Assembly: GCF_012843435.1 (NCBI RefSeq)
Contig: NZ_JABAFC010000001.1
Location: forward strand, 124,001 to 188,000
Reading direction: 5' to 3'
DNA from: Psychrobacillus sp. BL-248-WT-3
GTDB lineage: Bacteria; Bacillota; Bacilli; Bacillales_A; Planococcaceae
Length of the DNA: 64,000 nt
Of this stretch, positions 1 to 64,000 are shown piece after piece (the first letter of the stretch is position 1; every line of letters begins with the position of its first letter). A model generated the notes under the pieces. The model did not search any database and was not told the DNA's origin. It saw only the letters and a list, made by a program, of their open reading frames with translations. The translations under genes and the position numbers were made by a program.

Positions 1-1
1 A

Positions 2-457
2 ATGTCTAAGTATTTAGGAAAAGAAATCACGCCTTATGAGTCTGCTAAGTTACAAAGCGTTCCTATGTTCGTTCATATACCAAATAGTGATGCTGGGAAA
101 GAAATTACGGATATTTCCGGTCAAATTGACTTACGTCCAACAATTTTACACTTATTAGGTTTAGAAACGAATAAGGATATGCAATTAGGTGCAGATATTT
201 TCTCTGAGGATCACGAGGAATTTGTTATTTTCCGTAATGGTGGTTTTGTTACAGAAGATTATTTATACACTGCAAACACATGTTATGAGAATGGAACAGG
301 TCTAGAGGTCGAGATGGAAAACTGTCAACCATATGTTGATCGAGCAACACAGGCACTAGGCTATTCCGATAAAATTATCAATGGAGATTTGCTACGATTC
401 TATGATTTAAAGACAGGTAATCTTTTAATTGATGAAACGAAGGATTCAACTGAATAA
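2..457 (+). CDS. yqgS: LTA synthase / YqgS-like sulfatase-fold membrane enzyme, C-terminal part
   Basis: This is the C-terminal part of a lipoteichoic-acid-synthase-family protein; the reading frame enters from the left edge, so the ATG at position 2 need not be the start. The visible segment has the end of the extracellular alkaline-phosphatase/sulfatase-like domain: VPMFVHIPN, then the family motif DLRPTILHLLGL (about residues 43-54 of the visible part), and a tail rich in acidic residues. The family transfers glycerol-phosphate from phosphatidylglycerol outside the membrane to build or prime lipoteichoic acid. The metal- and nucleophile-binding half lies outside the window. Assignment as YqgS rather than another LtaS paralogue rests on the following yqgU-yqgW-yqgX-yqgY order, which matches B. 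subtilis. A strong terminator follows the stop codon. Confidence 0.85.
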   Translation: MSKYLGKEITPYESAKLQSVPMFVHIPNSDAGKEITDISGQIDLRPTILHLLGLETNKDMQLGADIFSEDHEEFVIFRNGGFVTEDYLYTANTCYENGTGLEVEMENCQPYVDRATQALGYSDKIINGDLLRFYDLKTGNLLIDETKDSTE

Positions 458-463
458 TTTCTT

Positions 464-495
464 AAAAGCACAGACTAAAAAGTCTGTGCTTTTTT
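464..495 (+). terminator. Intrinsic terminator after yqgS
   Basis: Perfect 13-bp stem (AAAAGCACAGACT / AGTCTGTGCTTTT) with a 4-nt loop, followed by a T run. It ends the yqgS transcript. Confidence 0.9.
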
Positions 496-779
496 AGCTG
501 ATAAATAAACTTCGTAAAAATTACTGGCGTCTTTTAGTTAAATCTTAAGCAGTTAGAAAAGTCTTGATTTTATTATGTCCTTTTCAAAATTTAAAGCTAA
601 AAATTATCTAGATAATGTAAAGTGGTGTGACTTTTTATGTTATCCTATAAAATAACGAGTATTATTTTATTGAATTAGCTCATTAGAAAAAGTTAGAGAA
701 TAAAATATAAGATGTTTACTTTTTTTTGAAACAAAATGTAGTTTGAATCGTCTAATGTGTATAGGATGAAGGGGGGAGA
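496..779 (+). other. AT-rich spacer before yqgU
   Basis: No open frame with a plausible start and no structured element is seen. It must hold the yqgU promoter, but I could not choose one: several TTGAA- and TATAAT-like hexamers lie near 725-765 without good spacing. The yqgU ribosome binding site GGGGGGAG ends next to the start codon. Confidence 0.4.
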
Positions 780-1883
780 ATGTTGAAAAAAGCTTTATTA
801 TTTATATTTTGTATAATGTTTTTACAGGCCTGCACAGAAACAGAGAAGTCACCAGAAGTTCCCCCTGACGATATCTCCGAGCAGCCCACATCTGCAAATG
901 AAAATGATATCACAAATAATATCCCATCTATTCATTTAGAACGTAACAAATTTCATAGTGTTATTGGTTGGTTATCTGATGATGAAATCTTACTTATATT
1001 GGTCGACAAAGGAGAGTGGATTTTAAAATCTTACTCGGTCACTAAAGAAGAATGGAAAGAGATTTATAGAACTAATACACCAGTGATTCAAGGAATGATT
1101 CATCCGAGCAAAGAAATGATAGTTTTACATACTTCTAACAATTCCTCCTCAGCTGAAGTGCAATTAATACATATGAACGGTGTAGTGGAGCAAAGCTTGT
1201 ATTTTGAATCTGCTGAACTGTACATGGATTGGCATCCAACAGATCCAAATTTAATTGCTTTCACTGCTTTTTATGAAGATTGGAGTTATAACAGCGTAGT
1301 TTACAATGGACATACGCAAGAAATGGAAGCGATTGATGTAGAGAATCCATTTGTAAAGTGGTTGGACAGCGAGAATTTAATGGTATTCGATTGGAGTGAA
1401 ACTAGTTTAGATGGAAGTAATCTAAAACAGTATTCTATAGCTGATCATTCCATTAAGGCTACGGAGTGGAGTAATATTATAGATGTACAAAACTTAGGGG
1501 ATTCTCTAGTCTATATTCAAATAGATGAAGAAAACATGCAATTTAAGTATCACTTAGTGAACAAAAGTAGTGGAAAGAGCTTTGACTGGGTATCTCCAGC
1601 CGTAAGTAATTACTCCGAGTGGGTTATACCTACCATATCCATAATCTCTCCAAATAGCTTTATTGCCTTCCAAGCGAAAGAAAAGGGAAATAAGGATGAA
1701 ACAAACGAAAAAAGTACAATAGGTATGTACTCCATAGAAGGGGAAAAACAATATGGGGAAATAATAGAACGACCTATTGACTGCTCGCCAAACGGTATGA
1801 TTTGTCTTGGTGGATATGAGAAAGAGCAATGGATTAACTTAAATACCTTAAAAGAAGGTAAATGGTTAAATATATTGGAATAG
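780..1883 (+). CDS. yqgU: YqgU-like lipoprotein with predicted beta-propeller
   Basis: Predicted secreted lipoprotein of 367 residues. The N-terminus has a type II signal: Lys3-Lys4, a hydrophobic stretch and the lipobox FLQAC with Cys18, so the mature protein should be anchored to the outer face of the membrane. A Thr/Glu/Pro-rich linker follows, and the rest reads as repeated beta-strand segments with WLSDDEILL, WHPTDPNLIAF and WLDSENLMVF, spaced like blades of a WD40/TolB-type propeller. Position between yqgS and yqgW matches B. subtilis yqgU; the molecular function is unknown. Start is the ATG behind GGGGGGAG. The fold is inferred from the spacing of aromatic/Asp-rich strands. Confidence 0.75.
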   Translation: MLKKALLFIFCIMFLQACTETEKSPEVPPDDISEQPTSANENDITNNIPSIHLERNKFHSVIGWLSDDEILLILVDKGEWILKSYSVTKEEWKEIYRTNTPVIQGMIHPSKEMIVLHTSNNSSSAEVQLIHMNGVVEQSLYFESAELYMDWHPTDPNLIAFTAFYEDWSYNSVVYNGHTQEMEAIDVENPFVKWLDSENLMVFDWSETSLDGSNLKQYSIADHSIKATEWSNIIDVQNLGDSLVYIQIDEENMQFKYHLVNKSSGKSFDWVSPAVSNYSEWVIPTISIISPNSFIAFQAKEKGNKDETNEKSTIGMYSIEGEKQYGEIIERPIDCSPNGMICLGGYEKEQWINLNTLKEGKWLNILE

Positions 1884-1917
1884 AAAAAGCTGCTATACAT
1901 TTGTATAGCAGCTTTTT
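1884..1917. terminator. Bidirectional terminator between yqgU and yqgW
   Basis: Perfect stem AAAAAGCTGCTATAC / GTATAGCAGCTTTTT with a 4-nt loop and T or A runs on both sides. It serves both convergent genes. Confidence 0.9.
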
Positions 1918-1926
1918 CTGTATGTT

Positions 1927-2106
1927 TTAGTGTAAGCTTGGTGGAAAGCCTTGGTTGATTACTGTCATAACTGTAAAGAAACCAAAAACTGCAAATGTAC
2001 CAAAGTTAAATAAAACACTTAGTAAATTTTTTTCTTTGATTGCTTGGTAAGTGCCTATAATAGCTAGCACTGTAACAAGACCAAAAATAACTATTAATAA
2101 GTTCAT
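1927..2106 (-). CDS. yqgW: Small membrane protein, DUF2759 (YqgW)
   Basis: Integral membrane protein of 59 residues with two predicted helices (about 2-20 and 30-48) joined by a short basic loop (QAIKEKN) and a short C-terminal tail ending FPPSLH. The start is the ATG at 2104-2106, 7-8 nt behind GGAAGGAG; a longer frame to 2151 has no ribosome site. It matches the DUF2759 family and the B. subtilis position between yqgU and yqgX. Function is unknown. Confidence 0.75.
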   Translation of the reverse strand: MNLLIVIFGLVTVLAIIGTYQAIKEKNLLSVLFNFGTFAVFGFFTVMTVINQGFPPSLH

Positions 2107-2258
2107 GAAAGACACTCCTTCCGACATATAAAATAAATGTCGCGATTGCATATTCCTCTTCTATTGTAATTGTTATCTGTTCTTTTGTCGAGTAATAAAA
2201 GTGGCGAAAGATTGAACAAAGGTAAACAAATCGTTTAATATAGAGAAGAGGTGAAATT

Positions 2259-2897
2259 ATGTTAAATATACGTACATATCCATTAGGTTTTATACAAACG
2301 AATTGCTACGTCATTTCCAATGCTAAAAAAGAATGCCTAATTTTTGATCCAGGAGGCAACGGAGAGCAGTTAATTAAGGAGCTAAACAGGCTACATTTAA
2401 AACCAATTGCCATACTGCTGACCCATGCTCACTTTGATCATATTGGGGCTGTAGATGACGTAAGAGATGCATATCATATTCCAGTCTATATACATCCTAC
2501 AGAAAAGACATGGTTAACTAATGCGGAGAAGAATGGTTCTGCTAAATATGCAGAAATCCCAAATATTATTGCTAAAGAAGCCGACGTAATGTTAAACCAT
2601 GAAGAAAAGATGAGTATTGGTGATTTTGAATTTACCATCTCTCACACACCAGGACATTCTCCAGGCAGCATAACCTATTACTTTGAATCAGATGGCTTTG
2701 CAATAGTTGGAGATACGTTATTCCAAAACAGTATAGGTCGTACAGATCTACCTGGTGGTAACGAGAAGCAGCTGTTAAAGTCGATACACACAAAGCTATT
2801 AACACTTCCTGTAGAAACTGTAATATATCCTGGGCATGGCCCAGCATCAATTGTTCAAGCAGAAATGGACAGCAATCCATTTTTGAATGGGTTTTAA
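2259..2897 (+). CDS. yqgX: Metallo-beta-lactamase-fold hydrolase YqgX (glyoxalase II type)
   Basis: Single-domain metallo-beta-lactamase-fold hydrolase of 212 residues, of the size of the short glyoxalase-II-like proteins of Firmicutes. Binuclear metal site residues are all visible: THAHFDH near residues 54-60, HTPGHSPGS near 129-137 (third-site His), GDTLFQ with its bridging Asp near 153, and the last His in YPGHGP near 194. B. subtilis YqgX has been linked to bacillithiol-dependent glyoxalase II activity; that link is knowledge of the family, not shown here. Start ATG follows GAAGAGGTG. It is convergent with yqgY across a shared hairpin. Confidence 0.85.
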   Translation: MLNIRTYPLGFIQTNCYVISNAKKECLIFDPGGNGEQLIKELNRLHLKPIAILLTHAHFDHIGAVDDVRDAYHIPVYIHPTEKTWLTNAEKNGSAKYAEIPNIIAKEADVMLNHEEKMSIGDFEFTISHTPGHSPGSITYYFESDGFAIVGDTLFQNSIGRTDLPGGNEKQLLKSIHTKLLTLPVETVIYPGHGPASIVQAEMDSNPFLNGF

Positions 2898-2911
2898 TAA
2901 AGACCAAATAA

Positions 2912-2944
2912 AAAGCAGCCTCCATTATATGTGGAAGCTGCTTT
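2912..2944. terminator. Bidirectional terminator between yqgX and yqgY
   Basis: Stem AAAGCAGC-c-TCCA / TGGA-a-GCTGCTTT with one mismatch and a short AT loop, lying between convergent genes. Confidence 0.75.
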
Positions 2945-2952
2945 GGACTTTA

Positions 2953-3192
2953 TTAATGTCCACCTGGTACATGTATGAATGTAGTGTAGTATGTAAAACC
3001 AGCGAAGAAGAACATTAAGTAAGCCCCGAAGATGTACATATACATACGCTCAGATAGGTTTAAGAACCCTAAAAGAAGGAATAACCCCGTATTTGCTAAA
3101 AATAGTAAAGACGCTTCTGTCATATCACCTAAATAAAACATAACTGCAAAAATCCCTGTCCAGAATGCCATTACTTTATACATATTGCCCAA
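2953..3192 (-). CDS. yqgY: Small membrane protein, DUF2626 (YqgY)
   Basis: Membrane protein of 79 residues with three predicted helices: MAFWTGIFAVMFYLGDM, a central LLFLANTGLFLLLGFL and YIFGAYLMFFFAGFTYYTTF. It matches the DUF2626 family, adjacent to yqgX as in B. subtilis. The start chosen is TTG at 3190-3192 because AAAGGAGG lies 8 nt upstream, and translation from it gives MGNMYKVMAFW, matching family N-termini. Longer frames to 3222 have no ribosome site. No function is known. Confidence 0.75.
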   Translation of the reverse strand: MGNMYKVMAFWTGIFAVMFYLGDMTEASLLFLANTGLFLLLGFLNLSERMYMYIFGAYLMFFFAGFTYYTTFIHVPGGH

Positions 3193-3333
3193 TTGTAGTC
3201 CCTCCTTTTGCAAAGAATACAAATAATTCTCCTATTCATTATAAATGAAAGTGTTCTTACATGTAAACTGATTATTAAATATCTACATATGAATAACATA
3301 AGTTTGTCACAATTAAGATACATCTTCAATTCA

Positions 3334-4014
3334 TTATAGAACTTCGACGTGATATACGCAATTAATACAGTGATTTTGCTTACTTTCTAACTGGATGAAT
3401 GAATTCTCTGGGAATAACTTGTCAAACTGACCTTTTAGAAAGGATTCATGTAATAAGCATATAAATTGTGGGTATTTATTTAAAAAATCTTTATAAGGAC
3501 AATTGAATATAGAAAAAGTGATAACTTTTTTATTGTTCTTTTCCATGATAGTAGGGATATAACCTATAGAGTGGGCAGTTTCCTTTAAAATATCCAGCTT
3601 CTCTTCAAAGGACATGCTATCCATTAGTGTATGATTAACCACTTTTTGTCCGTTTTGATAAGCGATATCCTTAGCTTTTTCAAGCGCTTCCTCACCCATT
3701 GTATCCACTAATTCCAATAGCCATTCAAGCAGTAAATGATTTTCTTGTTTAGGAAAACTTAAATGTATTGGTTCTTCAGCAACAACATAAACTCTTGCTG
3801 GCCGACCACCTTTTTCGTTTTTAACGAATTTCGAAGTCAGTAGCTTCGCTTCGTTAAGTTTTGTAAGATGTAGTCTAGCCACATTTGGATGAATACCAAA
3901 ATGTTGGGCAATTTGCTGTACATTTACTTCCTTATTTTCTTTTATAATATATTGATAGATTGAGTATCTAGTCTCATCTGCCAGGGTACCTGTTAGTTTT
4001 AATGTATCGGACAA
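3334..4014 (-). CDS. SufR/ArsR-like winged-helix regulator with C-terminal cysteines
   Basis: Predicted DNA-binding regulator of 226 residues. The N-terminal winged helix (about 1-75) includes LADETRYSIYQYII, a recognition region IHPNVARLHLTKL and the wing KGGRPARVYV. The C-terminal half has four cysteines in the order CPY-(11)-C ... C-x2-C, ending in HCINCVYH. This layout recalls SufR-type regulators, whose cysteines bind an iron-sulfur cluster. The start is TTG at 4012-4014, 7-8 nt behind AAGGTGGG; the upstream ATG at 4032 lacks a ribosome site and would place that Shine-Dalgarno inside the coding region. It is divergent from comGA with about 170 nt between them. Its target is unknown; comG or itself are the natural guesses. 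Confidence 0.7.
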   Translation of the reverse strand: MSDTLKLTGTLADETRYSIYQYIIKENKEVNVQQIAQHFGIHPNVARLHLTKLNEAKLLTSKFVKNEKGGRPARVYVVAEEPIHLSFPKQENHLLLEWLLELVDTMGEEALEKAKDIAYQNGQKVVNHTLMDSMSFEEKLDILKETAHSIGYIPTIMEKNNKKVITFSIFNCPYKDFLNKYPQFICLLHESFLKGQFDKLFPENSFIQLESKQNHCINCVYHVEVL

Positions 4015-4128
4015 GTATATCCCACCTTCCATTAATTTTATTATAAGGGAGAATTTAAGAATGACAAACGATATTATCTAATAAACAAAAATTGTGAAAA
4101 ATCACTTTATTTATTTAGAAATAGGAAG

Positions 4129-4134
4129 TATACT
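4129..4134 (+). promoter_or_regulatory. Probable -10 element of the comG operon
   Basis: TATACT lies 54 nt upstream of the comGA start with a poor -35 region (TTTATT at 17 nt). That is what an activator-dependent competence promoter looks like. I could not find a convincing pair of ComK AAAA-N5-TTTT boxes. Confidence 0.4.
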
Positions 4135-4187
4135 ATGTTTTATAAGCTTCGTGCGGCCAAGCTTGTGACTGGGGAAAGGACGACTAA

Positions 4188-5204
4188 ATGCAGCAAGAAG
4201 AAAATGTAGTGGAACAAAGATGCTTCCAACTATTAAAGAAGGCACATCAATTTGGAGCTTCTGATCTTCACATGATTCCCAATGAAGAAAATTACATCTA
4301 TTATTTCAAGAAGACATCCCAAATGTTCGAGGCAGGTCAGCTGCCATTAAATCTCGGGATTAGAATCATATCATACTTCAAGTTTTTATCCTCTCTTGAT
4401 ATCAGCGAAAAACGAAAACCACAAAGCGGTTCCTTCCAACATATGTTTAACTCACAAAAATTTTCGTTTCGAGTTTCTACCTTACCATCTGTGTATGGAA
4501 AGGAGAGCTTAGTCATTCGACTTCAACAGCACGACAATGCAAAAATTATACACTCGCTTTCCTTATTTAGAGGAGCATCAGACAAAATCGTAGAGCTTGC
4601 TAACCAACGACAAGGAATGATTCTATTTGTTGGACCAACTGGCTCAGGTAAGTCTACATCTATGTATTCATTGACAAAATACTGTGCAGAAAATATGAAC
4701 CGGCATGTCATTTCTTTAGAGGACCCTGTTGAAAATAGCCAATCATATCTACTTCAAATTCAAGTGAATGAGCGTTCAGGTGTTACGTATGCCAAAGGGC
4801 TAAAAGCCATCTTAAGGCACTCGCCAGACGTTATTATGATTGGAGAGATAAGAGATGAGGATACGGCTAAAGCGGCAATACAGGCTTCTTTAACGGGCCA
4901 CTTAGTAGTATCCACGATTCATGCCAAGGACGGATTAGGTGCTTTATATAGACTAATGGATCTTGGTATTAGTATTGATGAATTAAAACAAACGGTAACC
5001 GGTGTTGTCACTCAAAGATTGGTAAGTGTAGTAAAAACAAAAAGTCCAGAACTATCTGCCATATATGAAATTATTGCAGATGATGTTTTAGAGGGTGCCT
5101 TACTCTCGATAAGTGAAGGAAATACTTTCAAGGTTCCAGTTCCCTTAACTCTTTCGTACCAAATAGAAAGGGGAATCAGGGAAGGTGTTATTAAAATCAA
5201 TTAA
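4188..5204 (+). CDS. comGA: Competence traffic ATPase ComGA
   Basis: Cytoplasmic GspE/PilB-type secretion ATPase of 338 residues that drives assembly of the competence pseudopilus used for DNA uptake. Motifs: Walker A GPTGSGKST near residue 149, the Asp box region SLEDPVENSQ near 178, Walker B VIMIGEIRDED near 216, and the His box STIHAKDG near 243. It lacks the tetracysteine zinc motif found in some PilB proteins. First gene of a seven-gene operon; it overlaps comGB by 20 nt. Start ATG sits behind GGGGAAAGGA. B. subtilis ComGA also acts in the growth arrest of competent cells, which sequence alone cannot show here. Confidence 0.95.
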   Translation: MQQEENVVEQRCFQLLKKAHQFGASDLHMIPNEENYIYYFKKTSQMFEAGQLPLNLGIRIISYFKFLSSLDISEKRKPQSGSFQHMFNSQKFSFRVSTLPSVYGKESLVIRLQQHDNAKIIHSLSLFRGASDKIVELANQRQGMILFVGPTGSGKSTSMYSLTKYCAENMNRHVISLEDPVENSQSYLLQIQVNERSGVTYAKGLKAILRHSPDVIMIGEIRDEDTAKAAIQASLTGHLVVSTIHAKDGLGALYRLMDLGISIDELKQTVTGVVTQRLVSVVKTKSPELSAIYEIIADDVLEGALLSISEGNTFKVPVPLTLSYQIERGIREGVIKIN

Positions 5205-6246
5205 AGATTATCTCCGTAAGAAGGATGAAACCATACACGCTTCTATGCATGCCTCTTTTTTGAAAAGGTTAAGTGAGTTGCTTAATGAGGGATATACATT
5301 TCATGAAGCGATTACTATGTTATTACCATTTCATGTGAAGAACATACATGTGGTACAAACGAAAGTGACGGACATACAAAAAAGAGGGCTTGGTGTAATA
5401 GAAGTATTTAGGGTGTTAGGTTTTCCTAATCGTTTACTTCTTCCTATTTATTTGGCATCCCAGCATGGACATTTAGCAGAGACAACTGAGGTTTTAGCAA
5501 TAAACTCTGCTTTCAATGAGCAAGCAAGAAAACGTTTGAAGAACCTCTTGTTATATCCCTTATTTTTGTTTGTCATAATATTTTTGTTGTTTTCTGTTTT
5601 TCGAATTTACTTTATTCCCAATATGGAAACCTTGCTTTCTAAAAACTCCGCCCAATCTGACAGTTCCCTAGCATTAACCAATACCCTACTAAACCTTCCT
5701 AACATCTTTATAGTTTCTCTCTTCTCTATGGTATTACTCTGTCTAGTTCTATGGCTTCTGCTTAGAAGGAAAAGTATGGAGATTAAAATTATATTCTTTA
5801 AACGAACTCCCATTTTGAATAGTTGGTTTCGTTTACTAGTGACCAGAATATTCTCTAGGGAGATAGGGGTACTTCTAGAGAGTGGTATGTCTCTTCAAGA
5901 ATCCTTTACTGCTTTAATCCACCAAAAAGAAAATAAAATACTGCAGTACATTGTATTTCAAATGAACGAAAAAGTAATTTATGGCTCCTCATTTTCAGAA
6001 GGTGTCATACTAGTGGATTGTTTTACTGATGATTTTCATCAATTTATTGTTCATGGAGAAAATAATGGCTACCTAGGCAAAGAACTTACACTTTATAGTG
6101 ACTTTATAAACAAGCGCGTAGAGGAAAAACTATCCCGTTACTTAAGTATTATTCAACCTTTGATGTTCTTAATACTTGCAGTTTTTATAGTGGGTGCTTA
6201 TTTGGCAATCTTACTACCAGTATATGAAATGATTAATATAATTTAA
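5185..6246 (+). CDS. comGB: Competence pseudopilus platform protein ComGB
   Basis: Polytopic inner-membrane platform protein of the GspF/PilC family (353 residues) on which ComGA acts to polymerise ComGC. There are two GspF-type repeats, each with a soluble helical part (about 20-115 and 200-310) and hydrophobic segments near 120-145, 168-192 and 325-350. GTG is taken as the start, about 11 nt behind AAAGGGG inside the comGA coding end; the 20-nt overlap points to coupled translation. A later ATG is possible but would remove part of the first domain. Confidence 0.9.
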   Translation: MLLKSIKDYLRKKDETIHASMHASFLKRLSELLNEGYTFHEAITMLLPFHVKNIHVVQTKVTDIQKRGLGVIEVFRVLGFPNRLLLPIYLASQHGHLAETTEVLAINSAFNEQARKRLKNLLLYPLFLFVIIFLLFSVFRIYFIPNMETLLSKNSAQSDSSLALTNTLLNLPNIFIVSLFSMVLLCLVLWLLLRRKSMEIKIIFFKRTPILNSWFRLLVTRIFSREIGVLLESGMSLQESFTALIHQKENKILQYIVFQMNEKVIYGSSFSEGVILVDCFTDDFHQFIVHGENNGYLGKELTLYSDFINKRVEEKLSRYLSIIQPLMFLILAVFIVGAYLAILLPVYEMINII

Positions 6247-6259
6247 AGGAGCTAATCAA

Positions 6260-6589
6260 ATGAAAAACTTATTAAAATCTAATAGAGGTTTTACTTTAAT
6301 TGAAATGATGATTGTACTGCTAATTATATCTGTACTAATATTAATCTCGATTCCAAATGTCACAAAGCATTCAGCAAATATTGATAAGAAGGGCTGTGCA
6401 GCCTACATTAAAATGGTCGAAGGACAAGTGCAAGCCTATAAGATAGATAATAATAAAACTCCTTTACTCTCAGACTTAACTGTAGATGAATATTTGGGAG
6501 CGAATAATAAAAGCTGTCCTAACGGGGATGAAATTGATATTGAAAATGGAAAAGTGATTATTAAGGAAGTAGCTAATGGAGGAAATTAA
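6260..6589 (+). CDS. comGC: Major competence pseudopilin ComGC
   Basis: Type IV pilin-like protein of 109 residues, the main subunit of the competence pseudopilus. A short basic leader (MKNLLKSNR) ends in Gly just before FTLIEMMIVLL; prepilin peptidase ComC should cleave after Gly10, leaving methylatable Phe with Glu at position +5. One hydrophobic helix follows. Two cysteines, in GCAAY and SCPNG, fit the intramolecular disulfide of ComGC. Start ATG is preceded by AAAGGAG. Confidence 0.95.
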   Translation: MKNLLKSNRGFTLIEMMIVLLIISVLILISIPNVTKHSANIDKKGCAAYIKMVEGQVQAYKIDNNKTPLLSDLTVDEYLGANNKSCPNGDEIDIENGKVIIKEVANGGN

Positions 6590-7013
6590 AAAACAAGCTG
6601 GATTTACTTTGATCGAGACTACATTAATGCTAATGATTGTTATGGTAATTAGCTCTGCGGTTATTTATGGAACGTCTAATAAGGTAATTGAGCTAGAGGA
6701 AAAAAAATTTTTTCGCCAATTTCAGTTAGATGTGCAACGAGCGCAAGCTCTGGCTTTAAGTCAGGAGCAATATATCGTTTTAAAATTTGGAAACAAAGGA
6801 ACAAGCTATTCCACGACAAACTCCAATATAACTTTATTTGAAAATAGACTTCCTTCACATATTAGTTTATCGGAGGACAGTAAATTAAAGGAACTTATTT
6901 TTCTGCCAAGTGGTATGGTTAGAAATTTTGGGAGCTTTGCTTTCTTGACTTCAAAAGAAACGAAACTAGTTACTGTGCATATTGGTACTGGTAAATTAGC
7001 GTATGAACAATAA
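6576..7013 (+). CDS. comGD: Minor competence pseudopilin ComGD
   Basis: Minor pseudopilin of 145 residues. It has a short leader ending AG before FTLIETTLMLMIVMV, the prepilin-peptidase signature with Glu at +5 and one N-terminal helix. The C-terminal part is beta-rich, with FLPSGMVRNFGSF resembling the GspH/ComGD family core. It overlaps comGC by 14 nt and comGE by 11 nt. Confidence 0.9.
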   Translation: MEEIKKQAGFTLIETTLMLMIVMVISSAVIYGTSNKVIELEEKKFFRQFQLDVQRAQALALSQEQYIVLKFGNKGTSYSTTNSNITLFENRLPSHISLSEDSKLKELIFLPSGMVRNFGSFAFLTSKETKLVTVHIGTGKLAYEQ

Positions 7014-7314
7014 GGGATTCTCATGGGCAGAGACCATATTAACTTTATTTATTACTTTTATGATTGCTACAATACTTCTACCTTTACTCACAAATATGAA
7101 TGTGAAGCTTGAAGACAAAAAGAGAAAATACCACTCGGCAATCGTCATGAATGAAGCAGCTAAATTATTCGTGACAGAAAATATAAAAAACGGATCTCTT
7201 ACTATAGAAAGTGTAACGTTTAACTTTCAAATAGATGAACAGCAGGTTTGTGTAGAATATGAAGGTGTGAGGGGAGAGATGAATAACTGTATAGAGATCT
7301 CATCGGTAAATTAA
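7003..7314 (+). CDS. comGE: Minor competence pseudopilin ComGE
   Basis: Minor pseudopilin of 103 residues. The leader is only MNNKG, then FSWAETILTLFITFMIA, with Glu at +5 after the processing Gly and one transmembrane helix. Two cysteines (QQVCVEY and NNCIEI) lie near the C-terminus. It overlaps comGD by 11 nt. The 3' end contains the GGGGAGAG that probably serves comGF. Confidence 0.85.
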   Translation: MNNKGFSWAETILTLFITFMIATILLPLLTNMNVKLEDKKRKYHSAIVMNEAAKLFVTENIKNGSLTIESVTFNFQIDEQQVCVEYEGVRGEMNNCIEISSVN

Positions 7315-7739
7315 GAAAGCAAAATGGTTATACTTTTATCGATGGTATTTTACAACTATCGGTATTTATTATCTTTGCTCAAATAATGGTGCTAATAATG
7401 TGGTCGTTATATACGACTGAAAAAAAGGTGACGGATCCACAAGAAGTGGAATGGGGTTTATTCATACAATACGTGGAAGCTTACCTAAATAATGTAGACA
7501 GTATCATGGTCCAAAAAAGCCAGCCAGGAATCCGTTTTATAAAAGAAGGGGAAGAGTTTGATGTAGAATACGCATCAAACGTAATTCGAAAACAAAAGAA
7601 TAGATTGGGGAACGAGCCTCTCCTCTTAAATGTACAAGCACTTAAAGTTAGTATGGAAGGACAAAATATTACATTCTTCGTCACTTTTTTTAATGGTCAA
7701 CAGAAGGAGCACACCATGTATGTTACGTATTCTAAATGA
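7287..7739 (+). CDS. comGF: Minor competence pseudopilin ComGF (non-canonical start)
   Basis: ComGF-like protein. The first ATG in frame (7386) falls inside the hydrophobic helix and would remove the pilin leader. Reading the frame upstream to its stop at 7284-7286 gives KLRKQNGYTFIDGILQL followed by a hydrophobic stretch, a typical prepilin N-terminus with Gly before the aromatic residue. There is no ATG, GTG or TTG in frame between 7287 and 7385. The best candidate is CTG at 7287, about 10 nt behind GGGGAGA within comGE. From there the protein is 150 residues. The C-terminal domain contains DVEYASNVIRKQKNRLG and VQALKVSMEGQNITFFV. The start is inferred; the family assignment is supported by position. 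Confidence 0.7.
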   Translation: MYRDLIGKLRKQNGYTFIDGILQLSVFIIFAQIMVLIMWSLYTTEKKVTDPQEVEWGLFIQYVEAYLNNVDSIMVQKSQPGIRFIKEGEEFDVEYASNVIRKQKNRLGNEPLLLNVQALKVSMEGQNITFFVTFFNGQQKEHTMYVTYSK

Positions 7740-7926
7740 GCAAAAAGGTGCTTTGCTACTAGCTTCCACCATCCTACTTTCCATTGTCTGTTTTTCCATT
7801 CTCACCATTACTGCCGCATACCAATCTAAATATCGAACGTATGATTTGTTGGAAATCCGTCATATTAGTGATACTATCAATAAAATGAGTATTTTTATTG
7901 ATCAAGAAAATAATCCTGGTATGTAG
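7720..7926 (+). CDS. comGG: Competence protein ComGG
   Basis: Last gene of the comG operon, 68 residues. The start is the ATG at 7720, 10 nt behind AAGGAG; a longer frame to 7630 only runs through comGF. The protein has a short N-terminus (MLRILNEQKG), a strongly hydrophobic helix from about 11 to 30 and a small soluble tail. Like other ComGG proteins it has a poorly conserved leader around KGALLLAS. It overlaps comGF by 20 nt. It is shorter than B. subtilis ComGG (about 124 residues). Confidence 0.7.
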   Translation: MLRILNEQKGALLLASTILLSIVCFSILTITAAYQSKYRTYDLLEIRHISDTINKMSIFIDQENNPGM

Positions 7927-7940
7927 TGAGTTGATGAAAA

Positions 7941-8453
7941 ATGTACAAGATCTATTTAGTAGGCTTTATGGGGAGCGGTAAGAGCGCTGTCGGAAGAAGG
8001 CTGAGCTACCATTTAAAAATGCCTTACTATGATATGGATAAAGAAATTGTCAAAAAACAGAAAATGTCGATACCTGAAATATTTGAGCAGCACGGTGAGG
8101 CATATTTTAGGAAATTAGAGACGGAGTTTTTGCAAACCTTTCGAAATGAATCTTGTATTATTTCTACGGGTGGTGGTGTAGCCACACTTGAACGGAATAT
8201 TAAAATTATGAGAAATAATGGACTAGTTTTATTTTTAGACGCAACATTCGAAGATATTTGGATGCGTATAAAAACGGATAAAAATAGGCCAATCGTTCAA
8301 AGGAGTACGAAGGAAGAATTACAGCAACTTTATAATACGCGGAGAAGAAGCTACAAAAAGGCTGCTCATATTACTATTAGAACCGAAAACAGGCATATTC
8401 GACAAATAACAGAATACGCAGGATTTCAAGTAAATCGACTCAAAGGCGAATGA
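7941..8453 (+). CDS. aroK: Shikimate kinase
   Basis: Cytoplasmic enzyme of 170 residues phosphorylating shikimate at O3 in the aromatic amino acid pathway. Walker A is GFMGSGKS (residues 8-15), the shikimate-binding DMDKEI is near 32, Arg in YFRKLETEF near 57, the glycine triplet in STGGGVATLE near 78, and the lid DKNRPIV near 113. Usual family length. It lies 14 nt behind comGG and may be read through from the comG operon; the ribosome site is weak. B. subtilis has its shikimate kinase elsewhere. Confidence 0.95.
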   Translation: MYKIYLVGFMGSGKSAVGRRLSYHLKMPYYDMDKEIVKKQKMSIPEIFEQHGEAYFRKLETEFLQTFRNESCIISTGGGVATLERNIKIMRNNGLVLFLDATFEDIWMRIKTDKNRPIVQRSTKEELQQLYNTRRRSYKKAAHITIRTENRHIRQITEYAGFQVNRLKGE

Positions 8454-8507
8454 TTTATCAATTTCTTTAAATATTCGTTCGTCTTTAGATAGTTTTTGTA
8501 AAAATGA

Positions 8508-8536
8508 TTGCGCTCTCTTATGTTCAATGTTAGGAT
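8508..8536 (+). promoter_or_regulatory. Candidate promoter of the glycine riboswitch-gcv operon
   Basis: TTGCGC (8508-8513), 17-nt spacer, TAGGAT (8531-8536), about 40 nt before the first conserved aptamer element. Confidence 0.45.
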
Positions 8537-8574
8537 ATAGACAAAGCTAGTGATATTTCTATATTTAGCGGATG

Positions 8575-8745
8575 ATTATACGGGGAGAGAACGCATCACT
8601 GCGTCGCCGAAGGAGCAAGTAATTATTTATGAATCTCTCAGGCAAATGGACTCGTATAGGACGCAACTCTGGAGAGTGCTTTCAAAGTTAAGTGGAAAGC
8701 CACCAAAGGGGAAAGCCATCTTATGGTAAACTTTCAGGTGCCAGG
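8575..8745 (+). ncRNA. Tandem glycine riboswitch
   Basis: Leader of gcvT with two glycine aptamers in tandem. Aptamer 1 has GGGGAGAGAACGC, then GCGTCGCCGAAGGAGCAAG, ending near CTCTCAGGCAAATGGACTC. Aptamer 2 has ACTCTGGAGAG, CCACCAAAGGGGAAAGCC and TTTCAGGTGCCAGGACAGAG. These are the class hallmark blocks (GCCGAAGGAGCAA, CAGGCAAA, ACTCTGGAGAG, CAGGtgCCAGGACAGA). In B. subtilis, glycine binding turns the gcvT operon on by preventing termination. The 3' end overlaps the first strand of the terminator stem, as expected for a transcriptional switch. Confidence 0.95.
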
Positions 8746-8789
8746 ACAGAGAACCCTTGTTAAGTTAAAGGGGGTTTTCTGTCCTTTTT
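8744..8789 (+). terminator. Riboswitch-controlled terminator before gcvT
   Basis: GGACAGAGAACCC pairs with GGGTTTTCTGTCC across a 15-nt loop and is followed by TTTTTG. The 5' strand is also the end of the second glycine aptamer (GGACAGA), so glycine binding and termination are mutually exclusive. Confidence 0.85.
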
Positions 8790-8856
8790 GTGATTTTTAA
8801 ACCATGTACCTTTAATGCCCTATGCTTTTTCTACCTATTTAAAGGAGGAATTTAAA

Positions 8857-9960
8857 TTGTCAGAACAGTTAAAACGAACGCCGTTGTATGATGTCTATTC
8901 ATCGTATGGAGGAAAAACAATCGATTTTGGTGGCTGGGAATTACCTGTTCAGTTTTCAAGTATTAAGGAAGAGCACGAAGCTGTTCGTACGAAGGCTGGA
9001 TTGTTTGATGTTTCCCATATGGGAGAAATTTTCGTAAGTGGGCCACAAAGTGAAAACTACATACAAGGTTTAGTTACCAATGACATTTCTAAATTAGTTA
9101 ATGGTCAAGCACAGTATAATGTCATGTGTTATAAAGACGGCGGAATTGTTGACGACCTATTGGTTTATAAGCTAGAGGATCAGCATTATTTATTGGTTGT
9201 GAATGCTGGTAATATAGAAAAAGATTTTGAGTGGATGAAAGAAAATCTTATAGATGATGTTGAGTTAAATAATAGCTCTAATGACTATGGACTATTAGCT
9301 TTGCAAGGTCCAAAAGCACAAGAAATTCTTCAAAAGTTAACAACACAGGATTTATCAGAAATTAAATTTTTCCGCTTTAAAGATAAAGTAGAAGTCGCTG
9401 GCAAAGAAGTAATCGTATCAAGAACTGGTTATACGGGAGAAGATGGTTTTGAAATCTATGCATCTAGTAATGATCTAACAGATTTATGGAGCAGCATACT
9501 AGAGGCAGGTAAAGATGAAGGATTACTTCCATGTGGGCTTGGAGCTCGAGACACATTACGCTTTGAAGCTTGCCTACCATTATATGGCCAAGAATTATCT
9601 AAAGATATTACGCCATTAGAAGCAGGGCTTGGATTCGTAGTGAAACTGAATAAAGAGCAGGATTTTAATGGGAAGTCAGTATTGGTAGAACAAAAAGAGA
9701 ATGGTGTTCCGAGAAAGAGTATTGGGATCGAAATGATTGATAAAGGAATTCCACGTACTGGTTATCCAGTATACAAAGATGGAGTTCAAATTGGTTTTGT
9801 TACTACCGGTACGCAATCACCTACATCTAAAAAGAATATCGGTCTAGCTTTAATTGACGCAACATTTGCTGAAATCGGACAGGAACTTGAAATTGAAATA
9901 CGTAACAAACGATTAAAAGCAGTAACTGTAGCTACTCCGTTTTATAAAAGAGAAAAATAA
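8857..9960 (+). CDS. gcvT: Glycine cleavage system T protein (aminomethyltransferase)
   Basis: T protein of 367 residues. It moves the aminomethyl group from lipoyl-GcvH to tetrahydrofolate, giving methylene-THF and ammonia. Motifs: [12 protein letters not shown] near 20, [30 protein letters not shown] with the catalytic Asp near 97, [14 protein letters not shown] near 190, and [13 protein letters not shown] near 225. Start is TTG at 8857, 7 nt behind AGGAGG; the longer frame from 8815 lies in the riboswitch leader. First gene of gcvT-gcvPA-gcvPB; gcvH is not in the window, as usual for Bacillales. Confidence 0.95.
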
Positions 9961-9984
9961 GACAAAGAAAGAGGTTGTCCATTG

Positions 9985-11334
9985 ATGAAGCAGCATCGTT
10001 ATTTACCAATGACTGAACAAGATCAAAAAGAAATGTTAGACGTAATCGGCATTTCTTCTATTGATGAATTGTTTGCAGATATCCCAGAAAAGGTTCGTTT
10101 TAAAGGGGAATATAATATTAAACCTGCTAAAGCAGAATCTGCTCTTCTTAAGGAATTAAGCCAGCTAGCTGCTAAAAATGCAGATAGTAGACAATATGCT
10201 TCTTTCTTAGGTGCTGGAGTATATGATCATTTCAAGCCTATCATTGTGGATCATGTTATTTCACGTTCTGAATTTTATACAGCTTATACACCATATCAAC
10301 CCGAGATTTCTCAAGGGGAGCTTCAAGCTATTTTTGAATTCCAAACGATGATTTGCGAATTGACTGGAATGGATCTTGCAAACTCCTCTATGTATGACGG
10401 TGGTACTGCGCTTGCTGAAGCGGGTAACCTTGCAGCAGGTCACACAAAGCGCAAGAAGTTAGTTGTTTCTGAGGCAATCCATCCGGAGTATATTGATGTA
10501 GTGAAGGTTTATGCAAAGGGTCAAAATGTAGATGTAGTTACTGTACCGATGAAAGATGGGGTTACAGACTTAGTTAAGCTAGAAGAAGCAGTCGATGAGG
10601 ATACAGCAGCAGTTATGGTTCAATATCCTAACTTCTTCGGTCAAATTGAAGACCTAGCAAAAATTGAACAAGTAACACATGAGAAAAAAGCGTTGTTCGT
10701 TGTTTCAGCTAATCCTCTTGCATTAGGTGCTTTAACACCACCTGGTAAGTTTGGTGCGGATATTACAGTTGGGGATGCTCAGCCTTTTGGTATTGCGGAA
10801 GCATTTGGTGGACCACATTGTGGTTACTTCGCGGTAACTTCTAAGCTGATGCGTAAGGTCCCTGGTCGTCTTGTTGGAGAAACAACAGATGAGGAAGGTC
10901 GCCGTGGTTTTGTGTTAACACTACAAGCGCGTGAACAGCACATTCGTCGTGACAAAGCTACTTCTAATATCTGTTCTAACCAAGCATTAAATGCACTTGC
11001 TGCATCTGTAGCGATGACGGCACTTGGTAAAAAAGGTGTAAAAGAAATGGCTATTCAAAATATAACGAAGACTCACTATGCAAAGCTAGCATTTGAAAAA
11101 GCTGGTTTTGAAGTACCTTTCCAAGGAGCTCATTTTAATGAAATCGTCGTGAAAGTGAATGGCTCAGTAGCTAATGCAAATAGTAAGCTTTTAGAAAAAG
11201 GTATAATTGGTGGATTTGATTTGGGTCGTATTAACTCGGATCTGAAAAACCACGTATTAATCGCAGTAACAGAACAACGCACTAAAGAAGAAATAGATGC
11301 ACTCGTGCAAGAAATGGGGGCTCTTTATGCATAA
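9985..11334 (+). CDS. gcvPA: Glycine dehydrogenase (decarboxylating) subunit 1
   Basis: N-terminal half of P protein (449 residues), which with GcvPB forms the PLP-dependent glycine decarboxylase. Firmicutes split P into two subunits. Visible are [36 protein letters not shown] and the GRLVGET segment of the family. This half lacks the PLP lysine. ATG at 9985 is preferred to the adjacent TTG at 9982; both sit behind AAAGAGGTTG. It overlaps gcvPB by 8 nt. Confidence 0.95.
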
Positions 11335-12787
11335 GGACAATCAACCACTAATTTTTGAAATAACAAAAGAAGGTCGAGTAGGATATAGCCTACCGGAGCT
11401 AGATGTTCCAGAAGTAGATTTGTCATCCATATTGCCTGCAGGAATGTTACGTGAAGAAGAGGCAGAGCTTCCAGAAGTATCTGAGCTTGACATTATGCGT
11501 CACTATACAGCTTTATCTAACAGAAACCATGGTGTGGATACAGGATTCTATCCACTTGGTTCTTGTACAATGAAATACAATCCCAAAATTAATGAATCTG
11601 TTGCAAGATTCCCTGGATTTGCAAACATTCACCCACTTCAAGAAGAGTCAACTGTTCAAGGTGCAATGGAACTGTTATATGAACTACAAACATCTCTAGT
11701 TGAAATAACTGGTATGGATGAGGTTACACTTCAACCAGCAGCTGGTGCCCACGGTGAGTGGACAGCGCTGATGATGATTCGTGCTTTCCATGAATCAAAT
11801 GGGGACACACAGCGTACGAAGGTAATTGTACCTGACTCTGCGCATGGTACAAATCCAGCATCTGCAACAGTAGCAGGGTTTGAAACTATTACTGTTAAGT
11901 CTAATGAGGACGGCTTAGTAGACTTAGAGGATCTACGTCGTGTTGCTGGGCCAGATACAGCTGCCTTGATGCTTACTAACCCTAACACGTTAGGTTTATT
12001 TGAAGAACATATCCTAGAGCTAGCAGAAATCATTCACGGGGTAGGCGGTAAGCTTTATTACGATGGTGCCAACTTAAATGCCGTTATGTCTAAAGCGCGA
12101 CCTGGAGATATGGGCTTTGACTGTGTTCATTTAAACTTGCATAAGACGTTTACTGGCCCTCATGGTGGTGGAGGTCCGGGCTCTGGACCAGTTGGAGTGA
12201 AAGCGGATCTGATTCCTTTCCTTCCAAGTCCAGTTCTTGTAAAAGAAGATAACAAATATACGTTTGACTATAACCGTCCACAATCTATTGGCCGAGTGAA
12301 ACCGTTCTACGGTAACTTTGGTATCAATGTGCGTGCGTACACATATATTCGTTCTATGGGTCCAGATGGTCTAAAGGCAGTAACAGAATACGCTGTGTTA
12401 AATGCTAACTATATGATGAGACGCTTGGAAGCTTATTACGACCTTCCATACAACCGTCATTGTAAGCATGAATTCGTATTAAGTGGACGTCGTCAGAAGA
12501 AATTAGGCGTTCGTACATTAGATATGGCTAAGCGTCTGTTAGACTTTGGTTATCATCCACCAACAATCTACTTCCCATTGAACGTAGAAGAAGGCATGAT
12601 GATTGAGCCGACTGAAACAGAATCCAAAGAAACGTTAGATGCATTCTGTGATGCAATGATTCAAATTGCTAAAGAGGTTGAAGAAAACCCAGAAATCGTT
12701 CAAAATGCACCACATACAACCGTGATCAATCGTTTAGACGAAACAAAAGCTGCACGTAAGCCAGTACTTCGATACACTAAAGCATAA
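11327..12787 (+). CDS. gcvPB: Glycine dehydrogenase (decarboxylating) subunit 2
   Basis: PLP-carrying half of P protein (486 residues). The Schiff-base Lys lies in [18 protein letters not shown] near residue 273; other motifs are [13 protein letters not shown] near 74, [11 protein letters not shown] and [11 protein letters not shown]. The ATG at 11327 overlaps the gcvPA stop and follows ATGGGGG within gcvPA, so the longer frame from 11297 is not needed. Translation is probably coupled to gcvPA. A strong terminator follows. Confidence 0.95.
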
Positions 12788-12789
12788 TG

Positions 12790-12823
12790 AAAAGTGCGAT
12801 CCTTAAGGGTCGCACTTTTTTTT
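12790..12823 (+). terminator. Terminator of the gcv operon
   Basis: AAAAGTGCGA-tCC / GGg-TCGCACTTTT stem with TTAA loop, then a run of eight T. Confidence 0.9.
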
Positions 12824-12896
12824 ACGTTTTTAATGAAATACGAATGAAAAATAAAGAAACGGTTACTTTCATATGCTTTCTAACAATTTAAAATAA

Positions 12897-13030
12897 ACCG
12901 GTTATAAATTTATGTGAACGGTGATAAATCTCCACGAACGGTCATAAATTCACCTGAACGGTCATAAATCTATTCGAACGATTATAAAAGTTAATTGAAC
13001 GGTCATAAATCTTCATTAGCGGTTATAAAT
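12897..13030. repeat. Array of seven 13-bp cores spaced every 20 bp
   Basis: The core AACGGTnATAAAT begins at 12897, 12917, 12937, 12957, 12977, 12998 and 13018. Each core is followed by a 7- or 8-nt spacer that differs from unit to unit. The first copy is ACCGGTTATAAAT, the fifth AACGATTATAAAA and the last AGCGGTTATAAAT. A weaker copy (AACGGTTACTTTC) starts near 12858, two periods upstream. Constant core with unrelated spacers argues against simple slippage and for selection on the core, or for decay around it. It lies between the gcv terminator and the SUFU-domain gene. Confidence 0.85.
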
Positions 13031-13123
13031 ATATGTTTTCCGCACTTCATTCTTTTTTTGAAACTAATTCACTATTTTTTTCGTACCAATAATAAAAGTT
13101 AAAGGCGAAAGGAAGATATAATC

Positions 13124-13783
13124 ATGAACCTAGAAGAGTATAAAAAGCGAGCGGCAGCGCAAGAGGATTGGTCACCAGGATGGGATGCAATCGATAGAGT
13201 TTTTGAGGAGCTTTATCCAAACCAAGAACCTGCTCATTTTGGGACAGACCTACATGCTCGGGCTTGGTTAGGTGGGGATCAATATATTGATGGATATAGT
13301 ATTTATCAGTCACCTAATGGGTACAAGCATATGGTGACTTATGGGATGACCGACTTGTATGTGAATGATCAATCGTTCGGTGGTAAATGGAGTGGCTGGG
13401 GATATGAAATGACGATTAAATTGGCAGAGGAAAATGTAGAGGATTGTTTATGGGCAGTATCCATGCTTTCTAATCTTGCCAGCTATACATATACGCAGAA
13501 AAAACCTTTTGAGCCATTTCAGTATGTTGCTGGTAATGGGGGTTCCATCCATATTGGAGTAGACTCTGCGATTACAGCGTTGCTTGTTATAGATGATCCA
13601 GAGCTTACAGGGATAGATAGTGTACATGGTAGAGTTGACTTTCTTCAAGTGGTTGGAATCACCCAAAGGGAATTAGAATTATTAATAGAGGATCCAAGTA
13701 ACGTCGTGCTTCTTTCGGAGAGAATGAAAAAAGATAACCCTTACTTCATTACTGATATGAAAAGAACAAAGTCGTATATTTGA
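13124..13783 (+). CDS. SUFU (suppressor of fused) domain protein
   Basis: Protein of 219 residues belonging to the bacterial suppressor-of-fused family. Typical features are the N-terminal GWDAIDRVFEELYP, PAHFGT, DGYSIYQSPNGYKHMVTYG, GWGYEMTIKL and the late segment VDFLQVVGITQREL followed by a Leu-rich end. No signal peptide or membrane segment, so cytoplasmic. Bacterial SUFU proteins are known or predicted as immunity proteins in polymorphic toxin systems and as stand-alone proteins; no toxin gene is seen next to this one. The start follows AAAGGCGAAAGGAAG. The gene has no clear partner. Confidence 0.85.
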   Translation: MNLEEYKKRAAAQEDWSPGWDAIDRVFEELYPNQEPAHFGTDLHARAWLGGDQYIDGYSIYQSPNGYKHMVTYGMTDLYVNDQSFGGKWSGWGYEMTIKLAEENVEDCLWAVSMLSNLASYTYTQKKPFEPFQYVAGNGGSIHIGVDSAITALLVIDDPELTGIDSVHGRVDFLQVVGITQRELELLIEDPSNVVLLSERMKKDNPYFITDMKRTKSYI

Positions 13784-13840
13784 TATACCGAGTCAACTAT
13801 AAAAGTAGCAATTTACCATTAAATTTCTTTAGAGGTAAGA

Positions 13841-13945
13841 GAGGATTCTAGTGGGATGAGAATGTTAAGTGCTACAGCCTTACGAGCGACAACGACTGGT
13901 CGTGTTTTATCAGTTAACCACCGGAATTGCATCCTCCAATATCAA
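13841..13945. repeat. Decayed copy of a Bacillales intergenic repeat (third copy in window)
   Basis: The stretch ends ACCGGAATTGCATCCTCCAA, which resembles the 3' end of the palindromic element also present near 28026 and 38145 (GGAGTCGC...CTCC...AATC). Its 5' part AGGATTCTAGTGGGATGAG is a degraded version of the GGACGCTTTCCGCGGG end. Assignment is tentative. Confidence 0.35.
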
Positions 13946-14062
13946 AGAGGAAAAAGATAATTTATGAATAAAAACAAATATTTAACATTTTTGAAACTTT
14001 TACCTAAATAGGTTCATATACCCTTATAGAGCGATAGAAGAGGTCTACCTAGGGGGAACAAT

Positions 14063-16018
14063 ATGTACAGATGGATTAATTTATTAGGTAAATTTCTTTT
14101 AGGTATTATTGGGATTGTTTTAATTAGCTGCGTTCCCATCGTCTTGTTTCAAGTAGGTAGCCTCTTTGACTTTTCTTTCTATTTACGAACAATTTTTGAG
14201 GTATGTAAAAGCTTGTTTTTACCGTCTGAATGGCATCTTAGCTATCTAGTAATGCAAACAATGGAGATTATTCCGATTAGCATATCGGAATATCTGAAGG
14301 GTCCTTATTTGTATTCGATGACTATATTGATAGTCTCTTTGTTGTTTTCCTTGTTTTTTTCATTTATATTGGCTATTTTTACGACTATTTCAAATGGTCC
14401 TGTCCAAAAGCTTTTACTACAATTTGCAAATATACTAACTGCGATTCCTGATTTTGCATACATATTTCTTATCCAACTAGCCGTAGTACAACTGTATACG
14501 ATGACAGGTTTACGAATTCTTTCTTTTTATAGCTTAGGGGGAGAGAGGGTTTATGCGGCTCCTGTCATTTGCCTATCGGTGATACCAGCCATTTTGTTTT
14601 ATAAATTATTGGTGCTTTTATTTAAACAAGAGCTGGACCAGCCATATGTAGAGCTTGCTAGATCCAAGGGGCTTTCTAATGTCGAGGTGCTTATTAAGCA
14701 CTGTACCCGTAATGTTCTGCAGAGTGTCTTCTTTCAATCAAAATCAATCGTCTGGCTCACATTGTCCTCCTTGTTCATATTAGAGTATCTTTTTGGGATA
14801 GAAGGGATTCTACACTATTTAACGAATGATTTTAGTCCAAAGGGTATTACTTTCATCTTACTATCGATATTCATACCATTTTTTCTATTCTATTCGATTG
14901 TTGAGAATCTGGTTAAACGGGGTCGACTGGAAAAAAGCGTTATGTTTGAAGGGTTGCGAGTTCCGCTCATAGATCGACTTCAGTGGAAAGCAATTTTTCG
15001 ATATAAAACTAAGGCACATACACGGAGATTCAATATTTTCTCAAGACAACGTGTAAATATAACAATTCCTGCGTTAATAATTGTTGGACTATTCAGTGTG
15101 TCCGTCGCCTATTATTTTATCTTTCATGACGATGTAGAGCAGGTAAATTTTTTATATGACGATAACGGTAGCCTTATAGGAAGGCCACCACTGCCTCCAT
15201 CTACTAGTATTATTTTTGGTACAGATCCATATGGATATTCAATTCTTCAGCAACTGCTTGTTGGAACAAAATATACAATTGGTATGACTGTATTAATTGC
15301 TACGATCAGAGTAGGCGGAGGATATTTACTAGGAATTCTATATGCATTCTTTTTGAACGAAAGATGGAGAAAGGTAATAAATAGTATCTCCGATGGTATG
15401 CACTTTTTACCATTAACATTATTAATGTTTATTTTACTTTTACCAATTTTAACCATTTTAACAAGTGGATTAGAAACAAGCTTAGGAGAAAGGCTTTTTA
15501 TCCAAGCTTTGATCATGTCCGTGTTAGTCCTTCCCATAACTACTAGTCTTATAGGGAATGAAATGAATGAGGCAATAAAAAAAGAATATGTGCAAAGTTC
15601 AGCTGTAATGGGCGGGTCATTAATATGGGTTATTCTGAAGCATATCAACCCCCAAATAGGAAGAAAACTTTGGTTATATTGGTCTCAGCATGTAGTACAA
15701 GTACTTCAAACATTAGTACATTTAGGGGTTTTATCTATTTTTGTCGGAGGAGCGATAAGCTTTCCAGATAGTGCGAGACTTTCTCCAGTCATTTACGAAT
15801 TATCTGGAATGATATCTATTGCAAAGGAAGTATTTTTAACGAGACAACTATGGCTGATTCTACCACCATTAGCTATATTTATGCTTCTTATCTTTTGCTT
15901 TCAGAAGATAGCAGAGGGCTTCACAGAAAAAGAAATGCAGTTAGGTATACAAAAGAAACGGCGGGAGTTTAAATGGCTTTATATTACAAGGAAGATGGGG
16001 AACAAAATGAACAAATAA
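14063..16018 (+). CDS. Fused two-domain ABC permease (OppB-OppC type)
   Basis: Polytopic membrane protein of 651 residues that joins two ABC permease domains normally made by separate genes. The N-half has a helix at 10-30 and a core domain from about 85 to 300 with the EAA-loop ARSKGLSNVEVLIKHCTRN. After a basic linker (about 300-340), a new start-like helix (345-365) leads to the motif PPSTSIIFGTDPYGYSIL, typical of OppC/DppC, then a second core domain with EAA-like VQSSAVMGGSLIWVILKHIN near 510. Together this looks like a complete dipeptide/oligopeptide or nickel-type channel in one chain. No ATPase or binding-protein gene is adjacent. Start ATG follows GGGGGAAC. The last 46 nt overlap the hydrolase gene. 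Substrate cannot be predicted. Confidence 0.8.
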   Translation: MYRWINLLGKFLLGIIGIVLISCVPIVLFQVGSLFDFSFYLRTIFEVCKSLFLPSEWHLSYLVMQTMEIIPISISEYLKGPYLYSMTILIVSLLFSLFFSFILAIFTTISNGPVQKLLLQFANILTAIPDFAYIFLIQLAVVQLYTMTGLRILSFYSLGGERVYAAPVICLSVIPAILFYKLLVLLFKQELDQPYVELARSKGLSNVEVLIKHCTRNVLQSVFFQSKSIVWLTLSSLFILEYLFGIEGILHYLTNDFSPKGITFILLSIFIPFFLFYSIVENLVKRGRLEKSVMFEGLRVPLIDRLQWKAIFRYKTKAHTRRFNIFSRQRVNITIPALIIVGLFSVSVAYYFIFHDDVEQVNFLYDDNGSLIGRPPLPPSTSIIFGTDPYGYSILQQLLVGTKYTIGMTVLIATIRVGGGYLLGILYAFFLNERWRKVINSISDGMHFLPLTLLMFILLLPILTILTSGLETSLGERLFIQALIMSVLVLPITTSLIGNEMNEAIKKEYVQSSAVMGGSLIWVILKHINPQIGRKLWLYWSQHVVQVLQTLVHLGVLSIFVGGAISFPDSARLSPVIYELSGMISIAKEVFLTRQLWLILPPLAIFMLLIFCFQKIAEGFTEKEMQLGIQKKRREFKWLYITRKMGNKMNK

Positions 16019-16761
16019 TACTCTTTCTACATGGCGGAGGAGTAGGAGGCTGGATGTGGGACGAACAGGTACAGTACTTTAAAGGAAAATATCATTGTAT
16101 AGTACCTGATCTCCCAGGTCATGGTCGTAGTAGGGAGACTTATTTTGTCTCTATTAAAGATTGCGCATTTCAGCTTATACACTTACTTGAGGAAAAAAAA
16201 GAAGATAAAAAGATAATAGTCGTGGGATTTTCACTTGGTGCTCAAATTGCTATTCAGATGCTTAGTCAGTCTCTCGATTTAATCGATTATGCAATGATTA
16301 ACAGTGCTCTCGTAAGAAAAGTACCATTTGGAAAGGAAATGGTTAAACCTACTATAAAGTTAACATATCCTTTGATAAAATATAGATTCTTTTCCAAGCT
16401 ACAAGCTAAACAATTGTATATTGGTCCAAACCTTTTTGAAAAGTACTTTAAAGATAGCAATCGAATGTCTTTAGATACATTAACAATGGTTCTAGAAGAG
16501 AATATGTCTTTTCAAGTACCAGATTCCTATGCTGACGTAAAAGCAGACCTTTTAATAACAGTAGGCGAGAAAGAAAGAAAAGTGATGAAAAGCTCAGCAA
16601 TTGACCTTTTAAGCAAACAAGACAGAGCTCAGGGAATTACGATCACTGGTATTGGTCATGGTATTCCAATAGCTGCTCCAGATTTTTTTAATGATATATT
16701 AGAAAACTGGTTAGAAGGTGCAGGACTACTTCTGAACACTAAAGTAATTCCGAAATGCTGA
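15973..16761 (+). CDS. Alpha/beta-fold hydrolase
   Basis: Serine-hydrolase-like protein of 262 residues. Oxyanion motif LFLHGGGVGGWMWDEQ near residues 17-32, DLPGHGRS near 48, nucleophile elbow GFSLGAQ near 83, and catalytic His in GIGHGIP near 228; an acidic residue in VGEKERK is the likely third member. No signal peptide. The frame begins inside the permease gene, with GGGAG a few nt upstream of the ATG, so translation is probably coupled. It could be an esterase or peptidase acting on what the permease imports; that is inference. Confidence 0.8.
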   Translation: MALYYKEDGEQNEQIILFLHGGGVGGWMWDEQVQYFKGKYHCIVPDLPGHGRSRETYFVSIKDCAFQLIHLLEEKKEDKKIIVVGFSLGAQIAIQMLSQSLDLIDYAMINSALVRKVPFGKEMVKPTIKLTYPLIKYRFFSKLQAKQLYIGPNLFEKYFKDSNRMSLDTLTMVLEENMSFQVPDSYADVKADLLITVGEKERKVMKSSAIDLLSKQDRAQGITITGIGHGIPIAAPDFFNDILENWLEGAGLLLNTKVIPKC

Positions 16762-16964
16762 ACTAATAATGGAGCTTCTTTAACCAGAAATTACGTAGTC
16801 TTGTAAGAAGAATGCTGTTAGCATGCTTTTTTGCATCCCAACTACTATTCAGAATTCTTATGAACGCAAAATTCTTCTAATATTATAGAAGAAACTCAAT
16901 ATTTATTGAAGTTAAAATTTAATTGTCGTATGCTTTTTACCTTAAATGTTATCTAAAAAAATAT

Positions 16965-16993
16965 AACACTCCCTTTTTAGTGTTGGGAGTGTT
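16965..16993. terminator. Bidirectional terminator between hydrolase and AAA ATPase genes
   Basis: AACACTCCC / GGGAGTGTT stem with an 11-nt loop; on the minus strand it is followed by ATATTTTTTT. It lies between convergent genes. Confidence 0.75.
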
Positions 16994-17001
16994 TTACTTT
17001 T

Positions 17002-18264
17002 TTAAAAACCAATAGAATGATTGTCTTCTTCCCAATCATTTTTTATGGTTCGTTTATTTTGTTTAATCAGCTCGTCGATCCGTGTTTCGTATTCCAGCTT
17101 TCCATCATAATGCCAGTTAAGTGCAATGGACATGTACAGCTCGTTTAGTTGAGAAACGGATAAGCCTTTTGATCGTTTAGCTATATCTACTAAGACGTGG
17201 TCAAGAAGAATCTTCTTTATATCAAGCTTACGTAAATAATTTTCTCTCACTTGTTGGGGTGGTGAAGGAATCTCATATGCACGATCGAATCTTCCTGCAC
17301 GGTTGATTAATGCTGGATCAATCTTCTGTGGGTAGTTAGTTGTTCCAATGATAAATAGACCCTCTCTAGATTGTGTTCCGTCTAATGTGTTTAAAAAGAC
17401 AGATCTTGTATACTCGGGCATTGAGTCAATATCCTCAATCACCAGAATAGCTGGGGCTAATCTAGAAACAATTCCAAAAACCTCTTGGATGGAGTGACTT
17501 CCTGTGAACTCAGTGATTTGCCAATAGACGACAGGAGCTTTCGTAGAGCCGGTAATCGATTTTACTAGTGTCGTTTTCCCGTTTCCAGGGGAACCATATA
17601 GTAATATACCTCTTTTATAAGGAAGACCATATTCCTTAAAAAACAAACCGTCCTCTTTAAAAAATTCATCGATGGATCGAAAAATATCTTGTTTGATTTG
17701 ATTCTCTAGTAGAACCTCTTCTCGAGGAACGACTGCTTGCTCACTATATTTTCTTCGCTGAACCCCTTGCTCCGTGTCAACTAAATAGGTGACTGACTGC
17801 ATTAGAAGCTCGCGAAGCTTTTCATTGATCTCCTCTAAAAAGAAAAGGGCGGCTTGAGGGGAGGTGGAAAAGAAAAAGTAATCCGGCCAAGAGTTACCTT
17901 GAGAATAGTTAAATGCCATAGTTACTGCCACCTGATAATCCGGAAACATTATGAGTGTATTCTCAAATGTACTAACCATTCCCAGTTGATTTTCCATAGA
18001 AAGTAGGGATTTGCTTGTTATTTTACTTAAAGGCTTAGCTTCGTAAATATTTGCTAAAATTTTATAAGGAATCAATTGATGCTCCATCATTTCAATTAAA
18101 TTAGTATCTAACTGATTAAATTGATTGTCAATGTTGACTAATTGCCAGCTGCCTGCCTGTTCTTCATTTAAAACATTAGTGATTCGCCTTGTCAGAATAG
18201 CGAAATCCTCATAACTTGGATGAATCTCCCGAAATTGTTCTTCGTGGGAAAATATTACTTTCAT
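17002..18264 (-). CDS. BCS1-like AAA ATPase
   Basis: Protein of 420 residues with a C-terminal AAA module. Walker A GSPGNGKTT is near 228, Walker B AILVIEDIDS near 271, sensor-1-like IIGTTNYP near 306, and the second region of homology NRAGRFDRAYEIP with arginine fingers near 321. The last motif and the loop layout match the BCS1-like/FtsH-related clade. The N-terminal 200 residues have no motif I recognise and no membrane helix, so it is probably a cytosolic unfoldase or remodelling factor with an unknown client. The start ATG follows AAGGGGG at a rather long spacing. It is separated from the rhodanese gene by a terminator, so it is probably transcribed on its own. Confidence 0.8.
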   Translation of the reverse strand: MKVIFSHEEQFREIHPSYEDFAILTRRITNVLNEEQAGSWQLVNIDNQFNQLDTNLIEMMEHQLIPYKILANIYEAKPLSKITSKSLLSMENQLGMVSTFENTLIMFPDYQVAVTMAFNYSQGNSWPDYFFFSTSPQAALFFLEEINEKLRELLMQSVTYLVDTEQGVQRRKYSEQAVVPREEVLLENQIKQDIFRSIDEFFKEDGLFFKEYGLPYKRGILLYGSPGNGKTTLVKSITGSTKAPVVYWQITEFTGSHSIQEVFGIVSRLAPAILVIEDIDSMPEYTRSVFLNTLDGTQSREGLFIIGTTNYPQKIDPALINRAGRFDRAYEIPSPPQQVRENYLRKLDIKKILLDHVLVDIAKRSKGLSVSQLNELYMSIALNWHYDGKLEYETRIDELIKQNKRTIKNDWEEDNHSIGF

Positions 18265-18296
18265 AGTAGTTCATGCCCCCTTAGTGTAAGCTCTAA

Positions 18297-18329
18297 ACAA
18301 AAAAGGTTCCTCTTGTTAAGAAGAACCTT
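18297..18329 (-). terminator. Terminator of the rhodanese gene
   Basis: On the minus strand, AAGGTTCTTC / GAGGAACCTT with a short loop is followed by TTTTTTG, directly after the yqhL stop. Confidence 0.85.
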
Positions 18330-18337
18330 ATGTTATA

Positions 18338-18721
18338 CTATTTAGATTTGATTTTGCCGGTCCAGCCCTTAAAGCCGCCTTGTAACTGGTTAAGTTGGGT
18401 ATGCCCTTTTTTCTTTAAGAACATAGCTGCACGTCCACTTCTTGCACCATTTTGACAATACAGATATACTGGTTTGTCTGGGCGAATTTCTTTGTGGCGT
18501 TGTCTTAACTGGGAGGAAGGAATATTTCTTGCTCCAAGGATATGGCCACCATCAAATTCTTTAGGCTCGCGTACATCGATTAATTGAGCTTTACGATAGC
18601 CCTCGATGAATTGCTCCTGTGTAAGGTTTGTAACTGTTTTCTTTAGTCGGTATGCTGAAATACCTGCATAAACTAATAATACGACCAATATTGCTATAAT
18701 AATATAAAGAGTCTCTAACAC
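18338..18721 (-). CDS. yqhL: Membrane-anchored rhodanese-like protein YqhL
   Basis: Protein of 127 residues with an N-terminal membrane helix (about 4-22) and a single rhodanese domain. Active-site loop is CQNGARS with Cys89; the family motifs DVREPKEFDGGHILGARNIP and GGFKGW are present. It probably handles a persulfide or thiosulfate sulfur; the real substrate is unknown. GTG start, 7 nt behind AAAGGGG. It is divergent from lipM as in B. subtilis, where yqhL and yqhM are neighbours. Confidence 0.85.
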   Translation of the reverse strand: MLETLYIIIAILVVLLVYAGISAYRLKKTVTNLTQEQFIEGYRKAQLIDVREPKEFDGGHILGARNIPSSQLRQRHKEIRPDKPVYLYCQNGARSGRAAMFLKKKGHTQLNQLQGGFKGWTGKIKSK

Positions 18722-18824
18722 GGTCTTTCCCCTTTCTATACTTCCATTATCTATTATAAAAGATTTGCTAGATACAATTCAATCATTTTGGTAAAATGAA
18801 TAGCGTTGTTAGGGGGGAGAAAGT

Positions 18825-19661
18825 TTGAAAAAGACAAAATGGTATTTTATTGATTCAGGTCCGTGCGCCCCGTCCTATAATATGGCGCTTGACGAGGCCC
18901 TTTTAGATTGGCATAGTGAAGGGTTGATTCCACCAGTGATTCGATTCTATGAATGGAATCCTGCAACTCTATCGATTGGTTACTTTCAATCGGTAGAAAA
19001 AGAGATAGATATGGAAGCAGTTAAAAGTCTCGGTTTAGGATTTGTCCGCAGACCGACGGGAGGACGAGGAGTTCTTCATGAGCATGAACTTACATATAGC
19101 GTGGTTGTTTCGGAAAACTATCCAGATATGCCAGCAACAGTGACAGAAGCTTATCGAGTGATCAGTGAAGGACTATTAAAGGGATTTCAAAGTCTTGGAT
19201 TAGAGGCATATTTTTCTATTCCTAATACTCCAGATAAACTGCAAGCCTTAAAAAGTCCGAAAACTGCTGTTTGCTTTGACACACCAAGCTGGTATGAGCT
19301 CGTAGTAGAAGGCAGGAAAGTAGCTGGAAGTGCTCAAACTAGACAAAAAGGTGTTATACTTCAGCATGGTGCAATTCTTTTAGACTTAGATGATGAAAAA
19401 CTTGTGCAAACCTTTAAATTTTCTTCCGATGAAGTCCGGGAAAAAGTGAAAAATAGTATTAATCAAAAAGCTGTTGCTATAAACAAATTATTACAAAAAT
19501 CGATACCAATAGACATATGTAAGGATGCTTTTAAAAAGGGATTTTCTGAAGCCTTAAACATTGAATTGGTACCATTTCATTTAAATAATGAACAAAATGA
19601 ATACGTGAAAATGCTGGAAAGACGGCGTTATGATAATGACGCCTGGAATTTTAAAAAATAA
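18825..19661 (+). CDS. lipM: Octanoyl-[GcvH]:protein/lipoyl carrier octanoyltransferase LipM
   Basis: BPL/LplA/LipB-superfamily protein of 278 residues. In Bacillus, LipM moves octanoate from acyl carrier protein to GcvH, the first step of lipoate synthesis. The substrate-binding motif [18 protein letters not shown] is near 75, catalytic Cys150 lies in [13 protein letters not shown], and the conserved Lys in [10 protein letters not shown] is near 163. Cys150 separates LipM from lipoate ligases, which lack it. Start is TTG behind GGGGGGAG. It should supply the lipoyl groups of GcvH and of BkdB encoded at 53364. Confidence 0.9.
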
Positions 19662-19735
19662 AAGTATGAAAGACATATGGAGAATATGAGGTATAGGAAT
19701 TAATACTTAAAAATTAATTTGAACAACTAAATTGC

Positions 19736-19765
19736 TTTACACCTCTATATGTAGTGCCGTATGAT
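19736..19765 (+). promoter_or_regulatory. Promoter of the ribonucleotide reductase gene
   Basis: TTTACA (19736-19741), 18-nt spacer, TATGAT (19760-19765). The first NrdR box fills the spacer. Confidence 0.65.
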
Positions 19766-19789
19766 AAATGAAACTACTACATCTTGTGT
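19742..19789 (+). promoter_or_regulatory. Pair of NrdR boxes
   Basis: CCTCTATATGTAGTGC (19742-19757) matches 12 of 16 and CTACTACATCTTGTGT (19774-19789) 11 of 16 positions of the NrdR box ACACTATATATAGTGT. The boxes start 32 bp apart, about three helical turns, the spacing known for NrdR. The first sits between -35 and -10, so binding should block RNA polymerase. Confidence 0.75.
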
Positions 19790-19819
19790 CAATACGAGTT
19801 GTAGAAAGGAGGAAAAGAA

Positions 19820-22387
19820 TTGGTAACTACTACAAATGAATCTCAAATAAAATTAAATGTAAAAGAATTAAATCACGATATCGAATTATTTCCTCAAGTA
19901 CATCCAATAACAGAAGATATGAATCTAACACACAAAGGTGTGTCACGTTTGGTGATGATTGATCGATATTCATTCAAGGATACCGAAAAGAAAACACTAA
20001 AAGTAGGGGATTTTGTCGTTTTAACGGTGAAAGAAGACCCTAAATTTCCTGCACGAGGTCTTGGTTATATTGTTTCCATTAACCAGGAAGATAAAACGGC
20101 AGAAGTTTTGATCGAAGAAGATTATCGTAGTGCAATCGATGATAGTACTAAAGTTAAATCAGGAATTGTACGCCGTCCTTTAAGTGTTATTGAAAAACCT
20201 TTGGAGGTTTTCTATGAGCAAATTGCTAAGCGAAATGCGACTGGACTTGCTTCTGTTGAAGTGACAGAAGAAAAAAGAACAGAATGGTTCGAAAAGTTCT
20301 ATCAGCAATTAGTATCACTAAAATTTATCCCTGCTGGACGAGTTCTATATGGAGCAGGTACAGGTACAGATGTAACTTACTTTAATTGTTACGTTATGCC
20401 TTTTGTTGCTGACTCACGTGAAGGCATCAGTGATCATCGAAAACAAGTGATGGAGATCATGAGTCGTGGCGGTGGAGTTGGAACAAACGGATCTACATTA
20501 CGTCCTCGTAATACTTTAGCTCGAGGAGTTAATGGTAAGTCTTCAGGGTCTGTTTCTTGGTTAGATGACATTGCTAAACTGACACACCTAGTGGAACAAG
20601 GCGGTTCAAGACGCGGTGCGCAAATGATTATGCTTGCAGATTGGCATCCGGACATCGCAGAGTTTATCATTTCTAAAATGCAAAACCCACGTATCCTTCG
20701 CTTCTTGATTGAGAACACAAATGATGAAACAATCAAACAACTTGCAAAGGACAAGCTTAAGTTTAAGCCGCTAACTGCACAAGAAGAAGCAATGTATCAA
20801 GGAATTGTAAACTATCAACACATCCCTGGCTTAGGTGGTTTTAGCGATGAAATCATACGCGACGCTCAAACGAAACTAAGAGATGGCGGAACTTTTTCTG
20901 TTCACAATCCGGAGTTTTTAACAGGAGCGAATATTTCTGTAACTTTAACTGAGGATTTCATGAAAGCTGTAGAAAAAGATGAAGACTTCGCTCTTCGCTT
21001 CCCTGCAACAGAAACTTATACAGAAGAAGAGATGGCTTTTTATAACGAAAATTGGCACAAAATTGGTGATGTTCGTGAGTGGGAGCGTATGGGCTACAAG
21101 GTTCGTACCTATCGCACAGTGAAAGCGAAAGAATTGTGGAACTTAATCAATATTTGTGCAACTTATTCTGCTGAGCCAGGCGTATTCTTTATCGATAATG
21201 CTAACGAAAAAACAAATGCAACTGCATATGGTCAAAAGGTTGTTGCAACAAATCCATGTGGAGAGCAGCCACTTGCTCCGTATTCCGTTTGTAACCTTGC
21301 AGCAGTCAACCTAGCTCAGTTTGCTAACAAAGATACAAAAACAGTTGATTTTGAAGCATTAAAAGAAACTGTTCGTGTGGGAGTTCGTATGCAAGATAAC
21401 GTAATCGATGCTACGCCTTATTTCTTAGAGGAAAATAAAGTTCAAGCACTTGGTGAAAGACGTGTAGGTCTAGGTGTCATGGGATTAGCTGACCTTTTAA
21501 TCTATTGCCAAAAAGAATACGGCTCTGAGGAAGGAAATCTTCTTGTTGATGAAATCTTCAAGACGATTGCAATAGCTGCTTACGAAACATCTGCAGACCT
21601 AGCAAACGAAAGAGGTAGCTTCCCGTTCTTGACTGGAGAAACAGAAGAGGAAACGAACAGACTTCGTAAGGCATTTACGGAAACTGGATTTATGCAAACA
21701 ATGCCACAGGAGATTCGTGAAGCAGTACTTGAAAAAGGTATTCGCAATTCTCACTTATTAACTGTTGCACCTACTGGATCCACGGGTACTATGGTTGGAG
21801 TTTCTACTGGTTTAGAACCTTATTATTCATTTACGTATTACCGTAGTGGTCGTTTAGGTAAATTCATCGAGGTAAAAGCGGATATTGTACAAGAATACTT
21901 AGATGCAAATCCAGATACTAAAGAAGATGAATTACCTAATTGGTTTGTTACTGCAATGGAATTGCCACCAGAAGCCCATGCAGACGTACAATGTATTATT
22001 CAACGTTGGATTGATAGCTCTATTTCGAAGACTGTAAATGCTCCTAGAGGATATACAGTAGAACAAGTAGAAGGTGTTTACGAACGTCTATATAATGGTG
22101 GAGCAAAAGGCGGAACAGTATATGTAGATGGAAGCCGTGACTCGCAAGTTCTTACGCTTAAGGCGGAAGAAAACACTGTAAATGATGATACGGTGAAGGA
22201 AGAAAAAGTGATGGAAAAACGTCCAATAGTATTGATTGATACGATTCAAGATATACGTTCTACTAACGTTACAATCGGTTCAGAGGTTGGTAATACCTGT
22301 CCTGTCTGCCGTAAAGGAACTGTAGAGGAAATGGGCGGATGCAACACTTGTACAAATTGTAATGCCCAGTTGAAATGTGGACTGTAA
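19820..22387 (+). CDS. nrdJ: Adenosylcobalamin-dependent (class II) ribonucleoside-diphosphate reductase
   Basis: Reductase of 855 residues making deoxyribonucleotides. Key segments: substrate-site Cys in YFNCYVMPF near 189, GGGVGTNGSTLRPR near 215, the radical-site loop NPCGEQPLAPYSVCNL near 477, and PTGSTGTMVGVSTG near 651. The C-terminal tail has two Cys pairs (CPVC near 827 and CNTCTNC near 842) that resemble the zinc-binding/redox tail of NrdJ enzymes. No small subunit or NrdI gene is nearby, which fits class II rather than class I. I see no N-terminal ATP-cone. Start is TTG behind GGAGG. It sits between lipM and yqhR, where B. subtilis has mntR and other genes. Confidence 0.85.
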   Translation: MVTTTNESQIKLNVKELNHDIELFPQVHPITEDMNLTHKGVSRLVMIDRYSFKDTEKKTLKVGDFVVLTVKEDPKFPARGLGYIVSINQEDKTAEVLIEEDYRSAIDDSTKVKSGIVRRPLSVIEKPLEVFYEQIAKRNATGLASVEVTEEKRTEWFEKFYQQLVSLKFIPAGRVLYGAGTGTDVTYFNCYVMPFVADSREGISDHRKQVMEIMSRGGGVGTNGSTLRPRNTLARGVNGKSSGSVSWLDDIAKLTHLVEQGGSRRGAQMIMLADWHPDIAEFIISKMQNPRILRFLIENTNDETIKQLAKDKLKFKPLTAQEEAMYQGIVNYQHIPGLGGFSDEIIRDAQTKLRDGGTFSVHNPEFLTGANISVTLTEDFMKAVEKDEDFALRFPATETYTEEEMAFYNENWHKIGDVREWERMGYKVRTYRTVKAKELWNLINICATYSAEPGVFFIDNANEKTNATAYGQKVVATNPCGEQPLAPYSVCNLAAVNLAQFANKDTKTVDFEALKETVRVGVRMQDNVIDATPYFLEENKVQALGERRVGLGVMGLADLLIYCQKEYGSEEGNLLVDEIFKTIAIAAYETSADLANERGSFPFLTGETEEETNRLRKAFTETGFMQTMPQEIREAVLEKGIRNSHLLTVAPTGSTGTMVGVSTGLEPYYSFTYYRSGRLGKFIEVKADIVQEYLDANPDTKEDELPNWFVTAMELPPEAHADVQCIIQRWIDSSISKTVNAPRGYTVEQVEGVYERLYNGGAKGGTVYVDGSRDSQVLTLKAEENTVNDDTVKEEKVMEKRPIVLIDTIQDIRSTNVTIGSEVGNTCPVCRKGTVEEMGGCNTCTNCNAQLKCGL

Positions 22388-22449
22388 ATTTTATAGAGAG
22401 CATTTGATATGGATTTGAATTAAGATTGTACAATTTCAAATAAAATTAC

Positions 22450-22484
22450 ACCCCTTTGGATTATTTTATCCAAAGGGGTTTTAA
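22450..22484 (+). terminator. Terminator of the ribonucleotide reductase gene
   Basis: CCCCTTTGGA / TCCAAAGGGG stem with an 8-nt AT loop followed by TTTT. Confidence 0.85.
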
Positions 22485-22777
22485 TATTTCCAAAAAACCT
22501 AAATAATTGGAAACCGGAAGATAGCATATAGAGGGCAGTTCATTGAGTATATTATCCACATCTTAGGCTTTCTTAACCAGCGACACTATATTTCTTATAA
22601 CAAATCTCCGAGATGTTTTTTTTGGACGAGAGCCTTCTACCCGTTTCTTTTTTTTCAATCGATGACGCGCTTTCATGACGTTTAATTTTATGTAACCTCT
22701 TTTGAAGAAATGTTCTAGCTATTTGTTTAGTAAAACAAGAAAAGGTACAAACTGTCTTTAAAAGGAGGAGAGCAGAA
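22485..22777 (+). other. Spacer before yqhR
   Basis: AT-rich, with T-runs near 22615-22660. I see no gene, repeat or clear promoter. The AAAAGGAGGAG ribosome site of yqhR lies at its end. Confidence 0.4.
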
Positions 22778-23200
22778 ATGAAAAGCTTATCGGTATTGAC
22801 CAGTTTGGCGGCGGCTATTGGAATTACTGCGTTACTTAAATTTTTACACTTATTCAGTTTTGTTAAATGGAATCCAGTAGGTTTTTCAAAATCCTTTGAG
22901 ATGTTTGAAGATACGAATGTATACTTACGCTGGCTGGTTTTATTTCTAGTTATTTGGGTTATTAGTATAGTGATTTATTATATAAGTCTTTTAACTTCTA
23001 AAGTACCCGTTGCTATATCTAGCCTTATTTTTGGGATACTTCTCGCATTTGTTGTAGAGTGGTTAATTAGCGATGCTGGAACAATGCTTAAAACGATGAA
23101 GAAACTGTCCATACCATTTATTTGTATTGTAGTTATTGGAATGCGTTTTCTAATGGAGTCAGCTATTTTTCATTCAAAGGATCAGCCCATCGCAAAATGA
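22778..23200 (+). CDS. yqhR: Conserved membrane protein YqhR
   Basis: Membrane protein of 140 residues with four predicted helices: about 5-25, 47-70, 76-95 and 108-127. The segment KWNPVGFSKSFEMFE between helices 1 and 2 resembles YqhR. Position before yqhT and efp matches B. subtilis yqhR, though aroQ (yqhS) normally lies between and is absent. Start ATG follows AAAGGAGGAG. Function unknown. Confidence 0.65.
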   Translation: MKSLSVLTSLAAAIGITALLKFLHLFSFVKWNPVGFSKSFEMFEDTNVYLRWLVLFLVIWVISIVIYYISLLTSKVPVAISSLIFGILLAFVVEWLISDAGTMLKTMKKLSIPFICIVVIGMRFLMESAIFHSKDQPIAK

Positions 23201-23273
23201 AAATTTACCACCCCTCTTTACTATGATAAAATAGACTATAGTGTTTATTTTGAAAATGGGGAGAGGGAAATTG

Positions 23274-24335
23274 ATGAAATTAGAAAAGCTGCGTTTAGCA
23301 TTAGAAGAAAGAGGCGTTGACGCATTATTGATAACAAATGATTACAGCCGTCGATATATCACCGGATTCACTGGGACAGCGGGTGTAGCAATAGTTTCCA
23401 AAAATGATGCAGTTTTTATTACAGACTTCAGATATACAGAACAAGCTGCTAGTCAAATAAAGGATTTCCGTATAGTTCAACATGCTAAAACGTTGATCGA
23501 GGAAATTTCCCACCAAGTAAACGAAATGGGTATTAAATCACTTGGGTTTGAAAAAGATGACGTAACATACGGTGTATATGAATTATACAAGCAAGCTGTT
23601 TCAGCAGATTTAGTACCTCTATCAGGTGTAGTAGAAAAAATTCGCTTGATAAAGACGGACGAAGAGATTAGTATAATAAAGGCAGCTTGTCGTATTGCAG
23701 ATGAGGCATATGAGCATATCGTGACTTACATAAAACCCGGCATGACAGAACTTCAAGTCTCGAACGAACTAGAATTCTTTATGCGTAAACGTGGCGCTAC
23801 CTCCTCTTCTTTTGATACAATAGTAGCTTCAGGTACGCGTTCTGCATTGCCGCATGGTGTAGCAACAGATAAAGTAATTGAAGTTGGCGATTTTGTAACA
23901 TTAGATTTCGGAGCACTTTACAACGGGTATATTTCTGATACGACTCGTACACTTGCAGTAGGAGAGCCGAGTGAAAAACTAAAAGAAATTTATCAAGTAG
24001 TTTTAGATGCTCAATTATTAGCTCTTGAAAAGGTTCAACCAGGAATGACAGGTAAAGAAGCGGATGCTATTGCACGAGACTATATTGCGTCAAAAGGATA
24101 TGGTGAGGCATTTGGTCATTCACTTGGCCATGGTATTGGGCTTGAGGTACATGAAGGACCTGGTTTATCCTTCCGTTCCGACATTGTTTTAGAGCCAGGA
24201 ATGGTTATAACAATTGAACCGGGAATTTATCTACCGAACATCGGTGGGGTGCGTATAGAGGATGACGCACTAGTTACGGAGAATGGATTAGAGAAGTTAA
24301 CACATTCGACGAAAGAGCTACTTATATTATCGTAA
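23274..24335 (+). CDS. yqhT: Xaa-Pro aminopeptidase-like metallopeptidase YqhT
   Basis: Pita-bread-fold M24 peptidase of 353 residues, expected to remove N-terminal residues before proline in the cytoplasm. N-terminal creatinase-like domain (1-125) then catalytic domain. Metal ligands: Asp in LDFGALYNGYISDTTRT near 214-225, His in GHSLGHGIGLEVHEGP near 286, Glu in EPGIYLPNIGG near 318 and the last Glu in RIEDD near 333. Start ATG at 23274 is behind GGGGAGAGGG; the frame upstream to 23241 has no ribosome site. It is 15 nt before efp, forming the conserved pair. Confidence 0.9.
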   Translation: MKLEKLRLALEERGVDALLITNDYSRRYITGFTGTAGVAIVSKNDAVFITDFRYTEQAASQIKDFRIVQHAKTLIEEISHQVNEMGIKSLGFEKDDVTYGVYELYKQAVSADLVPLSGVVEKIRLIKTDEEISIIKAACRIADEAYEHIVTYIKPGMTELQVSNELEFFMRKRGATSSSFDTIVASGTRSALPHGVATDKVIEVGDFVTLDFGALYNGYISDTTRTLAVGEPSEKLKEIYQVVLDAQLLALEKVQPGMTGKEADAIARDYIASKGYGEAFGHSLGHGIGLEVHEGPGLSFRSDIVLEPGMVITIEPGIYLPNIGGVRIEDDALVTENGLEKLTHSTKELLILS

Positions 24336-24350
24336 TTTGGAGGGAAATAA

Positions 24351-24908
24351 ATGATTTCAGTAAATGATTTTAAAACAGGTTTAACAATTTTAGTAGATGG
24401 CGTTCTTTACCGTGTTCTTGATTTTCAACACGTAAAGCCTGGTAAAGGAGCAGCGTTTGTTCGTTCAAAACTTAGAAACTTACGTAACGGCTCTGTGAAC
24501 GAAAAAACATTCCGTGCTGGTGAAAAAGTAGAAAAAGCACAAATTGATAACAAAAAAATGCAATATCTTTATGCAAGTGGAGATCAACATGTATTCATGG
24601 ATACGGATTCATACGAGCAATTAGAGCTTAATGAAAACCAAATCGAATATGAGTTGAAATTCCTACGTGAAAACATGGAATTACAAGTAATTCAATACCA
24701 AGGAGAAACACTTGGAGTAGAATTACCTAAATCGGTAGAGCTAGAAGTTATTGAAACGGAGCCAGGAATCAAAGGAGATACTTCTGGTGGTGGATCTAAA
24801 ACTGCTAAATTAGAAACTGGTTTAGTTGTAACAGTACCTCTATTTATTAATGTTGGTGACAAACTAATTATTAATACAGATGAAGGTTCATACGTTTCAA
24901 GAGCTTAA
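24351..24908 (+). CDS. efp: Translation elongation factor P
   Basis: EF-P of 185 residues, which binds ribosomes stalled at polyproline and helps peptide bond formation. It has three beta-barrel domains; the modification loop [17 protein letters not shown] carries Lys near 32, the residue modified in many bacteria. Full family length, ending ...EGSYVSRA. Start ATG behind GGAGGGAAATA. Cotranscribed with yqhT. A terminator follows and separates it from spoIIIA. Confidence 0.97.
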
Positions 24909-24920
24909 GAGACTTTTTAA

Positions 24921-24959
24921 AAGACATCAAGAGGGGAAACCTCTTGATGTCTTTTTTTT
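24921..24959 (+). terminator. Terminator after efp
   Basis: AAGACATCAAGAGG / CCTCTTGATGTCTT perfect stem, GGAAA loop, then T8. Confidence 0.95.
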
Positions 24960-25145
24960 ATGGGCATACAAGGAAAAATCGAAAATGACAGGAGATCGAA
25001 TTCTGCAATCCTAAATAACTAGAGTAATCATTAACCAGAAAAAAATGTGTTGAAACTCACCAAACACCTCCGTTGAATGATTTAGATCAGTCAATATTCC
25101 TAGTGAAAATAGTCGGTCAAGTACTCGTAAATTTCAAACAGTATG

Positions 25146-25175
25146 TTCATATTCTCCACCTGTCCAACATATAGT
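25146..25175 (+). promoter_or_regulatory. Sigma-E-type promoter directly before spoIIIAC
   Basis: TTCATATT (25146-25153), 14-nt spacer, CATATAGT (25168-25175). Both elements and the spacing fit the mother-cell sigma-E consensus (roughly KMATATT and CATACAMT). The first coding region after it is spoIIIAC, 26 nt downstream, so in this genome the operon starts there. Confidence 0.75.
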
Positions 25176-25200
25176 ACGTAATAGGGAAGGGGGAGGCATT

Positions 25201-25410
25201 GTGGAACTTCACGATGTACTTCGAGTTGCGGGTATAGGCTTATTGATAGCAATTCTTCACTTATTTTTTGAATCGACTGGAAAAAAAGAGTTTGCATTCT
25301 TCTTGTTTTTTGTGGGTTATATTTACATGACTATTGAGTTACTACGTTTGCTTAGGCTGTTCTTTTATGAAATTTCCTCATTTTTAGAATGGCTTGTTAT
25401 GACGAGTTAA
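25201..25410 (+). CDS. spoIIIAC: Stage III sporulation protein AC
   Basis: Small membrane protein of 69 residues of the SpoIIIA-SpoIIQ channel between mother cell and forespore. It has two helices with the family core VAGIGLLIAILHLFFESTGK and FLFFVGYIYMTIEL. Start GTG behind GGGGGAGG. It is the first gene of the operon here; in B. subtilis spoIIIAA and spoIIIAB come first, and neither is present between efp and this gene. Confidence 0.85.
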   Translation: MELHDVLRVAGIGLLIAILHLFFESTGKKEFAFFLFFVGYIYMTIELLRLLRLFFYEISSFLEWLVMTS

Positions 25411-25413
25411 CAA

Positions 25414-25797
25414 ATGATTGTCTATATTACTATCATTGTTGCATTTTGCTTGTTGCAGTTAGTTAAAGAAACCTACCCCAAATTTCATTCCCTAATTTAT
25501 ACTATTTATATTTTTCTTTTTTTAACTTACCTCTCCACTTCGGTCATTATTCCTTTTATAAACCAGTATATTTCAAACGTACCGGTCGCCATTCTACCTA
25601 TTGTGAAATTGCTATTATTTTCAGTAATCCTATTATTTATCTCACAAATAATAGAAGAGCTGCTCGAAGACTATGAATATACTAGTTTAGCCTCACTAAT
25701 TACAATTACGACCAAGGCAATATTACTTGTTGTATGGATTCAGCATATGGAACCATTTTATCAAAAATTTTTTTCATTTATGGGACTACTCTCTTGA
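25414..25797 (+). CDS. spoIIIAD: Stage III sporulation protein AD
   Basis: Membrane protein of 127 residues with predicted helices near 2-16, 24-44, 58-78 and 92-112; usual SpoIIIAD length. ISQIIEELLEDYEYTSLASL resembles the conserved central part of the family. Gene starts 3 nt after spoIIIAC. The AC-AD pair is thought to form a membrane platform of the channel. Confidence 0.8.
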   Translation: MIVYITIIVAFCLLQLVKETYPKFHSLIYTIYIFLFLTYLSTSVIIPFINQYISNVPVAILPIVKLLLFSVILLFISQIIEELLEDYEYTSLASLITITTKAILLVVWIQHMEPFYQKFFSFMGLLS

Positions 25798-25811
25798 AGG
25801 AATGAGCAGTA

Positions 25812-26723
25812 ATGGAAGAATTAATTGCAACAATCTTGCAACCCGCGAAAGAAGTACTGCAAACGTTTGTTTATATTCTCCTGTTCGGTTTTGTATTTAT
25901 GTGTTTAGAATGGCTTATTCCCAGTAGCAAGCGATTATTTAAGTTATTGTTTATTCTTATTATTTGTTTTTATTGCTTAGAGCCAGCTTTTCGCTCAGTA
26001 AAGATGATTCAAGTAGTAACAGGTGAACTCGTTAATGTGTTTATAGGAGTATATCCAGTATTAACTGCTGGAATAGCACTGTCGGGTGGCGCTTTTCTTA
26101 TTACTTTATGGAATCCAGTTGTAATGCTCTTTGCCTCTTTTACTAGTATTGTGGCAGACAAGATTATGATTCCAGCCTTATTGTCAGCCTTTATATTTGA
26201 TCTTATGACTAGAATTCAACCTTCTATATCTTTTTCTCGAATGTCTGACCTAATACGAATGACTTTAGTTGGGGCTACCTCGATTATTCTCGTATTATAT
26301 AGTCTGTTTATAACCGTAAACGGTGTAGTAACCTGGTCAGTAAGTGGTGCTGTAAACGAAACTGTAAAGAGATTAATCTCCAATAATATTCCCTTTGTCG
26401 GTTCCTTGCTTACAGAGAGTATTAGTACGATGAAAAGCTACTCATCTACTGCTGCTGCTGTCACTGGGAATTCTGTTTTGATATCAATTCTAGTTCTTAT
26501 TTCTATTCCAACTATTCAAACGATCCTGATTGCTTTTCTCTACCGATTTCTAAGTGCTATTCTTGAGCCTTTTGTAGATGGACAAATTAGTGGACTATTA
26601 GACGATATTGGAAAAACGCTATTTGTACTTTCTATCATTTCCGTATTAATAGCCTTTGCCTTTTTCTTTACAGTGATATTAATCATGCTTTTCGCCAAAT
26701 TATTGATAGGTGTGAAGGGATAA
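25812..26723 (+). CDS. spoIIIAE: Stage III sporulation protein AE, lacking the secreted N-terminal region
   Basis: Multi-pass membrane protein of 303 residues; the membrane part aligns by eye with the B. subtilis family (PVLTAGIALSGG, LWNPVVMLF, LISNNIPFVGSLLTE, LAFAFFFTVIL-type ends). B. subtilis SpoIIIAE has about 399 residues and starts with a signal peptide and an extracytoplasmic region of roughly 90 residues that is missing here. The start ATG has AAGGAATGAG before it, and the space to spoIIIAD is only 14 nt, so no longer start is possible. Its stop overlaps the spoIIIAF start (TAATG). Confidence 0.8.
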   Translation: MEELIATILQPAKEVLQTFVYILLFGFVFMCLEWLIPSSKRLFKLLFILIICFYCLEPAFRSVKMIQVVTGELVNVFIGVYPVLTAGIALSGGAFLITLWNPVVMLFASFTSIVADKIMIPALLSAFIFDLMTRIQPSISFSRMSDLIRMTLVGATSIILVLYSLFITVNGVVTWSVSGAVNETVKRLISNNIPFVGSLLTESISTMKSYSSTAAAVTGNSVLISILVLISIPTIQTILIAFLYRFLSAILEPFVDGQISGLLDDIGKTLFVLSIISVLIAFAFFFTVILIMLFAKLLIGVKG

Positions 26724-26878
26724 TGTTTAACTTCTCTACATTGCTATATGGGATTTTAATGATTGTCATAATCGGAGAGATTCTATCTATTCTAATTGAG
26801 CATTTGGACAAGGAGAAGACGGGCTTTCTTATAAAACTTTCTATAATCTCATGGATTATCTCCTTTTTCTTCATATAA
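26723..26878 (+). CDS. spoIIIAF: Minimal SpoIIIAF-like protein (two membrane helices only)
   Basis: ORF of 51 residues lying exactly where spoIIIAF belongs and translationally coupled to spoIIIAE by TAATG. It has two hydrophobic helices (about 5-25 and 34-51) joined by IEHLDKEKTG. That is the layout of the first 60 residues of SpoIIIAF, whose remaining ~140-residue soluble ring-building domain is absent. The next gene starts 21 nt later, so nothing is hidden downstream. It was not called by a length-limited ORF search. Identity rests on position and topology, not on clear sequence similarity. Confidence 0.6.
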   Translation: MFNFSTLLYGILMIVIIGEILSILIEHLDKEKTGFLIKLSIISWIISFFFI

Positions 26879-26899
26879 ATAGATTGTCCTGCATAAAGT

Positions 26900-27358
26900 A
26901 TGTTATCCAATATGAAAAGAAGGGTGAACACTATCTCATTAAAAAAAAAACCCACTTTTCGTTTTGTAGTAATAAGTTTAGCGGTTTTGGTTATTAGTCT
27001 CTTATTTTCAGAGATTTTCGGACTGACGGATGATGTAAATAAAAACACTAGCCCACCAGAGGTTCACACAAAAGATGAGCTTTCCGCTATATTGGAAAAA
27101 ATCCATGGGGTTGGAAAAGTATCTATTTACTTTCATTACGCAGAACGAGCTGAAAATAAAACGGAAAGTGATTTATCATTTTTCCAATGGACAAGTGACA
27201 GCAAGATGGAAAAAGAAGAACTGATTGGAATACTGGTAGTTGCGGAAGGAGCGAGCGATAAACGTATAAAAAATAATCTTATTAAAACCCTTTCATCTGT
27301 ATTGCAAATATCTCCACATCGAATAGTTATAGAAGAAATGGAATTGGAGGATAAATGA
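26900..27358 (+). CDS. spoIIIAG: Stage III sporulation protein AG, short form
   Basis: Single-pass membrane protein with helix at about 23-41 and an extracytoplasmic domain of about 110 residues, 152 in all against about 229 in B. subtilis. The family's split ring-building fold is visible: ELSAILEKIHGVGKVSIYFHY, then after a short acidic linker ELIGILVVAEGASDKRIKNN and LSSVLQISPHRIVIEEM. The long insertion between these halves, which forms the inner beta-barrel of the B. subtilis ring, is reduced to about 20 residues. Start is uncertain: ATG at 26900 or 26912, neither with a clear ribosome site. Confidence 0.8.
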   Translation: MLSNMKRRVNTISLKKKPTFRFVVISLAVLVISLLFSEIFGLTDDVNKNTSPPEVHTKDELSAILEKIHGVGKVSIYFHYAERAENKTESDLSFFQWTSDSKMEKEELIGILVVAEGASDKRIKNNLIKTLSSVLQISPHRIVIEEMELEDK

Positions 27359-27359
27359 T

Positions 27360-27893
27360 ATGAACATTAAAAAAAGATCCGTATGGTTTTTAACTTTACT
27401 AAGCTTAGTGGCAGTAGTGACGGTGTATTATGCAACAGAAAAGCCATCCCCTTTTGATGGAATAGCCCTATTTTCTAATGACTCAGTTGATGATGTGAAA
27501 TTGGTAGAAACATCCTCAACGAATGAAGAATCATTTGTTTCTCACAGTAATCAATATGAAGAATTACGTATGGAAGTGCAGGAAAAACGTTCACAGTTAC
27601 ATGAGCAATTAGAATCTAAGGTCGCTTCAAATGATTTCTCTCCAGAAGAAAAAAATGAAGCATACAACGAAATTGAACAATTAGTAAAGATAAACTCTAC
27701 AGAAGCGATGTTGGAGCTAATTATAAAATCATTAGGATATGACGATGCACTTGTTCGTATTGACCAAAACAAAGTGCTGATCGATGTAGTTTCAAATGAA
27801 CAATCTTCAAAAAAGGCTGATGCTATTATATACGCAGTTAAGCGAGAATACCCTCAAGCATACAATGTTGAAGTGAAATTTGACGGACTATAA
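27360..27893 (+). CDS. spoIIIAH: Stage III sporulation protein AH
   Basis: Bitopic protein of 177 residues; helix at about 8-25 after MNIKKRS, a long acidic coiled-coil region (about 60-115) and a C-terminal ring-building domain with LIIKSLGYDDALVRIDQNKVLIDVVS. It is the mother-cell partner of forespore SpoIIQ. Length is near normal, unlike its neighbours AE, AF and AG. Start ATG follows GGAGGATAAATGAT at the spoIIIAG end. Confidence 0.9.
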   Translation: MNIKKRSVWFLTLLSLVAVVTVYYATEKPSPFDGIALFSNDSVDDVKLVETSSTNEESFVSHSNQYEELRMEVQEKRSQLHEQLESKVASNDFSPEEKNEAYNEIEQLVKINSTEAMLELIIKSLGYDDALVRIDQNKVLIDVVSNEQSSKKADAIIYAVKREYPQAYNVEVKFDGL

Positions 27894-27894
27894 C

Positions 27895-27920
27895 AAAAGT
27901 GCCTTTAAAGGGCACTTTTT
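27895..27920 (+). terminator. Terminator of the spoIIIA operon
   Basis: AAAAGTGCC / GGGCACTTTT stem with TTTAAA loop, then TTC TTTT. Confidence 0.85.
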
Positions 27921-28025
27921 CTTTTGTTTTCAATTAGTTATAACGCGGAATTGTTGTATGTGAATAGTACTTTTTTAATGCAAAGAAATCCTAAATCAGA
28001 GAGTAGAATTGATTTTTCGCCCCAA

Positions 28026-28140
28026 CCGGACGCTTTCCGCGGGGGAGCGATAAGCCACCACCCATCGCTGACGCGCGTGGTTGTGATGTCTTATCTGTCT
28101 CCCTCCTCCAGCGGAGTCGCCGTCTGGCGCTGCAATCAAT
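28026..28140. repeat. Bacillales-type palindromic intergenic repeat
   Basis: Starts GGACGCTTTCCGCGGG and ends GCGGAGTCGCCGTC...GCTGCAATCAAT. The GC-rich block stands out in an AT-rich spacer. The ends are partly inverted (GGACG / CGTC and CCGCgg / GCGG). Similar blocks are widespread between genes in Bacillus-related genomes, from general knowledge. A second copy near 38145 shares TGTGATGTCTTA. Confidence 0.7.
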
Positions 28141-28530
28141 AAATGGGAACAGCTTTAGCATCGATAAAGTGCTAATTGATTAACTCGCATAAACAAAGCT
28201 GAAAAAACTGTAACTAACTTAAATTTCATCATCTATTTATGTTCTAAATAGCCACTGAATATTCTTTTTTTATGTTTACAGTCACAATAAAAATAATTGT
28301 TAGCCAAAATCAACCATTCACTTTAACAAAGCTTATTTTGAAATAAAATGATAAAAAAGTGTAACATTTTACTATCTTAAAGCTACTGCATAAAATACAA
28401 TTATTGGATTATATAAGATTTTTATTCCCTAAAAGTTAAGAACATTTGCACGTTTCTATTTTCAATTACCTTAAAAACGACTAAAATGAATAAGGAAGTA
28501 TTAAAATGCAACTAAAAGGAGATGGGATAA
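28141..28530 (+). other. AT-rich leader before accB
   Basis: No ORF, RNA motif or repeat is recognised. It should contain the accBC promoter; TAAAAT near 28484 is a possible -10 but no good -35 was found. The region is long for this operon. Confidence 0.35.
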
Positions 28531-29040
28531 TTGAAAATCCAAGAAATCAGAGAAATTATTAAACTGATCGATCAATCTACACTAGATGAATTTTCATACG
28601 AAACAGAGGGAACAAAAATTAAAATTAAAAGAGGGGATAAAAACTCTCATAAATCTACTGTTCAAACGATAGAAAGCTCTTCGGTTGGAGAACTTCCTAA
28701 AGTACAAGAAGTTCAGACACCAGCTGTACAGGAATCTCCAAAAGCAGCGGCTGTAGAAAGCTCTGTAACAAAACAAGCTCCAGTTGAAGAGGAAAATAGC
28801 TCTTTACATAAAATTACTTCTCCAATGGTTGGGACATTCTATCAATCTTCATCACCAGATTCTCCTGCATACGTTGAGGTCGGCAGCAAGGTTACTGCAG
28901 ATTCAATTGTTTGTATAGTAGAAGCGATGAAACTATTCAATGAAATTGAAGCAGAAGTAACTGGAGAAATCGTTGAAATTCTAGTTAAAGACGGTCAATT
29001 AGTAGAATACGGTCAACCTCTATTCTTAGTTAAAGCTTAA
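28531..29040 (+). CDS. accB: Biotin carboxyl carrier protein of acetyl-CoA carboxylase
   Basis: BCCP of 169 residues. N-terminal dimerisation helix region, a Pro/Ala/Glu/Val-rich linker (about 55-95), then the biotinyl domain with [11 protein letters not shown], Lys near 135 carrying biotin. [13 protein letters not shown] matches the domain's 'thumb' start. Start is TTG, with AAAAGGAGATG upstream. Paired with accC; together they form the biotin carboxylase half of the enzyme making malonyl-CoA. Confidence 0.95.
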
Positions 29041-29074
29041 AAATATGAATTAAATAAGGAAAGGGGTAAGCATC

Positions 29075-30424
29075 ATGAAAAAAGTGTTAATTGCCAATCG
29101 TGGTGAAATAGCTGTTCGTATTATTAGAGCATGCAAGGAGCTAAACATTGAAACTGTTGCTGTATATTCTGAAGCGGATCGAGAGGCTTTACATGTGCAA
29201 CTGGCAGATGAAGCTTATTGTATAGGGCCTAGATTATCGAAAGATTCCTATTTAAACTTTTCAAATATTATCAGCGTTGCCAAGCTAACGGGCTGTGAAG
29301 GGATACATCCTGGCTATGGTTTTCTAGCGGAAAATGCAGAATTTGCTGAGCTATGTGAGGAATGTGATATTAAGTTTATTGGTCCTACATCACAGGCGAT
29401 CAAAAGCATGGGTATAAAGGATGTAGCAAAGGAAACTATGCAAAAAGCTGGAGTTCCTACAGTTCCTGGTTCTAAAGGTATCGTTAAAACGGAAGAGGAT
29501 GCACTTAAGGTAGCAAATGAAATAGGATATCCGGTTATCATCAAAGCAACTGCTGGCGGTGGTGGTAAAGGTATCCGCGTAGCAAAAGACGAAGCTGATT
29601 TAATCAAAGGGATAAAAGTTACCCAAAAAGAAGCTGCTGCAGCATTTGGTAATCCTGGCGTTTATCTCGAAAAATATATTGAAGTATTTCGTCATGTAGA
29701 AATTCAAGTATTAGCTGACTCTCATGGTAATGCAGTACATTTGGGTGAAAGAGATTGCTCCATCCAAAGACGTATGCAAAAGCTAGTGGAAGAAGCTCCA
29801 TCACCAGCTTTATCAGAAGCTATGCGTGCCGAAATGGGCGCCGCGGCAGTAAAGGCAGCATTAGCAGTTGGCTATGAAAGTGCTGGAACAGTAGAGTTTA
29901 TTTTTGATCATATTAACCAAAAGTTCTACTTTATGGAGATGAATACTCGTATTCAAGTGGAGCATCCAGTGACAGAGATGATTACTGGTATTGACTTAAT
30001 TAAACAAATGTTGAAAGTCGCAGCCGGAGAAAAATTGCCATTTGAGCAAAAAGATATTAAACTTAATGGATGGGCAATAGAATGTCGTATTAATGCGGAA
30101 AACCCAGATAAAAACTTCATGCCTTCTCCGGGACTTGTTGAATTCTATTTACCACCAGGCGGACTAGGAGTTCGAGTAGATTCAGCAGTATATCCTGGTT
30201 ATACAATTCCTCCATTTTATGATTCTATGGTTGCTAAACTTATTACTTTTGGTGAGACAAGAGAAGAGGCGATTGCTAAGATGAAGCGTGCACTTAGTGA
30301 ATTCGCCATTGAAGGTGTCGATACCACTATTGGCTTCCATGAAAAACTCATGAATCATGAGGTATTTGTCTCTGGAGATTTCGATACTAAGTTTTTAGAG
30401 AGATACGACGTGATGAATTCATAA
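29075..30424 (+). CDS. accC: Biotin carboxylase subunit of acetyl-CoA carboxylase
   Basis: ATP-grasp enzyme of 449 residues that carboxylates the biotin on AccB. N-terminal KVLIANRGEIAVRIIRACKE; glycine-rich ATP loop KATAGGGGKGIRV near 159; EKYIEVFRHVEIQ; active-site region MEMNTRIQVEHPVTEMITG near 288, with Arg292 equivalent. Full length. Start ATG behind AAAGGGG. Downstream yqhY is 14 nt away. Confidence 0.97.
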   Translation: MKKVLIANRGEIAVRIIRACKELNIETVAVYSEADREALHVQLADEAYCIGPRLSKDSYLNFSNIISVAKLTGCEGIHPGYGFLAENAEFAELCEECDIKFIGPTSQAIKSMGIKDVAKETMQKAGVPTVPGSKGIVKTEEDALKVANEIGYPVIIKATAGGGGKGIRVAKDEADLIKGIKVTQKEAAAAFGNPGVYLEKYIEVFRHVEIQVLADSHGNAVHLGERDCSIQRRMQKLVEEAPSPALSEAMRAEMGAAAVKAALAVGYESAGTVEFIFDHINQKFYFMEMNTRIQVEHPVTEMITGIDLIKQMLKVAAGEKLPFEQKDIKLNGWAIECRINAENPDKNFMPSPGLVEFYLPPGGLGVRVDSAVYPGYTIPPFYDSMVAKLITFGETREEAIAKMKRALSEFAIEGVDTTIGFHEKLMNHEVFVSGDFDTKFLERYDVMNS

Positions 30425-30438
30425 AAGGAGTGATCCAT

Positions 30439-30834
30439 ATGACAGAAACAACCGAACAAAAATTTGTTCAAATGACTCCTGATGGCAAAGAAAACCTAGG
30501 GACAATTGAAATTGCTCCAGAGGTTATAACGGTAATTGCTGGAATTGCTACAACTGAAGTAGAAGGTATCGCGGGTACACGTGGTAACTTTGCAGCAGGC
30601 GTAGTAGAGCGCTTAGGAAAAAAAGTGCATGGTAAGGGCATAAAGACTGAAATCACAAATGACGGTCTGTATATTGATGTATATTGCCTTGTGAAATACG
30701 GTATATCCGTTCCTAATGTAGCAAGAGAAGTGCAGTCTCAAATTCGCCAGGCTATTGAAAATATGACTAGCTTAGTTCCAACCGAAGTAAACGTTCATAT
30801 TACAGGCGTACAATTTGAAACGGTTGAATCATGA
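30439..30834 (+). CDS. yqhY: Asp23/Gls24 family protein YqhY
   Basis: Small protein of 131 residues in the Asp23/Gls24 family (DUF322). The signature VITVIAGIATTEVEGIAG appears near 22-40 and VPNVAREVQSQIRQAIENMT near 95, followed by VNVHITGVQFE. Start ATG at 30439, 9 nt behind AAAGGAG, rather than the GTG at 30430 that overlaps that site. It follows accBC as in B. subtilis, where YqhY is thought to affect acetyl-CoA carboxylase activity. Confidence 0.9.
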   Translation: MTETTEQKFVQMTPDGKENLGTIEIAPEVITVIAGIATTEVEGIAGTRGNFAAGVVERLGKKVHGKGIKTEITNDGLYIDVYCLVKYGISVPNVAREVQSQIRQAIENMTSLVPTEVNVHITGVQFETVES

Positions 30835-30835
30835 G

Positions 30836-30863
30836 AAAAGAGCTCCATTTGGGGCTCTTTTTC
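30836..30863 (+). terminator. Terminator after yqhY
   Basis: AAAAGAGCtCC / GGgGCTCTTTT stem with ATTT loop, followed by TTC TTATTTT. Confidence 0.8.
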
Positions 30864-30945
30864 TTATTTTCTACTTTCTAATAAGCACTCTACAAAAAAA
30901 TATGATATTATGGGTAAGATAGCTACATTTAAAGGAGAACTAATA

Positions 30946-31323
30946 ATGAAACGTAGACAAGCAAGAGAGCTAGCATTACAAGCACTATTTCAGCTAGACA
31001 ATCATGAGATAACAATACAAGAAGCGATAGGGCATGTTACAGAAGAAAATGACCCTTTTTTAACTGATTTAGTGAAAGGGACAATTGAGCATAAAGATGA
31101 AATTGATACCTCTTTGACAGACAAGCTAGAAAACTGGTCTCTTTCCAGATTACCTAAAATCGAAAGAACAGTTCTGCGAATCGCAGTTTATGAACTACTA
31201 TATGCAAACGAAGCACCAGCAAAAGTAGTTATAAATGAAGCATTGGAAATATGTAAAATCTATGGCGATGAAAAATCTAGCCGATTTGTAAATGGAGTTT
31301 TATCTAAATATACAGATCAATAA
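30946..31323 (+). CDS. nusB: Transcription antitermination/termination protein NusB
   Basis: All-alpha RNA-binding protein of 125 residues, which with NusE/S10 binds boxA in rRNA leaders. Family motifs MKRRQARELALQALFQLD, DLVKGTIEHKDEID, LPKIERTVLRIAVYEL and VVINEALEICKIYGDEKSSRFVNGVL are present. Start ATG at 30946 lies 7 nt behind AAAGGAG; the upstream frame to 30910 is not used. First gene of a run reaching yqxC. Confidence 0.95.
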   Translation: MKRRQARELALQALFQLDNHEITIQEAIGHVTEENDPFLTDLVKGTIEHKDEIDTSLTDKLENWSLSRLPKIERTVLRIAVYELLYANEAPAKVVINEALEICKIYGDEKSSRFVNGVLSKYTDQ

Positions 31324-31348
31324 ATTTCGACATTAAGGGGCGTTTATA

Positions 31349-32203
31349 GTGGTAGATAATCTTATTAATGGGAAAGAAATAGCTGGAAAAGTAACTGAAA
31401 AAGTGAAAGAACGTGTGGAACATCTAAAATCAAAGGGTATTACCCCAGGATTAGCGGTTGTATTAGTTGGAAGTGATCCAGCTTCTCAAACCTATGTGAA
31501 TAGTAAAACACGAACGTGCGAAAGACTAGGTATGTATTCTGTTATGATAGAACTAGAAGAAAATATATCCGAAGAAGAACTATTAACTCACGTTAACAAG
31601 CTAAACGACGATGATAAGATACACGGTATTCTAGTTCAATTACCACTACCAAAGCAAATAAATGAGGATAGAGTAATTGCAGCTATATCTCCATTAAAAG
31701 ATGTAGATGGTTTTCATCCAGTAAATGTCGGTAAGATGCTCATTGGGCAACCTACTTTCTTATCCTGTACGCCCTTTGGTGTAATGAAACTTTTAGAATA
31801 TAGCGATATAGCATTAGAAGGGAAGCACGCTGTAGTTATTGGGAGAAGTAACATCGTTGGCAAACCAATGGGTCAGCTCCTTTTACAAAAGAACGCTACA
31901 GTAACCTACTGCCACTCGAAAACAAAAGACTTACATAGCTTTACAAAACAAGCAGATATTTTAGTAGTAGCAACTGGTCAGCCGAAAATGATCAATGCTA
32001 GTCACTTAAAAGAAGGTGCGGTTGTAATAGATGTTGGGATTCACCGTAATGAAGACAATAAACTATGCGGCGACGTGGACTTTGCTTCTGCTAAAGAAAT
32101 TGCTTCTAAAATCACCCCTGTTCCTGGTGGTGTAGGTCCAATGACTATTGCAATGTTAATGGAAAATACATGCCTTGCAGCAGAGAATACACTAGATAAA
32201 TAA
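31349..32203 (+). CDS. folD: Bifunctional methylenetetrahydrofolate dehydrogenase/cyclohydrolase
   Basis: FolD of 284 residues, interconverting methylene-, methenyl- and formyl-THF with NADP. Motifs: SDPASQTYVNSKTRTCERLG (Tyr and Lys of the active site near 50-55), ILVQLPLPKQI near 98, VIGRSNIVGKPMGQLLL near 164 and TPVPGGVGPMTIAML near 256. Start GTG 8 nt behind AAGGGG. It uses the methylene-THF made by the glycine cleavage system. Confidence 0.97.
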   Translation: MVDNLINGKEIAGKVTEKVKERVEHLKSKGITPGLAVVLVGSDPASQTYVNSKTRTCERLGMYSVMIELEENISEEELLTHVNKLNDDDKIHGILVQLPLPKQINEDRVIAAISPLKDVDGFHPVNVGKMLIGQPTFLSCTPFGVMKLLEYSDIALEGKHAVVIGRSNIVGKPMGQLLLQKNATVTYCHSKTKDLHSFTKQADILVVATGQPKMINASHLKEGAVVIDVGIHRNEDNKLCGDVDFASAKEIASKITPVPGGVGPMTIAMLMENTCLAAENTLDK

Positions 32204-32207
32204 GCTG

Positions 32208-32235
32208 AAAGCTGTTCTACAAGAGAACAGCTTTT
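32208..32235 (+). terminator. Weak terminator or attenuator between folD and xseA
   Basis: AAAGCTGTTCT / AGAACAGCTTT with a 5-nt loop, followed by only a short T stretch (TTTTACC). Read-through into xseA is likely. Confidence 0.6.
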
Positions 32236-32265
32236 ACCTTGTCAACAGTCTTGGGAGTTGATTGG

Positions 32266-33615
32266 ATGTCTCAAACATATTTAACTGTAAAAGCCTTAAC
32301 TAAATACATAAAAAGAAAATTTGATGCGGATACTCATTTGCGAGATGTTTACGTAAAAGGAGAACTTTCAAATGTAAAGGTTCACTCTAGTGGTCACATT
32401 TATTTCACTTTAAAAGACGAATCTGCTCGTCTGACCTCAGTTATGTTTGCTATGAACGCTCGTAGCCTTAAATTCAGACCTGAGAGTGGTATGAATGTGC
32501 TAGTTCGAGGGGACATTAATGTATTTGAGGCAGCAGGACAATATCAGTTGTATGCCTCTTCTATACAGCCAGATGGTATTGGCGAGCTTTTTTTAGCCTT
32601 CGAACAGCTAAAGAAAAAGCTAGAACAAGAAGGACTTTTTCATCCAAATAGGAAAAAACGACTACCTGCATTTCCTAAAAAAATTGGAGTCGTCACATCG
32701 AAGACAGGTGCAGCGATTCGAGATATTTTGACTACGCTCGAAAGACGTTACCCAATTAGTGAGGTTATCGTTTTCCCTAGTATCGTTCAAGGCCCTCAAG
32801 CAGCCCCTTCTATCGTAAAATCCATTAAACAAGCTAATACCCTAGGAAGTATTGATGTATTAATCGTTGGTAGAGGTGGAGGATCCATAGAGGACTTATG
32901 GGCATTTAACGAGGAAATTGTTGCTCGGGCAATAGCAGAAAGCAGTGTTCCTATCATTAGTGCGGTGGGACATGAAACAGATACAACTATTGCTGACTTT
33001 GTATCTGATTTAAGGGCACCAACACCGACAGCAGCTGCAGAAATGGCTGTCCCAAGCAAAGAAAATCTTATGAAGAACATTCTATCTTATCAGTCTGCAA
33101 GTCTCCACTTTATTACTAAAAGACTGACAGATGAAAAAAACAGATACCAAAGAGCAATCACCTCACCAGTCATGGCAACTCCGGAAAAATTATATCGTCC
33201 CTTTATAGAGAGATATATTCGAACGGAACAGCAACTGCATCGAGAGGTTAATCGATTATTTGGTGACAAAGTGCGCAATTTTTCTCAGTTAGACAATCGC
33301 TTCAAACAGCTTTCACCGCAAAGATTGATCACATTACAATCTAAACATTTGGTAATTAGTACAAATCAACTGAACCAAGCAATGATTGCGGCTTTTGAAA
33401 AAAATCGTCAACAATTTACTGGGTCGTTAAGAACCTTGGAGGCTCTAAATCCTCTAAAAATTATGGACCGTGGCTATAGCATTACTTATAAGGATGGACA
33501 AGTAATCAAGTCGATAGATGAAGTTCAAAAAGGTGATACAATCGCTGTCACATTACCTGATGGTCAAATAGATGCTATAGTTCAACAAGCAGTGAGTAAA
33601 GAGGGGGTAAAATAG
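32266..33615 (+). CDS. xseA: Exodeoxyribonuclease VII large subunit
   Basis: Large subunit (449 residues) of exonuclease VII. N-terminal OB fold with VYVKGELSNVKVHSSGHIYF near 26, catalytic core with GVVTSKTGAAIRDI near 143 and VGRGGGSIEDLWAFNEE near 209, then a helical coiled region and a C-terminal beta part ending in VTLPDGQIDAIV. Start ATG at 32266 follows TTGGGAG; frame upstream to 32239 lies in the terminator. Followed after 1 nt by xseB. Confidence 0.95.
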   Translation: MSQTYLTVKALTKYIKRKFDADTHLRDVYVKGELSNVKVHSSGHIYFTLKDESARLTSVMFAMNARSLKFRPESGMNVLVRGDINVFEAAGQYQLYASSIQPDGIGELFLAFEQLKKKLEQEGLFHPNRKKRLPAFPKKIGVVTSKTGAAIRDILTTLERRYPISEVIVFPSIVQGPQAAPSIVKSIKQANTLGSIDVLIVGRGGGSIEDLWAFNEEIVARAIAESSVPIISAVGHETDTTIADFVSDLRAPTPTAAAEMAVPSKENLMKNILSYQSASLHFITKRLTDEKNRYQRAITSPVMATPEKLYRPFIERYIRTEQQLHREVNRLFGDKVRNFSQLDNRFKQLSPQRLITLQSKHLVISTNQLNQAMIAAFEKNRQQFTGSLRTLEALNPLKIMDRGYSITYKDGQVIKSIDEVQKGDTIAVTLPDGQIDAIVQQAVSKEGVK

Positions 33616-33616
33616 C

Positions 33617-33838
33617 ATGGCAAAAAAAGAGATTCCATTTGATGAAGCAATGCTTCAATTAGAACAAATTGTTCGTCAGCTAGAGCAAGGGGATGTCCCG
33701 CTTGAAAATGCAATCGAGCTCTACCAAAAAGGGATGGAGCTATCTAAACTTTGCAGTGATAAATTACAAAGCGCTGAAAAACAATTAGTTTCCTTTATGG
33801 GGGAAAATAAAGAAGAGGTAGGGCAAAATGATGAGTAG
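33617..33838 (+). CDS. xseB: Exodeoxyribonuclease VII small subunit
   Basis: Small helical protein of 73 residues that binds XseA. Family pattern FDEAMLQLEQIVRQLEQGDV followed by LENAIELYQKGMEL. One nt from xseA, overlapping ispA by 11 nt, so all three are co-translated. Confidence 0.95.
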   Translation: MAKKEIPFDEAMLQLEQIVRQLEQGDVPLENAIELYQKGMELSKLCSDKLQSAEKQLVSFMGENKEEVGQNDE

Positions 33839-34712
33839 CTTACAAACATTTATTGAAACCAACCTTCCACATATTGAACTCCAGCTCGAGTCAATTATAA
33901 ATGACATTACAGCTCCACATGAATTAAAAGAAGCTATGCTTTACTCTCTTAAAGCAGGCGGTAAGAGAATTAGACCGTTATACACTCTTGCTGTGTTGCA
34001 AGAACTTGGAGTGGAAAATGTAGAAGCTATAAAAGTTGCCAGTACTATAGAGATGATTCATACCTATTCTTTAATACATGATGACTTACCTAGCATGGAC
34101 AATGATGATTTACGCAGAGGTAAGCCTACTAACCATAAGGTTTTTGGTGAAGCTTTAGCAATTCTTGCAGGGGATGCCTTAGTAACACTAGCATTCGGCA
34201 TTATAGCTAGACTCAAAGACTTGGAGCCGAGCCAAAAAGTTCGCTTGATTGATCAATTAAGTATGGCATCAGGAGCGGAAGGTATGGTAGGCGGTCAAGT
34301 TTTAGATATGCTTGGTGAAGGTAAGATACTTTCTTTAGAAGAGCTGGAAGAGGTACATCTGAACAAAACTGGAGCATTATTATCTTATAGTATTTTAGCT
34401 GGCGGAATAATTGCTAATGCAAACGAGGATATTATGAAAGCACTCCATCAATATTCGATTCATATTGGACTGGCTTTTCAAATTCAAGATGATATTTTAG
34501 ACGTTGAAGGTACTTCTGAGCAATTAGGTAAAACTGCTGGAAAAGATATTTTGAGTGAAAAAAATACTTATCCTTCTATTTTAACCTTGGCTGGTGCTAA
34601 GGAACAATTACAGAAGCAATATAACTTGGCCATTGAAGCGTTACATCCTGTAACACTAAACAAGGGACTTTTAGTAGAATTAGCCGACTACATAACAAAA
34701 AGATCAAAATAA
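33828..34712 (+). CDS. ispA: Geranyl/farnesyl diphosphate synthase
   Basis: Trans-prenyl diphosphate synthase of 294 residues (B. subtilis YqiD). First Asp-rich motif LIHDDLPSMDNDD near 84, second FQIQDDILDVEG near 222; GGKRIRP near 46 and the K-T pair GKTAGKDILSEKNTYP near 239 are also present. The residues before the first Asp motif fit a farnesyl product, not checked. Start is either of two consecutive ATGs at 33828 or 33831. It provides substrate for quinones and cell-wall lipid carriers, next to dxs. Confidence 0.93.
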   Translation: MMSSLQTFIETNLPHIELQLESIINDITAPHELKEAMLYSLKAGGKRIRPLYTLAVLQELGVENVEAIKVASTIEMIHTYSLIHDDLPSMDNDDLRRGKPTNHKVFGEALAILAGDALVTLAFGIIARLKDLEPSQKVRLIDQLSMASGAEGMVGGQVLDMLGEGKILSLEELEEVHLNKTGALLSYSILAGGIIANANEDIMKALHQYSIHIGLAFQIQDDILDVEGTSEQLGKTAGKDILSEKNTYPSILTLAGAKEQLQKQYNLAIEALHPVTLNKGLLVELADYITKRSK

Positions 34713-34801
34713 GTAGCGTATAATTTTGTTTTATAAGCAAATATTGATATGATTATACCTAGCTTTATTAAAGGAAATCTAAAAGAAGGTGAGTGATGGC
34801 A

Positions 34802-36697
34802 ATGGATTTAACTTCAATTTCTAGTCCATCCTTTTTAAAACGTTTAGACAATGAACAATTAAAGGACTTAAGTGAAGATATTCGATCGTTTTTAATAGAA
34901 AAGTTATCAGTTACAGGTGGACATATTGGACCTAACTTAGGTGTAGTTGAATTAACTGTGGCACTGCATAAAGCGTTTAATAGCCCAGATGATAAATTTC
35001 TTTGGGATGTTGGACACCAGGCATACGTTCACAAAATCTTAACTGGCCGTGCAGATCAATTCGATACGCTACGCCAATTTAAAGGACTATGTGGATTTCC
35101 TAAAATGATTGAAAGCGAGCACGATGTATGGGAGGCAGGGCATAGCTCTACTTCTCTTTCTGCCGCAATGGGAATGGCAAAAGCTCGTGATATTCAAAAG
35201 AAGAAAAACTTTGTGATACCTATTATTGGTGATGGGGCTCTCACAGGTGGTATGGCTCTTGAAGCATTGAATCATATCGGTCATGAAAAAACAGACATGA
35301 TTGTCATTCTAAACGATAATGAGATGTCGATTGCTCCAAACGTAGGAGCATTGCATAATGTATTGGGTAAATTACGTACTCATGGAACGTATAACAAGGC
35401 TAAGGATGAAATTGAATCCTTGCTGAAAAAAATTCCAGCTGTTGGCGGTAAACTAGCAGGTACTGCAGAACGCTTAAAAGATTCGTTAAAGTATCTACTA
35501 GTTTCTGGAGCATTTTTTGAAGAACTAGGCTTCACGTACCTTGGACCAATTGATGGTCATAGCTTTGAAGACCTAGAAGAAAATTTGAAAAACGCTAAAA
35601 AAATGAAGGGCCCAGTCCTTATTCATGTAATTACGAAAAAAGGAAAAGGCTTCAAACCGGCTGAACAAGATAAAATAGGTACTTGGCATGGTACAGGTCC
35701 CTATAAAATGGAGACAGGTGACTTTGTGAAATCTGCTTCTAAAGCACCTTCTTGGAGTGCACTAGTAGCCGAAACTGCAAGAAAATTAGCTCGTGAAGAT
35801 AATCGTATTGTCGCGATTACTCCAGCTATGCCGGTTGGTTCTAAATTGGAAGGGTTTGCATCAGAATTCCCGGATCGAATGTTCGATGTGGGGATAGCAG
35901 AGCAGCACGCCACTACAATGGCAGCTGGAATGGCTGCTGAAGGGATGAAGCCGTTATTAGTCATCTATTCTACATTCCTTCAACGAGCATATGATCAAGT
36001 TTTACACGACATTTGCCGTCAAAAGTTAAATGTAGTAATTGGTATTGACCGTTCTGGCCTCGTAGGTGCAGATGGAGAAACACATCAAGGTGTATTTGAC
36101 ATTTCCTTCCTTCGACATATGCCTAATATGGTGATCATGATGCCAAAGGATGAAAATGAAGGCCAACATATGGTAAAAACTGCTTTTGACTATTCTGATG
36201 GCCCAATAGCCCTTCGCTACCCTCGTGGTAACGGACTTGGCGTGCCAATGGACGAAGAGCTAACTCCTATTCCAATCGGATCTTGGGAAGTACTAAAAGA
36301 AGGTAGTCAAGCTGTCATTCTTACATTTGGAACTACTATTCCAATGGCACTACAGGCAGCAGACGAATTAAGTAAATTAAATATCTCTGTAGAAGTAGTA
36401 AATGCTCGTTTTATCAAACCACTTGATGAAGCAATGCTTAAAGATATTCACTCTCGTAATATGCCTATCATTACAGTTGAAGAAAGCGTCTTACAAGGTG
36501 GATTTGGAAGTGCTGTATTGGAATATTATAACGAGCAAAATTTACAAGCTAATGTTAAAAGAATTGGTATTCCTGATATGTTTATTGAACATGGAGATGT
36601 TAATCAATTACTCGAAGAAATTAATATTACAAGCGATAGCATAGTCGATTTAGTAAAATCTACTTTAAAAGAAAGCCCAAGGTATATCTCCTCATGA
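34802..36697 (+). CDS. dxs: 1-deoxy-D-xylulose-5-phosphate synthase
   Basis: Thiamine diphosphate enzyme of 631 residues, first step of the methylerythritol phosphate isoprenoid pathway. [15 protein letters not shown] near 38, [18 protein letters not shown] near 114, TPP-binding [15 protein letters not shown] near 145, the Glu in [10 protein letters not shown] near 363 and [13 protein letters not shown] near 421. The start is ATG at 34802, 8 nt behind AAGGTGAG, giving [15 protein letters not shown] as in relatives; GTG 34793 and ATG 34796 are in frame but too close to the ribosome site. Overlaps yqxC by 4 nt. Confidence 0.96.
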
Positions 36698-37512
36698 GTA
36701 AGATACCAAAAGAGAGAGTAGATATACTCTTAGTAGAACAAGGATTGTTTGAAACGAGAGAAAAAGCTAAGCGTGCTATTATGGCTGGACTTATCTACAA
36801 GAATGAAGAAAGAATAGATAAGCCGGGAGAAAAAATAGAGGTCTCTTCTGTATTAACCGTAAAGGGACAGGTTTTAAAATATGTAAGCCGTGGTGGTTTA
36901 AAGCTAGAAAAAGCAATCGAACAGTTTGATCTAGAGATTAAGGATAAAATTATGTTAGATATTGGTTCTTCCACCGGAGGATTCACAGACTGTGGACTTC
37001 AAAATGGTGTGACGCATGCTTACGCATTAGATGTCGGTAGTAACCAATTGGCTTGGAAAATCAGGCAGGACCCACGAGTATCGGTAATGGAAAAAACAAA
37101 TTTCCGTTATTCTACGCCTGCTGATTTCCAAGAGGGCTTACCGTCGTTTGCTTCTATCGATGTTTCTTTTATATCCCTTAAGCTTATCTTCCCAACTTTA
37201 AAGACAATCATCGTTCCAAACGGAGATGTGATTGCTTTAGTTAAGCCACAGTTTGAAGCTGGAAAAGAGCGAGTTGGTAAAAAGGGTGTAGTGAGAGATA
37301 AGGCAGTGCATATAGATGTGCTCAACGATATAGCAAATTTTGCCGAAAGCCAAGGCTTCCAATTGAAAAATGTTTCTTATTCACCTATTACTGGTGGTGA
37401 AGGTAATATAGAATTTCTATTCCATTTAGTTAGTGTAAATCCTGAAGAAGTTCTCCCTCATACATTCGACTTTGAAAAGCTTGTCAATGAGGCACATAAT
37501 TTATTAAAATAA
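36694..37512 (+). CDS. yqxC: TlyA-family rRNA (cytidine-2'-O)-methyltransferase YqxC
   Basis: Protein of 272 residues. N-terminal S4 RNA-binding domain (about 6-65, with [20 protein letters not shown]) and a FtsJ-like SAM methyltransferase domain with motif [18 protein letters not shown] near 89 and [14 protein letters not shown]. TlyA relatives methylate 16S or 23S rRNA and some have been called hemolysins; rRNA methylation is the better-supported role. ATGA overlap with dxs. Terminator follows. Confidence 0.9.
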
Positions 37513-37514
37513 TT

Positions 37515-37541
37515 CGCGACTCCCCAAGAGTCGCGTTTTTT
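37515..37541 (+). terminator. Terminator after yqxC
   Basis: CGCGACTC / GAGTCGCG perfect stem with CCCAA loop followed by TTTTTT. Confidence 0.9.
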
Positions 37542-37610
37542 CTTGTTACTTTTGCAATGTAATGCTAAGGTATAATTAAAACAGTATATTTATACAGCAA
37601 GGAGCTCATT

Positions 37611-38060
37611 ATGAATAAAGGACAACGGCATATTCGTATTAGGGATATAATAGCGAATTATGAAATTGAAACACAGGATGATTTAGTCGATCATTTAAAA
37701 AATGCTGGGGTTAACGTTACTCAGGCTACGGTATCCAGAGATATAAAGGAACTACATTTAGTAAAGGTGCCCTTACCAAATGGTAACTATAAGTACAGTT
37801 TGCCTGCAGACCAACGATTTAATCCTATGCAAAAGCTGCATAGAGCATTAACAGATGCCTTTGTTAGTATCGATGGAGCAAGTCATTTTTTAGTTATGAA
37901 AACTTTACCAGGTAATGCTCATGCTATTGGCTCGCTGATTGATTATTTGGATTGGGAAGAGATATTGGGGACTATTTGTGGTGACGACACGTGCTTAATC
38001 ATTTGTAGAACAGAAGAAGATAGTCAAACTTTAAAAAATCGTTTACTGGAAATGCTGTAA
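37611..38060 (+). CDS. ahrC: Arginine repressor AhrC/ArgR
   Basis: Arginine-responsive regulator of 149 residues. N-terminal winged helix with [20 protein letters not shown] (recognition helix near 40), C-terminal hexamerisation and arginine-binding domain with [20 protein letters not shown] and [14 protein letters not shown]. Start ATG behind AAGGAG. In Bacillus it represses arginine synthesis and activates catabolism; no ArgR-regulated gene is in this window. Precedes recN as in relatives. Confidence 0.95.
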
Positions 38061-38144
38061 TATCCAATGGCTTCATGTGTAATTCTGTAATTCCGGTTAT
38101 TTTGTCAAAAATGAACAGCTATCAAAAGTGTAATCATTGATCAG

Positions 38145-38232
38145 CACGGCCGCTTTCCGTGGCGTAAGAAGTCTTAAGAGCGTAGGTGTGATGTCTTACT
38201 AGTCATGGATTCGAGGTCTGCGTGCTACCATC
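38145..38232. repeat. Second, shortened copy of the palindromic intergenic repeat
   Basis: GGCCGCTTTCCGTGGCGTAAG at the left and GAGGTCTGCGTGCTACCAT at the right; shares CGCTTTCCG and TGTGATGTCTTA with the copy at 28026. Lies between ahrC and recN. Internal differences suggest an old, decayed copy. Confidence 0.55.
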
Positions 38233-38315
38233 TTAAAGGGTGTTAAATCTAAATGTGTATACAAATGAAATGAAATACCTAAAACGATACAGATTTTTTA
38301 AACAGAGGTGATATT

Positions 38316-40019
38316 TTGTTAAAAGAACTTTCCATTAAAAACTTTGCTATTATAGACGAGCTATCAGTTGGCTTCGACGAAGGACTAACTGTATTGACTG
38401 GTGAGACTGGTGCTGGTAAATCCATTATTATAGATGCAGTTCATTTACTCTGTGGAGGTAGAGGCTCACAGGAATTTATTCGACATGGAGCACGGAAAGC
38501 TGAACTGGAAGGATTATTCATCATAACAGATCCACAACATAGTGTTTTTAAGAAAATGTTTGACGTTGGTATAGATGTCGACGACGAAACTATTATTCTC
38601 CGAAGAGATTTAAACGATTCTGGAAAAAGTGTCTGTAGAGTTAATGGAAAATTAGTTACTATAGGCATTTTAAGAGAAATTGGTGCTAGTTTAATAGATA
38701 TTCATGGCCAACATGAAAGCCAAGAACTTATGGATGACAAAGCACATATTCATTTACTAGACCAGTTTGCTGGAGAAGACTTAAAGGTAGTAAAAGAAAA
38801 TTATAAAGAATTGTTCCATAAATATAAAAAATGGAAAAAAGAACTTGCTACACTTACGGAAAACGAACAACAAATAGCGCATAAAATAGATTTGTACACT
38901 TTTCAAGTAGAGGAAATAGCGGAAGCACAGTTGAAAAGTGGAGAAGAAGAATTGCTCCAAAATGAAAAAAAGAAATTATTAAACTTTCATAAGGTGTTCG
39001 ACAAGATGAGTAATTCCTATGAAGCTATTTTAGGAGAATCTAAAGGATTAGATTATATAGGAACTGCAATGTCTGATTTAATGGATATTGCCGATGTGGA
39101 TGATAATATGAAGGAGTTAAGCGAAAGCGTATCTTCTGCTTTTTATATATTACAGGATGCCGCCCACCAACTTAAAAATGAGCTGGATGAGATGGAATAT
39201 GATAGCAATCAGTTGCTTGAGGTGGAAGAGAGACTTGCAACGATTCAAACGTTAAAAAGAAAATATGGCTCATCCATTGAAGAAATTTTGGAATACAAAG
39301 ATCAAATTCAGCATAGCCTAAGCCAATTAGTCAATAGAGATGAACAGATTCAAAAAATGGGGGAAAAAATCAAGCAAATTGAAATTGATCTTCAGCTAGA
39401 AGCAAATGAATTGACCGTAAAACGTAAAATTGCTGCTGAAAAGTTAAGTAAAGCAATTATGGAGCAGCTAAAAGAGTTATATATGGAAAAAGCTACTTTT
39501 TCGGTTATGTTTCATGAACAATCTAACCAAACGTATAATGAAGATGGCTTAGATGACTTGTCATTTTACATTTCTACAAATGTGGGAGAGCCATTAAAAG
39601 CATTAACGAAAATAGCGTCCGGAGGAGAACTTTCTCGTATGATGTTAGCCCTAAAAAGCATTTTTTCAAAACATCAAGGGATTACTTCCATCATTTTCGA
39701 TGAAGTAGACACAGGAGTTAGCGGACGTGTTGCTCAGGCCATAGCAGAGAAAATAGCTGGCATTGCTACAAATTCTCAGGTACTGTGCATTTCTCATCTT
39801 TCTCAGGTTGCAGCAATGGCAGATCAGCATTTGTTAATCCGAAAAGAAGTGACTGGAAATAGAACATATACATTATTGGAGGAAATAACAGACAATAAAC
39901 GAGCTGAGGAATTGAGCCGAATGATGTCAGGTACCGAAATAACTACGACCACATTAAAACACTCCAAAGAATTATTAAAAATTGCAAATGAACGTAAAAA
40001 AATATTAAGAAACTCGTGA
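38316..40019 (+). CDS. recN: DNA repair protein RecN
   Basis: SMC-like ATPase of 567 residues acting early in double-strand break repair. Walker A TGETGAGKSIII near 29, two coiled-coil arms (about 155-370), ABC signature ASGGELSRMMLALK near 434, and Walker B SIIFDEVDTGVSG near 463 followed by the His-switch region CISHLSQVAAMADQH. Start TTG 6-7 nt behind AGAGGTGAT. Terminator immediately after. Confidence 0.97.
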   Translation: MLKELSIKNFAIIDELSVGFDEGLTVLTGETGAGKSIIIDAVHLLCGGRGSQEFIRHGARKAELEGLFIITDPQHSVFKKMFDVGIDVDDETIILRRDLNDSGKSVCRVNGKLVTIGILREIGASLIDIHGQHESQELMDDKAHIHLLDQFAGEDLKVVKENYKELFHKYKKWKKELATLTENEQQIAHKIDLYTFQVEEIAEAQLKSGEEELLQNEKKKLLNFHKVFDKMSNSYEAILGESKGLDYIGTAMSDLMDIADVDDNMKELSESVSSAFYILQDAAHQLKNELDEMEYDSNQLLEVEERLATIQTLKRKYGSSIEEILEYKDQIQHSLSQLVNRDEQIQKMGEKIKQIEIDLQLEANELTVKRKIAAEKLSKAIMEQLKELYMEKATFSVMFHEQSNQTYNEDGLDDLSFYISTNVGEPLKALTKIASGGELSRMMLALKSIFSKHQGITSIIFDEVDTGVSGRVAQAIAEKIAGIATNSQVLCISHLSQVAAMADQHLLIRKEVTGNRTYTLLEEITDNKRAEELSRMMSGTEITTTTLKHSKELLKIANERKKILRNS

Positions 40020-40050
40020 AGACCTGTAACTTTTGGGGTCTTCTTTTTTT
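40018..40050 (+). terminator. Terminator after recN
   Basis: GAAGACC / GGGTCTTC stem with T7; the 5' strand includes the last base of the stop region. Confidence 0.85.
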
Positions 40051-40066
40051 ATCAATTATTTACCTC

Positions 40067-40095
40067 ACATAGAGTTCACAGCAAAGGACATAGTA
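40067..40095 (+). promoter_or_regulatory. Sigma-G/sigma-F-like promoter of spoIVB
   Basis: ACATA (40067-40071), 17-nt spacer, CATAGTA (40089-40095), close to the forespore consensus (GHATR and CATnHTA). It lies about 20 nt before the spoIVB start, consistent with forespore expression in B. subtilis. Confidence 0.55.
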
Positions 40096-40115
40096 AGATG
40101 TATAGGAGGTGAAAT

Positions 40116-41072
40116 ATGAAAAAAAGCTATCGAATTTGGTCGCTTTTGCCAATACTTTTCTTTACTTTGTTCTTTCTAAGCACCACTGCATTCGCTTCAA
40201 AAATAACAGTTGTTCCACTTGGGCAATCTATTCAGATCGACCTCCAGTATGGATCTGTGTTTCTTAATCACGATGTGTTGTTAGAAGATGACTATTGGCT
40301 AAAATCTGGTGATGCAATTCATCAAATAAATGACCAAACGGTATCTAACATTGATGATTTAAAAAGGCAATTAAAAAATAAGAAACAAATTATTATCCAG
40401 TATGAGCGAGATAAAAAAATGTATACGAAAGATATTACGCCAGATCAAATGATGAAATTATTCCCTTTCTTGCGAGATGCAACTGAAGGGATAGGAACGC
40501 TCACTTATTATGACCCAGAAACAAATGAATTTGGTGCACTTGGGCATCAAATAGTAGACCATTCTTCTGGAGTTACTCCAAAATTTTCAGAAGGCTCTAT
40601 TTATTTGTCTTCCATTCAACAGATTAAAAAAAGTATTCCAGGAAAACCTGGGTATAAGATTACTTCGCATGAAAACAATACTCCACCTATAGGGGGAGTA
40701 AATGAAAATAATGTTTATGGGGTTTTTGGCAAGCTAGAAAACAAAGCATTAGCAAATATACCAATGCAACAAATGTCAGTTGCAGAAAAAGAAGAAATAA
40801 CGACAGGTAAAGCAATTATGCGAACATCAATCGATGGTGAGAAAGTGCAGGACTTTACAATAAATATCTCATCTGTGGAAGGACATCTATTTCAGTTTAC
40901 GGTAACTGATTCCCAGCTCATTAAAAGGACTGGTGGTATTCTTCAGGGTATGAGTGGAAGCCCAATTCTTCAAGCTGACAAAATAATTGGGGTTGTTACT
41001 CATATGTACGTGGATAAGCCAAAAAATGGTGCTGCTTTAGCTATAACAGAGATGATGAAGAAAAATCCATGA
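40116..41072 (+). CDS. spoIVB: SpoIVB signalling peptidase (S55 family), short form
   Basis: Secreted or membrane-anchored serine peptidase of 318 residues, made in the forespore to trigger sigma-K activation through SpoIVFA. Hydrophobic segment at about 8-28 with AFAS suggesting a signal peptide; PDZ-like part with GDAIHQINDQTVSNIDDL near 63; S55 domain with His in FGALGHQIVD near 146, and GMSGSP containing the catalytic Ser near 289 preceded by the likely Asp in VTDSQ. B. subtilis SpoIVB has about 425 residues, so about 100 residues between membrane and peptidase are missing. Start ATG behind ATAGGAGGTG. Confidence 0.92.
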   Translation: MKKSYRIWSLLPILFFTLFFLSTTAFASKITVVPLGQSIQIDLQYGSVFLNHDVLLEDDYWLKSGDAIHQINDQTVSNIDDLKRQLKNKKQIIIQYERDKKMYTKDITPDQMMKLFPFLRDATEGIGTLTYYDPETNEFGALGHQIVDHSSGVTPKFSEGSIYLSSIQQIKKSIPGKPGYKITSHENNTPPIGGVNENNVYGVFGKLENKALANIPMQQMSVAEKEEITTGKAIMRTSIDGEKVQDFTINISSVEGHLFQFTVTDSQLIKRTGGILQGMSGSPILQADKIIGVVTHMYVDKPKNGAALAITEMMKKNP

Positions 41073-41162
41073 TTTATGAAGGCTACATCCATTTGGGTGT
41101 AGCCTTTTGTAATTGCTTAGCAAATTATAAAATAAATTCTGAAAACCTATGGATAAAAAAAC

Positions 41163-41350
41163 ATAGGCGGCTTGCGCTTTTCTATTTTGTCTAGCGCAAG
41201 CAGCCTTGCCCCTCGGGGTCAAATGGATAAAAGGTGCTCCTGCGCAAGCTCGTCGCAAACAAGAGCGTTTGTGGTGGCTGAGGGACTGCCTCCTCGCTTT
41301 TTCCCATTTGCCTGTCGGGGCAGAAATAGGCGCTTGCGCTTTTCTTGTAT
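41163..41350. repeat. GC-rich structured repeat element between spoIVB and spo0A
   Basis: Bounded by direct copies of ATAGGCGgCTTGCGCTTTTC at 41163 and ATAGGCGCTTGCGCTTTTC at 41326. Inside, TGCCCCTCGGGGTCAAATGG near 41208 pairs with CCATTTGCCTGTCGGGGCA near 41305, and GCGCAAG occurs at 41194 and 41243 facing CTTGCGC at the ends. The block can fold into a long imperfect stem. Similar blocks are common in spacers of Bacillus-related genomes (general knowledge). No transposase ORF. Confidence 0.7.
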
Positions 41351-41377
41351 AAAAGCTTAAAATGTAAATAACTATAA

Positions 41378-41386
41378 TTCGACAAA
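41378..41386 (-). promoter_or_regulatory. Spo0A binding box (0A box)
   Basis: TTCGACAAA is the exact reverse complement of the TTTGTCGAA 0A box. It lies about 75 nt upstream of the sigma-H-like -35 element, as expected for Spo0A controlling its own gene. Confidence 0.7.
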
Positions 41387-41459
41387 TGAGAAGAAAAGAT
41401 TTACAATTTGTCATAATACCTCGGAATCGTAATAGGAAAGAATCATTTTGAAAATTAAT

Positions 41460-41486
41460 AAAGGAAGTAGGGAAAAATTAGCGAAT
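41460..41486 (+). promoter_or_regulatory. Sigma-H-type promoter of spo0A
   Basis: AAAGGAAGT (41460-41468), 11-nt spacer, AGCGAAT (41480-41486); all positions fit RnAGGAwww-N11/12-RnnGAAT closely. Matches the known sporulation (Ps) promoter of spo0A in Bacillus. Confidence 0.75.
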
Positions 41487-41526
41487 AGTAATTATGTAAA
41501 AACTTACAAAAGGTGGATGAATTTTA

Positions 41527-42318
41527 ATGGAGAAAATAAAAGTAGCAATAGTCGATGATAACAAAGATCTAATACGGACAATGGATTCATATTTTGAACA
41601 ACACCCTGAAATTGAGGTTATTGGTACCGCGTATAATGGGAAATTATGTTTGGAAATGTTAGAAAATATTAAACCAGACGTTTTATTGTTAGATATAATC
41701 ATGCCACACCTTGATGGAATTGCTGTATTAGACTCACTCCAAAAAAATGATAAGCTAAAGGGATTACAGGTTATTATGCTAACTGCTTTTGGCCAGGAAG
41801 ATGTGATGAAACAAGCAGTGGACTTAGGTGCCTCTTATTTTATGCTAAAGCCTTTTGAATTTGACCGTCTTGTAACACAGATTATTCAAGTCGCTGGAAG
41901 ACAGGGATCCATGCAGGAAGCACCAGTTAAGTCAAACCCGGAAAAAGAAGCTTTACAAAACAAGCGAATGATTGATAATACCATTACAAATGTTATTAAA
42001 GAAATGGGTGTTCCCGCGCATATTAAAGGATATTCCTATCTCCGAGAAGCCATTCAAATGGTGTATTCAGACATTGAGCTGCTTGGATCAATTACGAAAG
42101 TTTTATATCCTGAGATAGCAAAGAAATTCCAAACCACACCTTCACGTGTAGAACGCGCTATTCGCCATGCGATTGAAGTAGCATGGAACAGAGGTAACTA
42201 TGAAACTATTTCTAAAATGTTTGGATATACCGTCCATCACTTAAAATCTAAACCTACTAATAGTGAATTCATCGCGATGATCGCGGATAAAATTCGCATG
42301 GAGAACATGGCTAGCTGA
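41527..42318 (+). CDS. spo0A: Sporulation master regulator Spo0A
   Basis: Response regulator of 263 residues controlling entry into sporulation. Receiver domain with acidic pocket VDDNKD (10-15), phosphoacceptor Asp56 in [12 protein letters not shown], and Lys in MLKPFEFD near 107. A linker, then the C-terminal DNA-binding domain from about 145 with [31 protein letters not shown] (recognition helix) and the [14 protein letters not shown] end. Start ATG 41527 behind AAAGGTGGATG. A sigma-H promoter and a 0A box lie upstream. Its presence with spoIIIA and spoIVB shows a real sporulator. Confidence 0.98.
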
Positions 42319-42418
42319 AAGGGTTAGAATCGCGGTTTGACGGGATGTACAAACCAACCAACTTCTGAAATATTAACTTGATCTGTACTTCAAAGCCTAT
42401 AAACTAATATCAACAAAG

Positions 42419-42449
42419 CCAACGAATTATTTGATTCGCTGGTTTTTTT
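42419..42449 (+). terminator. Terminator after spo0A
   Basis: CCAACGAAT / ATTCGCTGG with one mismatch and a 6-nt loop, followed by T7. Confidence 0.8.
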
Positions 42450-42531
42450 GTGTTTTAAAAAGGCTTATTTGATTAGTCTAAAAAGGTGAAGTCAAAAATC
42501 ATACCTTTGATAATACTTTGCTTTTCATAAA

Positions 42532-42560
42532 AACACCACAAGGGTAAGACCCTTGCAGTG
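42532..42560 (-). terminator. Terminator of the 42569-43111 gene
   Basis: On the minus strand CAAGGGT / ACCCTTG with a CTT loop, extended by CAC/GTG, followed by TTTTT. Confidence 0.7.
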
Positions 42561-42568
42561 TCAATCTA

Positions 42569-43111
42569 TCATTTGAAAGAGAATGGTGGAAATCCACACT
42601 CTTTATATATTTCATTGTAATCACCAAAATATGATTCGCCAAATTCATTTAGATCTTTATATTCATCTAGGACTTTTCTAAGTTCCACAAAAATTTCCTT
42701 ATCAATTTCAACATATGAATCTTCAAATCGTTTTTTAATATCCAACTTTATTAAAAACCTTATCAGTTCCTCATATAATAAGGGATAATCTTTTTTAATA
42801 CTTTCTCTATTTTCTAAGAATGATTTAAGGTAATCCTCGAAAAGATAAATTTTAGTCCAAATAGGATTTTCATCATTTTCTTTTTCTTTAAGTGGGGTGA
42901 AGAGGAGAGTTGATCCCTGCCACGTTTCTCCAAGACCAGACATAAAGATAAGAAGAGAACGCTTACGTAATTCGGGATCAGGATGATTAAAATATTTAAA
43001 GTATTCGTCATGATACTCGACTCTCCATTGGGCGTGCATATCAAATAAATAGTCGCCTTCTTCAATACCTCGTAATACCTTTTTAGCTTTTTCAATTGGA
43101 GTTAGTGACAT
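42569..43111 (-). CDS. Hypothetical protein, helical and acidic
   Basis: Unrecognised protein of 180 residues. No signal peptide or membrane helix, rich in Glu/Lys/Phe/Tyr, apparently all-helical, with LTPIEKAKKVLRGIEEGDYLFD at the N-terminus and FGESYFGDYNEIYKECGF at the end. A start at ATG 43109-43111, 8 nt behind GAGAGGAAG, is preferred to the frame start at 43135. Its size, lone position and the neighbouring gene remnant at 43190 resemble orphan immunity-type genes, but that is only a guess. It interrupts the usual spo0A to yqiK order and may be acquired. Confidence 0.6.
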   Translation of the reverse strand: MSLTPIEKAKKVLRGIEEGDYLFDMHAQWRVEYHDEYFKYFNHPDPELRKRSLLIFMSGLGETWQGSTLLFTPLKEKENDENPIWTKIYLFEDYLKSFLENRESIKKDYPLLYEELIRFLIKLDIKKRFEDSYVEIDKEIFVELRKVLDEYKDLNEFGESYFGDYNEIYKECGFPPFSFK

Positions 43112-43189
43112 TGGGATTCTTCCTCTCGTCTTCAATATTTAGGTAAATTAAGGGAATATTATTATAACATAATCATACTTGGTGTCACC

Positions 43190-43306
43190 TTATTGGGCTG
43201 ACTTCTTATATATAACCTGTATTTTTTTGTCATCTATAGTTGAGAAGGCAGTTTTACTAGACTTATTGTCATCTCCTTTAACTTCAGTTACTCCCGAATT
43301 AATAAC
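43190..43306 (-). pseudogene. Possible remnant of a small coding region
   Basis: On the minus strand a 38-codon frame without start codon reads SGVTEVKGDDNKSSKTAFST and ends IYKKSAQ-stop. It is charged and protein-like. Immediately upstream the frame has a TAA, and no ATG/GTG/TTG with a ribosome site is present. It may be a decayed C-terminus of a small secreted or immunity protein; weak evidence. Confidence 0.25.
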
Positions 43307-43692
43307 TTACATTGCTTTGATTACATGAGATATGCAGAGGGGAAGTTTAAAAACACAACTGCACTATAAGATCATCTAATATCGGAAACTGATTTAGTAA
43401 ATAGTGCATTTATTTTATGGATATTTCCGTAGAAATAGATACTTTTTTTGGCTAAAATGAAAATAATTCATAATTGAAAATTATTGTGATAAAATGAGAT
43501 TAACTAACTAATTTCCAGAAAATTCATGGTATTATCCGACTTAATCATATATATTAAATAAGTATAATGATTTGTTTTTCGAATAGTCATTAAGACTCAG
43601 GTGATTTTAAAAGTAAGTGTCTTTCATCTGAATTTAAATCTCAAATTTAAGGGAGTCATTTCAAAATACATGAAGTAAGTAGTTAAGATAAT
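43307..43692 (+). other. AT-rich spacer before the DUF342 gene
   Basis: No ORF. It contains an inverted repeat TGCACTAT near 43362 / ATAGTGCA near 43402 around a ~32-nt loop of unknown role. TTCATA-17-TAAAAT near 43470-43500 could be a promoter, but it is weak. Confidence 0.35.
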
Positions 43693-45282
43693 ATGGAATG
43701 GGTGAGAAACTTGATAATAGAAGATAATGATCACATAACCTTGTCTGTAAAGGATGGTAAGGTTTTTCTTTTTACCAAAAGAGAAGGATACAGTTTGAAA
43801 AAATTTGAAGAATATCCTCGAAAAAATCCTCGCTTTAAAATTACAAGCTTTATGACATTAAAAAAAGCTCTATCGGGTAAGTCTACGGAACCAATCGAAA
43901 TTGGAAATTGGATTGATTTGGTTGAGTTAGATGTTAGCTTAGACTATATGCAGGCACTTATAACTGTTAATGAATCAACAAGCTATATTGAAGAAAATAT
44001 AATAGAAGTACAATCTCAAATACATATTGCATTAGAAAAAAATAATATTACATATGGCAAAAAAAACATAGATATATTGTCTTTAAAGCCCGGAAAACCG
44101 TTTATTATAGCTCAAGGTACACCACCTCAGAAAGGTTTAGATGCACAAGTAAGCTATTTAGCGCAGGCTGAAAAAAAACCGGTTATTAATGAAGATGGTA
44201 AAGCAGATTATTTTGATATGAATTTTTTAAAAGAGATCCATGAGGGCTCATGGTTAGGAGAGAAAATACCCGCTAAAGAAGGGGTGGATGGAACGAATGT
44301 ATATGGGGAAACTGTTAAAGCTGCTCCTGGAGACGACATCACCCTTAAATACGATCCCAAGACAGCCTACGAAATAGAAGAGGGAGGAAAAATTGTACTT
44401 CGCTCGAAAACAAAAGGTGTAATTGGAGAAGTAAATGGGGTTCTCTCTGTATTAAAGCATTTGGTAGTTGACGGAGATGTCGGTATAGAAACAGGAAATT
44501 TGAAATTCGATGGGTCAATTCAAGTGAAGGGCACTGTAATGGCTGGCTATTCAGTAATTGCTTCTGGAGATGTATCTATTGAAGGGAAAGATGGCGTTAA
44601 TTCAGCTGAACTGATCAAGTCTGCTGAAGGAGATGTCTTTATAAAAGGAGGCATTTTCGGACGGGGAGTAACAAAGGTGGAAGCTCATAATAATATATAT
44701 CTTAAACATGCAAATGAATGTACATTAGACGCAAAGGAAAATATACATATCGGTTTCTATGCCCTTGGTGTTTCTATGTTTGCCAATGAAATTATATTGG
44801 ACGAACGTAAGGGGAAGATTATTGGTGGAAAAGCTGTGGCAGTTCATTCGATTACTACTGCATATAGTAGTAATAGTATGGAAAGGAAGACAGAGTTAAT
44901 TGTACAGGGGATCGATCGAAAAATTTTAACTGAAAATGCAAAGATGCTAGCAGAAAAAATAGTACAGCATCAAGAAGAATCGACTAAATTAAACTATCAA
45001 ATCAGTCAGCTAGGTCAGTTCAAAGGCAAAATGACAACGCAACAAAATGGAATGTATGAACAGGTTAAACAAAAATATAATCTGCTACAGCAAGAAATGA
45101 AAGAAGCTGATAAGGAAATCCAACGAATTTTAAGGATGTTAAGAAGTAAAGCGGAATACTATGTGAATGTTACAAAAGAAGCTAATCCGGGTACCTATAT
45201 ACAAATAGGTAATAAATCTACCTTCGTAGCAAGTACTACAAAAGGAAAATTTAAGTTAGAAAATGGGGAGTTAAATGTCTAA
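43693..45282 (+). CDS. DUF342 (FapA-like) polymer-forming protein
   Basis: Protein of 529 residues in the DUF342/FapA family. N-terminal region about 1-145, then the central right-handed beta-helix (about 160-390) with EGSWLGEKIPAKEGVDGTNVYG and repeats of GDV-type turns (VVDGDVGIETGNLKFDGSI, ASGDVSIEG, SAEGDVFIKGG), ending with long coiled-coil helices (about 400-490). Family members in other bacteria help flagellar placement or bind polysaccharide; role here unknown. Start is uncertain: ATG 43693 has no ribosome site, TTG 43711 lies 4 nt behind GGGTGAG. Overlaps the GDPD gene by 8 nt, so co-translated. Confidence 0.75.
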   Translation: MEWVRNLIIEDNDHITLSVKDGKVFLFTKREGYSLKKFEEYPRKNPRFKITSFMTLKKALSGKSTEPIEIGNWIDLVELDVSLDYMQALITVNESTSYIEENIIEVQSQIHIALEKNNITYGKKNIDILSLKPGKPFIIAQGTPPQKGLDAQVSYLAQAEKKPVINEDGKADYFDMNFLKEIHEGSWLGEKIPAKEGVDGTNVYGETVKAAPGDDITLKYDPKTAYEIEEGGKIVLRSKTKGVIGEVNGVLSVLKHLVVDGDVGIETGNLKFDGSIQVKGTVMAGYSVIASGDVSIEGKDGVNSAELIKSAEGDVFIKGGIFGRGVTKVEAHNNIYLKHANECTLDAKENIHIGFYALGVSMFANEIILDERKGKIIGGKAVAVHSITTAYSSNSMERKTELIVQGIDRKILTENAKMLAEKIVQHQEESTKLNYQISQLGQFKGKMTTQQNGMYEQVKQKYNLLQQEMKEADKEIQRILRMLRSKAEYYVNVTKEANPGTYIQIGNKSTFVASTTKGKFKLENGELNV

Positions 45283-46000
45283 TATACCTGTATACGCTCA
45301 TAGAGGTGGAGCGACAAAGTATGTAGAGAATTCTTTAAAGTCTTTTGAAGCTGCAAGTAAAATAGGTGTAGATGGTATTGAAATGGACCTACAGCTTTCA
45401 GCAGATGGAATTGCTTTCGTGACCCATGATATAGACTTTTTTAGACTAGCTGGTATCAATAAAAGAATCACTGATATGGCAGCGGAGGAAATTCTTAAGC
45501 TAAAGCTCGGGAAAACAATTGTGCGCAGATTTTTATATTCACGAGTGTTGAGCTTAGAGGATTTTCTTACATTTTTTAAGCAAACAAATATGAAGTTAAA
45601 CGTGGAATTCAAGGAATCCTTTCTTGGCAAAACCGAAAAAATTGAAGAGGTTGTCTATAAGACCGAGGCTATTAAGGATGTGCATTATTCTTCCTTTGAA
45701 GAAAGCATTCTAGAAGTTATTCAAAGAATACCTATAAAAACAAAAACAGCTTTCATTGGTAAAAAGAGTTCTAGTTGGGATCAGATATTGTCTAACCGGA
45801 ACTATGAGGCAATACATCTTAACAAAAAGTTTTACGGGACTGACCTGATGAACAAGATTTGGGATGCCGGATTTCCCATGCGTTTTTATAACATTAAGGG
45901 TACCGAGAAATATTTGATAAATCCTCATGAGGCGGTTATTGGCTGGATCACGGATTATCCAAGGAAAGTAATCGAACAGCAAAATCGGACCAAAAGATAA
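45275..46000 (+). CDS. yqiK: Glycerophosphodiester phosphodiesterase (YqiK-like)
   Basis: GDPD of 241 residues, predicted to split glycerophosphodiesters into glycerol-3-phosphate and an alcohol. TIM-barrel motifs: YAHRGG near 7-12, ENSLKSF near 18, GIEMDLQLSADG near 34-45 and VTHD near 50, then LNVEFKES near 108. No signal peptide, so cytoplasmic. Location before yqzF and bkdR matches B. subtilis yqiK. Coupled to the DUF342 gene. Confidence 0.85.
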   Translation: MSNIPVYAHRGGATKYVENSLKSFEAASKIGVDGIEMDLQLSADGIAFVTHDIDFFRLAGINKRITDMAAEEILKLKLGKTIVRRFLYSRVLSLEDFLTFFKQTNMKLNVEFKESFLGKTEKIEEVVYKTEAIKDVHYSSFEESILEVIQRIPIKTKTAFIGKKSSSWDQILSNRNYEAIHLNKKFYGTDLMNKIWDAGFPMRFYNIKGTEKYLINPHEAVIGWITDYPRKVIEQQNRTKR

Positions 46001-46085
46001 ATAACTTTGCTAAAATGAGTATTGAACTCGTTATACTATGTCGAATAAGGGTGAATGCCCCAAATATGAGCTCTTTAAGCAAAAA

Positions 46086-46128
46086 AAGACACTCTCTGTT
46101 CATTTTGGACAGAGAGTGTCTTTTTTTT
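46086..46128 (+). terminator. Terminator after the GDPD gene
   Basis: AAGACACTCTCTGT / ACAGAGAGTGTCTT long perfect stem, then T8. Confidence 0.95.
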
Positions 46129-46208
46129 AACGTTATTTTTTTATTTGATACTTCATCAATAGATAAAGACTAGCTGTGGACACTGATCAGGCTATTTGAG
46201 TGCGTTAA

Positions 46209-46460
46209 TTATAAGTCATTGTCCTTTTTCTTTTGAAATCGTGGAGCAACTTTTCCATTTTTTCTATCTCTATTGAGTAGAAATCCTGCGAAAAATCCTA
46301 AACCTAAAACTGTAAATAGAAGACCACAAATAAACTGTACCGCTAATCCACCAAGTGGAAGTATTTGTAGACCAAAAAATGTATCTCTCATCAGTTTGAT
46401 TCCAAATGCTGCTAAAATTCCAGGTATTAATAATACGATTAAAGCCAATAAACGAGCCAC
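46209..46460 (-). CDS. yqzF: Small membrane protein, DUF2627 (YqzF)
   Basis: Membrane protein of 83 residues with two helices (about 4-22 and 36-62) and a basic tail NRDRKNGKVAPRFQKKK. It fits the DUF2627 family with GIKLMRDT in the loop. The start chosen is GTG at 46458-46460 because AGGAG lies 8 nt upstream; the GTG at 46469 directly abuts this site. Divergent from bkdR as in B. subtilis. Function unknown. Confidence 0.75.
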   Translation of the reverse strand: MARLLALIVLLIPGILAAFGIKLMRDTFFGLQILPLGGLAVQFICGLLFTVLGLGFFAGFLLNRDRKNGKVAPRFQKKKDNDL

Positions 46461-46510
46461 TTTTTTCACTCCTGTTCTCTACTATTTTAATTTTACATCC
46501 AAGTTTAGGA

Positions 46511-46539
46511 TTGTCAATGTCAGAAAGTTACGGTATGAT
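46511..46539 (+). promoter_or_regulatory. Sigma-A promoter of bkdR
   Basis: TTGTCA (46511-46516), 17-nt spacer, TATGAT (46534-46539). Very good match to the vegetative consensus, in the space between divergent yqzF and bkdR. Confidence 0.75.
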
Positions 46540-46589
46540 ATAGAAGAAATGCAATAAGTTGCAGAAAAAAAGTGGGGGTGTGCATATTT

Positions 46590-48608
46590 TTGCAAAACAT
46601 ACTCATTGTAGGTGCTGGTAACGGTGGATATGCACTTCTCAAATTAATAGAGCAGGCAGATTACCTTCAGGTTACTGCTATTGTTGATATTAATGATGAG
46701 GCTCCTGGAATGATCTACGCTAAACAACAAAATATACCAACCTATTCGGAATGGAAAAGCTTGTTAAGCAATGATATTCAAATCATTATTGATGTGACTG
46801 GTCGAAAGGAAGTTTTCTATGAATTACTTCAAAATAGGCCGGCTACAGCTGTACTGATTCCTGGCGAGATAGCCAACTTAATCGTTACATTAATAGAAGA
46901 GAAAAACAAATATATTCAAATTATTGATCAGAAAAAAGCATTACAGGAACTCATTTTTAATTCTATTGAAGAAGGAATGATTGGCATTAATAGCCAAGGT
47001 ATTGTTAACTTTTTCAATAAGAGTGCCGAAAGAATGACCTCAATTCTTGTTGAGGATGCTCTAGGTAAGCATGTAGCAGATGTAATCTCTTTAAGTGAAT
47101 TACCGAGAATATTTGAAACTGGCAAGATTGAGCTTCACAAAGAACTTACTCTTGAAAGCGGTACCAAAATAGTCACTTCTCGATACCCGATGGTAAACGA
47201 AGAAGGAAAAAGAATTGGTGCTTTTGCGGTTTTTAAGGATATCTCTGAGGTCGTTCGTCTTGCAGAGGAAGTTACTAACCTTACGGAAATTCAAAAAATG
47301 CTCGAGGCTATCATTTACTCAAGTGATGATGCAATTTCGGTAGTGGATGAAGAAGGAAAAGGTATATTGATAAATCCCGCATACACTCGTATCACTGGAT
47401 TTAGTGAAGAAGAGGTAATAGGAAAGCCGGCTACTGCCGACATTTCGGAGGGCGAAAGTATACATTTAAAGGTCCTTCAATCTAAAAAACCTATTAGAGG
47501 TGTCAATCTTCGAGTTGGAAAACAAGAAAAGGACGTTATTGTTAATGTAGCTCCAATTATTGTGAATAACCAGTTAAAGGGTAGTGTCGGTGTTATTCAC
47601 GATATGACTGAAATGCGAGGTTTAATGAAGGAATTAGATCGCGCAAGAACTATTATCAGAACACTAGAATCAACTTATTCATTTGAAGACATAGTCGGGA
47701 CTTCAGATGAGATTAATTTAGCAATAGAACAAGCTAAACTAGCAGCTAACGTTCCAATTACCGTCCTTTTAAGGGGAGAGGTCGGTGCAGGAAAGGATTT
47801 GTTTGCTCATGCCATTCATGGAGAAAGTGGGCGTTCAAGCTATCCTTTTATCCGAGTTAATTGCAGTTCTTTAGAGGAACATCTTTTAGAACGTGAATTA
47901 TTTGGATATGAGGAAGATGGCATCAAATATCCTGGTAAATTAGAAGAAGCATATAAAGGCACGGTTTTCTTAGATGAAGTTGGTGAGTTGACTAAGAAAA
48001 CTCAAGCTAAGCTCCTACAGGTTTTGCGAGATAATATTATCATACCTATCGGGGCCACAACCCCGAAGCAGGTTGATGTTCGTATCATTGCTGCAAGTAG
48101 TCTTAACTTGGAAAAGGCAATGAGAGATGGCACCTTTAGGGAGGATTTCTATTTTCAGTTAAATAGAATGCCGATTTATATACCTTCTTTACGACAAAGA
48201 AAAAAGGATATTCCGCTTCTTGCAGAACGATTGCTCGTTAAACTTAACCAAGAGTTTGGGAGAAACATTGAAGGATTTTCAGAGGAAGCTCTCGAAACCT
48301 TATGTCTTTACGATTGGCCAGGTAATGTCAGAGAGTTAGAGAATATTATTAGCCGCTCCATGATTTTTCTTCAATCGAATGAACGATTAGTAGATGAACA
48401 GCATTTACCAAAATCGATGCTCCAGTTGTCACAAGGGGAGGATGAAGATTCGATTGCTCCACTTGCGGACCAAATGGATGAAATGGAGAAAAGAGTACTC
48501 GCCCAAGCGCTTAAAATTTGCGATGGCAATAAGTCACAAGCAGCTAAAAAGTTAAGTATTTCTCTTCGCTCATTATATTACAAGCTAGAAAAACACAATC
48601 TGGTGTAA
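46590..48608 (+). CDS. bkdR: BkdR-type regulator of the bkd operon, without GAFTGA loop
   Basis: Enhancer-binding-protein-like regulator of 672 residues. N-terminal nucleotide-binding-like part NILIVGAGNGGYALLKLIE (1-115), two PAS domains (about 120-230 and 240-340), an AAA+ core with Walker A GEVGAGKDLF near 397 and Walker B TVFLDEVGEL near 454, arginine region GTFREDFYFQLNRMPI near 511, and a Fis-type helix-turn-helix at the end (NKSQAAKKLSISLRSLYYKL). Between ELFGYE and FLDE the sequence reads EDGIKYPGKLEEAYKGTV: the GAFTGA motif that contacts sigma-54 is missing. Start TTG at 46590, 10 nt behind GGGGGTG. It may therefore act through sigma-A RNA polymerase or as a repressor. Confidence 0.88.
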   Translation: MQNILIVGAGNGGYALLKLIEQADYLQVTAIVDINDEAPGMIYAKQQNIPTYSEWKSLLSNDIQIIIDVTGRKEVFYELLQNRPATAVLIPGEIANLIVTLIEEKNKYIQIIDQKKALQELIFNSIEEGMIGINSQGIVNFFNKSAERMTSILVEDALGKHVADVISLSELPRIFETGKIELHKELTLESGTKIVTSRYPMVNEEGKRIGAFAVFKDISEVVRLAEEVTNLTEIQKMLEAIIYSSDDAISVVDEEGKGILINPAYTRITGFSEEEVIGKPATADISEGESIHLKVLQSKKPIRGVNLRVGKQEKDVIVNVAPIIVNNQLKGSVGVIHDMTEMRGLMKELDRARTIIRTLESTYSFEDIVGTSDEINLAIEQAKLAANVPITVLLRGEVGAGKDLFAHAIHGESGRSSYPFIRVNCSSLEEHLLERELFGYEEDGIKYPGKLEEAYKGTVFLDEVGELTKKTQAKLLQVLRDNIIIPIGATTPKQVDVRIIAASSLNLEKAMRDGTFREDFYFQLNRMPIYIPSLRQRKKDIPLLAERLLVKLNQEFGRNIEGFSEEALETLCLYDWPGNVRELENIISRSMIFLQSNERLVDEQHLPKSMLQLSQGEDEDSIAPLADQMDEMEKRVLAQALKICDGNKSQAAKKLSISLRSLYYKLEKHNLV

Positions 48609-48620
48609 AAGGAAAGTGTT

Positions 48621-48649
48621 CACGTAAATAGGGGTATTTACTATAAATC
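48621..48649 (+). promoter_or_regulatory. Candidate sigma-A promoter before bcd
   Basis: TTCACG, 17-nt spacer, TATAAA between bkdR and bcd (sequence around 48621-48649). No TGGCAC-N5-TTGCA (-24/-12) element is seen in the 80-nt spacer. Modest match only. Confidence 0.4.
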
Positions 48650-48690
48650 ATTTATACAAGCACCAATTTAACTACTAGGAGGAACTACAA

Positions 48691-49785
48691 ATGGAAATCT
48701 TTAAATATATGGAAACTTATGATTATGAACAATTAGTATTTTGCCAAGACAAAACTTCAGGACTTAAAGCGATTATTGCTATTCATGACACTACATTAGG
48801 ACCGGCTCTTGGTGGTACTCGTATGTGGAATTATGCTTCGGAAGAAGAAGCAATTGAGGATGCTCTTCGTCTTGCTAAAGGTATGACTTATAAAAATGCG
48901 GCAGCAGGACTTAATCTTGGTGGAGGAAAAACTGTAATTATTGGTGATCCATTAAAAGATAAAAATGAAGAAATGTTCCGTGCATTTGGACGTTTCATCC
49001 AGGGGTTAAATGGACGTTATATTACAGCGGAAGATGTAGGCACAACAGTTGCAGATATGGACCTTATCCATGAAGAAACAAACTACGTAACTGGTATTTC
49101 AGAGGCGTTTGGTTCTTCAGGTAACCCATCTCCTGTAACAGCTTATGGCGTATACGTTGGGATGAAAGCTGCAGCTAAAGAAGCATTTGGTTCTGATTCA
49201 TTAGAAGGAAAAACAATTGCCGTACAAGGTGTTGGGAATGTGGCTTATACGCTATGTGAATACCTACATGAAGAAGGCGCAAAGTTAATCGTTGCTGATA
49301 TTAACCAAAAATCAGTGGATCGTGCAGTAGAAGCATTCGGTGCAGTACAAGTCGGTACAGATGAAATTTACTCACAGGACGTAGATATCTTTGCTCCTTG
49401 TGCACTTGGAGCAATTATTAACGACGCTACGATTCCACAGTTGAAAGCTAAAGTAATTGCTGGTTCAGCTAACAACCAATTGAAAGATACAACACATGGC
49501 GACATGATTCATGAAATGGGTATCGTTTATGCACCAGATTATGTTATTAACTCTGGTGGAGTGATCAATGTAGCAGATGAATTATATGGTTACAACCATG
49601 ACCGTGCGATGAAACGCGTGGCAGGTATCTATGACAAAATTGAACGTATTTTTGAAATTTCAAAACGTGACGGGATTCCAACTTATGTTGCTGCTGACCG
49701 TTTAGCTGAAGAGCGTATCGCGCGTGTAAGCAAATCTCGTAGTCAATTTCTACAAAACGGAAAACATATTTTAAATGGCCGTTAA
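48691..49785 (+). CDS. bcd: Leucine (branched-chain amino acid) dehydrogenase
   Basis: NAD-dependent dehydrogenase of 364 residues deaminating leucine, valine and isoleucine to the keto acids used by the BKD complex. Motifs: [20 protein letters not shown] near 42, catalytic Lys in [19 protein letters not shown] (68 and 80 region), NAD-binding [21 protein letters not shown] near 179, and [12 protein letters not shown] near 238. Start ATG behind AGGAGG. In B. subtilis ptb precedes and buk follows bcd; here both are missing and lpdV is next. Confidence 0.96.
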
Positions 49786-49811
49786 TCAATAATTATATCC
49801 TAGCAGCAAAT

Positions 49812-49852
49812 TGGCCGACTTTATAGATTTTTTGTAAAGCGGCCTTCTTATT
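49812..49852 (+). terminator. Hairpin between bcd and lpdV (possible attenuator)
   Basis: GGCCG-a-CTTTA / TAAAG-CGGCC with a bulge, followed by TTCTTA only. Might reduce lpdV-bkdB transcription or stabilise bcd mRNA. Confidence 0.5.
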
Positions 49853-49870
49853 TGGAAGGAGAGGATTTAT

Positions 49871-51301
49871 TTGGCAAAAGAATACGACGTAGTAATTATT
49901 GGCGGAGGAACTGGTGGGTATGTAGCTGCCATTCGTTCAGCTCAATTAGGTTTAAAAACAGCTATTGTTGAAAAAGGCAAACTAGGTGGTACTTGTTTAC
50001 ATAAAGGTTGTATTCCAAGTAAAGCTTTACTTCGAAGTGCGGAGGTTTTTTCTACTACTAAAAATCATGCGGCCGACTTTGGCGTAAATACGAGTGAAGT
50101 AACATTAGATTTTAGTAGAGTGCAAGCCCGTAAGGAATCCATTGTGAACCAATTATTCCAAGGAGTTCAGGGATTGATGAAAAAAGGCAAGATTGATGTG
50201 TATGAAGGAACAGGCAGAATGCTCGGGCCATCTATTTTCTCTCCGTCTCCTGGGGGGACCGTCTCGGTTGAGATGAACAATGGTGAAGAAAATGAAATGC
50301 TTATCCCGAAAAATGTAGTCATTGCCACTGGTTCACGCCCTCGCTCTTTGCCAGGTTTGTCAATAGATGGATCTCTAGTGATGACTTCGGATGAAGCGTT
50401 AGCAATGACAGAGCTACCTAAGTCTATTCTCATAGTTGGTGGAGGAGTAATCGGTATAGAATGGGCATCCATGCTAAACGACTTTGGAGTAGAAGTAACA
50501 GTAATCGAATACGCTGATCGAATTATTCCTACGGAAGACAAGGATATTTCCAAAGAAATGCAAAAGCTTCTAGGGAAAAAGGGGATCACATTTGCAACAA
50601 ATGCAAAAGTACTTCCAGATACTTTAGATACAGCAGACAACGTAGTTACAATATCTGCTGAAGTTAATGGAGAAACTCAATCATTTACTGCTGAGAAAAT
50701 GCTTGTATCTGTTGGTAGACAAGCAAACACAGAAGGTATTGGTATAGAAAATACAGATATCGTGATTGAAAATGGATTTATTCAGGTTTCTGACACATTT
50801 CAAACAAAAGAATCTCATATATATGCAATTGGCGATGTAATTGGTGGACTTCAATTGGCACATGTAGCAAGCCATGAGGGGATTACAGCGATAGAGCATA
50901 TTGCTGGAGAAGACATAATTCCAATGGATTACAATCTTGTATCTCGCTGTATTTATGCAAGTCCTGAAAGCTCAAGTGTTGGAATTACAGAGCAACAGGC
51001 AAAAGAAAAGGGATTTGATGTAAAAGTAGGCAAGTTCTCTTTTAAAGCAATTGGTAAGGCTCTTGTATACGGTGAATCGGATGGCTTTGTTAAAATTGTG
51101 GCAGATAAGGCAACCAATGATATTTTAGGAGTTCATATGATTGGACCTCACGTCACAGATATGATTTCAGAAGCTGGTTTGGCTATGGTTCTAGATGCTA
51201 CTCCTTGGGAAATGGCACATACAATTCATCCACATCCAACCTTAAGTGAAATAATGGGAGAAGCAGCGTTAGCTGTTGATGGTAAAGCGATTCATATGTA
51301 A
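49871..51301 (+). CDS. lpdV: Dihydrolipoyl dehydrogenase (BKD E3)
   Basis: FAD/NAD enzyme of 476 residues that reoxidises dihydrolipoamide on BkdB. FAD motif VVIIGGGTGGYVAAIR at 7-22, redox disulfide Cys42/Cys47 in GGTCLHKGCIPSK, NAD motif ILIVGGGVIGIEWASM near 180, FAD motif YAIGDVIGG near 318 and catalytic His-Glu in HTIHPHPTLSE near 452. Start TTG behind GGAGAGG. Position identifies it as the BKD-specific copy rather than PdhD. Confidence 0.95.
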   Translation: MAKEYDVVIIGGGTGGYVAAIRSAQLGLKTAIVEKGKLGGTCLHKGCIPSKALLRSAEVFSTTKNHAADFGVNTSEVTLDFSRVQARKESIVNQLFQGVQGLMKKGKIDVYEGTGRMLGPSIFSPSPGGTVSVEMNNGEENEMLIPKNVVIATGSRPRSLPGLSIDGSLVMTSDEALAMTELPKSILIVGGGVIGIEWASMLNDFGVEVTVIEYADRIIPTEDKDISKEMQKLLGKKGITFATNAKVLPDTLDTADNVVTISAEVNGETQSFTAEKMLVSVGRQANTEGIGIENTDIVIENGFIQVSDTFQTKESHIYAIGDVIGGLQLAHVASHEGITAIEHIAGEDIIPMDYNLVSRCIYASPESSSVGITEQQAKEKGFDVKVGKFSFKAIGKALVYGESDGFVKIVADKATNDILGVHMIGPHVTDMISEAGLAMVLDATPWEMAHTIHPHPTLSEIMGEAALAVDGKAIHM

Positions 51302-51319
51302 AAAAAGGGGGATCTCTAT

Positions 51320-52330
51320 ATGACAAACAATCGTCATAAGGAATTAGGGTTATCAAATGAAGATGTATTAAAAATGTTCGAGACGATGTTAATGGCGCGC
51401 CGTATTGATGAGCGTATGTGGCTGTTAAACCGTGCAGGTAAAATTCCATTCGTTATCTCTTGTCAGGGACAAGAGGCAGCTCAGGTAGGGGCGGCATTTG
51501 CTTTAGATAATACAAAGGATTATATCGCTCCTTACTATCGAGATATGGGGGTAGTTTTACATTTCGGTATGACTCCAAAAGATTTAATGCTATCAGCATT
51601 TGCTAAAGCAGAGGATCCAAACTCTGGCGGTCGTCAAATGCCAGGACATTTTGGGCAAAAGAAAAATCGTATTTTAACAGGCTCATCACCAGTTACAACG
51701 CAGCTACCTCATGCTGTTGGTGTTGCTTTAGCTGCCAAGATTGAAAAGAAAGACTTCATTACCTTTGTTACATTAGGAGAAGGTTCATCTAACCAAGGAG
51801 ATTTCCATGAAGGCTTAAATTTTGCAGGAGTACATCAATTACCTTGTATAACAATGGTGGAAAACAATAAATATGCGATATCAGTTCCTTTTGAGCGTCA
51901 GGTTGCTAGTAAAAATGTTGCAGACCGTGCGAGTAGCTACGGAATGCCAGGCGTAACGGTGGATGGTAAAGATCCAATCGAGGTATACAGAGTAGTAAAA
52001 GAAGCTGCTGACCGCGCAAGAAACGGAGAAGGACCAAGTCTTATAGAAGCCGTTACTTACCGTTTGACAGCTCATTCATCAGATGACGATGATAGACAAT
52101 ACCGTACGGCAGAAGACATTGCAGAAGGAAAAGCTTTAGATCCTATTATTACATTTGCAAAGTATTTAAGAGATTTAGATATTCTTTCTACCGATTTAGA
52201 AAAAGAGATCAATGACCGCATTATGAAGGAAGTAAATGAGGCAACTGATTATGCAGAGGCTGCACCATATGCTGCTCCAGAAGATGCATTAAAACATGTT
52301 TATGCTGAAAAAGACGGGGGGAACGCATAA
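51320..52330 (+). CDS. bkdAA: Branched-chain 2-oxoacid dehydrogenase E1 alpha
   Basis: TPP-dependent decarboxylase alpha subunit, 336 residues. Features: FVISCQGQEAAQVGAAFAL near 43, YRDMGVVLHFGM, TPP-Mg motif region GEGSSNQGDFHEGLNFAGV near 152-170 and the phosphorylation-loop-like TYRLTAHSSDDDDRQYR near 244. Start ATG follows AAAAAGGGGG. Overlaps bkdAB by one base (TAATG). Confidence 0.96.
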   Translation: MTNNRHKELGLSNEDVLKMFETMLMARRIDERMWLLNRAGKIPFVISCQGQEAAQVGAAFALDNTKDYIAPYYRDMGVVLHFGMTPKDLMLSAFAKAEDPNSGGRQMPGHFGQKKNRILTGSSPVTTQLPHAVGVALAAKIEKKDFITFVTLGEGSSNQGDFHEGLNFAGVHQLPCITMVENNKYAISVPFERQVASKNVADRASSYGMPGVTVDGKDPIEVYRVVKEAADRARNGEGPSLIEAVTYRLTAHSSDDDDRQYRTAEDIAEGKALDPIITFAKYLRDLDILSTDLEKEINDRIMKEVNEATDYAEAAPYAAPEDALKHVYAEKDGGNA

Positions 52331-53313
52331 TGGCAATCATGTCTTATATTGATGCAATAACACTTGCAATGAAGGAAGAAATGACCCGCGATGAGCGCGT
52401 TTTCGTTCTTGGGGAAGATGTTGGTCGTAAGGGTGGCGTGTTCAAAGCAACAAACGGACTTTACGATGAATTCGGTGAATATAGAGTGTTAGATACACCA
52501 CTTGCAGAATCAGCTATTGCGGGTGTAGGAATCGGAGCTGCCATGTATGGTCTTCGTCCAATCGCAGAAATGCAATTTGCAGATTTTATCATGCCTGCAG
52601 TTAACCAAATTATCTCGGAGGCATCTCGTATTCGCTACCGCTCTAACAATGACTGGACTTGTCCAATCGTATTTCGTGCTCCTTTTGGTGGGGGTATTCA
52701 TGGTGCTCTCTATCACTCTCAATCTGTAGAGGCTATCTTTGCTAACCAGCCAGGTCTAAAAATAGTTATTCCTTCTACTCCGTATGATGCGAAAGGATTG
52801 TTAAAAGCAGCTATTCGTGATGAGGACCCGGTTATGTTTTTTGAACACAAGCGTGCTTATCGCCTTATTAAAGGAGAAGTTCCGGACGACGATTATACGA
52901 TTGAAATTGGTAAGGCAGACGTAAAGCGTGAAGGGGAAGATATTACGGTTATTACTTATGGATTAGCTGTCCATTTCGCACTTCAAGCTGCAGAACGCTT
53001 AGAAAAAGACGGTATTTCAGCTCATATTTTAGATTTACGTACAATTTACCCGTTAGACAAAGATTCAATTATAGAAGCTGCTTCTAAAACAGGTAAAGTA
53101 TTACTTGTAACGGAGGATAACAAAGAAGGTAGTATTATTAGTGAGGTAGCAGCGATTATTGCAGAAAATTGCTTGTTTGACTTAGATGCTCCGATTATGC
53201 GCCTTGCAGGTCCTGATGTTCCAGCTATGCCATATGCGCCTACCATGGAAAAATTCTTTATGATTAATCCAGACAAAGTCGAAAAAGCAATGCGTGAGCT
53301 GGCGGAATATTAA
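52330..53313 (+). CDS. bkdAB: Branched-chain 2-oxoacid dehydrogenase E1 beta
   Basis: Beta subunit of E1, 327 residues. Transketolase-type fold with VLGEDVGRKGGVFKATNGLY near 27, catalytic Glu in DTPLAESAIAGVGIG near 56, PFGGGIHGALYHSQSVEA near 116 and VTYGLAVHFALQAAERLE near 200. Starts on the TAATG of bkdAA. Confidence 0.96.
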   Translation: MAIMSYIDAITLAMKEEMTRDERVFVLGEDVGRKGGVFKATNGLYDEFGEYRVLDTPLAESAIAGVGIGAAMYGLRPIAEMQFADFIMPAVNQIISEASRIRYRSNNDWTCPIVFRAPFGGGIHGALYHSQSVEAIFANQPGLKIVIPSTPYDAKGLLKAAIRDEDPVMFFEHKRAYRLIKGEVPDDDYTIEIGKADVKREGEDITVITYGLAVHFALQAAERLEKDGISAHILDLRTIYPLDKDSIIEAASKTGKVLLVTEDNKEGSIISEVAAIIAENCLFDLDAPIMRLAGPDVPAMPYAPTMEKFFMINPDKVEKAMRELAEY

Positions 53314-53363
53314 GCTAATGGAAAAACGCCTAAGCAAATTTGATCTATAAAGGAGGAACCCAT

Positions 53364-54680
53364 ATGGCACTAGAACAAATTAAAATGCCTCAGCTTGGGG
53401 AAAGTGTAACCGAGGGGACAATCGAAAAATGGTTAGTAAAACCAGGCGATCATGTCAATAAGTATGACGCACTTGCTGAGGTTAATACAGATAAAGTTAC
53501 TGCAGAAGTACCTTCTTCCTTCACGGGAGTTATTAAAGAACTAATTGCCAATGAAGGAGATACACTTGCAGTAGGAGAAATCGTTTGTACGATTGAAACA
53601 GAAGGAGGCTCTTCTGAAGAAATCGTAGAGGTAAAGGAAGCTGCGCCTGAAGAACCAGCTGCTGAAACGGTTAAACCTGCTGAGGTGAATAAGCATGCAC
53701 AGTCAGCGCCAGCAGACCGTGCAAAAGGAGCAAAAGCTCGTTACTCACCTGCAGTTCTTAAACTTTCACAGGAGCATGATATCGACCTTTCTTTAGTCAC
53801 AGGTACTGGTAATGAAGGTAGAATTACTCGTAAAGATTTACTTAAAATAATAGAAAGTGGAGACATTCCACAAGCAGCTCCAGCTAGCGAGGCTAAGGTG
53901 GAGGAAAAAGCGGCTATAGCTTCTGCTCCTACTAACACTCAAACAAAGCCAGCTGCTATTAATGTCCCAGTCGGAGCAGGTGACATCGAAATTCCAGTAA
54001 CTGGTGTCCGTAAAGCAATTGCTGCAAATATGCTTCGTAGTAAGCATGAGGCACCTCACGCTTGGACGATGATTGAAGTAGATGTGACGAACCTAGTACA
54101 ATACCGTGATTCGATTAAAAATGAATTTAAACAAAAAGAAGGCTTTAATGTTACTTATTTTGCATTCTTTGTGAAAGCAGTTGCACAAGCATTAAAAGAA
54201 TTTCCAATGATGAATTCTATGTGGGCTGGCGACAAAATTATCCAAAAGAAAGACATCAATATTTCAATTGCAGTTGCAACAGATGATGCCTTATTTGTTC
54301 CGGTAATTAAGCATGCAGACGAAAAGACGATTAAAGGCATTGCTCGAGAAGTAATGGAGCTAGCTGGAAAAGTCCGCTCTGGTAAGCTAAAATCTGATGA
54401 AATGCAAGGTGGTACCTTCACTGTAAACAATACAGGTTCATTTGGCTCTGTTCAGTCGATGGGGATCATTAACTATCCACAAGCAGCAATTCTTCAGGTA
54501 GAGTCTATTGTAAAACGACCAGTAATTATGGAGGGCGGCATGATTGCAGCTAGAGATATGGTGAATCTATGCTTATCTCTTGATCATCGTGTATTAGATG
54601 GCCTAGTTTGTGGTCGTTTCTTGGCTCGTGTAAAAGAAATATTAGAAAACATTTCGAAAGAAAATACTTCAGTATACTAA
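53364..54680 (+). CDS. bkdB: Branched-chain 2-oxoacid dehydrogenase E2 (lipoyl acyltransferase)
   Basis: E2 of 438 residues. Lipoyl domain (1-78) with EVNTDKVTAEVPS, Lys near 43 to be lipoylated; Ala/Pro/Glu linker; E3/E1-binding domain (about 118-155) with ARYSPAVLKLSQEHDIDLS; acyltransferase domain from about 205 with catalytic His in SLDHRVLDGLVCGRF near 405. Start ATG at 53364, 8 nt behind AAAGGAGG. Its lipoyl group depends on the LipM route encoded at 18825. Confidence 0.96.
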   Translation: MALEQIKMPQLGESVTEGTIEKWLVKPGDHVNKYDALAEVNTDKVTAEVPSSFTGVIKELIANEGDTLAVGEIVCTIETEGGSSEEIVEVKEAAPEEPAAETVKPAEVNKHAQSAPADRAKGAKARYSPAVLKLSQEHDIDLSLVTGTGNEGRITRKDLLKIIESGDIPQAAPASEAKVEEKAAIASAPTNTQTKPAAINVPVGAGDIEIPVTGVRKAIAANMLRSKHEAPHAWTMIEVDVTNLVQYRDSIKNEFKQKEGFNVTYFAFFVKAVAQALKEFPMMNSMWAGDKIIQKKDINISIAVATDDALFVPVIKHADEKTIKGIAREVMELAGKVRSGKLKSDEMQGGTFTVNNTGSFGSVQSMGIINYPQAAILQVESIVKRPVIMEGGMIAARDMVNLCLSLDHRVLDGLVCGRFLARVKEILENISKENTSVY

Positions 54681-54751
54681 AATACACCTAGAGCTAGCAA
54701 TAGGTGTCCAAAAATTAGATATAAATTGAGGGATGGTCTCGAGTGAGTGTT

Positions 54752-54847
54752 GACCGACCGATTTTTCGGGGTGACCGACCGATTATTCAGGGTGACCGAC
54801 CGATTATCGGCTTGAACCAACCGATTATGTGTAAAAACCGACCGATT
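54752..54847. repeat. Array of five cores with exact 21-bp period in the bkdB 3' region
   Basis: The core GACCGACCGATT begins at 54752, 54773, 54794, 54815 (AACCAACCGATT) and 54836 (AACCGACCGATT), with a 21-bp period throughout. The first four are mostly followed by AT and a spacer of about 7 nt that differs between units. The array lies after the bkdB stop and just before the terminator, so it would be transcribed with the bkd operon. The frame is open across it (repeated DRPI), because 21 is a multiple of three, but no ribosome site precedes it. Confidence 0.85.
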
Positions 54848-54852
54848 CCAAT

Positions 54853-54880
54853 AAAAAAGTCCGCCAAGGCGGGCTTTTTT
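54853..54880 (+). terminator. Terminator of the bkd operon
   Basis: AAAAAAGtCCGCC / GGCGGgCTTTTTT with a 2-nt centre, immediately after the tandem array. Confidence 0.85.
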
Positions 54881-54934
54881 ATCTGTTTAGGTGACACTTT
54901 CTTACCTGTAGGTGCGTGTCCGCTCTTTAGGTGT

Positions 54935-54965
54935 GGGGAGTCTCTTTTAAAGAGGCTCCCCTTAT
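54935..54965 (+). terminator. Second hairpin downstream of bkd
   Basis: GGGGAG-t-CTCTTT / AAAGAG-g-CTCCCC stem followed by TTATT; terminator-like but with a weak T tract. Confidence 0.5.
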
Positions 54966-55074
54966 TATCTATTTAGGAAATTCCAAGACCCTTTCGTTTA
55001 CTTTTTCTTACTATTTCTATAGCATTTAAATAGAAAGTAGAGAATGTATTGCAAACGAAGGAGCGAATATATAT

Positions 55075-56067
55075 ATGAAATTAAGTGTCTTAGATCAAGC
55101 ACCGATCACTAAAGGAAATAATGCAATAGATGCATTGAAAAAAGCAGAAGAACTAGCAATTTTAGCTGATGAGCTCGGCTATCACCGAATGTGGATGGCG
55201 GAGCATCACGGAACAAGTGCTTTTGCAAGCTCAGCTCCAGAAATTATTGCTGCTCAACTTGCTGCGAAAACGACAAACCTTCGAATTGGAACGGGTGGAG
55301 TAATGATGATGCATTACTCAGCGCTTAAGCTGGCGGAGGTATTTAAAACGTTAAGTGCTTTTTCTCCAGGAAGAATTGACTTTGGAGTAGGACGTGCCCC
55401 GGGCGGGGACAACTATGCGATGTACGCTCTTTCAGAAGGACGTCCGCCTATGGTGAATAATTTATACGAAAAGTTAGGGACAGCACTGGAGCTTTTAAAT
55501 GATGAGGTACCTGAGGACAGTGTCTATAATAGAACTATTGCATCACCATCGAACGTCGTACTTCCTGAAGCATGGCTACTTGGATCTACTGGGAACAGTG
55601 CGATTAAGGCTGGACAAATGGGACTAGGTTATTCATTTGCTCAGTTCTTCCAGGGTGGGATGACTCCAACAATTTTAGATGCTTATCGTTCGAATTTTAA
55701 ACCTTCAGCCTTTATGGAAAAGCCAGAAATCAATGTAACCTATTTAGTAACTGTTGCAGAAACTAAGGAAGAGGCGGAATTTGAGGCGCTACCTCAAGAT
55801 ATTTCTAGACTTTCACTTATGAAAGGACAGATTAGCCAGCTTATGACACCGGAAGAGGCACAAAATTATCCTTTAACCGAAATGGATCGGATGATGATTC
55901 AAGAAAATCGCAAAATCCACTTAGTAGGATCTGCAAAAGAAGTAGCTAACACTCTTCAAGAGGAGCAGGCACATTATGGCTTCGATGAAGTGATGATTTG
56001 TAGTATTCCACACTCTCAACAAAAACGACTAGACGTTTACCGATTGCTAGCAAAAGAATTAATGTAG
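55075..56067 (+). CDS. LLM-class flavin-dependent oxidoreductase
   Basis: Luciferase-like TIM-barrel monooxygenase of 330 residues using FMNH2. Family signs: MKLSVLDQAPI at the start, HRMWMAEHHGTSAFASSAPE near 39-58, IGTGGVMMMHYSALKLAE near 76 and FGVGRAPGGD near 103, and a late IHLVGSAKEVANTL. Closest type is the YwcH/YtmO-like 'MsnO8' group of uncharacterised enzymes. Substrate unknown. Start ATG behind GAAGGAGCG. Transcribed alone, bounded by terminators. Confidence 0.88.
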   Translation: MKLSVLDQAPITKGNNAIDALKKAEELAILADELGYHRMWMAEHHGTSAFASSAPEIIAAQLAAKTTNLRIGTGGVMMMHYSALKLAEVFKTLSAFSPGRIDFGVGRAPGGDNYAMYALSEGRPPMVNNLYEKLGTALELLNDEVPEDSVYNRTIASPSNVVLPEAWLLGSTGNSAIKAGQMGLGYSFAQFFQGGMTPTILDAYRSNFKPSAFMEKPEINVTYLVTVAETKEEAEFEALPQDISRLSLMKGQISQLMTPEEAQNYPLTEMDRMMIQENRKIHLVGSAKEVANTLQEEQAHYGFDEVMICSIPHSQQKRLDVYRLLAKELM

Positions 56068-56079
56068 TGTATTTATTCG

Positions 56080-56107
56080 AGGCTCTGCTATATGCAGGGC
56101 CTTTTTT
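56080..56107 (+). terminator. Terminator after the flavin oxidoreductase gene
   Basis: AGGCtCTGC / GCAGgGCCT stem with 5-nt loop followed by TTTTTT. Confidence 0.85.
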
Positions 56108-56151
56108 AATTTACTCCCTTTTGAATTGCTATATTAAAATGCGCCAATCAA

Positions 56152-56784
56152 TTAAAAGAAAAGAAATAGCTTTCCAGTATATAAGTTCCAGGTTGAATGA
56201 ATAGCCGTGGAGGGTATGACAGACTTAGTTTTTATAGTAATACAAGCTAATAAAATCCCTGCAATAAGTGAAAGGAATAGGTAGGCAGGATGGAAAAGAG
56301 AAAAAAGTATTGAAGTTAAAACTACAGCCCATACAGGCTTCACCACTTTCAATAGAGCAAATAGTAGTACCCCTCTAAAAAGAAGCTCCTCCCAAATTGG
56401 AGCTAAGATGACAGCATCTATTAAGGAAAGTTGGTTGGGACCCTCAAGCCAACCATTTTTATAATTAACGATAAGACTTCGGTCCATTAGAATTTCATAA
56501 TGAACGCTTAACTTTAATATTAGGTAGGGGATCATAATTCCTACTAACATATATAGATATGTCCAAGAACTTTTAAATGGCTTGAAGTTTATTAAAGGTA
56601 CAATTAAATTTCTAACCGAACTAAAACTAATGGATAATAAAATGAAAATAGTAAACCAAATAAATGTACCAAATCCGTTAAAAAGTTGATTATTAAAATA
56701 ACTCACTCCATATCCTGTTAGCATAAGTAAAACGGCATACACAAAATTATTTAATGTATTACTATTTTTGTTAGTTGCAATCAT
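56152..56784 (-). CDS. CPBP-family intramembrane metallopeptidase
   Basis: Polytopic membrane protein of 210 residues with about six helices and the CPBP (CAAX protease/bacteriocin-processing, ABI) motifs: EELLFRG near residues 131-137 (EExxxR), FSLFHP near 164 and AIHSTWN near 195. Such proteins are glutamate-type intramembrane peptidases, some giving bacteriocin self-immunity. Start ATG at 56782-56784 behind AGAGAGGGAG; a longer frame to 56841 lacks a ribosome site. No bacteriocin gene is seen nearby, so the role is open. Confidence 0.85.
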   Translation of the reverse strand: MIATNKNSNTLNNFVYAVLLMLTGYGVSYFNNQLFNGFGTFIWFTIFILLSISFSSVRNLIVPLINFKPFKSSWTYLYMLVGIMIPYLILKLSVHYEILMDRSLIVNYKNGWLEGPNQLSLIDAVILAPIWEELLFRGVLLFALLKVVKPVWAVVLTSILFSLFHPAYLFLSLIAGILLACITIKTKSVIPSTAIHSTWNLYTGKLFLFF

Positions 56785-57012
56785 CTTGATCTCCCTCTCT
56801 GTAATATCGGAACCTACTATAAATTTAACATAAATATCCATTTAAAAACAACATTAATAATAATATTACTGGCAATAATGGCGACTTTTTATTAAGCAAT
56901 TACTTTCTTAAGGATAACTAATATGCAAAGGCTTTTCATGCCTAGGTATAAATTGGCGGTTGTATTAGGAACGTGTGTTCTGTATAATAGTCAAAAAAGA
57001 AAGGTGATGGAG

Positions 57013-57372
57013 ATGACTAATTTCGAGGAGTTTGATTTATCTAAAATACGTGATAGAGGCTCGAAAAAATGGGTGGCTATGATGTTGCCAGAACATGTAA
57101 CAATGCTGAGAGACTATCATGAGGAGATAAAAAAAGTTCCACGCCCAGATCTAAACGAATTCGACTACGAGGCAATTCAGGAACAAATAGAAATTGCTAT
57201 GAAAAGAAATGTAGATATAAAAGTTAAACGTTGGAAGGATGGAGAATTTTTATATCATCGTGGAACGATTCAATGGATTGATTTAAATAGGCGTGTTCTT
57301 GAGTTAGACGATCCCTATCGTTTTTATGAAGTAAAGATTGATGAAATAGTTGATGTCACTATTCTAGAGTAA
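57013..57372 (+). CDS. YolD-like protein
   Basis: Protein of 119 residues matching the YolD-like family, with DRGSKKWVAMMLPEHVTMLRD near 13-33, then a helical part and a beta-rich C-terminus (KVKRWKDGEFLYHRGTIQWID, FYEVKIDEIVDV). YolD proteins usually sit beside Y-family DNA polymerase genes of the UvrX/YqjW type; none is present here. Start is ATG at 57013, about 7 nt behind AAAGGTG; ATG at 57007 is also possible. A longer frame to 56923 is not supported. Confidence 0.8.
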   Translation: MTNFEEFDLSKIRDRGSKKWVAMMLPEHVTMLRDYHEEIKKVPRPDLNEFDYEAIQEQIEIAMKRNVDIKVKRWKDGEFLYHRGTIQWIDLNRRVLELDDPYRFYEVKIDEIVDVTILE

Positions 57373-57411
57373 TTGTAGATAAAAGATGCTGATGTAGGTA
57401 ATCAATAAAAC

Positions 57412-57446
57412 AAAAACGTAAAAAACAGCAACTTTTTTACGTTTTT
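57412..57446. terminator. Bidirectional terminator between yolD-like and LysR genes
   Basis: AAAAACGTAAAAAA / TTTTTTACGTTTTT stem with 7-nt loop; T runs on both strands. Confidence 0.85.
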
Positions 57447-57502
57447 GTTTTGATTTGAAAGTGAAAGTATGAAGAAAGTTCCTGCTCATACATATACTTA
57501 TT

Positions 57503-58384
57503 TTACCCAAAATAATATTTGGAAATTTGGGATATAAACTCTTCTTCGAGCACCCCCTTCTTTTTAACAATTATAAATGTAGAAACTGTAGGCAGTTCAA
57601 ACAAATCAAAATGTGGTTGCATCATCTTTCCCTCGATTAATTCTCGTCTCACAATAGAGTGAGGAAGAAAGGATATACCGAGTCCTTCTTGTATAAAGCG
57701 TTTAGTTATGTGTGCCTGCGTAACCTTCATCGTTCTTAATCCAACTACATGCTTATTCAGCTTTAATAACAGTTCATCCCAAAACACAGGATGATGGTGT
57801 GTAAAAAGATAATTTTTTTGAAGAATATCCTTAATATCTATTGGGGGTCCATTTTCTTCATCAAAACCATCGTAAGGCATTAAAAATAGAATAGGGTCCT
57901 CATAAATAGAAATAGATTCTATATTTTTTTTCTGAGAATCAATTGCTGATATTCCTATATTTACTTCACCTGTATCTACTAAATCCTCAATTAGATTGGA
58001 TTCCTCTACCCGAATATTTATCTCTAAGTCTGGATGACGCTTTAAGAAAGTCTTTAAAAAGTAAGGAAGGATTGTCTCTGCCATAAGCGGAGAAATGGCA
58101 ATAGTCCATTTTCGACGATACCCTTGTGCGAATGCACGTACATTGTTGACGCTATGATCTGTTTGTTGGACAAGTCGCATAGCTTCTGGAAGAAAATATT
58201 TGCCTGCCTCTGAAAGAGAAACACGATTGTTTACTCGATCGAAAAGAGGGGTACCTAAATATTCTTCAAGTAATTTAATATGGACAGTAACACTAGGCTG
58301 AGAAACCATTAATTTCTCAGAGGCTTTTCGAAAGTTTAAGGTTTCTGCTGCTACACAAAATGTTTTTAACCAATGGTATTCCAT
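57503..58384 (-). CDS. citR: LysR-family regulator (CitR-like)
   Basis: LysR-type regulator of 293 residues. N-terminal winged helix-turn-helix: MEYHWLKTFCVAAETLNFRK, then ASEKLMVSQPSVTVHIKLLE (recognition helix near 30-45). The effector domain occupies about 90-290. Divergent from citrate synthase, the arrangement of B. subtilis citR-citA, where CitR represses citA. Start ATG at 58382-58384 follows GGGTG; the upstream GTG at 58396 is possible. The 100-bp spacer is almost pure AT with several short palindromes that could be operator sites. Confidence 0.8.
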   Translation of the reverse strand: MEYHWLKTFCVAAETLNFRKASEKLMVSQPSVTVHIKLLEEYLGTPLFDRVNNRVSLSEAGKYFLPEAMRLVQQTDHSVNNVRAFAQGYRRKWTIAISPLMAETILPYFLKTFLKRHPDLEINIRVEESNLIEDLVDTGEVNIGISAIDSQKKNIESISIYEDPILFLMPYDGFDEENGPPIDIKDILQKNYLFTHHHPVFWDELLLKLNKHVVGLRTMKVTQAHITKRFIQEGLGISFLPHSIVRRELIEGKMMQPHFDLFELPTVSTFIIVKKKGVLEEEFISQISKYYFG

Positions 58385-58459
58385 ATGTACACCCACTCAA
58401 TTAATTTTTTTAATTAATATAATTATATATATTTAATTTTTATTATCAATGTTTTGAAA

Positions 58460-58465
58460 TATAAT
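58460..58465 (+). promoter_or_regulatory. Probable -10 of the citrate synthase gene
   Basis: Perfect TATAAT 22 nt before the start codon, with no good -35 at 17 nt, suggesting regulator control from the AT-rich divergent spacer. Confidence 0.4.
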
Positions 58466-58487
58466 AAAGAAAAAGGAGGCGTTTCGT

Positions 58488-59558
58488 ATGTTTCAAAAGG
58501 GACTAAAGGATGTAGTTGCCGTTCATACAAAAATTGCATCAGTGGACGGGGAGAAGGGTGAGCTTAGATACCGAGGTGTGAAGGTAGATGAGCTTATAAA
58601 TGAAGGGACATTTGAAGATATCGCAAGCTTTTTATGGTCAGGGGAAAGAACTAATACAAGCTTGGCATCATTGAAAGAATATAGAGTGTTACCAAATCAT
58701 ATAATCGCCATTATTGATGCTCTTCCAAGCGATGTTTCTTTAATGGATGCCATGAGAACAGCAATATCTGCCTTTGCACATTCAGAATTTAAGGAAAAAA
58801 CGCTAGAGGAGCAGGCAGTAATTTTAACGGCTGCATTGCCAGTTATTATTGCAAGGCATTACCGAAATCAAAAAGGATTACCGATAGTTGAACCTAAACA
58901 AGAGCTTAACCATACAGCAAACTATTTATGGATGTTAAATGGGGAAGTGCCAACAGATGTGCAAGTTGAAGCACTTGAAACTTATTTAAAGCTGACGATG
59001 GAGCATGGTTTGAATGCATCGACATTTGCTGCTCGAGTAACTATTTCAACCGAGTCAGACTTAACTGCAGCAGTAACATCAGCATTAGGAACAATGAAGG
59101 GACCATTGCATGGAGGTGCGCCTTCTGGAGTAATTTCACTACTCAATGAGTTTAAAAATCCTACAATGATTAGAGATATTGTAAGAGATAAGATTACGAG
59201 CGGTGAAAAAATTATGGGCTTTGGTCACCGCATCTATAAAACTGAAGACCCGCGATCTATTTTACTGAGAGATAAATGTCTAAATCTGCAAGGGAAAGAT
59301 CCTTGGCTAGACATAGCGACTATAGCGGAAAAGGAGATTATTGAGTTACTGGCAGAACATAAGCCGGGGCGTAAATTATACACAAATGTAGAATATTATG
59401 CTGCAGCGATCATGCGTTCAATTGACATGCCAGCGGAACTATTTACACCGACATTTAGTGCAGCAAGAATGGTTGGATGGACAGCACACGCAATTGAGCA
59501 AATTAGAGACAATACTATTTTCCGCCCACAATCCATTTATGTAGGGGAACTAAAATAA
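58488..59558 (+). CDS. citA: Citrate synthase, CitA type
   Basis: Small citrate synthase of 356 residues joining acetyl-CoA and oxaloacetate. His residues of the active site: GPLHGGAPSG near 203-212 and GFGHRIYKTEDPRS near 243. At the position of the third catalytic residue, normally Asp in NVDFY, the sequence is NVEYYAA near 305, a Glu. Divergent LysR gene and the following SDR gene match citR-citA-yhdF of B. subtilis, so this is the secondary citrate synthase rather than CitZ. Start ATG behind AAAGGAGGCG. Confidence 0.9.
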   Translation: MFQKGLKDVVAVHTKIASVDGEKGELRYRGVKVDELINEGTFEDIASFLWSGERTNTSLASLKEYRVLPNHIIAIIDALPSDVSLMDAMRTAISAFAHSEFKEKTLEEQAVILTAALPVIIARHYRNQKGLPIVEPKQELNHTANYLWMLNGEVPTDVQVEALETYLKLTMEHGLNASTFAARVTISTESDLTAAVTSALGTMKGPLHGGAPSGVISLLNEFKNPTMIRDIVRDKITSGEKIMGFGHRIYKTEDPRSILLRDKCLNLQGKDPWLDIATIAEKEIIELLAEHKPGRKLYTNVEYYAAAIMRSIDMPAELFTPTFSAARMVGWTAHAIEQIRDNTIFRPQSIYVGELK

Positions 59559-59570
59559 GTAAGAAACGTG

Positions 59571-59602
59571 GAGGTTCTTGACAGCTGTCAGGAACCTTTT
59601 TT
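59571..59602 (+). terminator. Terminator after citrate synthase
   Basis: AGGTTCtTGACA / TGTCAgGAACCT stem with a GC centre followed by TTTTTT. Confidence 0.9.
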
Positions 59603-59785
59603 ATTTTGTATAAGAATAAATTAGTAAGTTCTTACAGTAAATAGTATAAAATGCATATTAATTTTGACTATTCTGATATAAAATGATAGGAGACATTTTA
59701 TAAGAGGGAGGTTATAAATTTGTGAACCTCTTATTTTATTTATAAGTAACTATCTTTTTGCTTAAGATTCACAAGGGGGATACAG

Positions 59786-60532
59786 ATGAGTAAAAAAATA
59801 GCAATAGTAACAGGAGCAAGTAATCATAGAGACATTGGGACTGCTATCTGTCGAAAATTAGCCTCTAAAGGAATGGATATATTCTTTACCTATTGGAAAG
59901 CGGAAAGTGAATGGATCCAACAATTTCAACAAGAAATAAACAACTTAGGTGTCCGTTGTGTAGGTTTGGATATTGATTTATCTGCAACCGAGGCTTACGC
60001 ACTTGTCCTTGATGCTGTAGAGGAGCAACTAGGAAAGCCTACTATCCTAGTTAACAATGCGGCTCACTCCACAAACGATGGATACTTAAATTTGGACAGC
60101 AAGACGATAGATGATCATTACGCAGTTAACATGAGAACAGTATTTCTGTTAAGTGTTGAATTTGCCAAGCGCTTCAAAAACAGTAAATTAAGAAGCGGAA
60201 GAATTATAAATATGACATCAGGTCAAGAGCTAGGCCCGATGCCCGGCGAGCTTGCCTACGCAGCAACCAAAGCTGCTATAACAGCTTTTACAAAATCATT
60301 ATCGACTGAAGTTGCACCATTAGGAATAACAGTAAATGCTGTTAATCCAGGACCGACTGATTCTACCTGGATGACGGATGAAATAAGAGAACATCTATTA
60401 CCGAAATTTCCAATGGGGCGAATCGGTCAACCAAAAGATGTTGCAGAGAGTGTAGCCTTCCTGGCAAGTGATGAAGCGGCTTGGATTACTGGCCAAATTA
60501 TTCATTCTGAGGGTGGATTTGTACGTGGCTAG
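59786..60532 (+). CDS. Short-chain dehydrogenase/reductase (FabG-like)
   Basis: SDR of 248 residues. Cofactor site TGASNHRDIGTAICRKLA near 9-26 (TGxxxxxxG variant with an NHRD insertion), NNAA near 90, catalytic Ser in NMTSGQELG near 147, Tyr-x3-Lys in LAYAATKAA near 159 and the NPGPTDSTWM loop near 188. The N-terminal motif differs slightly from FabG (TGASRGIG). Substrate unknown. Start ATG behind AAGGGGG. Follows citA, as does yhdF in B. subtilis, though orthology was not tested. Confidence 0.85.
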   Translation: MSKKIAIVTGASNHRDIGTAICRKLASKGMDIFFTYWKAESEWIQQFQQEINNLGVRCVGLDIDLSATEAYALVLDAVEEQLGKPTILVNNAAHSTNDGYLNLDSKTIDDHYAVNMRTVFLLSVEFAKRFKNSKLRSGRIINMTSGQELGPMPGELAYAATKAAITAFTKSLSTEVAPLGITVNAVNPGPTDSTWMTDEIREHLLPKFPMGRIGQPKDVAESVAFLASDEAAWITGQIIHSEGGFVRG

Positions 60533-60630
60533 TCGTCAAGAAGAATCCATTGTATAGCGTTTAATGGATGGCCCGATAAAACTGTGTTAAAGATCTATTT
60601 CATTTTCATCAACTTTACTGGGGGAAATTA

Positions 60631-61566
60631 ATGATTAACTATTGGAGAATGTTTATATTTGTAGTTATCTCTCTTCTTTTGTTTGGATGTAACGAAGATG
60701 TGGAAAAACCAGAAATATTGCTGGATGAAAATCCTGTGATTTTAGAGCACAACGGTCAGCAATTTGAATTATACAAATTTTATGATGAATACGAGAACTT
60801 TATCGAGAAGGCAGAAAAAGAACCAGATAATATAAAAGTATTATTTCAGCAAGAAGTCATGAAAGCCTTCGGTGAAAGCACAAACCATACAGTTTCTTTA
60901 TATGAAGAAATATCAGAACCCACAAAGATAGATGAAGTTAGGGAATATCTTACGCAATTGAGAGCACAAGAAGATGATATAGACAGATGGATTAAAGAAG
61001 CTCTAGAGGATTCGGGAGACAAGCTCCCAGGAGAAGACAAGAAAGTTTATATATTTCCTTCCTTTAGTGAGGAAGTTTCTTTAAAAGAATTAGAATATGT
61101 GAGTGGATTAGCGATAGATAAAGAAGGTTTTATTTTAATGATAAATCCTCTTTTTACAGAGCGCTCTCTAAAGTATACCGTGGCACATGAATATCATCAT
61201 ACGGTTGCAATGGAAAGTGGCCGTGCTAAGACCTTGCTAGAGCGAAGTGTGTTGGAGGGAAAGGCAGATACGTTTGCAAAAATCATTTATCCAGAAATGG
61301 AACCAGCTTGGCTACAGCCTCTTTCCGGTTATTATAAGGAGCATGGGTGGGAGGTTTTCATGGAAAACTTGAACTCCGAGGAATCAGAAATATGGAATTT
61401 CCTTTTCATTGGTAATCATTTTAAAGGGATAGCTAAATGGACTAATTACAAGATTGGTTATGAGATTATGCAAAACTTTTTGAAAGAAAACCGTGACGTT
61501 TCAATAGGGGAATGGACCAAAATGTCAGCACAAGACATACTAGCTAAGAGTCAATATACGGACTAA
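60631..61566 (+). CDS. Lipoprotein zinc metallopeptidase, DUF2268
   Basis: Predicted lipoprotein of 311 residues. Signal: basic start, hydrophobic stretch and lipobox LLLFGC with Cys20. The catalytic motif HEYHHTVAM lies near residue 189 with a Glu in VLEGKADTFA near 211 as likely third ligand; this is the gluzincin-like layout of DUF2268 proteins, which includes YjaZ of Bacillus. It should act outside the cell membrane, and its substrate is unknown. Start ATG behind GGGGGAAATTA. Next gene is a kinase-like protein 100 nt on. Confidence 0.85.
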   Translation: MINYWRMFIFVVISLLLFGCNEDVEKPEILLDENPVILEHNGQQFELYKFYDEYENFIEKAEKEPDNIKVLFQQEVMKAFGESTNHTVSLYEEISEPTKIDEVREYLTQLRAQEDDIDRWIKEALEDSGDKLPGEDKKVYIFPSFSEEVSLKELEYVSGLAIDKEGFILMINPLFTERSLKYTVAHEYHHTVAMESGRAKTLLERSVLEGKADTFAKIIYPEMEPAWLQPLSGYYKEHGWEVFMENLNSEESEIWNFLFIGNHFKGIAKWTNYKIGYEIMQNFLKENRDVSIGEWTKMSAQDILAKSQYTD

Positions 61567-61666
61567 AGAGAGCGTAGGAGATTACCATGAATTTACTTTC
61601 TCAACTTACAAAGCCGAGAACTTTTTAAAAATGTGAATTTGAATTTCTTATGGAAGGAGAACGAAA

Positions 61667-62536
61667 ATGAGATATGCACAATCATTAGTGTTAGACGGTG
61701 TGTCCTTTCAGTTAAAAGAACATCATGATTTTAAATGGCTGAACGATTTTGGAGAGGTTTTTTGTGTCTTTGATCGGCAAGATTCAGGTAATATCTCATT
61801 TGGTGTACAGAAGGGGAATGTGAAAAGGTTTATAAAATATGCTGGTGCTCAAACTATAAACTATGCGGGAGATCTTAAAGAAGCCATTAAAAAACTCAAA
61901 AATGCAAAGGATGTGTATAAAGAGTTAGAACATCCTTACCTAGTTAAACTAGTGGATCATTTAGAGCTCCGGGAAGGGTTTGTACTAGTATTCGAATGGT
62001 TTGATGGATTAAATATACAAAAAAATGTTGAACTAAATTCTGCTTGTCAGAGATTTAAAAAACTTCCACTTGAATTACGCTTACAATCTCTTTCAACTAT
62101 TTTTGAATTTCACGTTCATGTAGAAAAAAATAATTATGTAGCGATAGACTTTTACGATGGAAGCATCTTATATGACTTTAAACAAAATATAACTAAAATA
62201 TGTGACGTGGATCTATACCAAGTAAAACCGTTTTATAACCAAGTAGGAAGGCTTTGGGGCTCTTCCAGATTTATGTCACCAGAAGAGTTTACCATTGCAT
62301 CCGAAATTGATGGTCGATCCAATGTTTTCAATATGGGAGCCATGGCATTCGCTTTAGTTGGTGGAGCTCTTGACCGTTCCTATGATACGTGGGAAGCAGG
62401 GAGAGAATTATATCAGGTCGCTAAGAAAGCAGTGGAAAAGAATAGAAACAATCGTTATGCATCAGTAATAGATTTCTATACTGAATGGAAGTTTTACGTA
62501 GAGGAATATGGTACTGATCCTCCCCAAAAAGTGTAA
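61667..62536 (+). CDS. Divergent eukaryotic-type protein kinase
   Basis: Cytoplasmic kinase-like protein of 289 residues. Possible ATP-site Lys in RFIKYAG near 64, Glu in LEHPYLVKLVDH near 94, hinge VLVFEWFDG near 110; the catalytic loop reads AIDFYDGSILYDF near 161-173 in place of HRDLKPxN, keeping the Asp; the DFG position is CDVD near 181. The Gly-rich loop is degenerate. The C-lobe has RFMSPEE near 205, like the APE motif region, and FNMGAMAFALVGG. Activity is therefore uncertain: it may be a weak kinase or pseudokinase. No transmembrane helix or PASTA domain. Start ATG behind GGAAGGAG. Confidence 0.75.
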   Translation: MRYAQSLVLDGVSFQLKEHHDFKWLNDFGEVFCVFDRQDSGNISFGVQKGNVKRFIKYAGAQTINYAGDLKEAIKKLKNAKDVYKELEHPYLVKLVDHLELREGFVLVFEWFDGLNIQKNVELNSACQRFKKLPLELRLQSLSTIFEFHVHVEKNNYVAIDFYDGSILYDFKQNITKICDVDLYQVKPFYNQVGRLWGSSRFMSPEEFTIASEIDGRSNVFNMGAMAFALVGGALDRSYDTWEAGRELYQVAKKAVEKNRNNRYASVIDFYTEWKFYVEEYGTDPPQKV

Positions 62537-62568
62537 TAGCTGTAACCTGGATTTAAAAGTATAGAGCG

Positions 62569-62603
62569 TGCCTCTTGCATAGTTACTGCAAGAGGCATTT
62601 TTG
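62569..62603 (+). terminator. Terminator after the kinase gene
   Basis: TGCCTCTTGCA / TGCAAGAGGCA perfect stem with 7-nt loop, then TTTTTG. Confidence 0.9.
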
Positions 62604-62966
62604 TTTACACTTTTTCCGTATGATAGAAATGAATCAGTTTCTAGAAAATTATATTTTTGTATCTAAAAGGAATAAGAACTAGCTAGATAGAATAATAAAA
62701 GTAGCTTATGCTCATCCAATTAACTTTCTAGGTTAGTTAATGCATAACTTCTAAAAAAGAATATTTGATTAGCAAACTATTTAATGAAATTAATGAGATT
62801 ATAAACAAAAAAGAGTCTTTGTAACTGAAGCAAACACCGTGTTTGAAAAAGAGAGAAATCGGGGAAATAGAAAGATGAGACCTTTTGAAACATAAGAAAA
62901 AATCAAAGATAATTATCACAACTATTTTATATCTTACCTATACCTGGGAGAAAAGGACAGAGCGCC
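62604..62966 (+). other. AT-rich spacer before the amidohydrolase gene
   Basis: No ORF or structured element recognised. The amidohydrolase start has GGGAGAAAAGGA upstream near 62947-62958. Confidence 0.4.
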
Positions 62967-64000
62967 ATGGAGAATGCAGTATTATTATTAAAAAATGTTA
63001 ATGTAGTAGATGTAATTACTGGGAAAATTACTTATTCACATCTTCTTATCCAAAATGGCTATATTACTAGAATTTTTTCTGCCCACAAGCAGATTGGTAA
63101 TATTCATAAAAAAGCGGTTATTTATGATTTGAAAAGAAAGTATGTAATACCAGGTTTAATTGATATGCACGTACATATGAAAAAGGATTATGCTCCTATT
63201 TTTACTGCAGCGGGCGTTACAACCGTTCGTAATACGGGCGGAAATGTTGGTGAATTAGAAAACCTAATACATGCGAATGACGGTGCACCAACACCAAGAG
63301 TTATTTCCTCAGATAGAATTATCGATGGACCACCTGGGTTGTGGGGTGAAAATAGTCCATGGAACATAAATGTAAATGATGCACAGAGTGCTAGAGCAGA
63401 GGTTAGAAGGCAGGTTGAAGCTGGTGCTGATTTCATTAAGGTGTATGGGTGGTTATCGAAAGAAATAATGGAAGTAGTCGTCGATGAAGCAAAAAAACAT
63501 CAGAGAGAAGTCAGTTGTGATTTAATACATTCCGTAGATGTAACTGCAACGGATGCTGCTAAAATGGGTATTAAATGGAACGAGCATGCTTCAGGTATTT
63601 TAAAAGATCTTTTCCCAGAATGGACCATGCAAGCAAATGAAGACGTATGGAAGGATATTGACTGGGAGAATCCTGATGAGAAAAAGATTAGAGATGTTTG
63701 TAAAGTATTGGTGGAATATAATGTTGTGCTTTGTCCGACAATGGTTTTGTATGACCAAGCCAATTTAATGCGGAATTACTGGTATTCTGAAGAAAAGATA
63801 ATGGACAAAATTAAAGAGAATTCGGTGTTAATGCAGCATTGGAGACGCTTTATTGAAAATACAAGTTCATTGAGTATATTAGGAATGCAACATACCTTTA
63901 ACAAAGCTATTACCAAAGCTTATTTTGACTTAGGGGGCCTAGTGGTAGCTGGTACTGATACTCCTGCTGGTATTTTCACATTTCCTGGTATGGCGCTTCA
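62967..64000 (+). CDS. Amidohydrolase family protein, 3' truncated by the window
   Basis: The frame is open from ATG 62967 to the right edge (344 codons). Metal-dependent hydrolase of the imidazolonepropionase/prolidase-like amidohydrolase group: beta-sandwich start VNVVDVITGK, metal motif GLIDMHVHMKK near 64-75 (HxH), Lys in ADFIKVYGW near 155 (carboxylated lysine position), His residues in CDLIHSVD near 183 and NEHASG near 203, and Asp in VAGTDTPAG near 330. No signal peptide. Substrate unknown. AAAAGGA lies about 10 nt upstream. Confidence 0.85.
   Translation, partial: MENAVLLLKNVNVVDVITGKITYSHLLIQNGYITRIFSAHKQIGNIHKKAVIYDLKRKYVIPGLIDMHVHMKKDYAPIFTAAGVTTVRNTGGNVGELENLIHANDGAPTPRVISSDRIIDGPPGLWGENSPWNINVNDAQSARAEVRRQVEAGADFIKVYGWLSKEIMEVVVDEAKKHQREVSCDLIHSVDVTATDAAKMGIKWNEHASGILKDLFPEWTMQANEDVWKDIDWENPDEKKIRDVCKVLVEYNVVLCPTMVLYDQANLMRNYWYSEEKIMDKIKENSVLMQHWRRFIENTSSLSILGMQHTFNKAITKAYFDLGGLVVAGTDTPAGIFTFPGMAL

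Follow-up and report, generated by a model that had tools for sequence, protein, structure and literature searches.

It is still disputed whether SpoIIIA-SpoIIQ acts as a powered secretion channel, as a feeding tube that works passively, or as a zipper between membranes (PMC12720343). The locus described here raises this question for a Psychrobacillus in which the spoIIIA operon begins at spoIIIAC: is the shortened set a remnant, or does it encode a working complex, and of which kind? In the window, i.e., the whole 64-kb stretch of DNA that was analyzed, spoIIIAC-AD-AE-AF-AG-AH (AC to AH below) sit between efp and accB.

Organization of the locus

The initial annotation described an operon starting at AC without SpoIIIAA (AA) or SpoIIIAB (AB), preceded by efp, a terminator and a promoter-like motif, and containing a shortened AE and an AF of 51 aa. 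All of these elements were confirmed:

24351-24908: efp, upstream flank of the spoIIIA set
24919-24955, 3' of efp: strong terminator hairpin (-24.7 kcal/mol, z -6.9)
25146-25175, + strand: P1, sigma-E-like promoter TTCATATT-N14-CATATAGT, preceding spoIIIAC
25201-25410, + strand: spoIIIAC, 69 aa, GTG start (PF06686 25.9 bits, cut-off 24; TIGR02848 35.4 bits, cut-off of 56.65 not reached)
25414-25797, + strand: spoIIIAD, 127 aa, highly divergent (PF06686 17.1 bits, below cut-off)
25812-26723, + strand: spoIIIAE, 303 aa, lacking the N-terminal region that other AE have (PF09546 105.7 bits)
26723-26878, + strand: spoIIIAF remnant, 51 aa, two membrane helices only (profile-profile match to full-length AF)
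26870-26899, + strand: P2, second sigma-E-like promoter TTCATATA-N14-CATAAAGT inside the operon, across the AF stop and ahead of spoIIIAG
26912-26962, + strand: predicted hairpin pairing the AG Shine-Dalgarno (GGG) with codons CCC-ACT-TTT-CGT
26933-27358, + strand: spoIIIAG, 141 aa, probable ATC start, core without insert (TIGR02830 53 bits, cut-off of 147.7 not reached; 5wc3)
27360-27893, + strand: spoIIIAH, 177 aa (PF12685 64.8 bits; 3uz0_A, E 7.3e-17)
27895-27919, 3' of spoIIIAH: terminator hairpin

AC, AD, AE, AG and AH are in canonical order between efp and the acc genes, with AD and AG below their family cut-offs. A search of 24800-28500 against Rfam gave nothing above gathering score, and two sub-threshold matches lie at the AH end.

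Absence of SpoIIIAA and SpoIIIAB

A search of the strain's own genome found no match to AA or AB anywhere, and did find SpoIIQ (L035 1120-1809, 229 aa, matching 3tuf_B SpoIIQ with E 2.8e-24). Within the family, Planococcaceae, AA was found in 0 of 200 genomes, and none of the 261 genomes of the order that were searched, several of them single-contig, contained it. AB was above cut-off in none of the 200 family genomes, where three weak matches (21.8-27.1 bits) fell in open frames of 340-2955 aa. AE is kept in 151 of these genomes. A draw of 250 genomes from the class had AE in 177 and AA in 164; AA accompanied AE in all 163 AE-bearing genomes outside the family and in 0 of 14 inside it. Frames for AC, AD, AE, AG and AH were present in 50/50 family loci examined. 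Neither AA nor AB was found elsewhere in the genome, and relatives share the deletion; the absence is not local damage. An assembly error or a strain-specific deletion is ruled out by the 50 family loci and the 261 order genomes.

That the searches overlooked an existing AA and AB, too divergent or hidden in an assembly gap, is scarcely credible. The own assembly does consist of 91 contigs, and the divergence of AC, AD and AE is great, with AE scores about threefold lower in the family. Against this, we estimate that an AA diverged like AE would still reach ~100 bits, just 292 nt separate efp from AC in the window, and the single-contig genomes are among the 261 without AA.

A replacement gene was also sought in the efp-AC stretch of 20 relatives, which by reading holds no ATPase: it contains a nitronate-monooxygenase-like gene in several genera (named by reading), an antisense ORF in some, or nothing. 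The own genome has three members of the secretion-ATPase family PF00437 over cut-off and one weak member. These three could suggest that the shortened complex has kept a power source, be it a pilus/competence-derived or unrelated ATPase or the membrane potential, and the strong purifying selection on AC, AD and AE after the loss of the motor speaks for the same reading. We consider it distinctly unlikely, as the length and gene arrangement of the three ATPases lead us to read them as PilB, PilT and ComGA, AB as the platform for such a motor is likewise not found, and by reading the 20 relatives show no ATPase between efp and AC.

Reduced and divergent components

An iterated profile built from AD recovers AD in 20/20 outgroup loci. 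AE has a median length of 303 aa across 50 family loci, against 395.5 aa across 30 outgroup loci, and its front is missing, which is new here. The predicted structure of AE was too poor for use (pLDDT 44.4).

The AF ORF had no spore-family match by Pfam or NCBIfam. In a profile-profile comparison it aligned with full-length AF over residues 4-48 of the latter (Prob 95.2, E 2.9e-8), with Prob at most 2.8 for five other SpoIIIA families. The match covers these residues alone, and the soluble ring domain of SpoIIIAF is missing. AF is cut down to its two membrane helices, not lost, which is also new here.

The ring-building core of AG is present by sequence match and by model match to 5wc3. Sequence search gave 5wc3 SpoIIIAG with E 1.9e-4. 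The AG model reached a mean pLDDT of 67.5, with 79-89 in most core blocks, and had 5wc3 as its best Foldseek match with E 1.3e-3, no match being below 0.001. In structural comparison by VIA, 5wc3 ranked second (Z 8.8; 75 residues at rmsd 2.9), the rank above being a zinc-transporter domain with Z 9.1. The AG alignment has 52 columns that are filled in >80% of 20 outgroup AG and <20% of 21 family AG, and 35 of them lie in the insert that separates the ring motif's halves. The family AG lacks this insert, a feature new here; we take the insert to be the part that makes the barrel.

Promoter-like motifs and the spoIIIAG start

Only two sites in the 64 kb match the sigma-E-like motif exactly, with 0.04 expected by chance; these putative promoters lie at 25146, ahead of AC, and at 26870, ahead of AG. 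A P1-like motif stands at the same place in 14/14 Psychrobacillus loci, and a looser motif occurs within the AE-AG gap in 38/50 family loci. In B. subtilis, an internal promoter before AG has been reported. Since the pattern nevertheless matched before AG in 0/20 outgroup stretches, it is not a general test for sigma-E promoters.

AG is short, as the initial annotation stated (~150 aa), and its start is probably ATC at 26933 (141 aa) instead of the ATG at 26900. In Psychrobacillus, AG appears to start at AUU, AUC or AUA within a predicted hairpin. This hairpin is predicted in 18/18 distinct Psychrobacillus loci with energies just 0.5-2.6 sd below shuffles, and synonymous variation is absent from AG codons 8-11. 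A programmed frameshift for Psychrobacillus AG is disfavoured by the placement of the Shine-Dalgarno and by the indels found in the spacer from there to the ATN codon. Another genus, g17, has an AG frame without canonical start in 4/4 loci (L051, L052, L135, L136), where a -1 slip is conceivable.

Selection and sporulation context

Across eight Psychrobacillus pairs, dN/dS was 0-0.05 for AC, 0.05-0.17 for AD, 0.02-0.05 for AE, 0.09-0.26 for AF, 0.13-0.26 for AG and 0-0.11 for AH, and all six genes are under purifying selection. Family-outgroup/outgroup-outgroup distances were 3.63/1.02 for AC, 4.20/0.65 for AD, 4.43/0.75 for AE and 3.88/1.32 for AG, where family-outgroup values >3 are near saturation and identities give the same direction; the corresponding values were 2.71/2.37 for AH, 0.73/0.59 for EF-P and 1.50/1.37 for AccB. 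The change was abrupt in AC, AD, AE and AG, but the rate was ordinary in AH, which pairs with SpoIIQ and matches the SpoIIIAH of the SpoIIQ complex (3uz0_A). This is new here, and so are the selection on all six genes, the presence of SpoIIQ and the pair of sigma-E-like motif matches.

SpoIVA was found in 154 of 200 family genomes, namely all 151 with AE and three from genus g2 that matched more weakly, and was missing from 46 of the 49 without AE. Because SpoIVA is present in all 151 AE genomes, retention of the operon goes together with retention of sporulation genes. GerM and SpoIIM had no match in the own genome. The GerM family gave matches in 45 of 200 family genomes, 31 over a low cut-off and eight from genomes without AE. 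All score ≤31.8 bits and lie mostly in frames of about 400-470 aa; these were not read as GerM. SpoIIM was above cut-off in 0/200 family genomes, with four weak matches that all come from a single genus lacking AE.

The acceleration of AD, AE and AG might suggest a decaying remnant in lineages on their way to losing sporulation, and one Psychrobacillus species (nc5.1) is reported without visible endospores (PMC13228071), which also counts against a working complex. Such decay is very improbable given the frames in 50/50 loci, dN/dS far below 1, and the joint absence of SpoIVA and AE. Moreover, Lysinibacillus and other Planococcaceae with a reduced gene set of this kind are reported to form spores (PMC3533761, PMC7924749). 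The 50/50 loci, the selection on six genes and the recurring promoters give good support to the initial proposal of an evolved compact version rather than random decay.

A probable reduced complex without a motor

The complex is very likely compact and functional, and we find it fairly probable that it is a working, motor-less, reduced SpoIIIA-SpoIIQ complex. The initial annotation proposed that energy comes from elsewhere or that the complex may be mainly a scaffold; the lost parts, i.e., the motor, the AF soluble domain, the AG insert and the AE front, favour a non-powered machine, and the complex would be passive. During engulfment, a mother-cell membrane unit of AC-AD-AE(-AF) would carry a slim ring of AG and AH, docked on SpoIIQ. 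The whole would hydrolyse no ATP and would serve as a passive conduit or a scaffold for docking instead of an ATP-driven secretion machine. The reduced complex was probably fixed once in the family ancestor and then kept. Tentatively, and with some doubt, we extend this to a whole spore-former family with a motor-less complex, in which one ancestral step removed the ATPase together with the channel barrel of AG; ATP-driven secretion would then be dispensable to SpoIIIA-SpoIIQ, and the amount of Psychrobacillus AG would also be held down by the non-AUG start in the Shine-Dalgarno hairpin.

Two reports count against a motor-less reading: B. subtilis needs AA and its ATPase motifs (PMC2703783), and the relative Jeotgalibacillus malaysiensis is described with AA present and AC and AE absent (PMC7924749). 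In C. difficile AA, a Walker A mutation matters and a Walker B mutation does not (PMC6934232), and the latter implies that there are systems that do without ATP hydrolysis. Active transport on another energy source may also be what the strong constraint on AC, AD and AE means. Conversely, the complex could perform no transport at all and be a zipper or scaffold holding the engulfing membranes via AH and SpoIIQ, with sigma-G supported indirectly only. The ordinary rate of AH, the presence of SpoIIQ, the loss of the AG insert and AF soluble domain, and published ratchet and scaffold models (PMC12720343, PMC4605598) fit this. We regard it as possible but unlikely, as a pure scaffold leaves unexplained why AC and AE are so strongly constrained (dN/dS no higher than 0.05) and direct SpoIIQ-SpoIIIAH contact is reported dispensable in B. 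subtilis (PMC12720343).

Evolution has taken out the motor along with the platform it acts on, a ring domain and the insert of AG, with the rest under selection in a family with known spore formers. The stripped-down motor-less complex is therefore a natural test of whether SpoIIIA-SpoIIQ must be a powered channel.

Comparison with known systems

The central observation, that Planococcaceae/Lysinibacillus lack AA, AB and AF (together with GerM and SpoIIM), is already published (PMC3533761, 2012; PMC7924749, 2021). The 2012 paper put the L. sphaericus genome aside as not reliable enough. Our locus resembles L. sphaericus C3-41 and the other Planococcaceae, in which spores are reported, in being without AA, AB, GerM and SpoIIM. 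In contrast to these papers, which give AF (and in part AD or AG) as absent, we find AD and AG present and AF as a two-helix remnant, and the pattern is common to all family genomes searched.

AUU/AUA starts with an extended Shine-Dalgarno are described in S. aureus and B. subtilis (PMC13009471). The putative AG start is alike in having AUN after a Shine-Dalgarno, kept among relatives; it differs in lying in spoIIIAG with the Shine-Dalgarno in a predicted hairpin. Among the titles listed by one general literature search, none concerned a non-AUG spoIIIAG start.

Compared with B. subtilis spoIIIA (AA-AH), AA and AB are not found here, GerM and SpoIIM have no match, AF is without its soluble domain, AG is without its insert and AE is ~90 residues shorter at the front. 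The B. subtilis operon presumably lies between efp and accB, and the AC-to-AH order between these genes is the same here and in outgroup loci. Further likenesses are a sigma-E-like promoter in front, another before AG, a SpoIIQ partner, and the ring-building fold in AG and AH. AG differs from the SpoIIIAG 30-mer ring (5wc3) in having no long insert between the halves, and shares with it and the FliF S-ring the ring-building core alpha-beta-beta-alpha-beta.

Absence of spoIIIAA and spoIIIAB

The efp-accB interval of the window contains a spoIIIA operon of six genes, recognised by gene calls and family profiles, with the following features:

25146: first promoter-like motif, before spoIIIAC
25201-27893, + strand: spoIIIAC, AD, AE, an AF-like open reading frame of 51 codons (26723-26878), AG (probably from 26933) and AH
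26870: second promoter-like motif, overlapping the AF stop and preceding AG

AC, AE, AG and AH were named by family profiles, some with scores under the cut-off. AD also scored under its family cut-off in the profile search of the window proteins, and the AF-like frame had no spore-family match in the family-profile search. A strong terminator hairpin marks the end of efp and another hairpin terminator lies 3' of AH. The 12 closest named loci belong to Psychrobacillus (11) and to a Bacillus sp. as filed (1). Psychrobacillus is filed in Bacillaceae by NCBI; we take the family used here (f1) to be Planococcaceae/Caryophanaceae in the wide sense. In the AH-accB gap, a G+C-rich stretch (GACGCTTTCCGCGGG..., 28029-28140) stands in A+T-rich surroundings; it is single copy in the window and looks like a dispersed repeat.

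The SpoIIIAA profile (PF19568), which detected B. subtilis SpoIIIAA as positive control, gave zero matches in the window's own genome, in the 200 genomes of the family draw and in the 261 genomes of the order; the initial annotation had described the operon as lacking spoIIIAA. Order and family are nearly identical here, since both sets cover 19 genera. No SpoIIIAB scored over the cut-off in the 200 family genomes, while SpoIIIAE was found in 151 of them (13/19 genera); judging by their handles, the AE and AA searches used the same draw. When 250 class genomes were drawn evenly, 177 had AE and 164 had AA. AA accompanied AE in 163/163 AE-bearing genomes outside the family and in 0/14 within it, and one further genome outside the family had AA without AE. 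The AE scores form two groups, with family matches, among those listed, at 67.8-128.6 bits (E 1e-18 to 1e-37) and matches outside the family at E 1e-65 to 1e-112.

SpoIVA was detected in 154 of the 200 family genomes, i.e., in every one of the 151 with AE and in three others, all of genus g2 and with weaker SpoIVA matches, and both proteins were missing from 46. By this co-occurrence, presence of the reduced operon goes with sporulation. One genome of 87% completeness filed in genus g19 (G053) carries two differing spoIIIAE loci on contigs C61 and C162; it is perhaps a mixed assembly, as the AG of its locus L137 resembles by eye that of genus g10.

Trimming of AE, AF and AG

We compared 50 family loci, 30 from the family AE search and 20 from a second set, and AC, AD, AE, AG and AH were present in all of them. 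The median length of AE is 303 aa in these loci vs 395.5 aa in 30 outgroup loci, and 69 of the 74 missing columns fall within residues 1-93 of the outgroup protein, which bears out the earlier claim that AE is shortened at its front.

By reading, a short two-helix frame with a canonical start follows AE in 42/50 loci, and five of these frames are short. Seven of the remaining eight loci are Psychrobacillus, where the AF frame is open without a canonical start, and no AF-like frame was seen in the last (L039). A profile of 16 AF-like frames matched residues 4-48 of full-length AF (Prob 95.2, E 2.9e-8); none of five other SpoIIIA families exceeded 2.8, and none of five column shuffles exceeded 1.0. 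Because of this match, AF in the family is, on sequence grounds, reduced rather than absent. Of 18 distinct Psychrobacillus loci, 16 have no ATG, GTG or TTG for the AF remnant near the AE stop, and most of these carry ATC or ATT instead, spaced as for ribosome binding; an ATG is present in the window and in P. faecigallinarum.

Both halves of the ring-building motif of AG are retained. Of AG columns, 52 occur in >80% of 20 outgroup but <20% of 21 family sequences, and 35 of these form the insert separating the motif halves, which we take to be the part that makes the beta-barrel. PMC8092281 describes a beta-barrel of cylindrical shape in the solved ring of AG. A model from 13 AG sequences (mean pLDDT 67.5) has a helix-strand-strand-helix-strand order with a low-confidence loop where the insert would stand. 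Its top Foldseek match was 5wc3 at E 1.3e-3, with none <0.001, and VIA-align placed 5wc3 at rank 2 (Z 8.8, rmsd 2.9 over 75 residues). As unrelated folds reach equal VIA-align scores, the sequence match to 5wc3 (E 1.9e-4) weighs more.

Rate of change and retained partners

The rate was measured as mean tree distance, family-outgroup/outgroup-outgroup, on 21 family loci from ten genera by count (the window plus L037-L056) and on 20 outgroup loci, of which 14 yielded EF-P and 19 AccB. The reference proteins gave 0.73/0.59 (EF-P) and 1.50/1.37 (AccB), and AH 2.71/2.37, whereas AC gave 3.63/1.02, AD 4.20/0.65, AE 4.43/0.75 and AG 3.88/1.32. Identities point the same way: for AC they are 73% inside the family and 23% against the outgroup, and for AH 55% and 29%, with 32% among outgroups. 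AC made a single jump and stayed fixed thereafter; AD and AE went on changing rapidly. The shifted proteins are those that presumably would have contacted the lost motor, and the SpoIIQ-facing AH is unshifted.

AH matches SpoIIIAH of the SpoIIQ complex. SpoIIQ itself, for which a search of the genome had been suggested, was found at L035 1120-1809 (3tuf_B, E 2.8e-24), 3' of a gene read as spoIID. For all six operon genes dN/dS is <=0.26 in eight Psychrobacillus pairs, some with dS >1.

Promoter motifs and the start of spoIIIAG

The motif TTCATAW-N15-CATAWNNT, derived from the first promoter, has exactly two matches on both strands of the 64 kb, at 25146 and 26870; 100 shuffles had 0.04 on average and never reached two. 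With one mismatch permitted, the window has three matches, which is not above chance. We read both exact matches as sigma-E-like by the sigma-E consensus. A looser motif occurs before AC in 27/50 and in the AE-AG gap in 38/50 family loci, at both places in 14/14 Psychrobacillus loci, and before AG in 0/20 outgroup stretches; random 156-nt stretches of the window contained it at a frequency of 0.4% for one strand and not at all for the other. The second promoter is not new, because an internal AG-AH promoter is reported for B. subtilis and C. difficile in the text available from PMC4605598.

The start of AG was surveyed in 26 Psychrobacillus loci, 18 of them distinct (the window, 13 of L005-L027, and L095-L106; a subset of the genus members from the AE search). 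All 26 have a Shine-Dalgarno-like AGAAGGGTGA followed by an ATN codon where the conserved protein begins, and this codon is ATT in 8, ATC in 5, ATA in 4 and ATG in 1 of the distinct loci. An ATG farther 5' is out of frame in 13/18, and 12/18 have zero ATG, GTG or TTG left ahead of the membrane helix. The in-frame upstream ATG of the window looks accidental, because an indel separates the window from its nearest relative between that ATG and the ATN codon. The apparent start codon of spoIIIAG in Psychrobacillus is AUU, AUC or AUA, with AUG in one locus. In S. aureus, AUU and AUA starts with a strong Shine-Dalgarno give ~1/10 of the AUG yield, as stated in the accessible portion of PMC13009471.

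Fold predictions for all 18 distinct loci pair codons 7-10 with the Shine-Dalgarno (hairpin 26912-26962 in the window), and the start codon appears to lie in the loop of this predicted hairpin, which would hide the Shine-Dalgarno; the energies are just 0.5 to 2.6 sd below shuffles. Synonymous change is absent from codons 8-11, as from 17/58 invariant codons overall, a run with a chance of about 0.006 for a stretch picked after being seen. The hairpin may possibly act in translational control or as an RNA thermometer. In genus g17, all four loci (L051, L052, L135, L136) lack an ATG, GTG or TTG in the AG frame ahead of the helix. In a frame shifted by one, TTG-GAA-AAG forms a start that has a good Shine-Dalgarno, and A/T-rich runs of slippery appearance come after it; a -1 frameshift is possible there.

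Comparison with known systems

The motor, the platform, the AF soluble domain, the AE front and the AG insert are jointly missing, with the AC-AD-AE membrane unit, the ring folds of AG and AH, and SpoIIQ retained. Read most simply, the retained parts would form a slim, unpowered complex that docks to SpoIIQ and serves as passive conduit or scaffold. The window's own genome has three PF00437 secretion ATPases over the cut-off, read from their arrangement as PilB, PilT and ComGA, and one weak match. In the parts of the sources available, sigma-G activity and forespore integrity in B. subtilis need the ATPase motifs of AA (PMC2703783), and ATP hydrolysis seems less important than ATP binding in C. 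difficile (PMC6934232).

The loss itself is known and is now confirmed across more genomes; the published absence of AF, AD and AG is corrected for this group, and the structural trimming, rate jump, promoters and AG start are added. The available text of PMC3533761 lists gerM, spoIIB, spoIIM, AA, AB, AD and AF as missing from L. sphaericus C3-41, a genome it excluded as insufficiently reliable. According to the portion available of PMC7924749, AA, AB and AF are gone from every sampled member of the Lysinibacillus-Planococcaceae clade, yet spores are formed; SpoIIM, SpoIIB and GerM are likewise missing, the mechanism is left open, and Jeotgalibacillus malaysiensis is an exception with AA present and AC and AE missing. 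The same source describes AA, AB and AF as similarly missing in Erysipelotrichia, where this operon may have been trimmed independently a second time.
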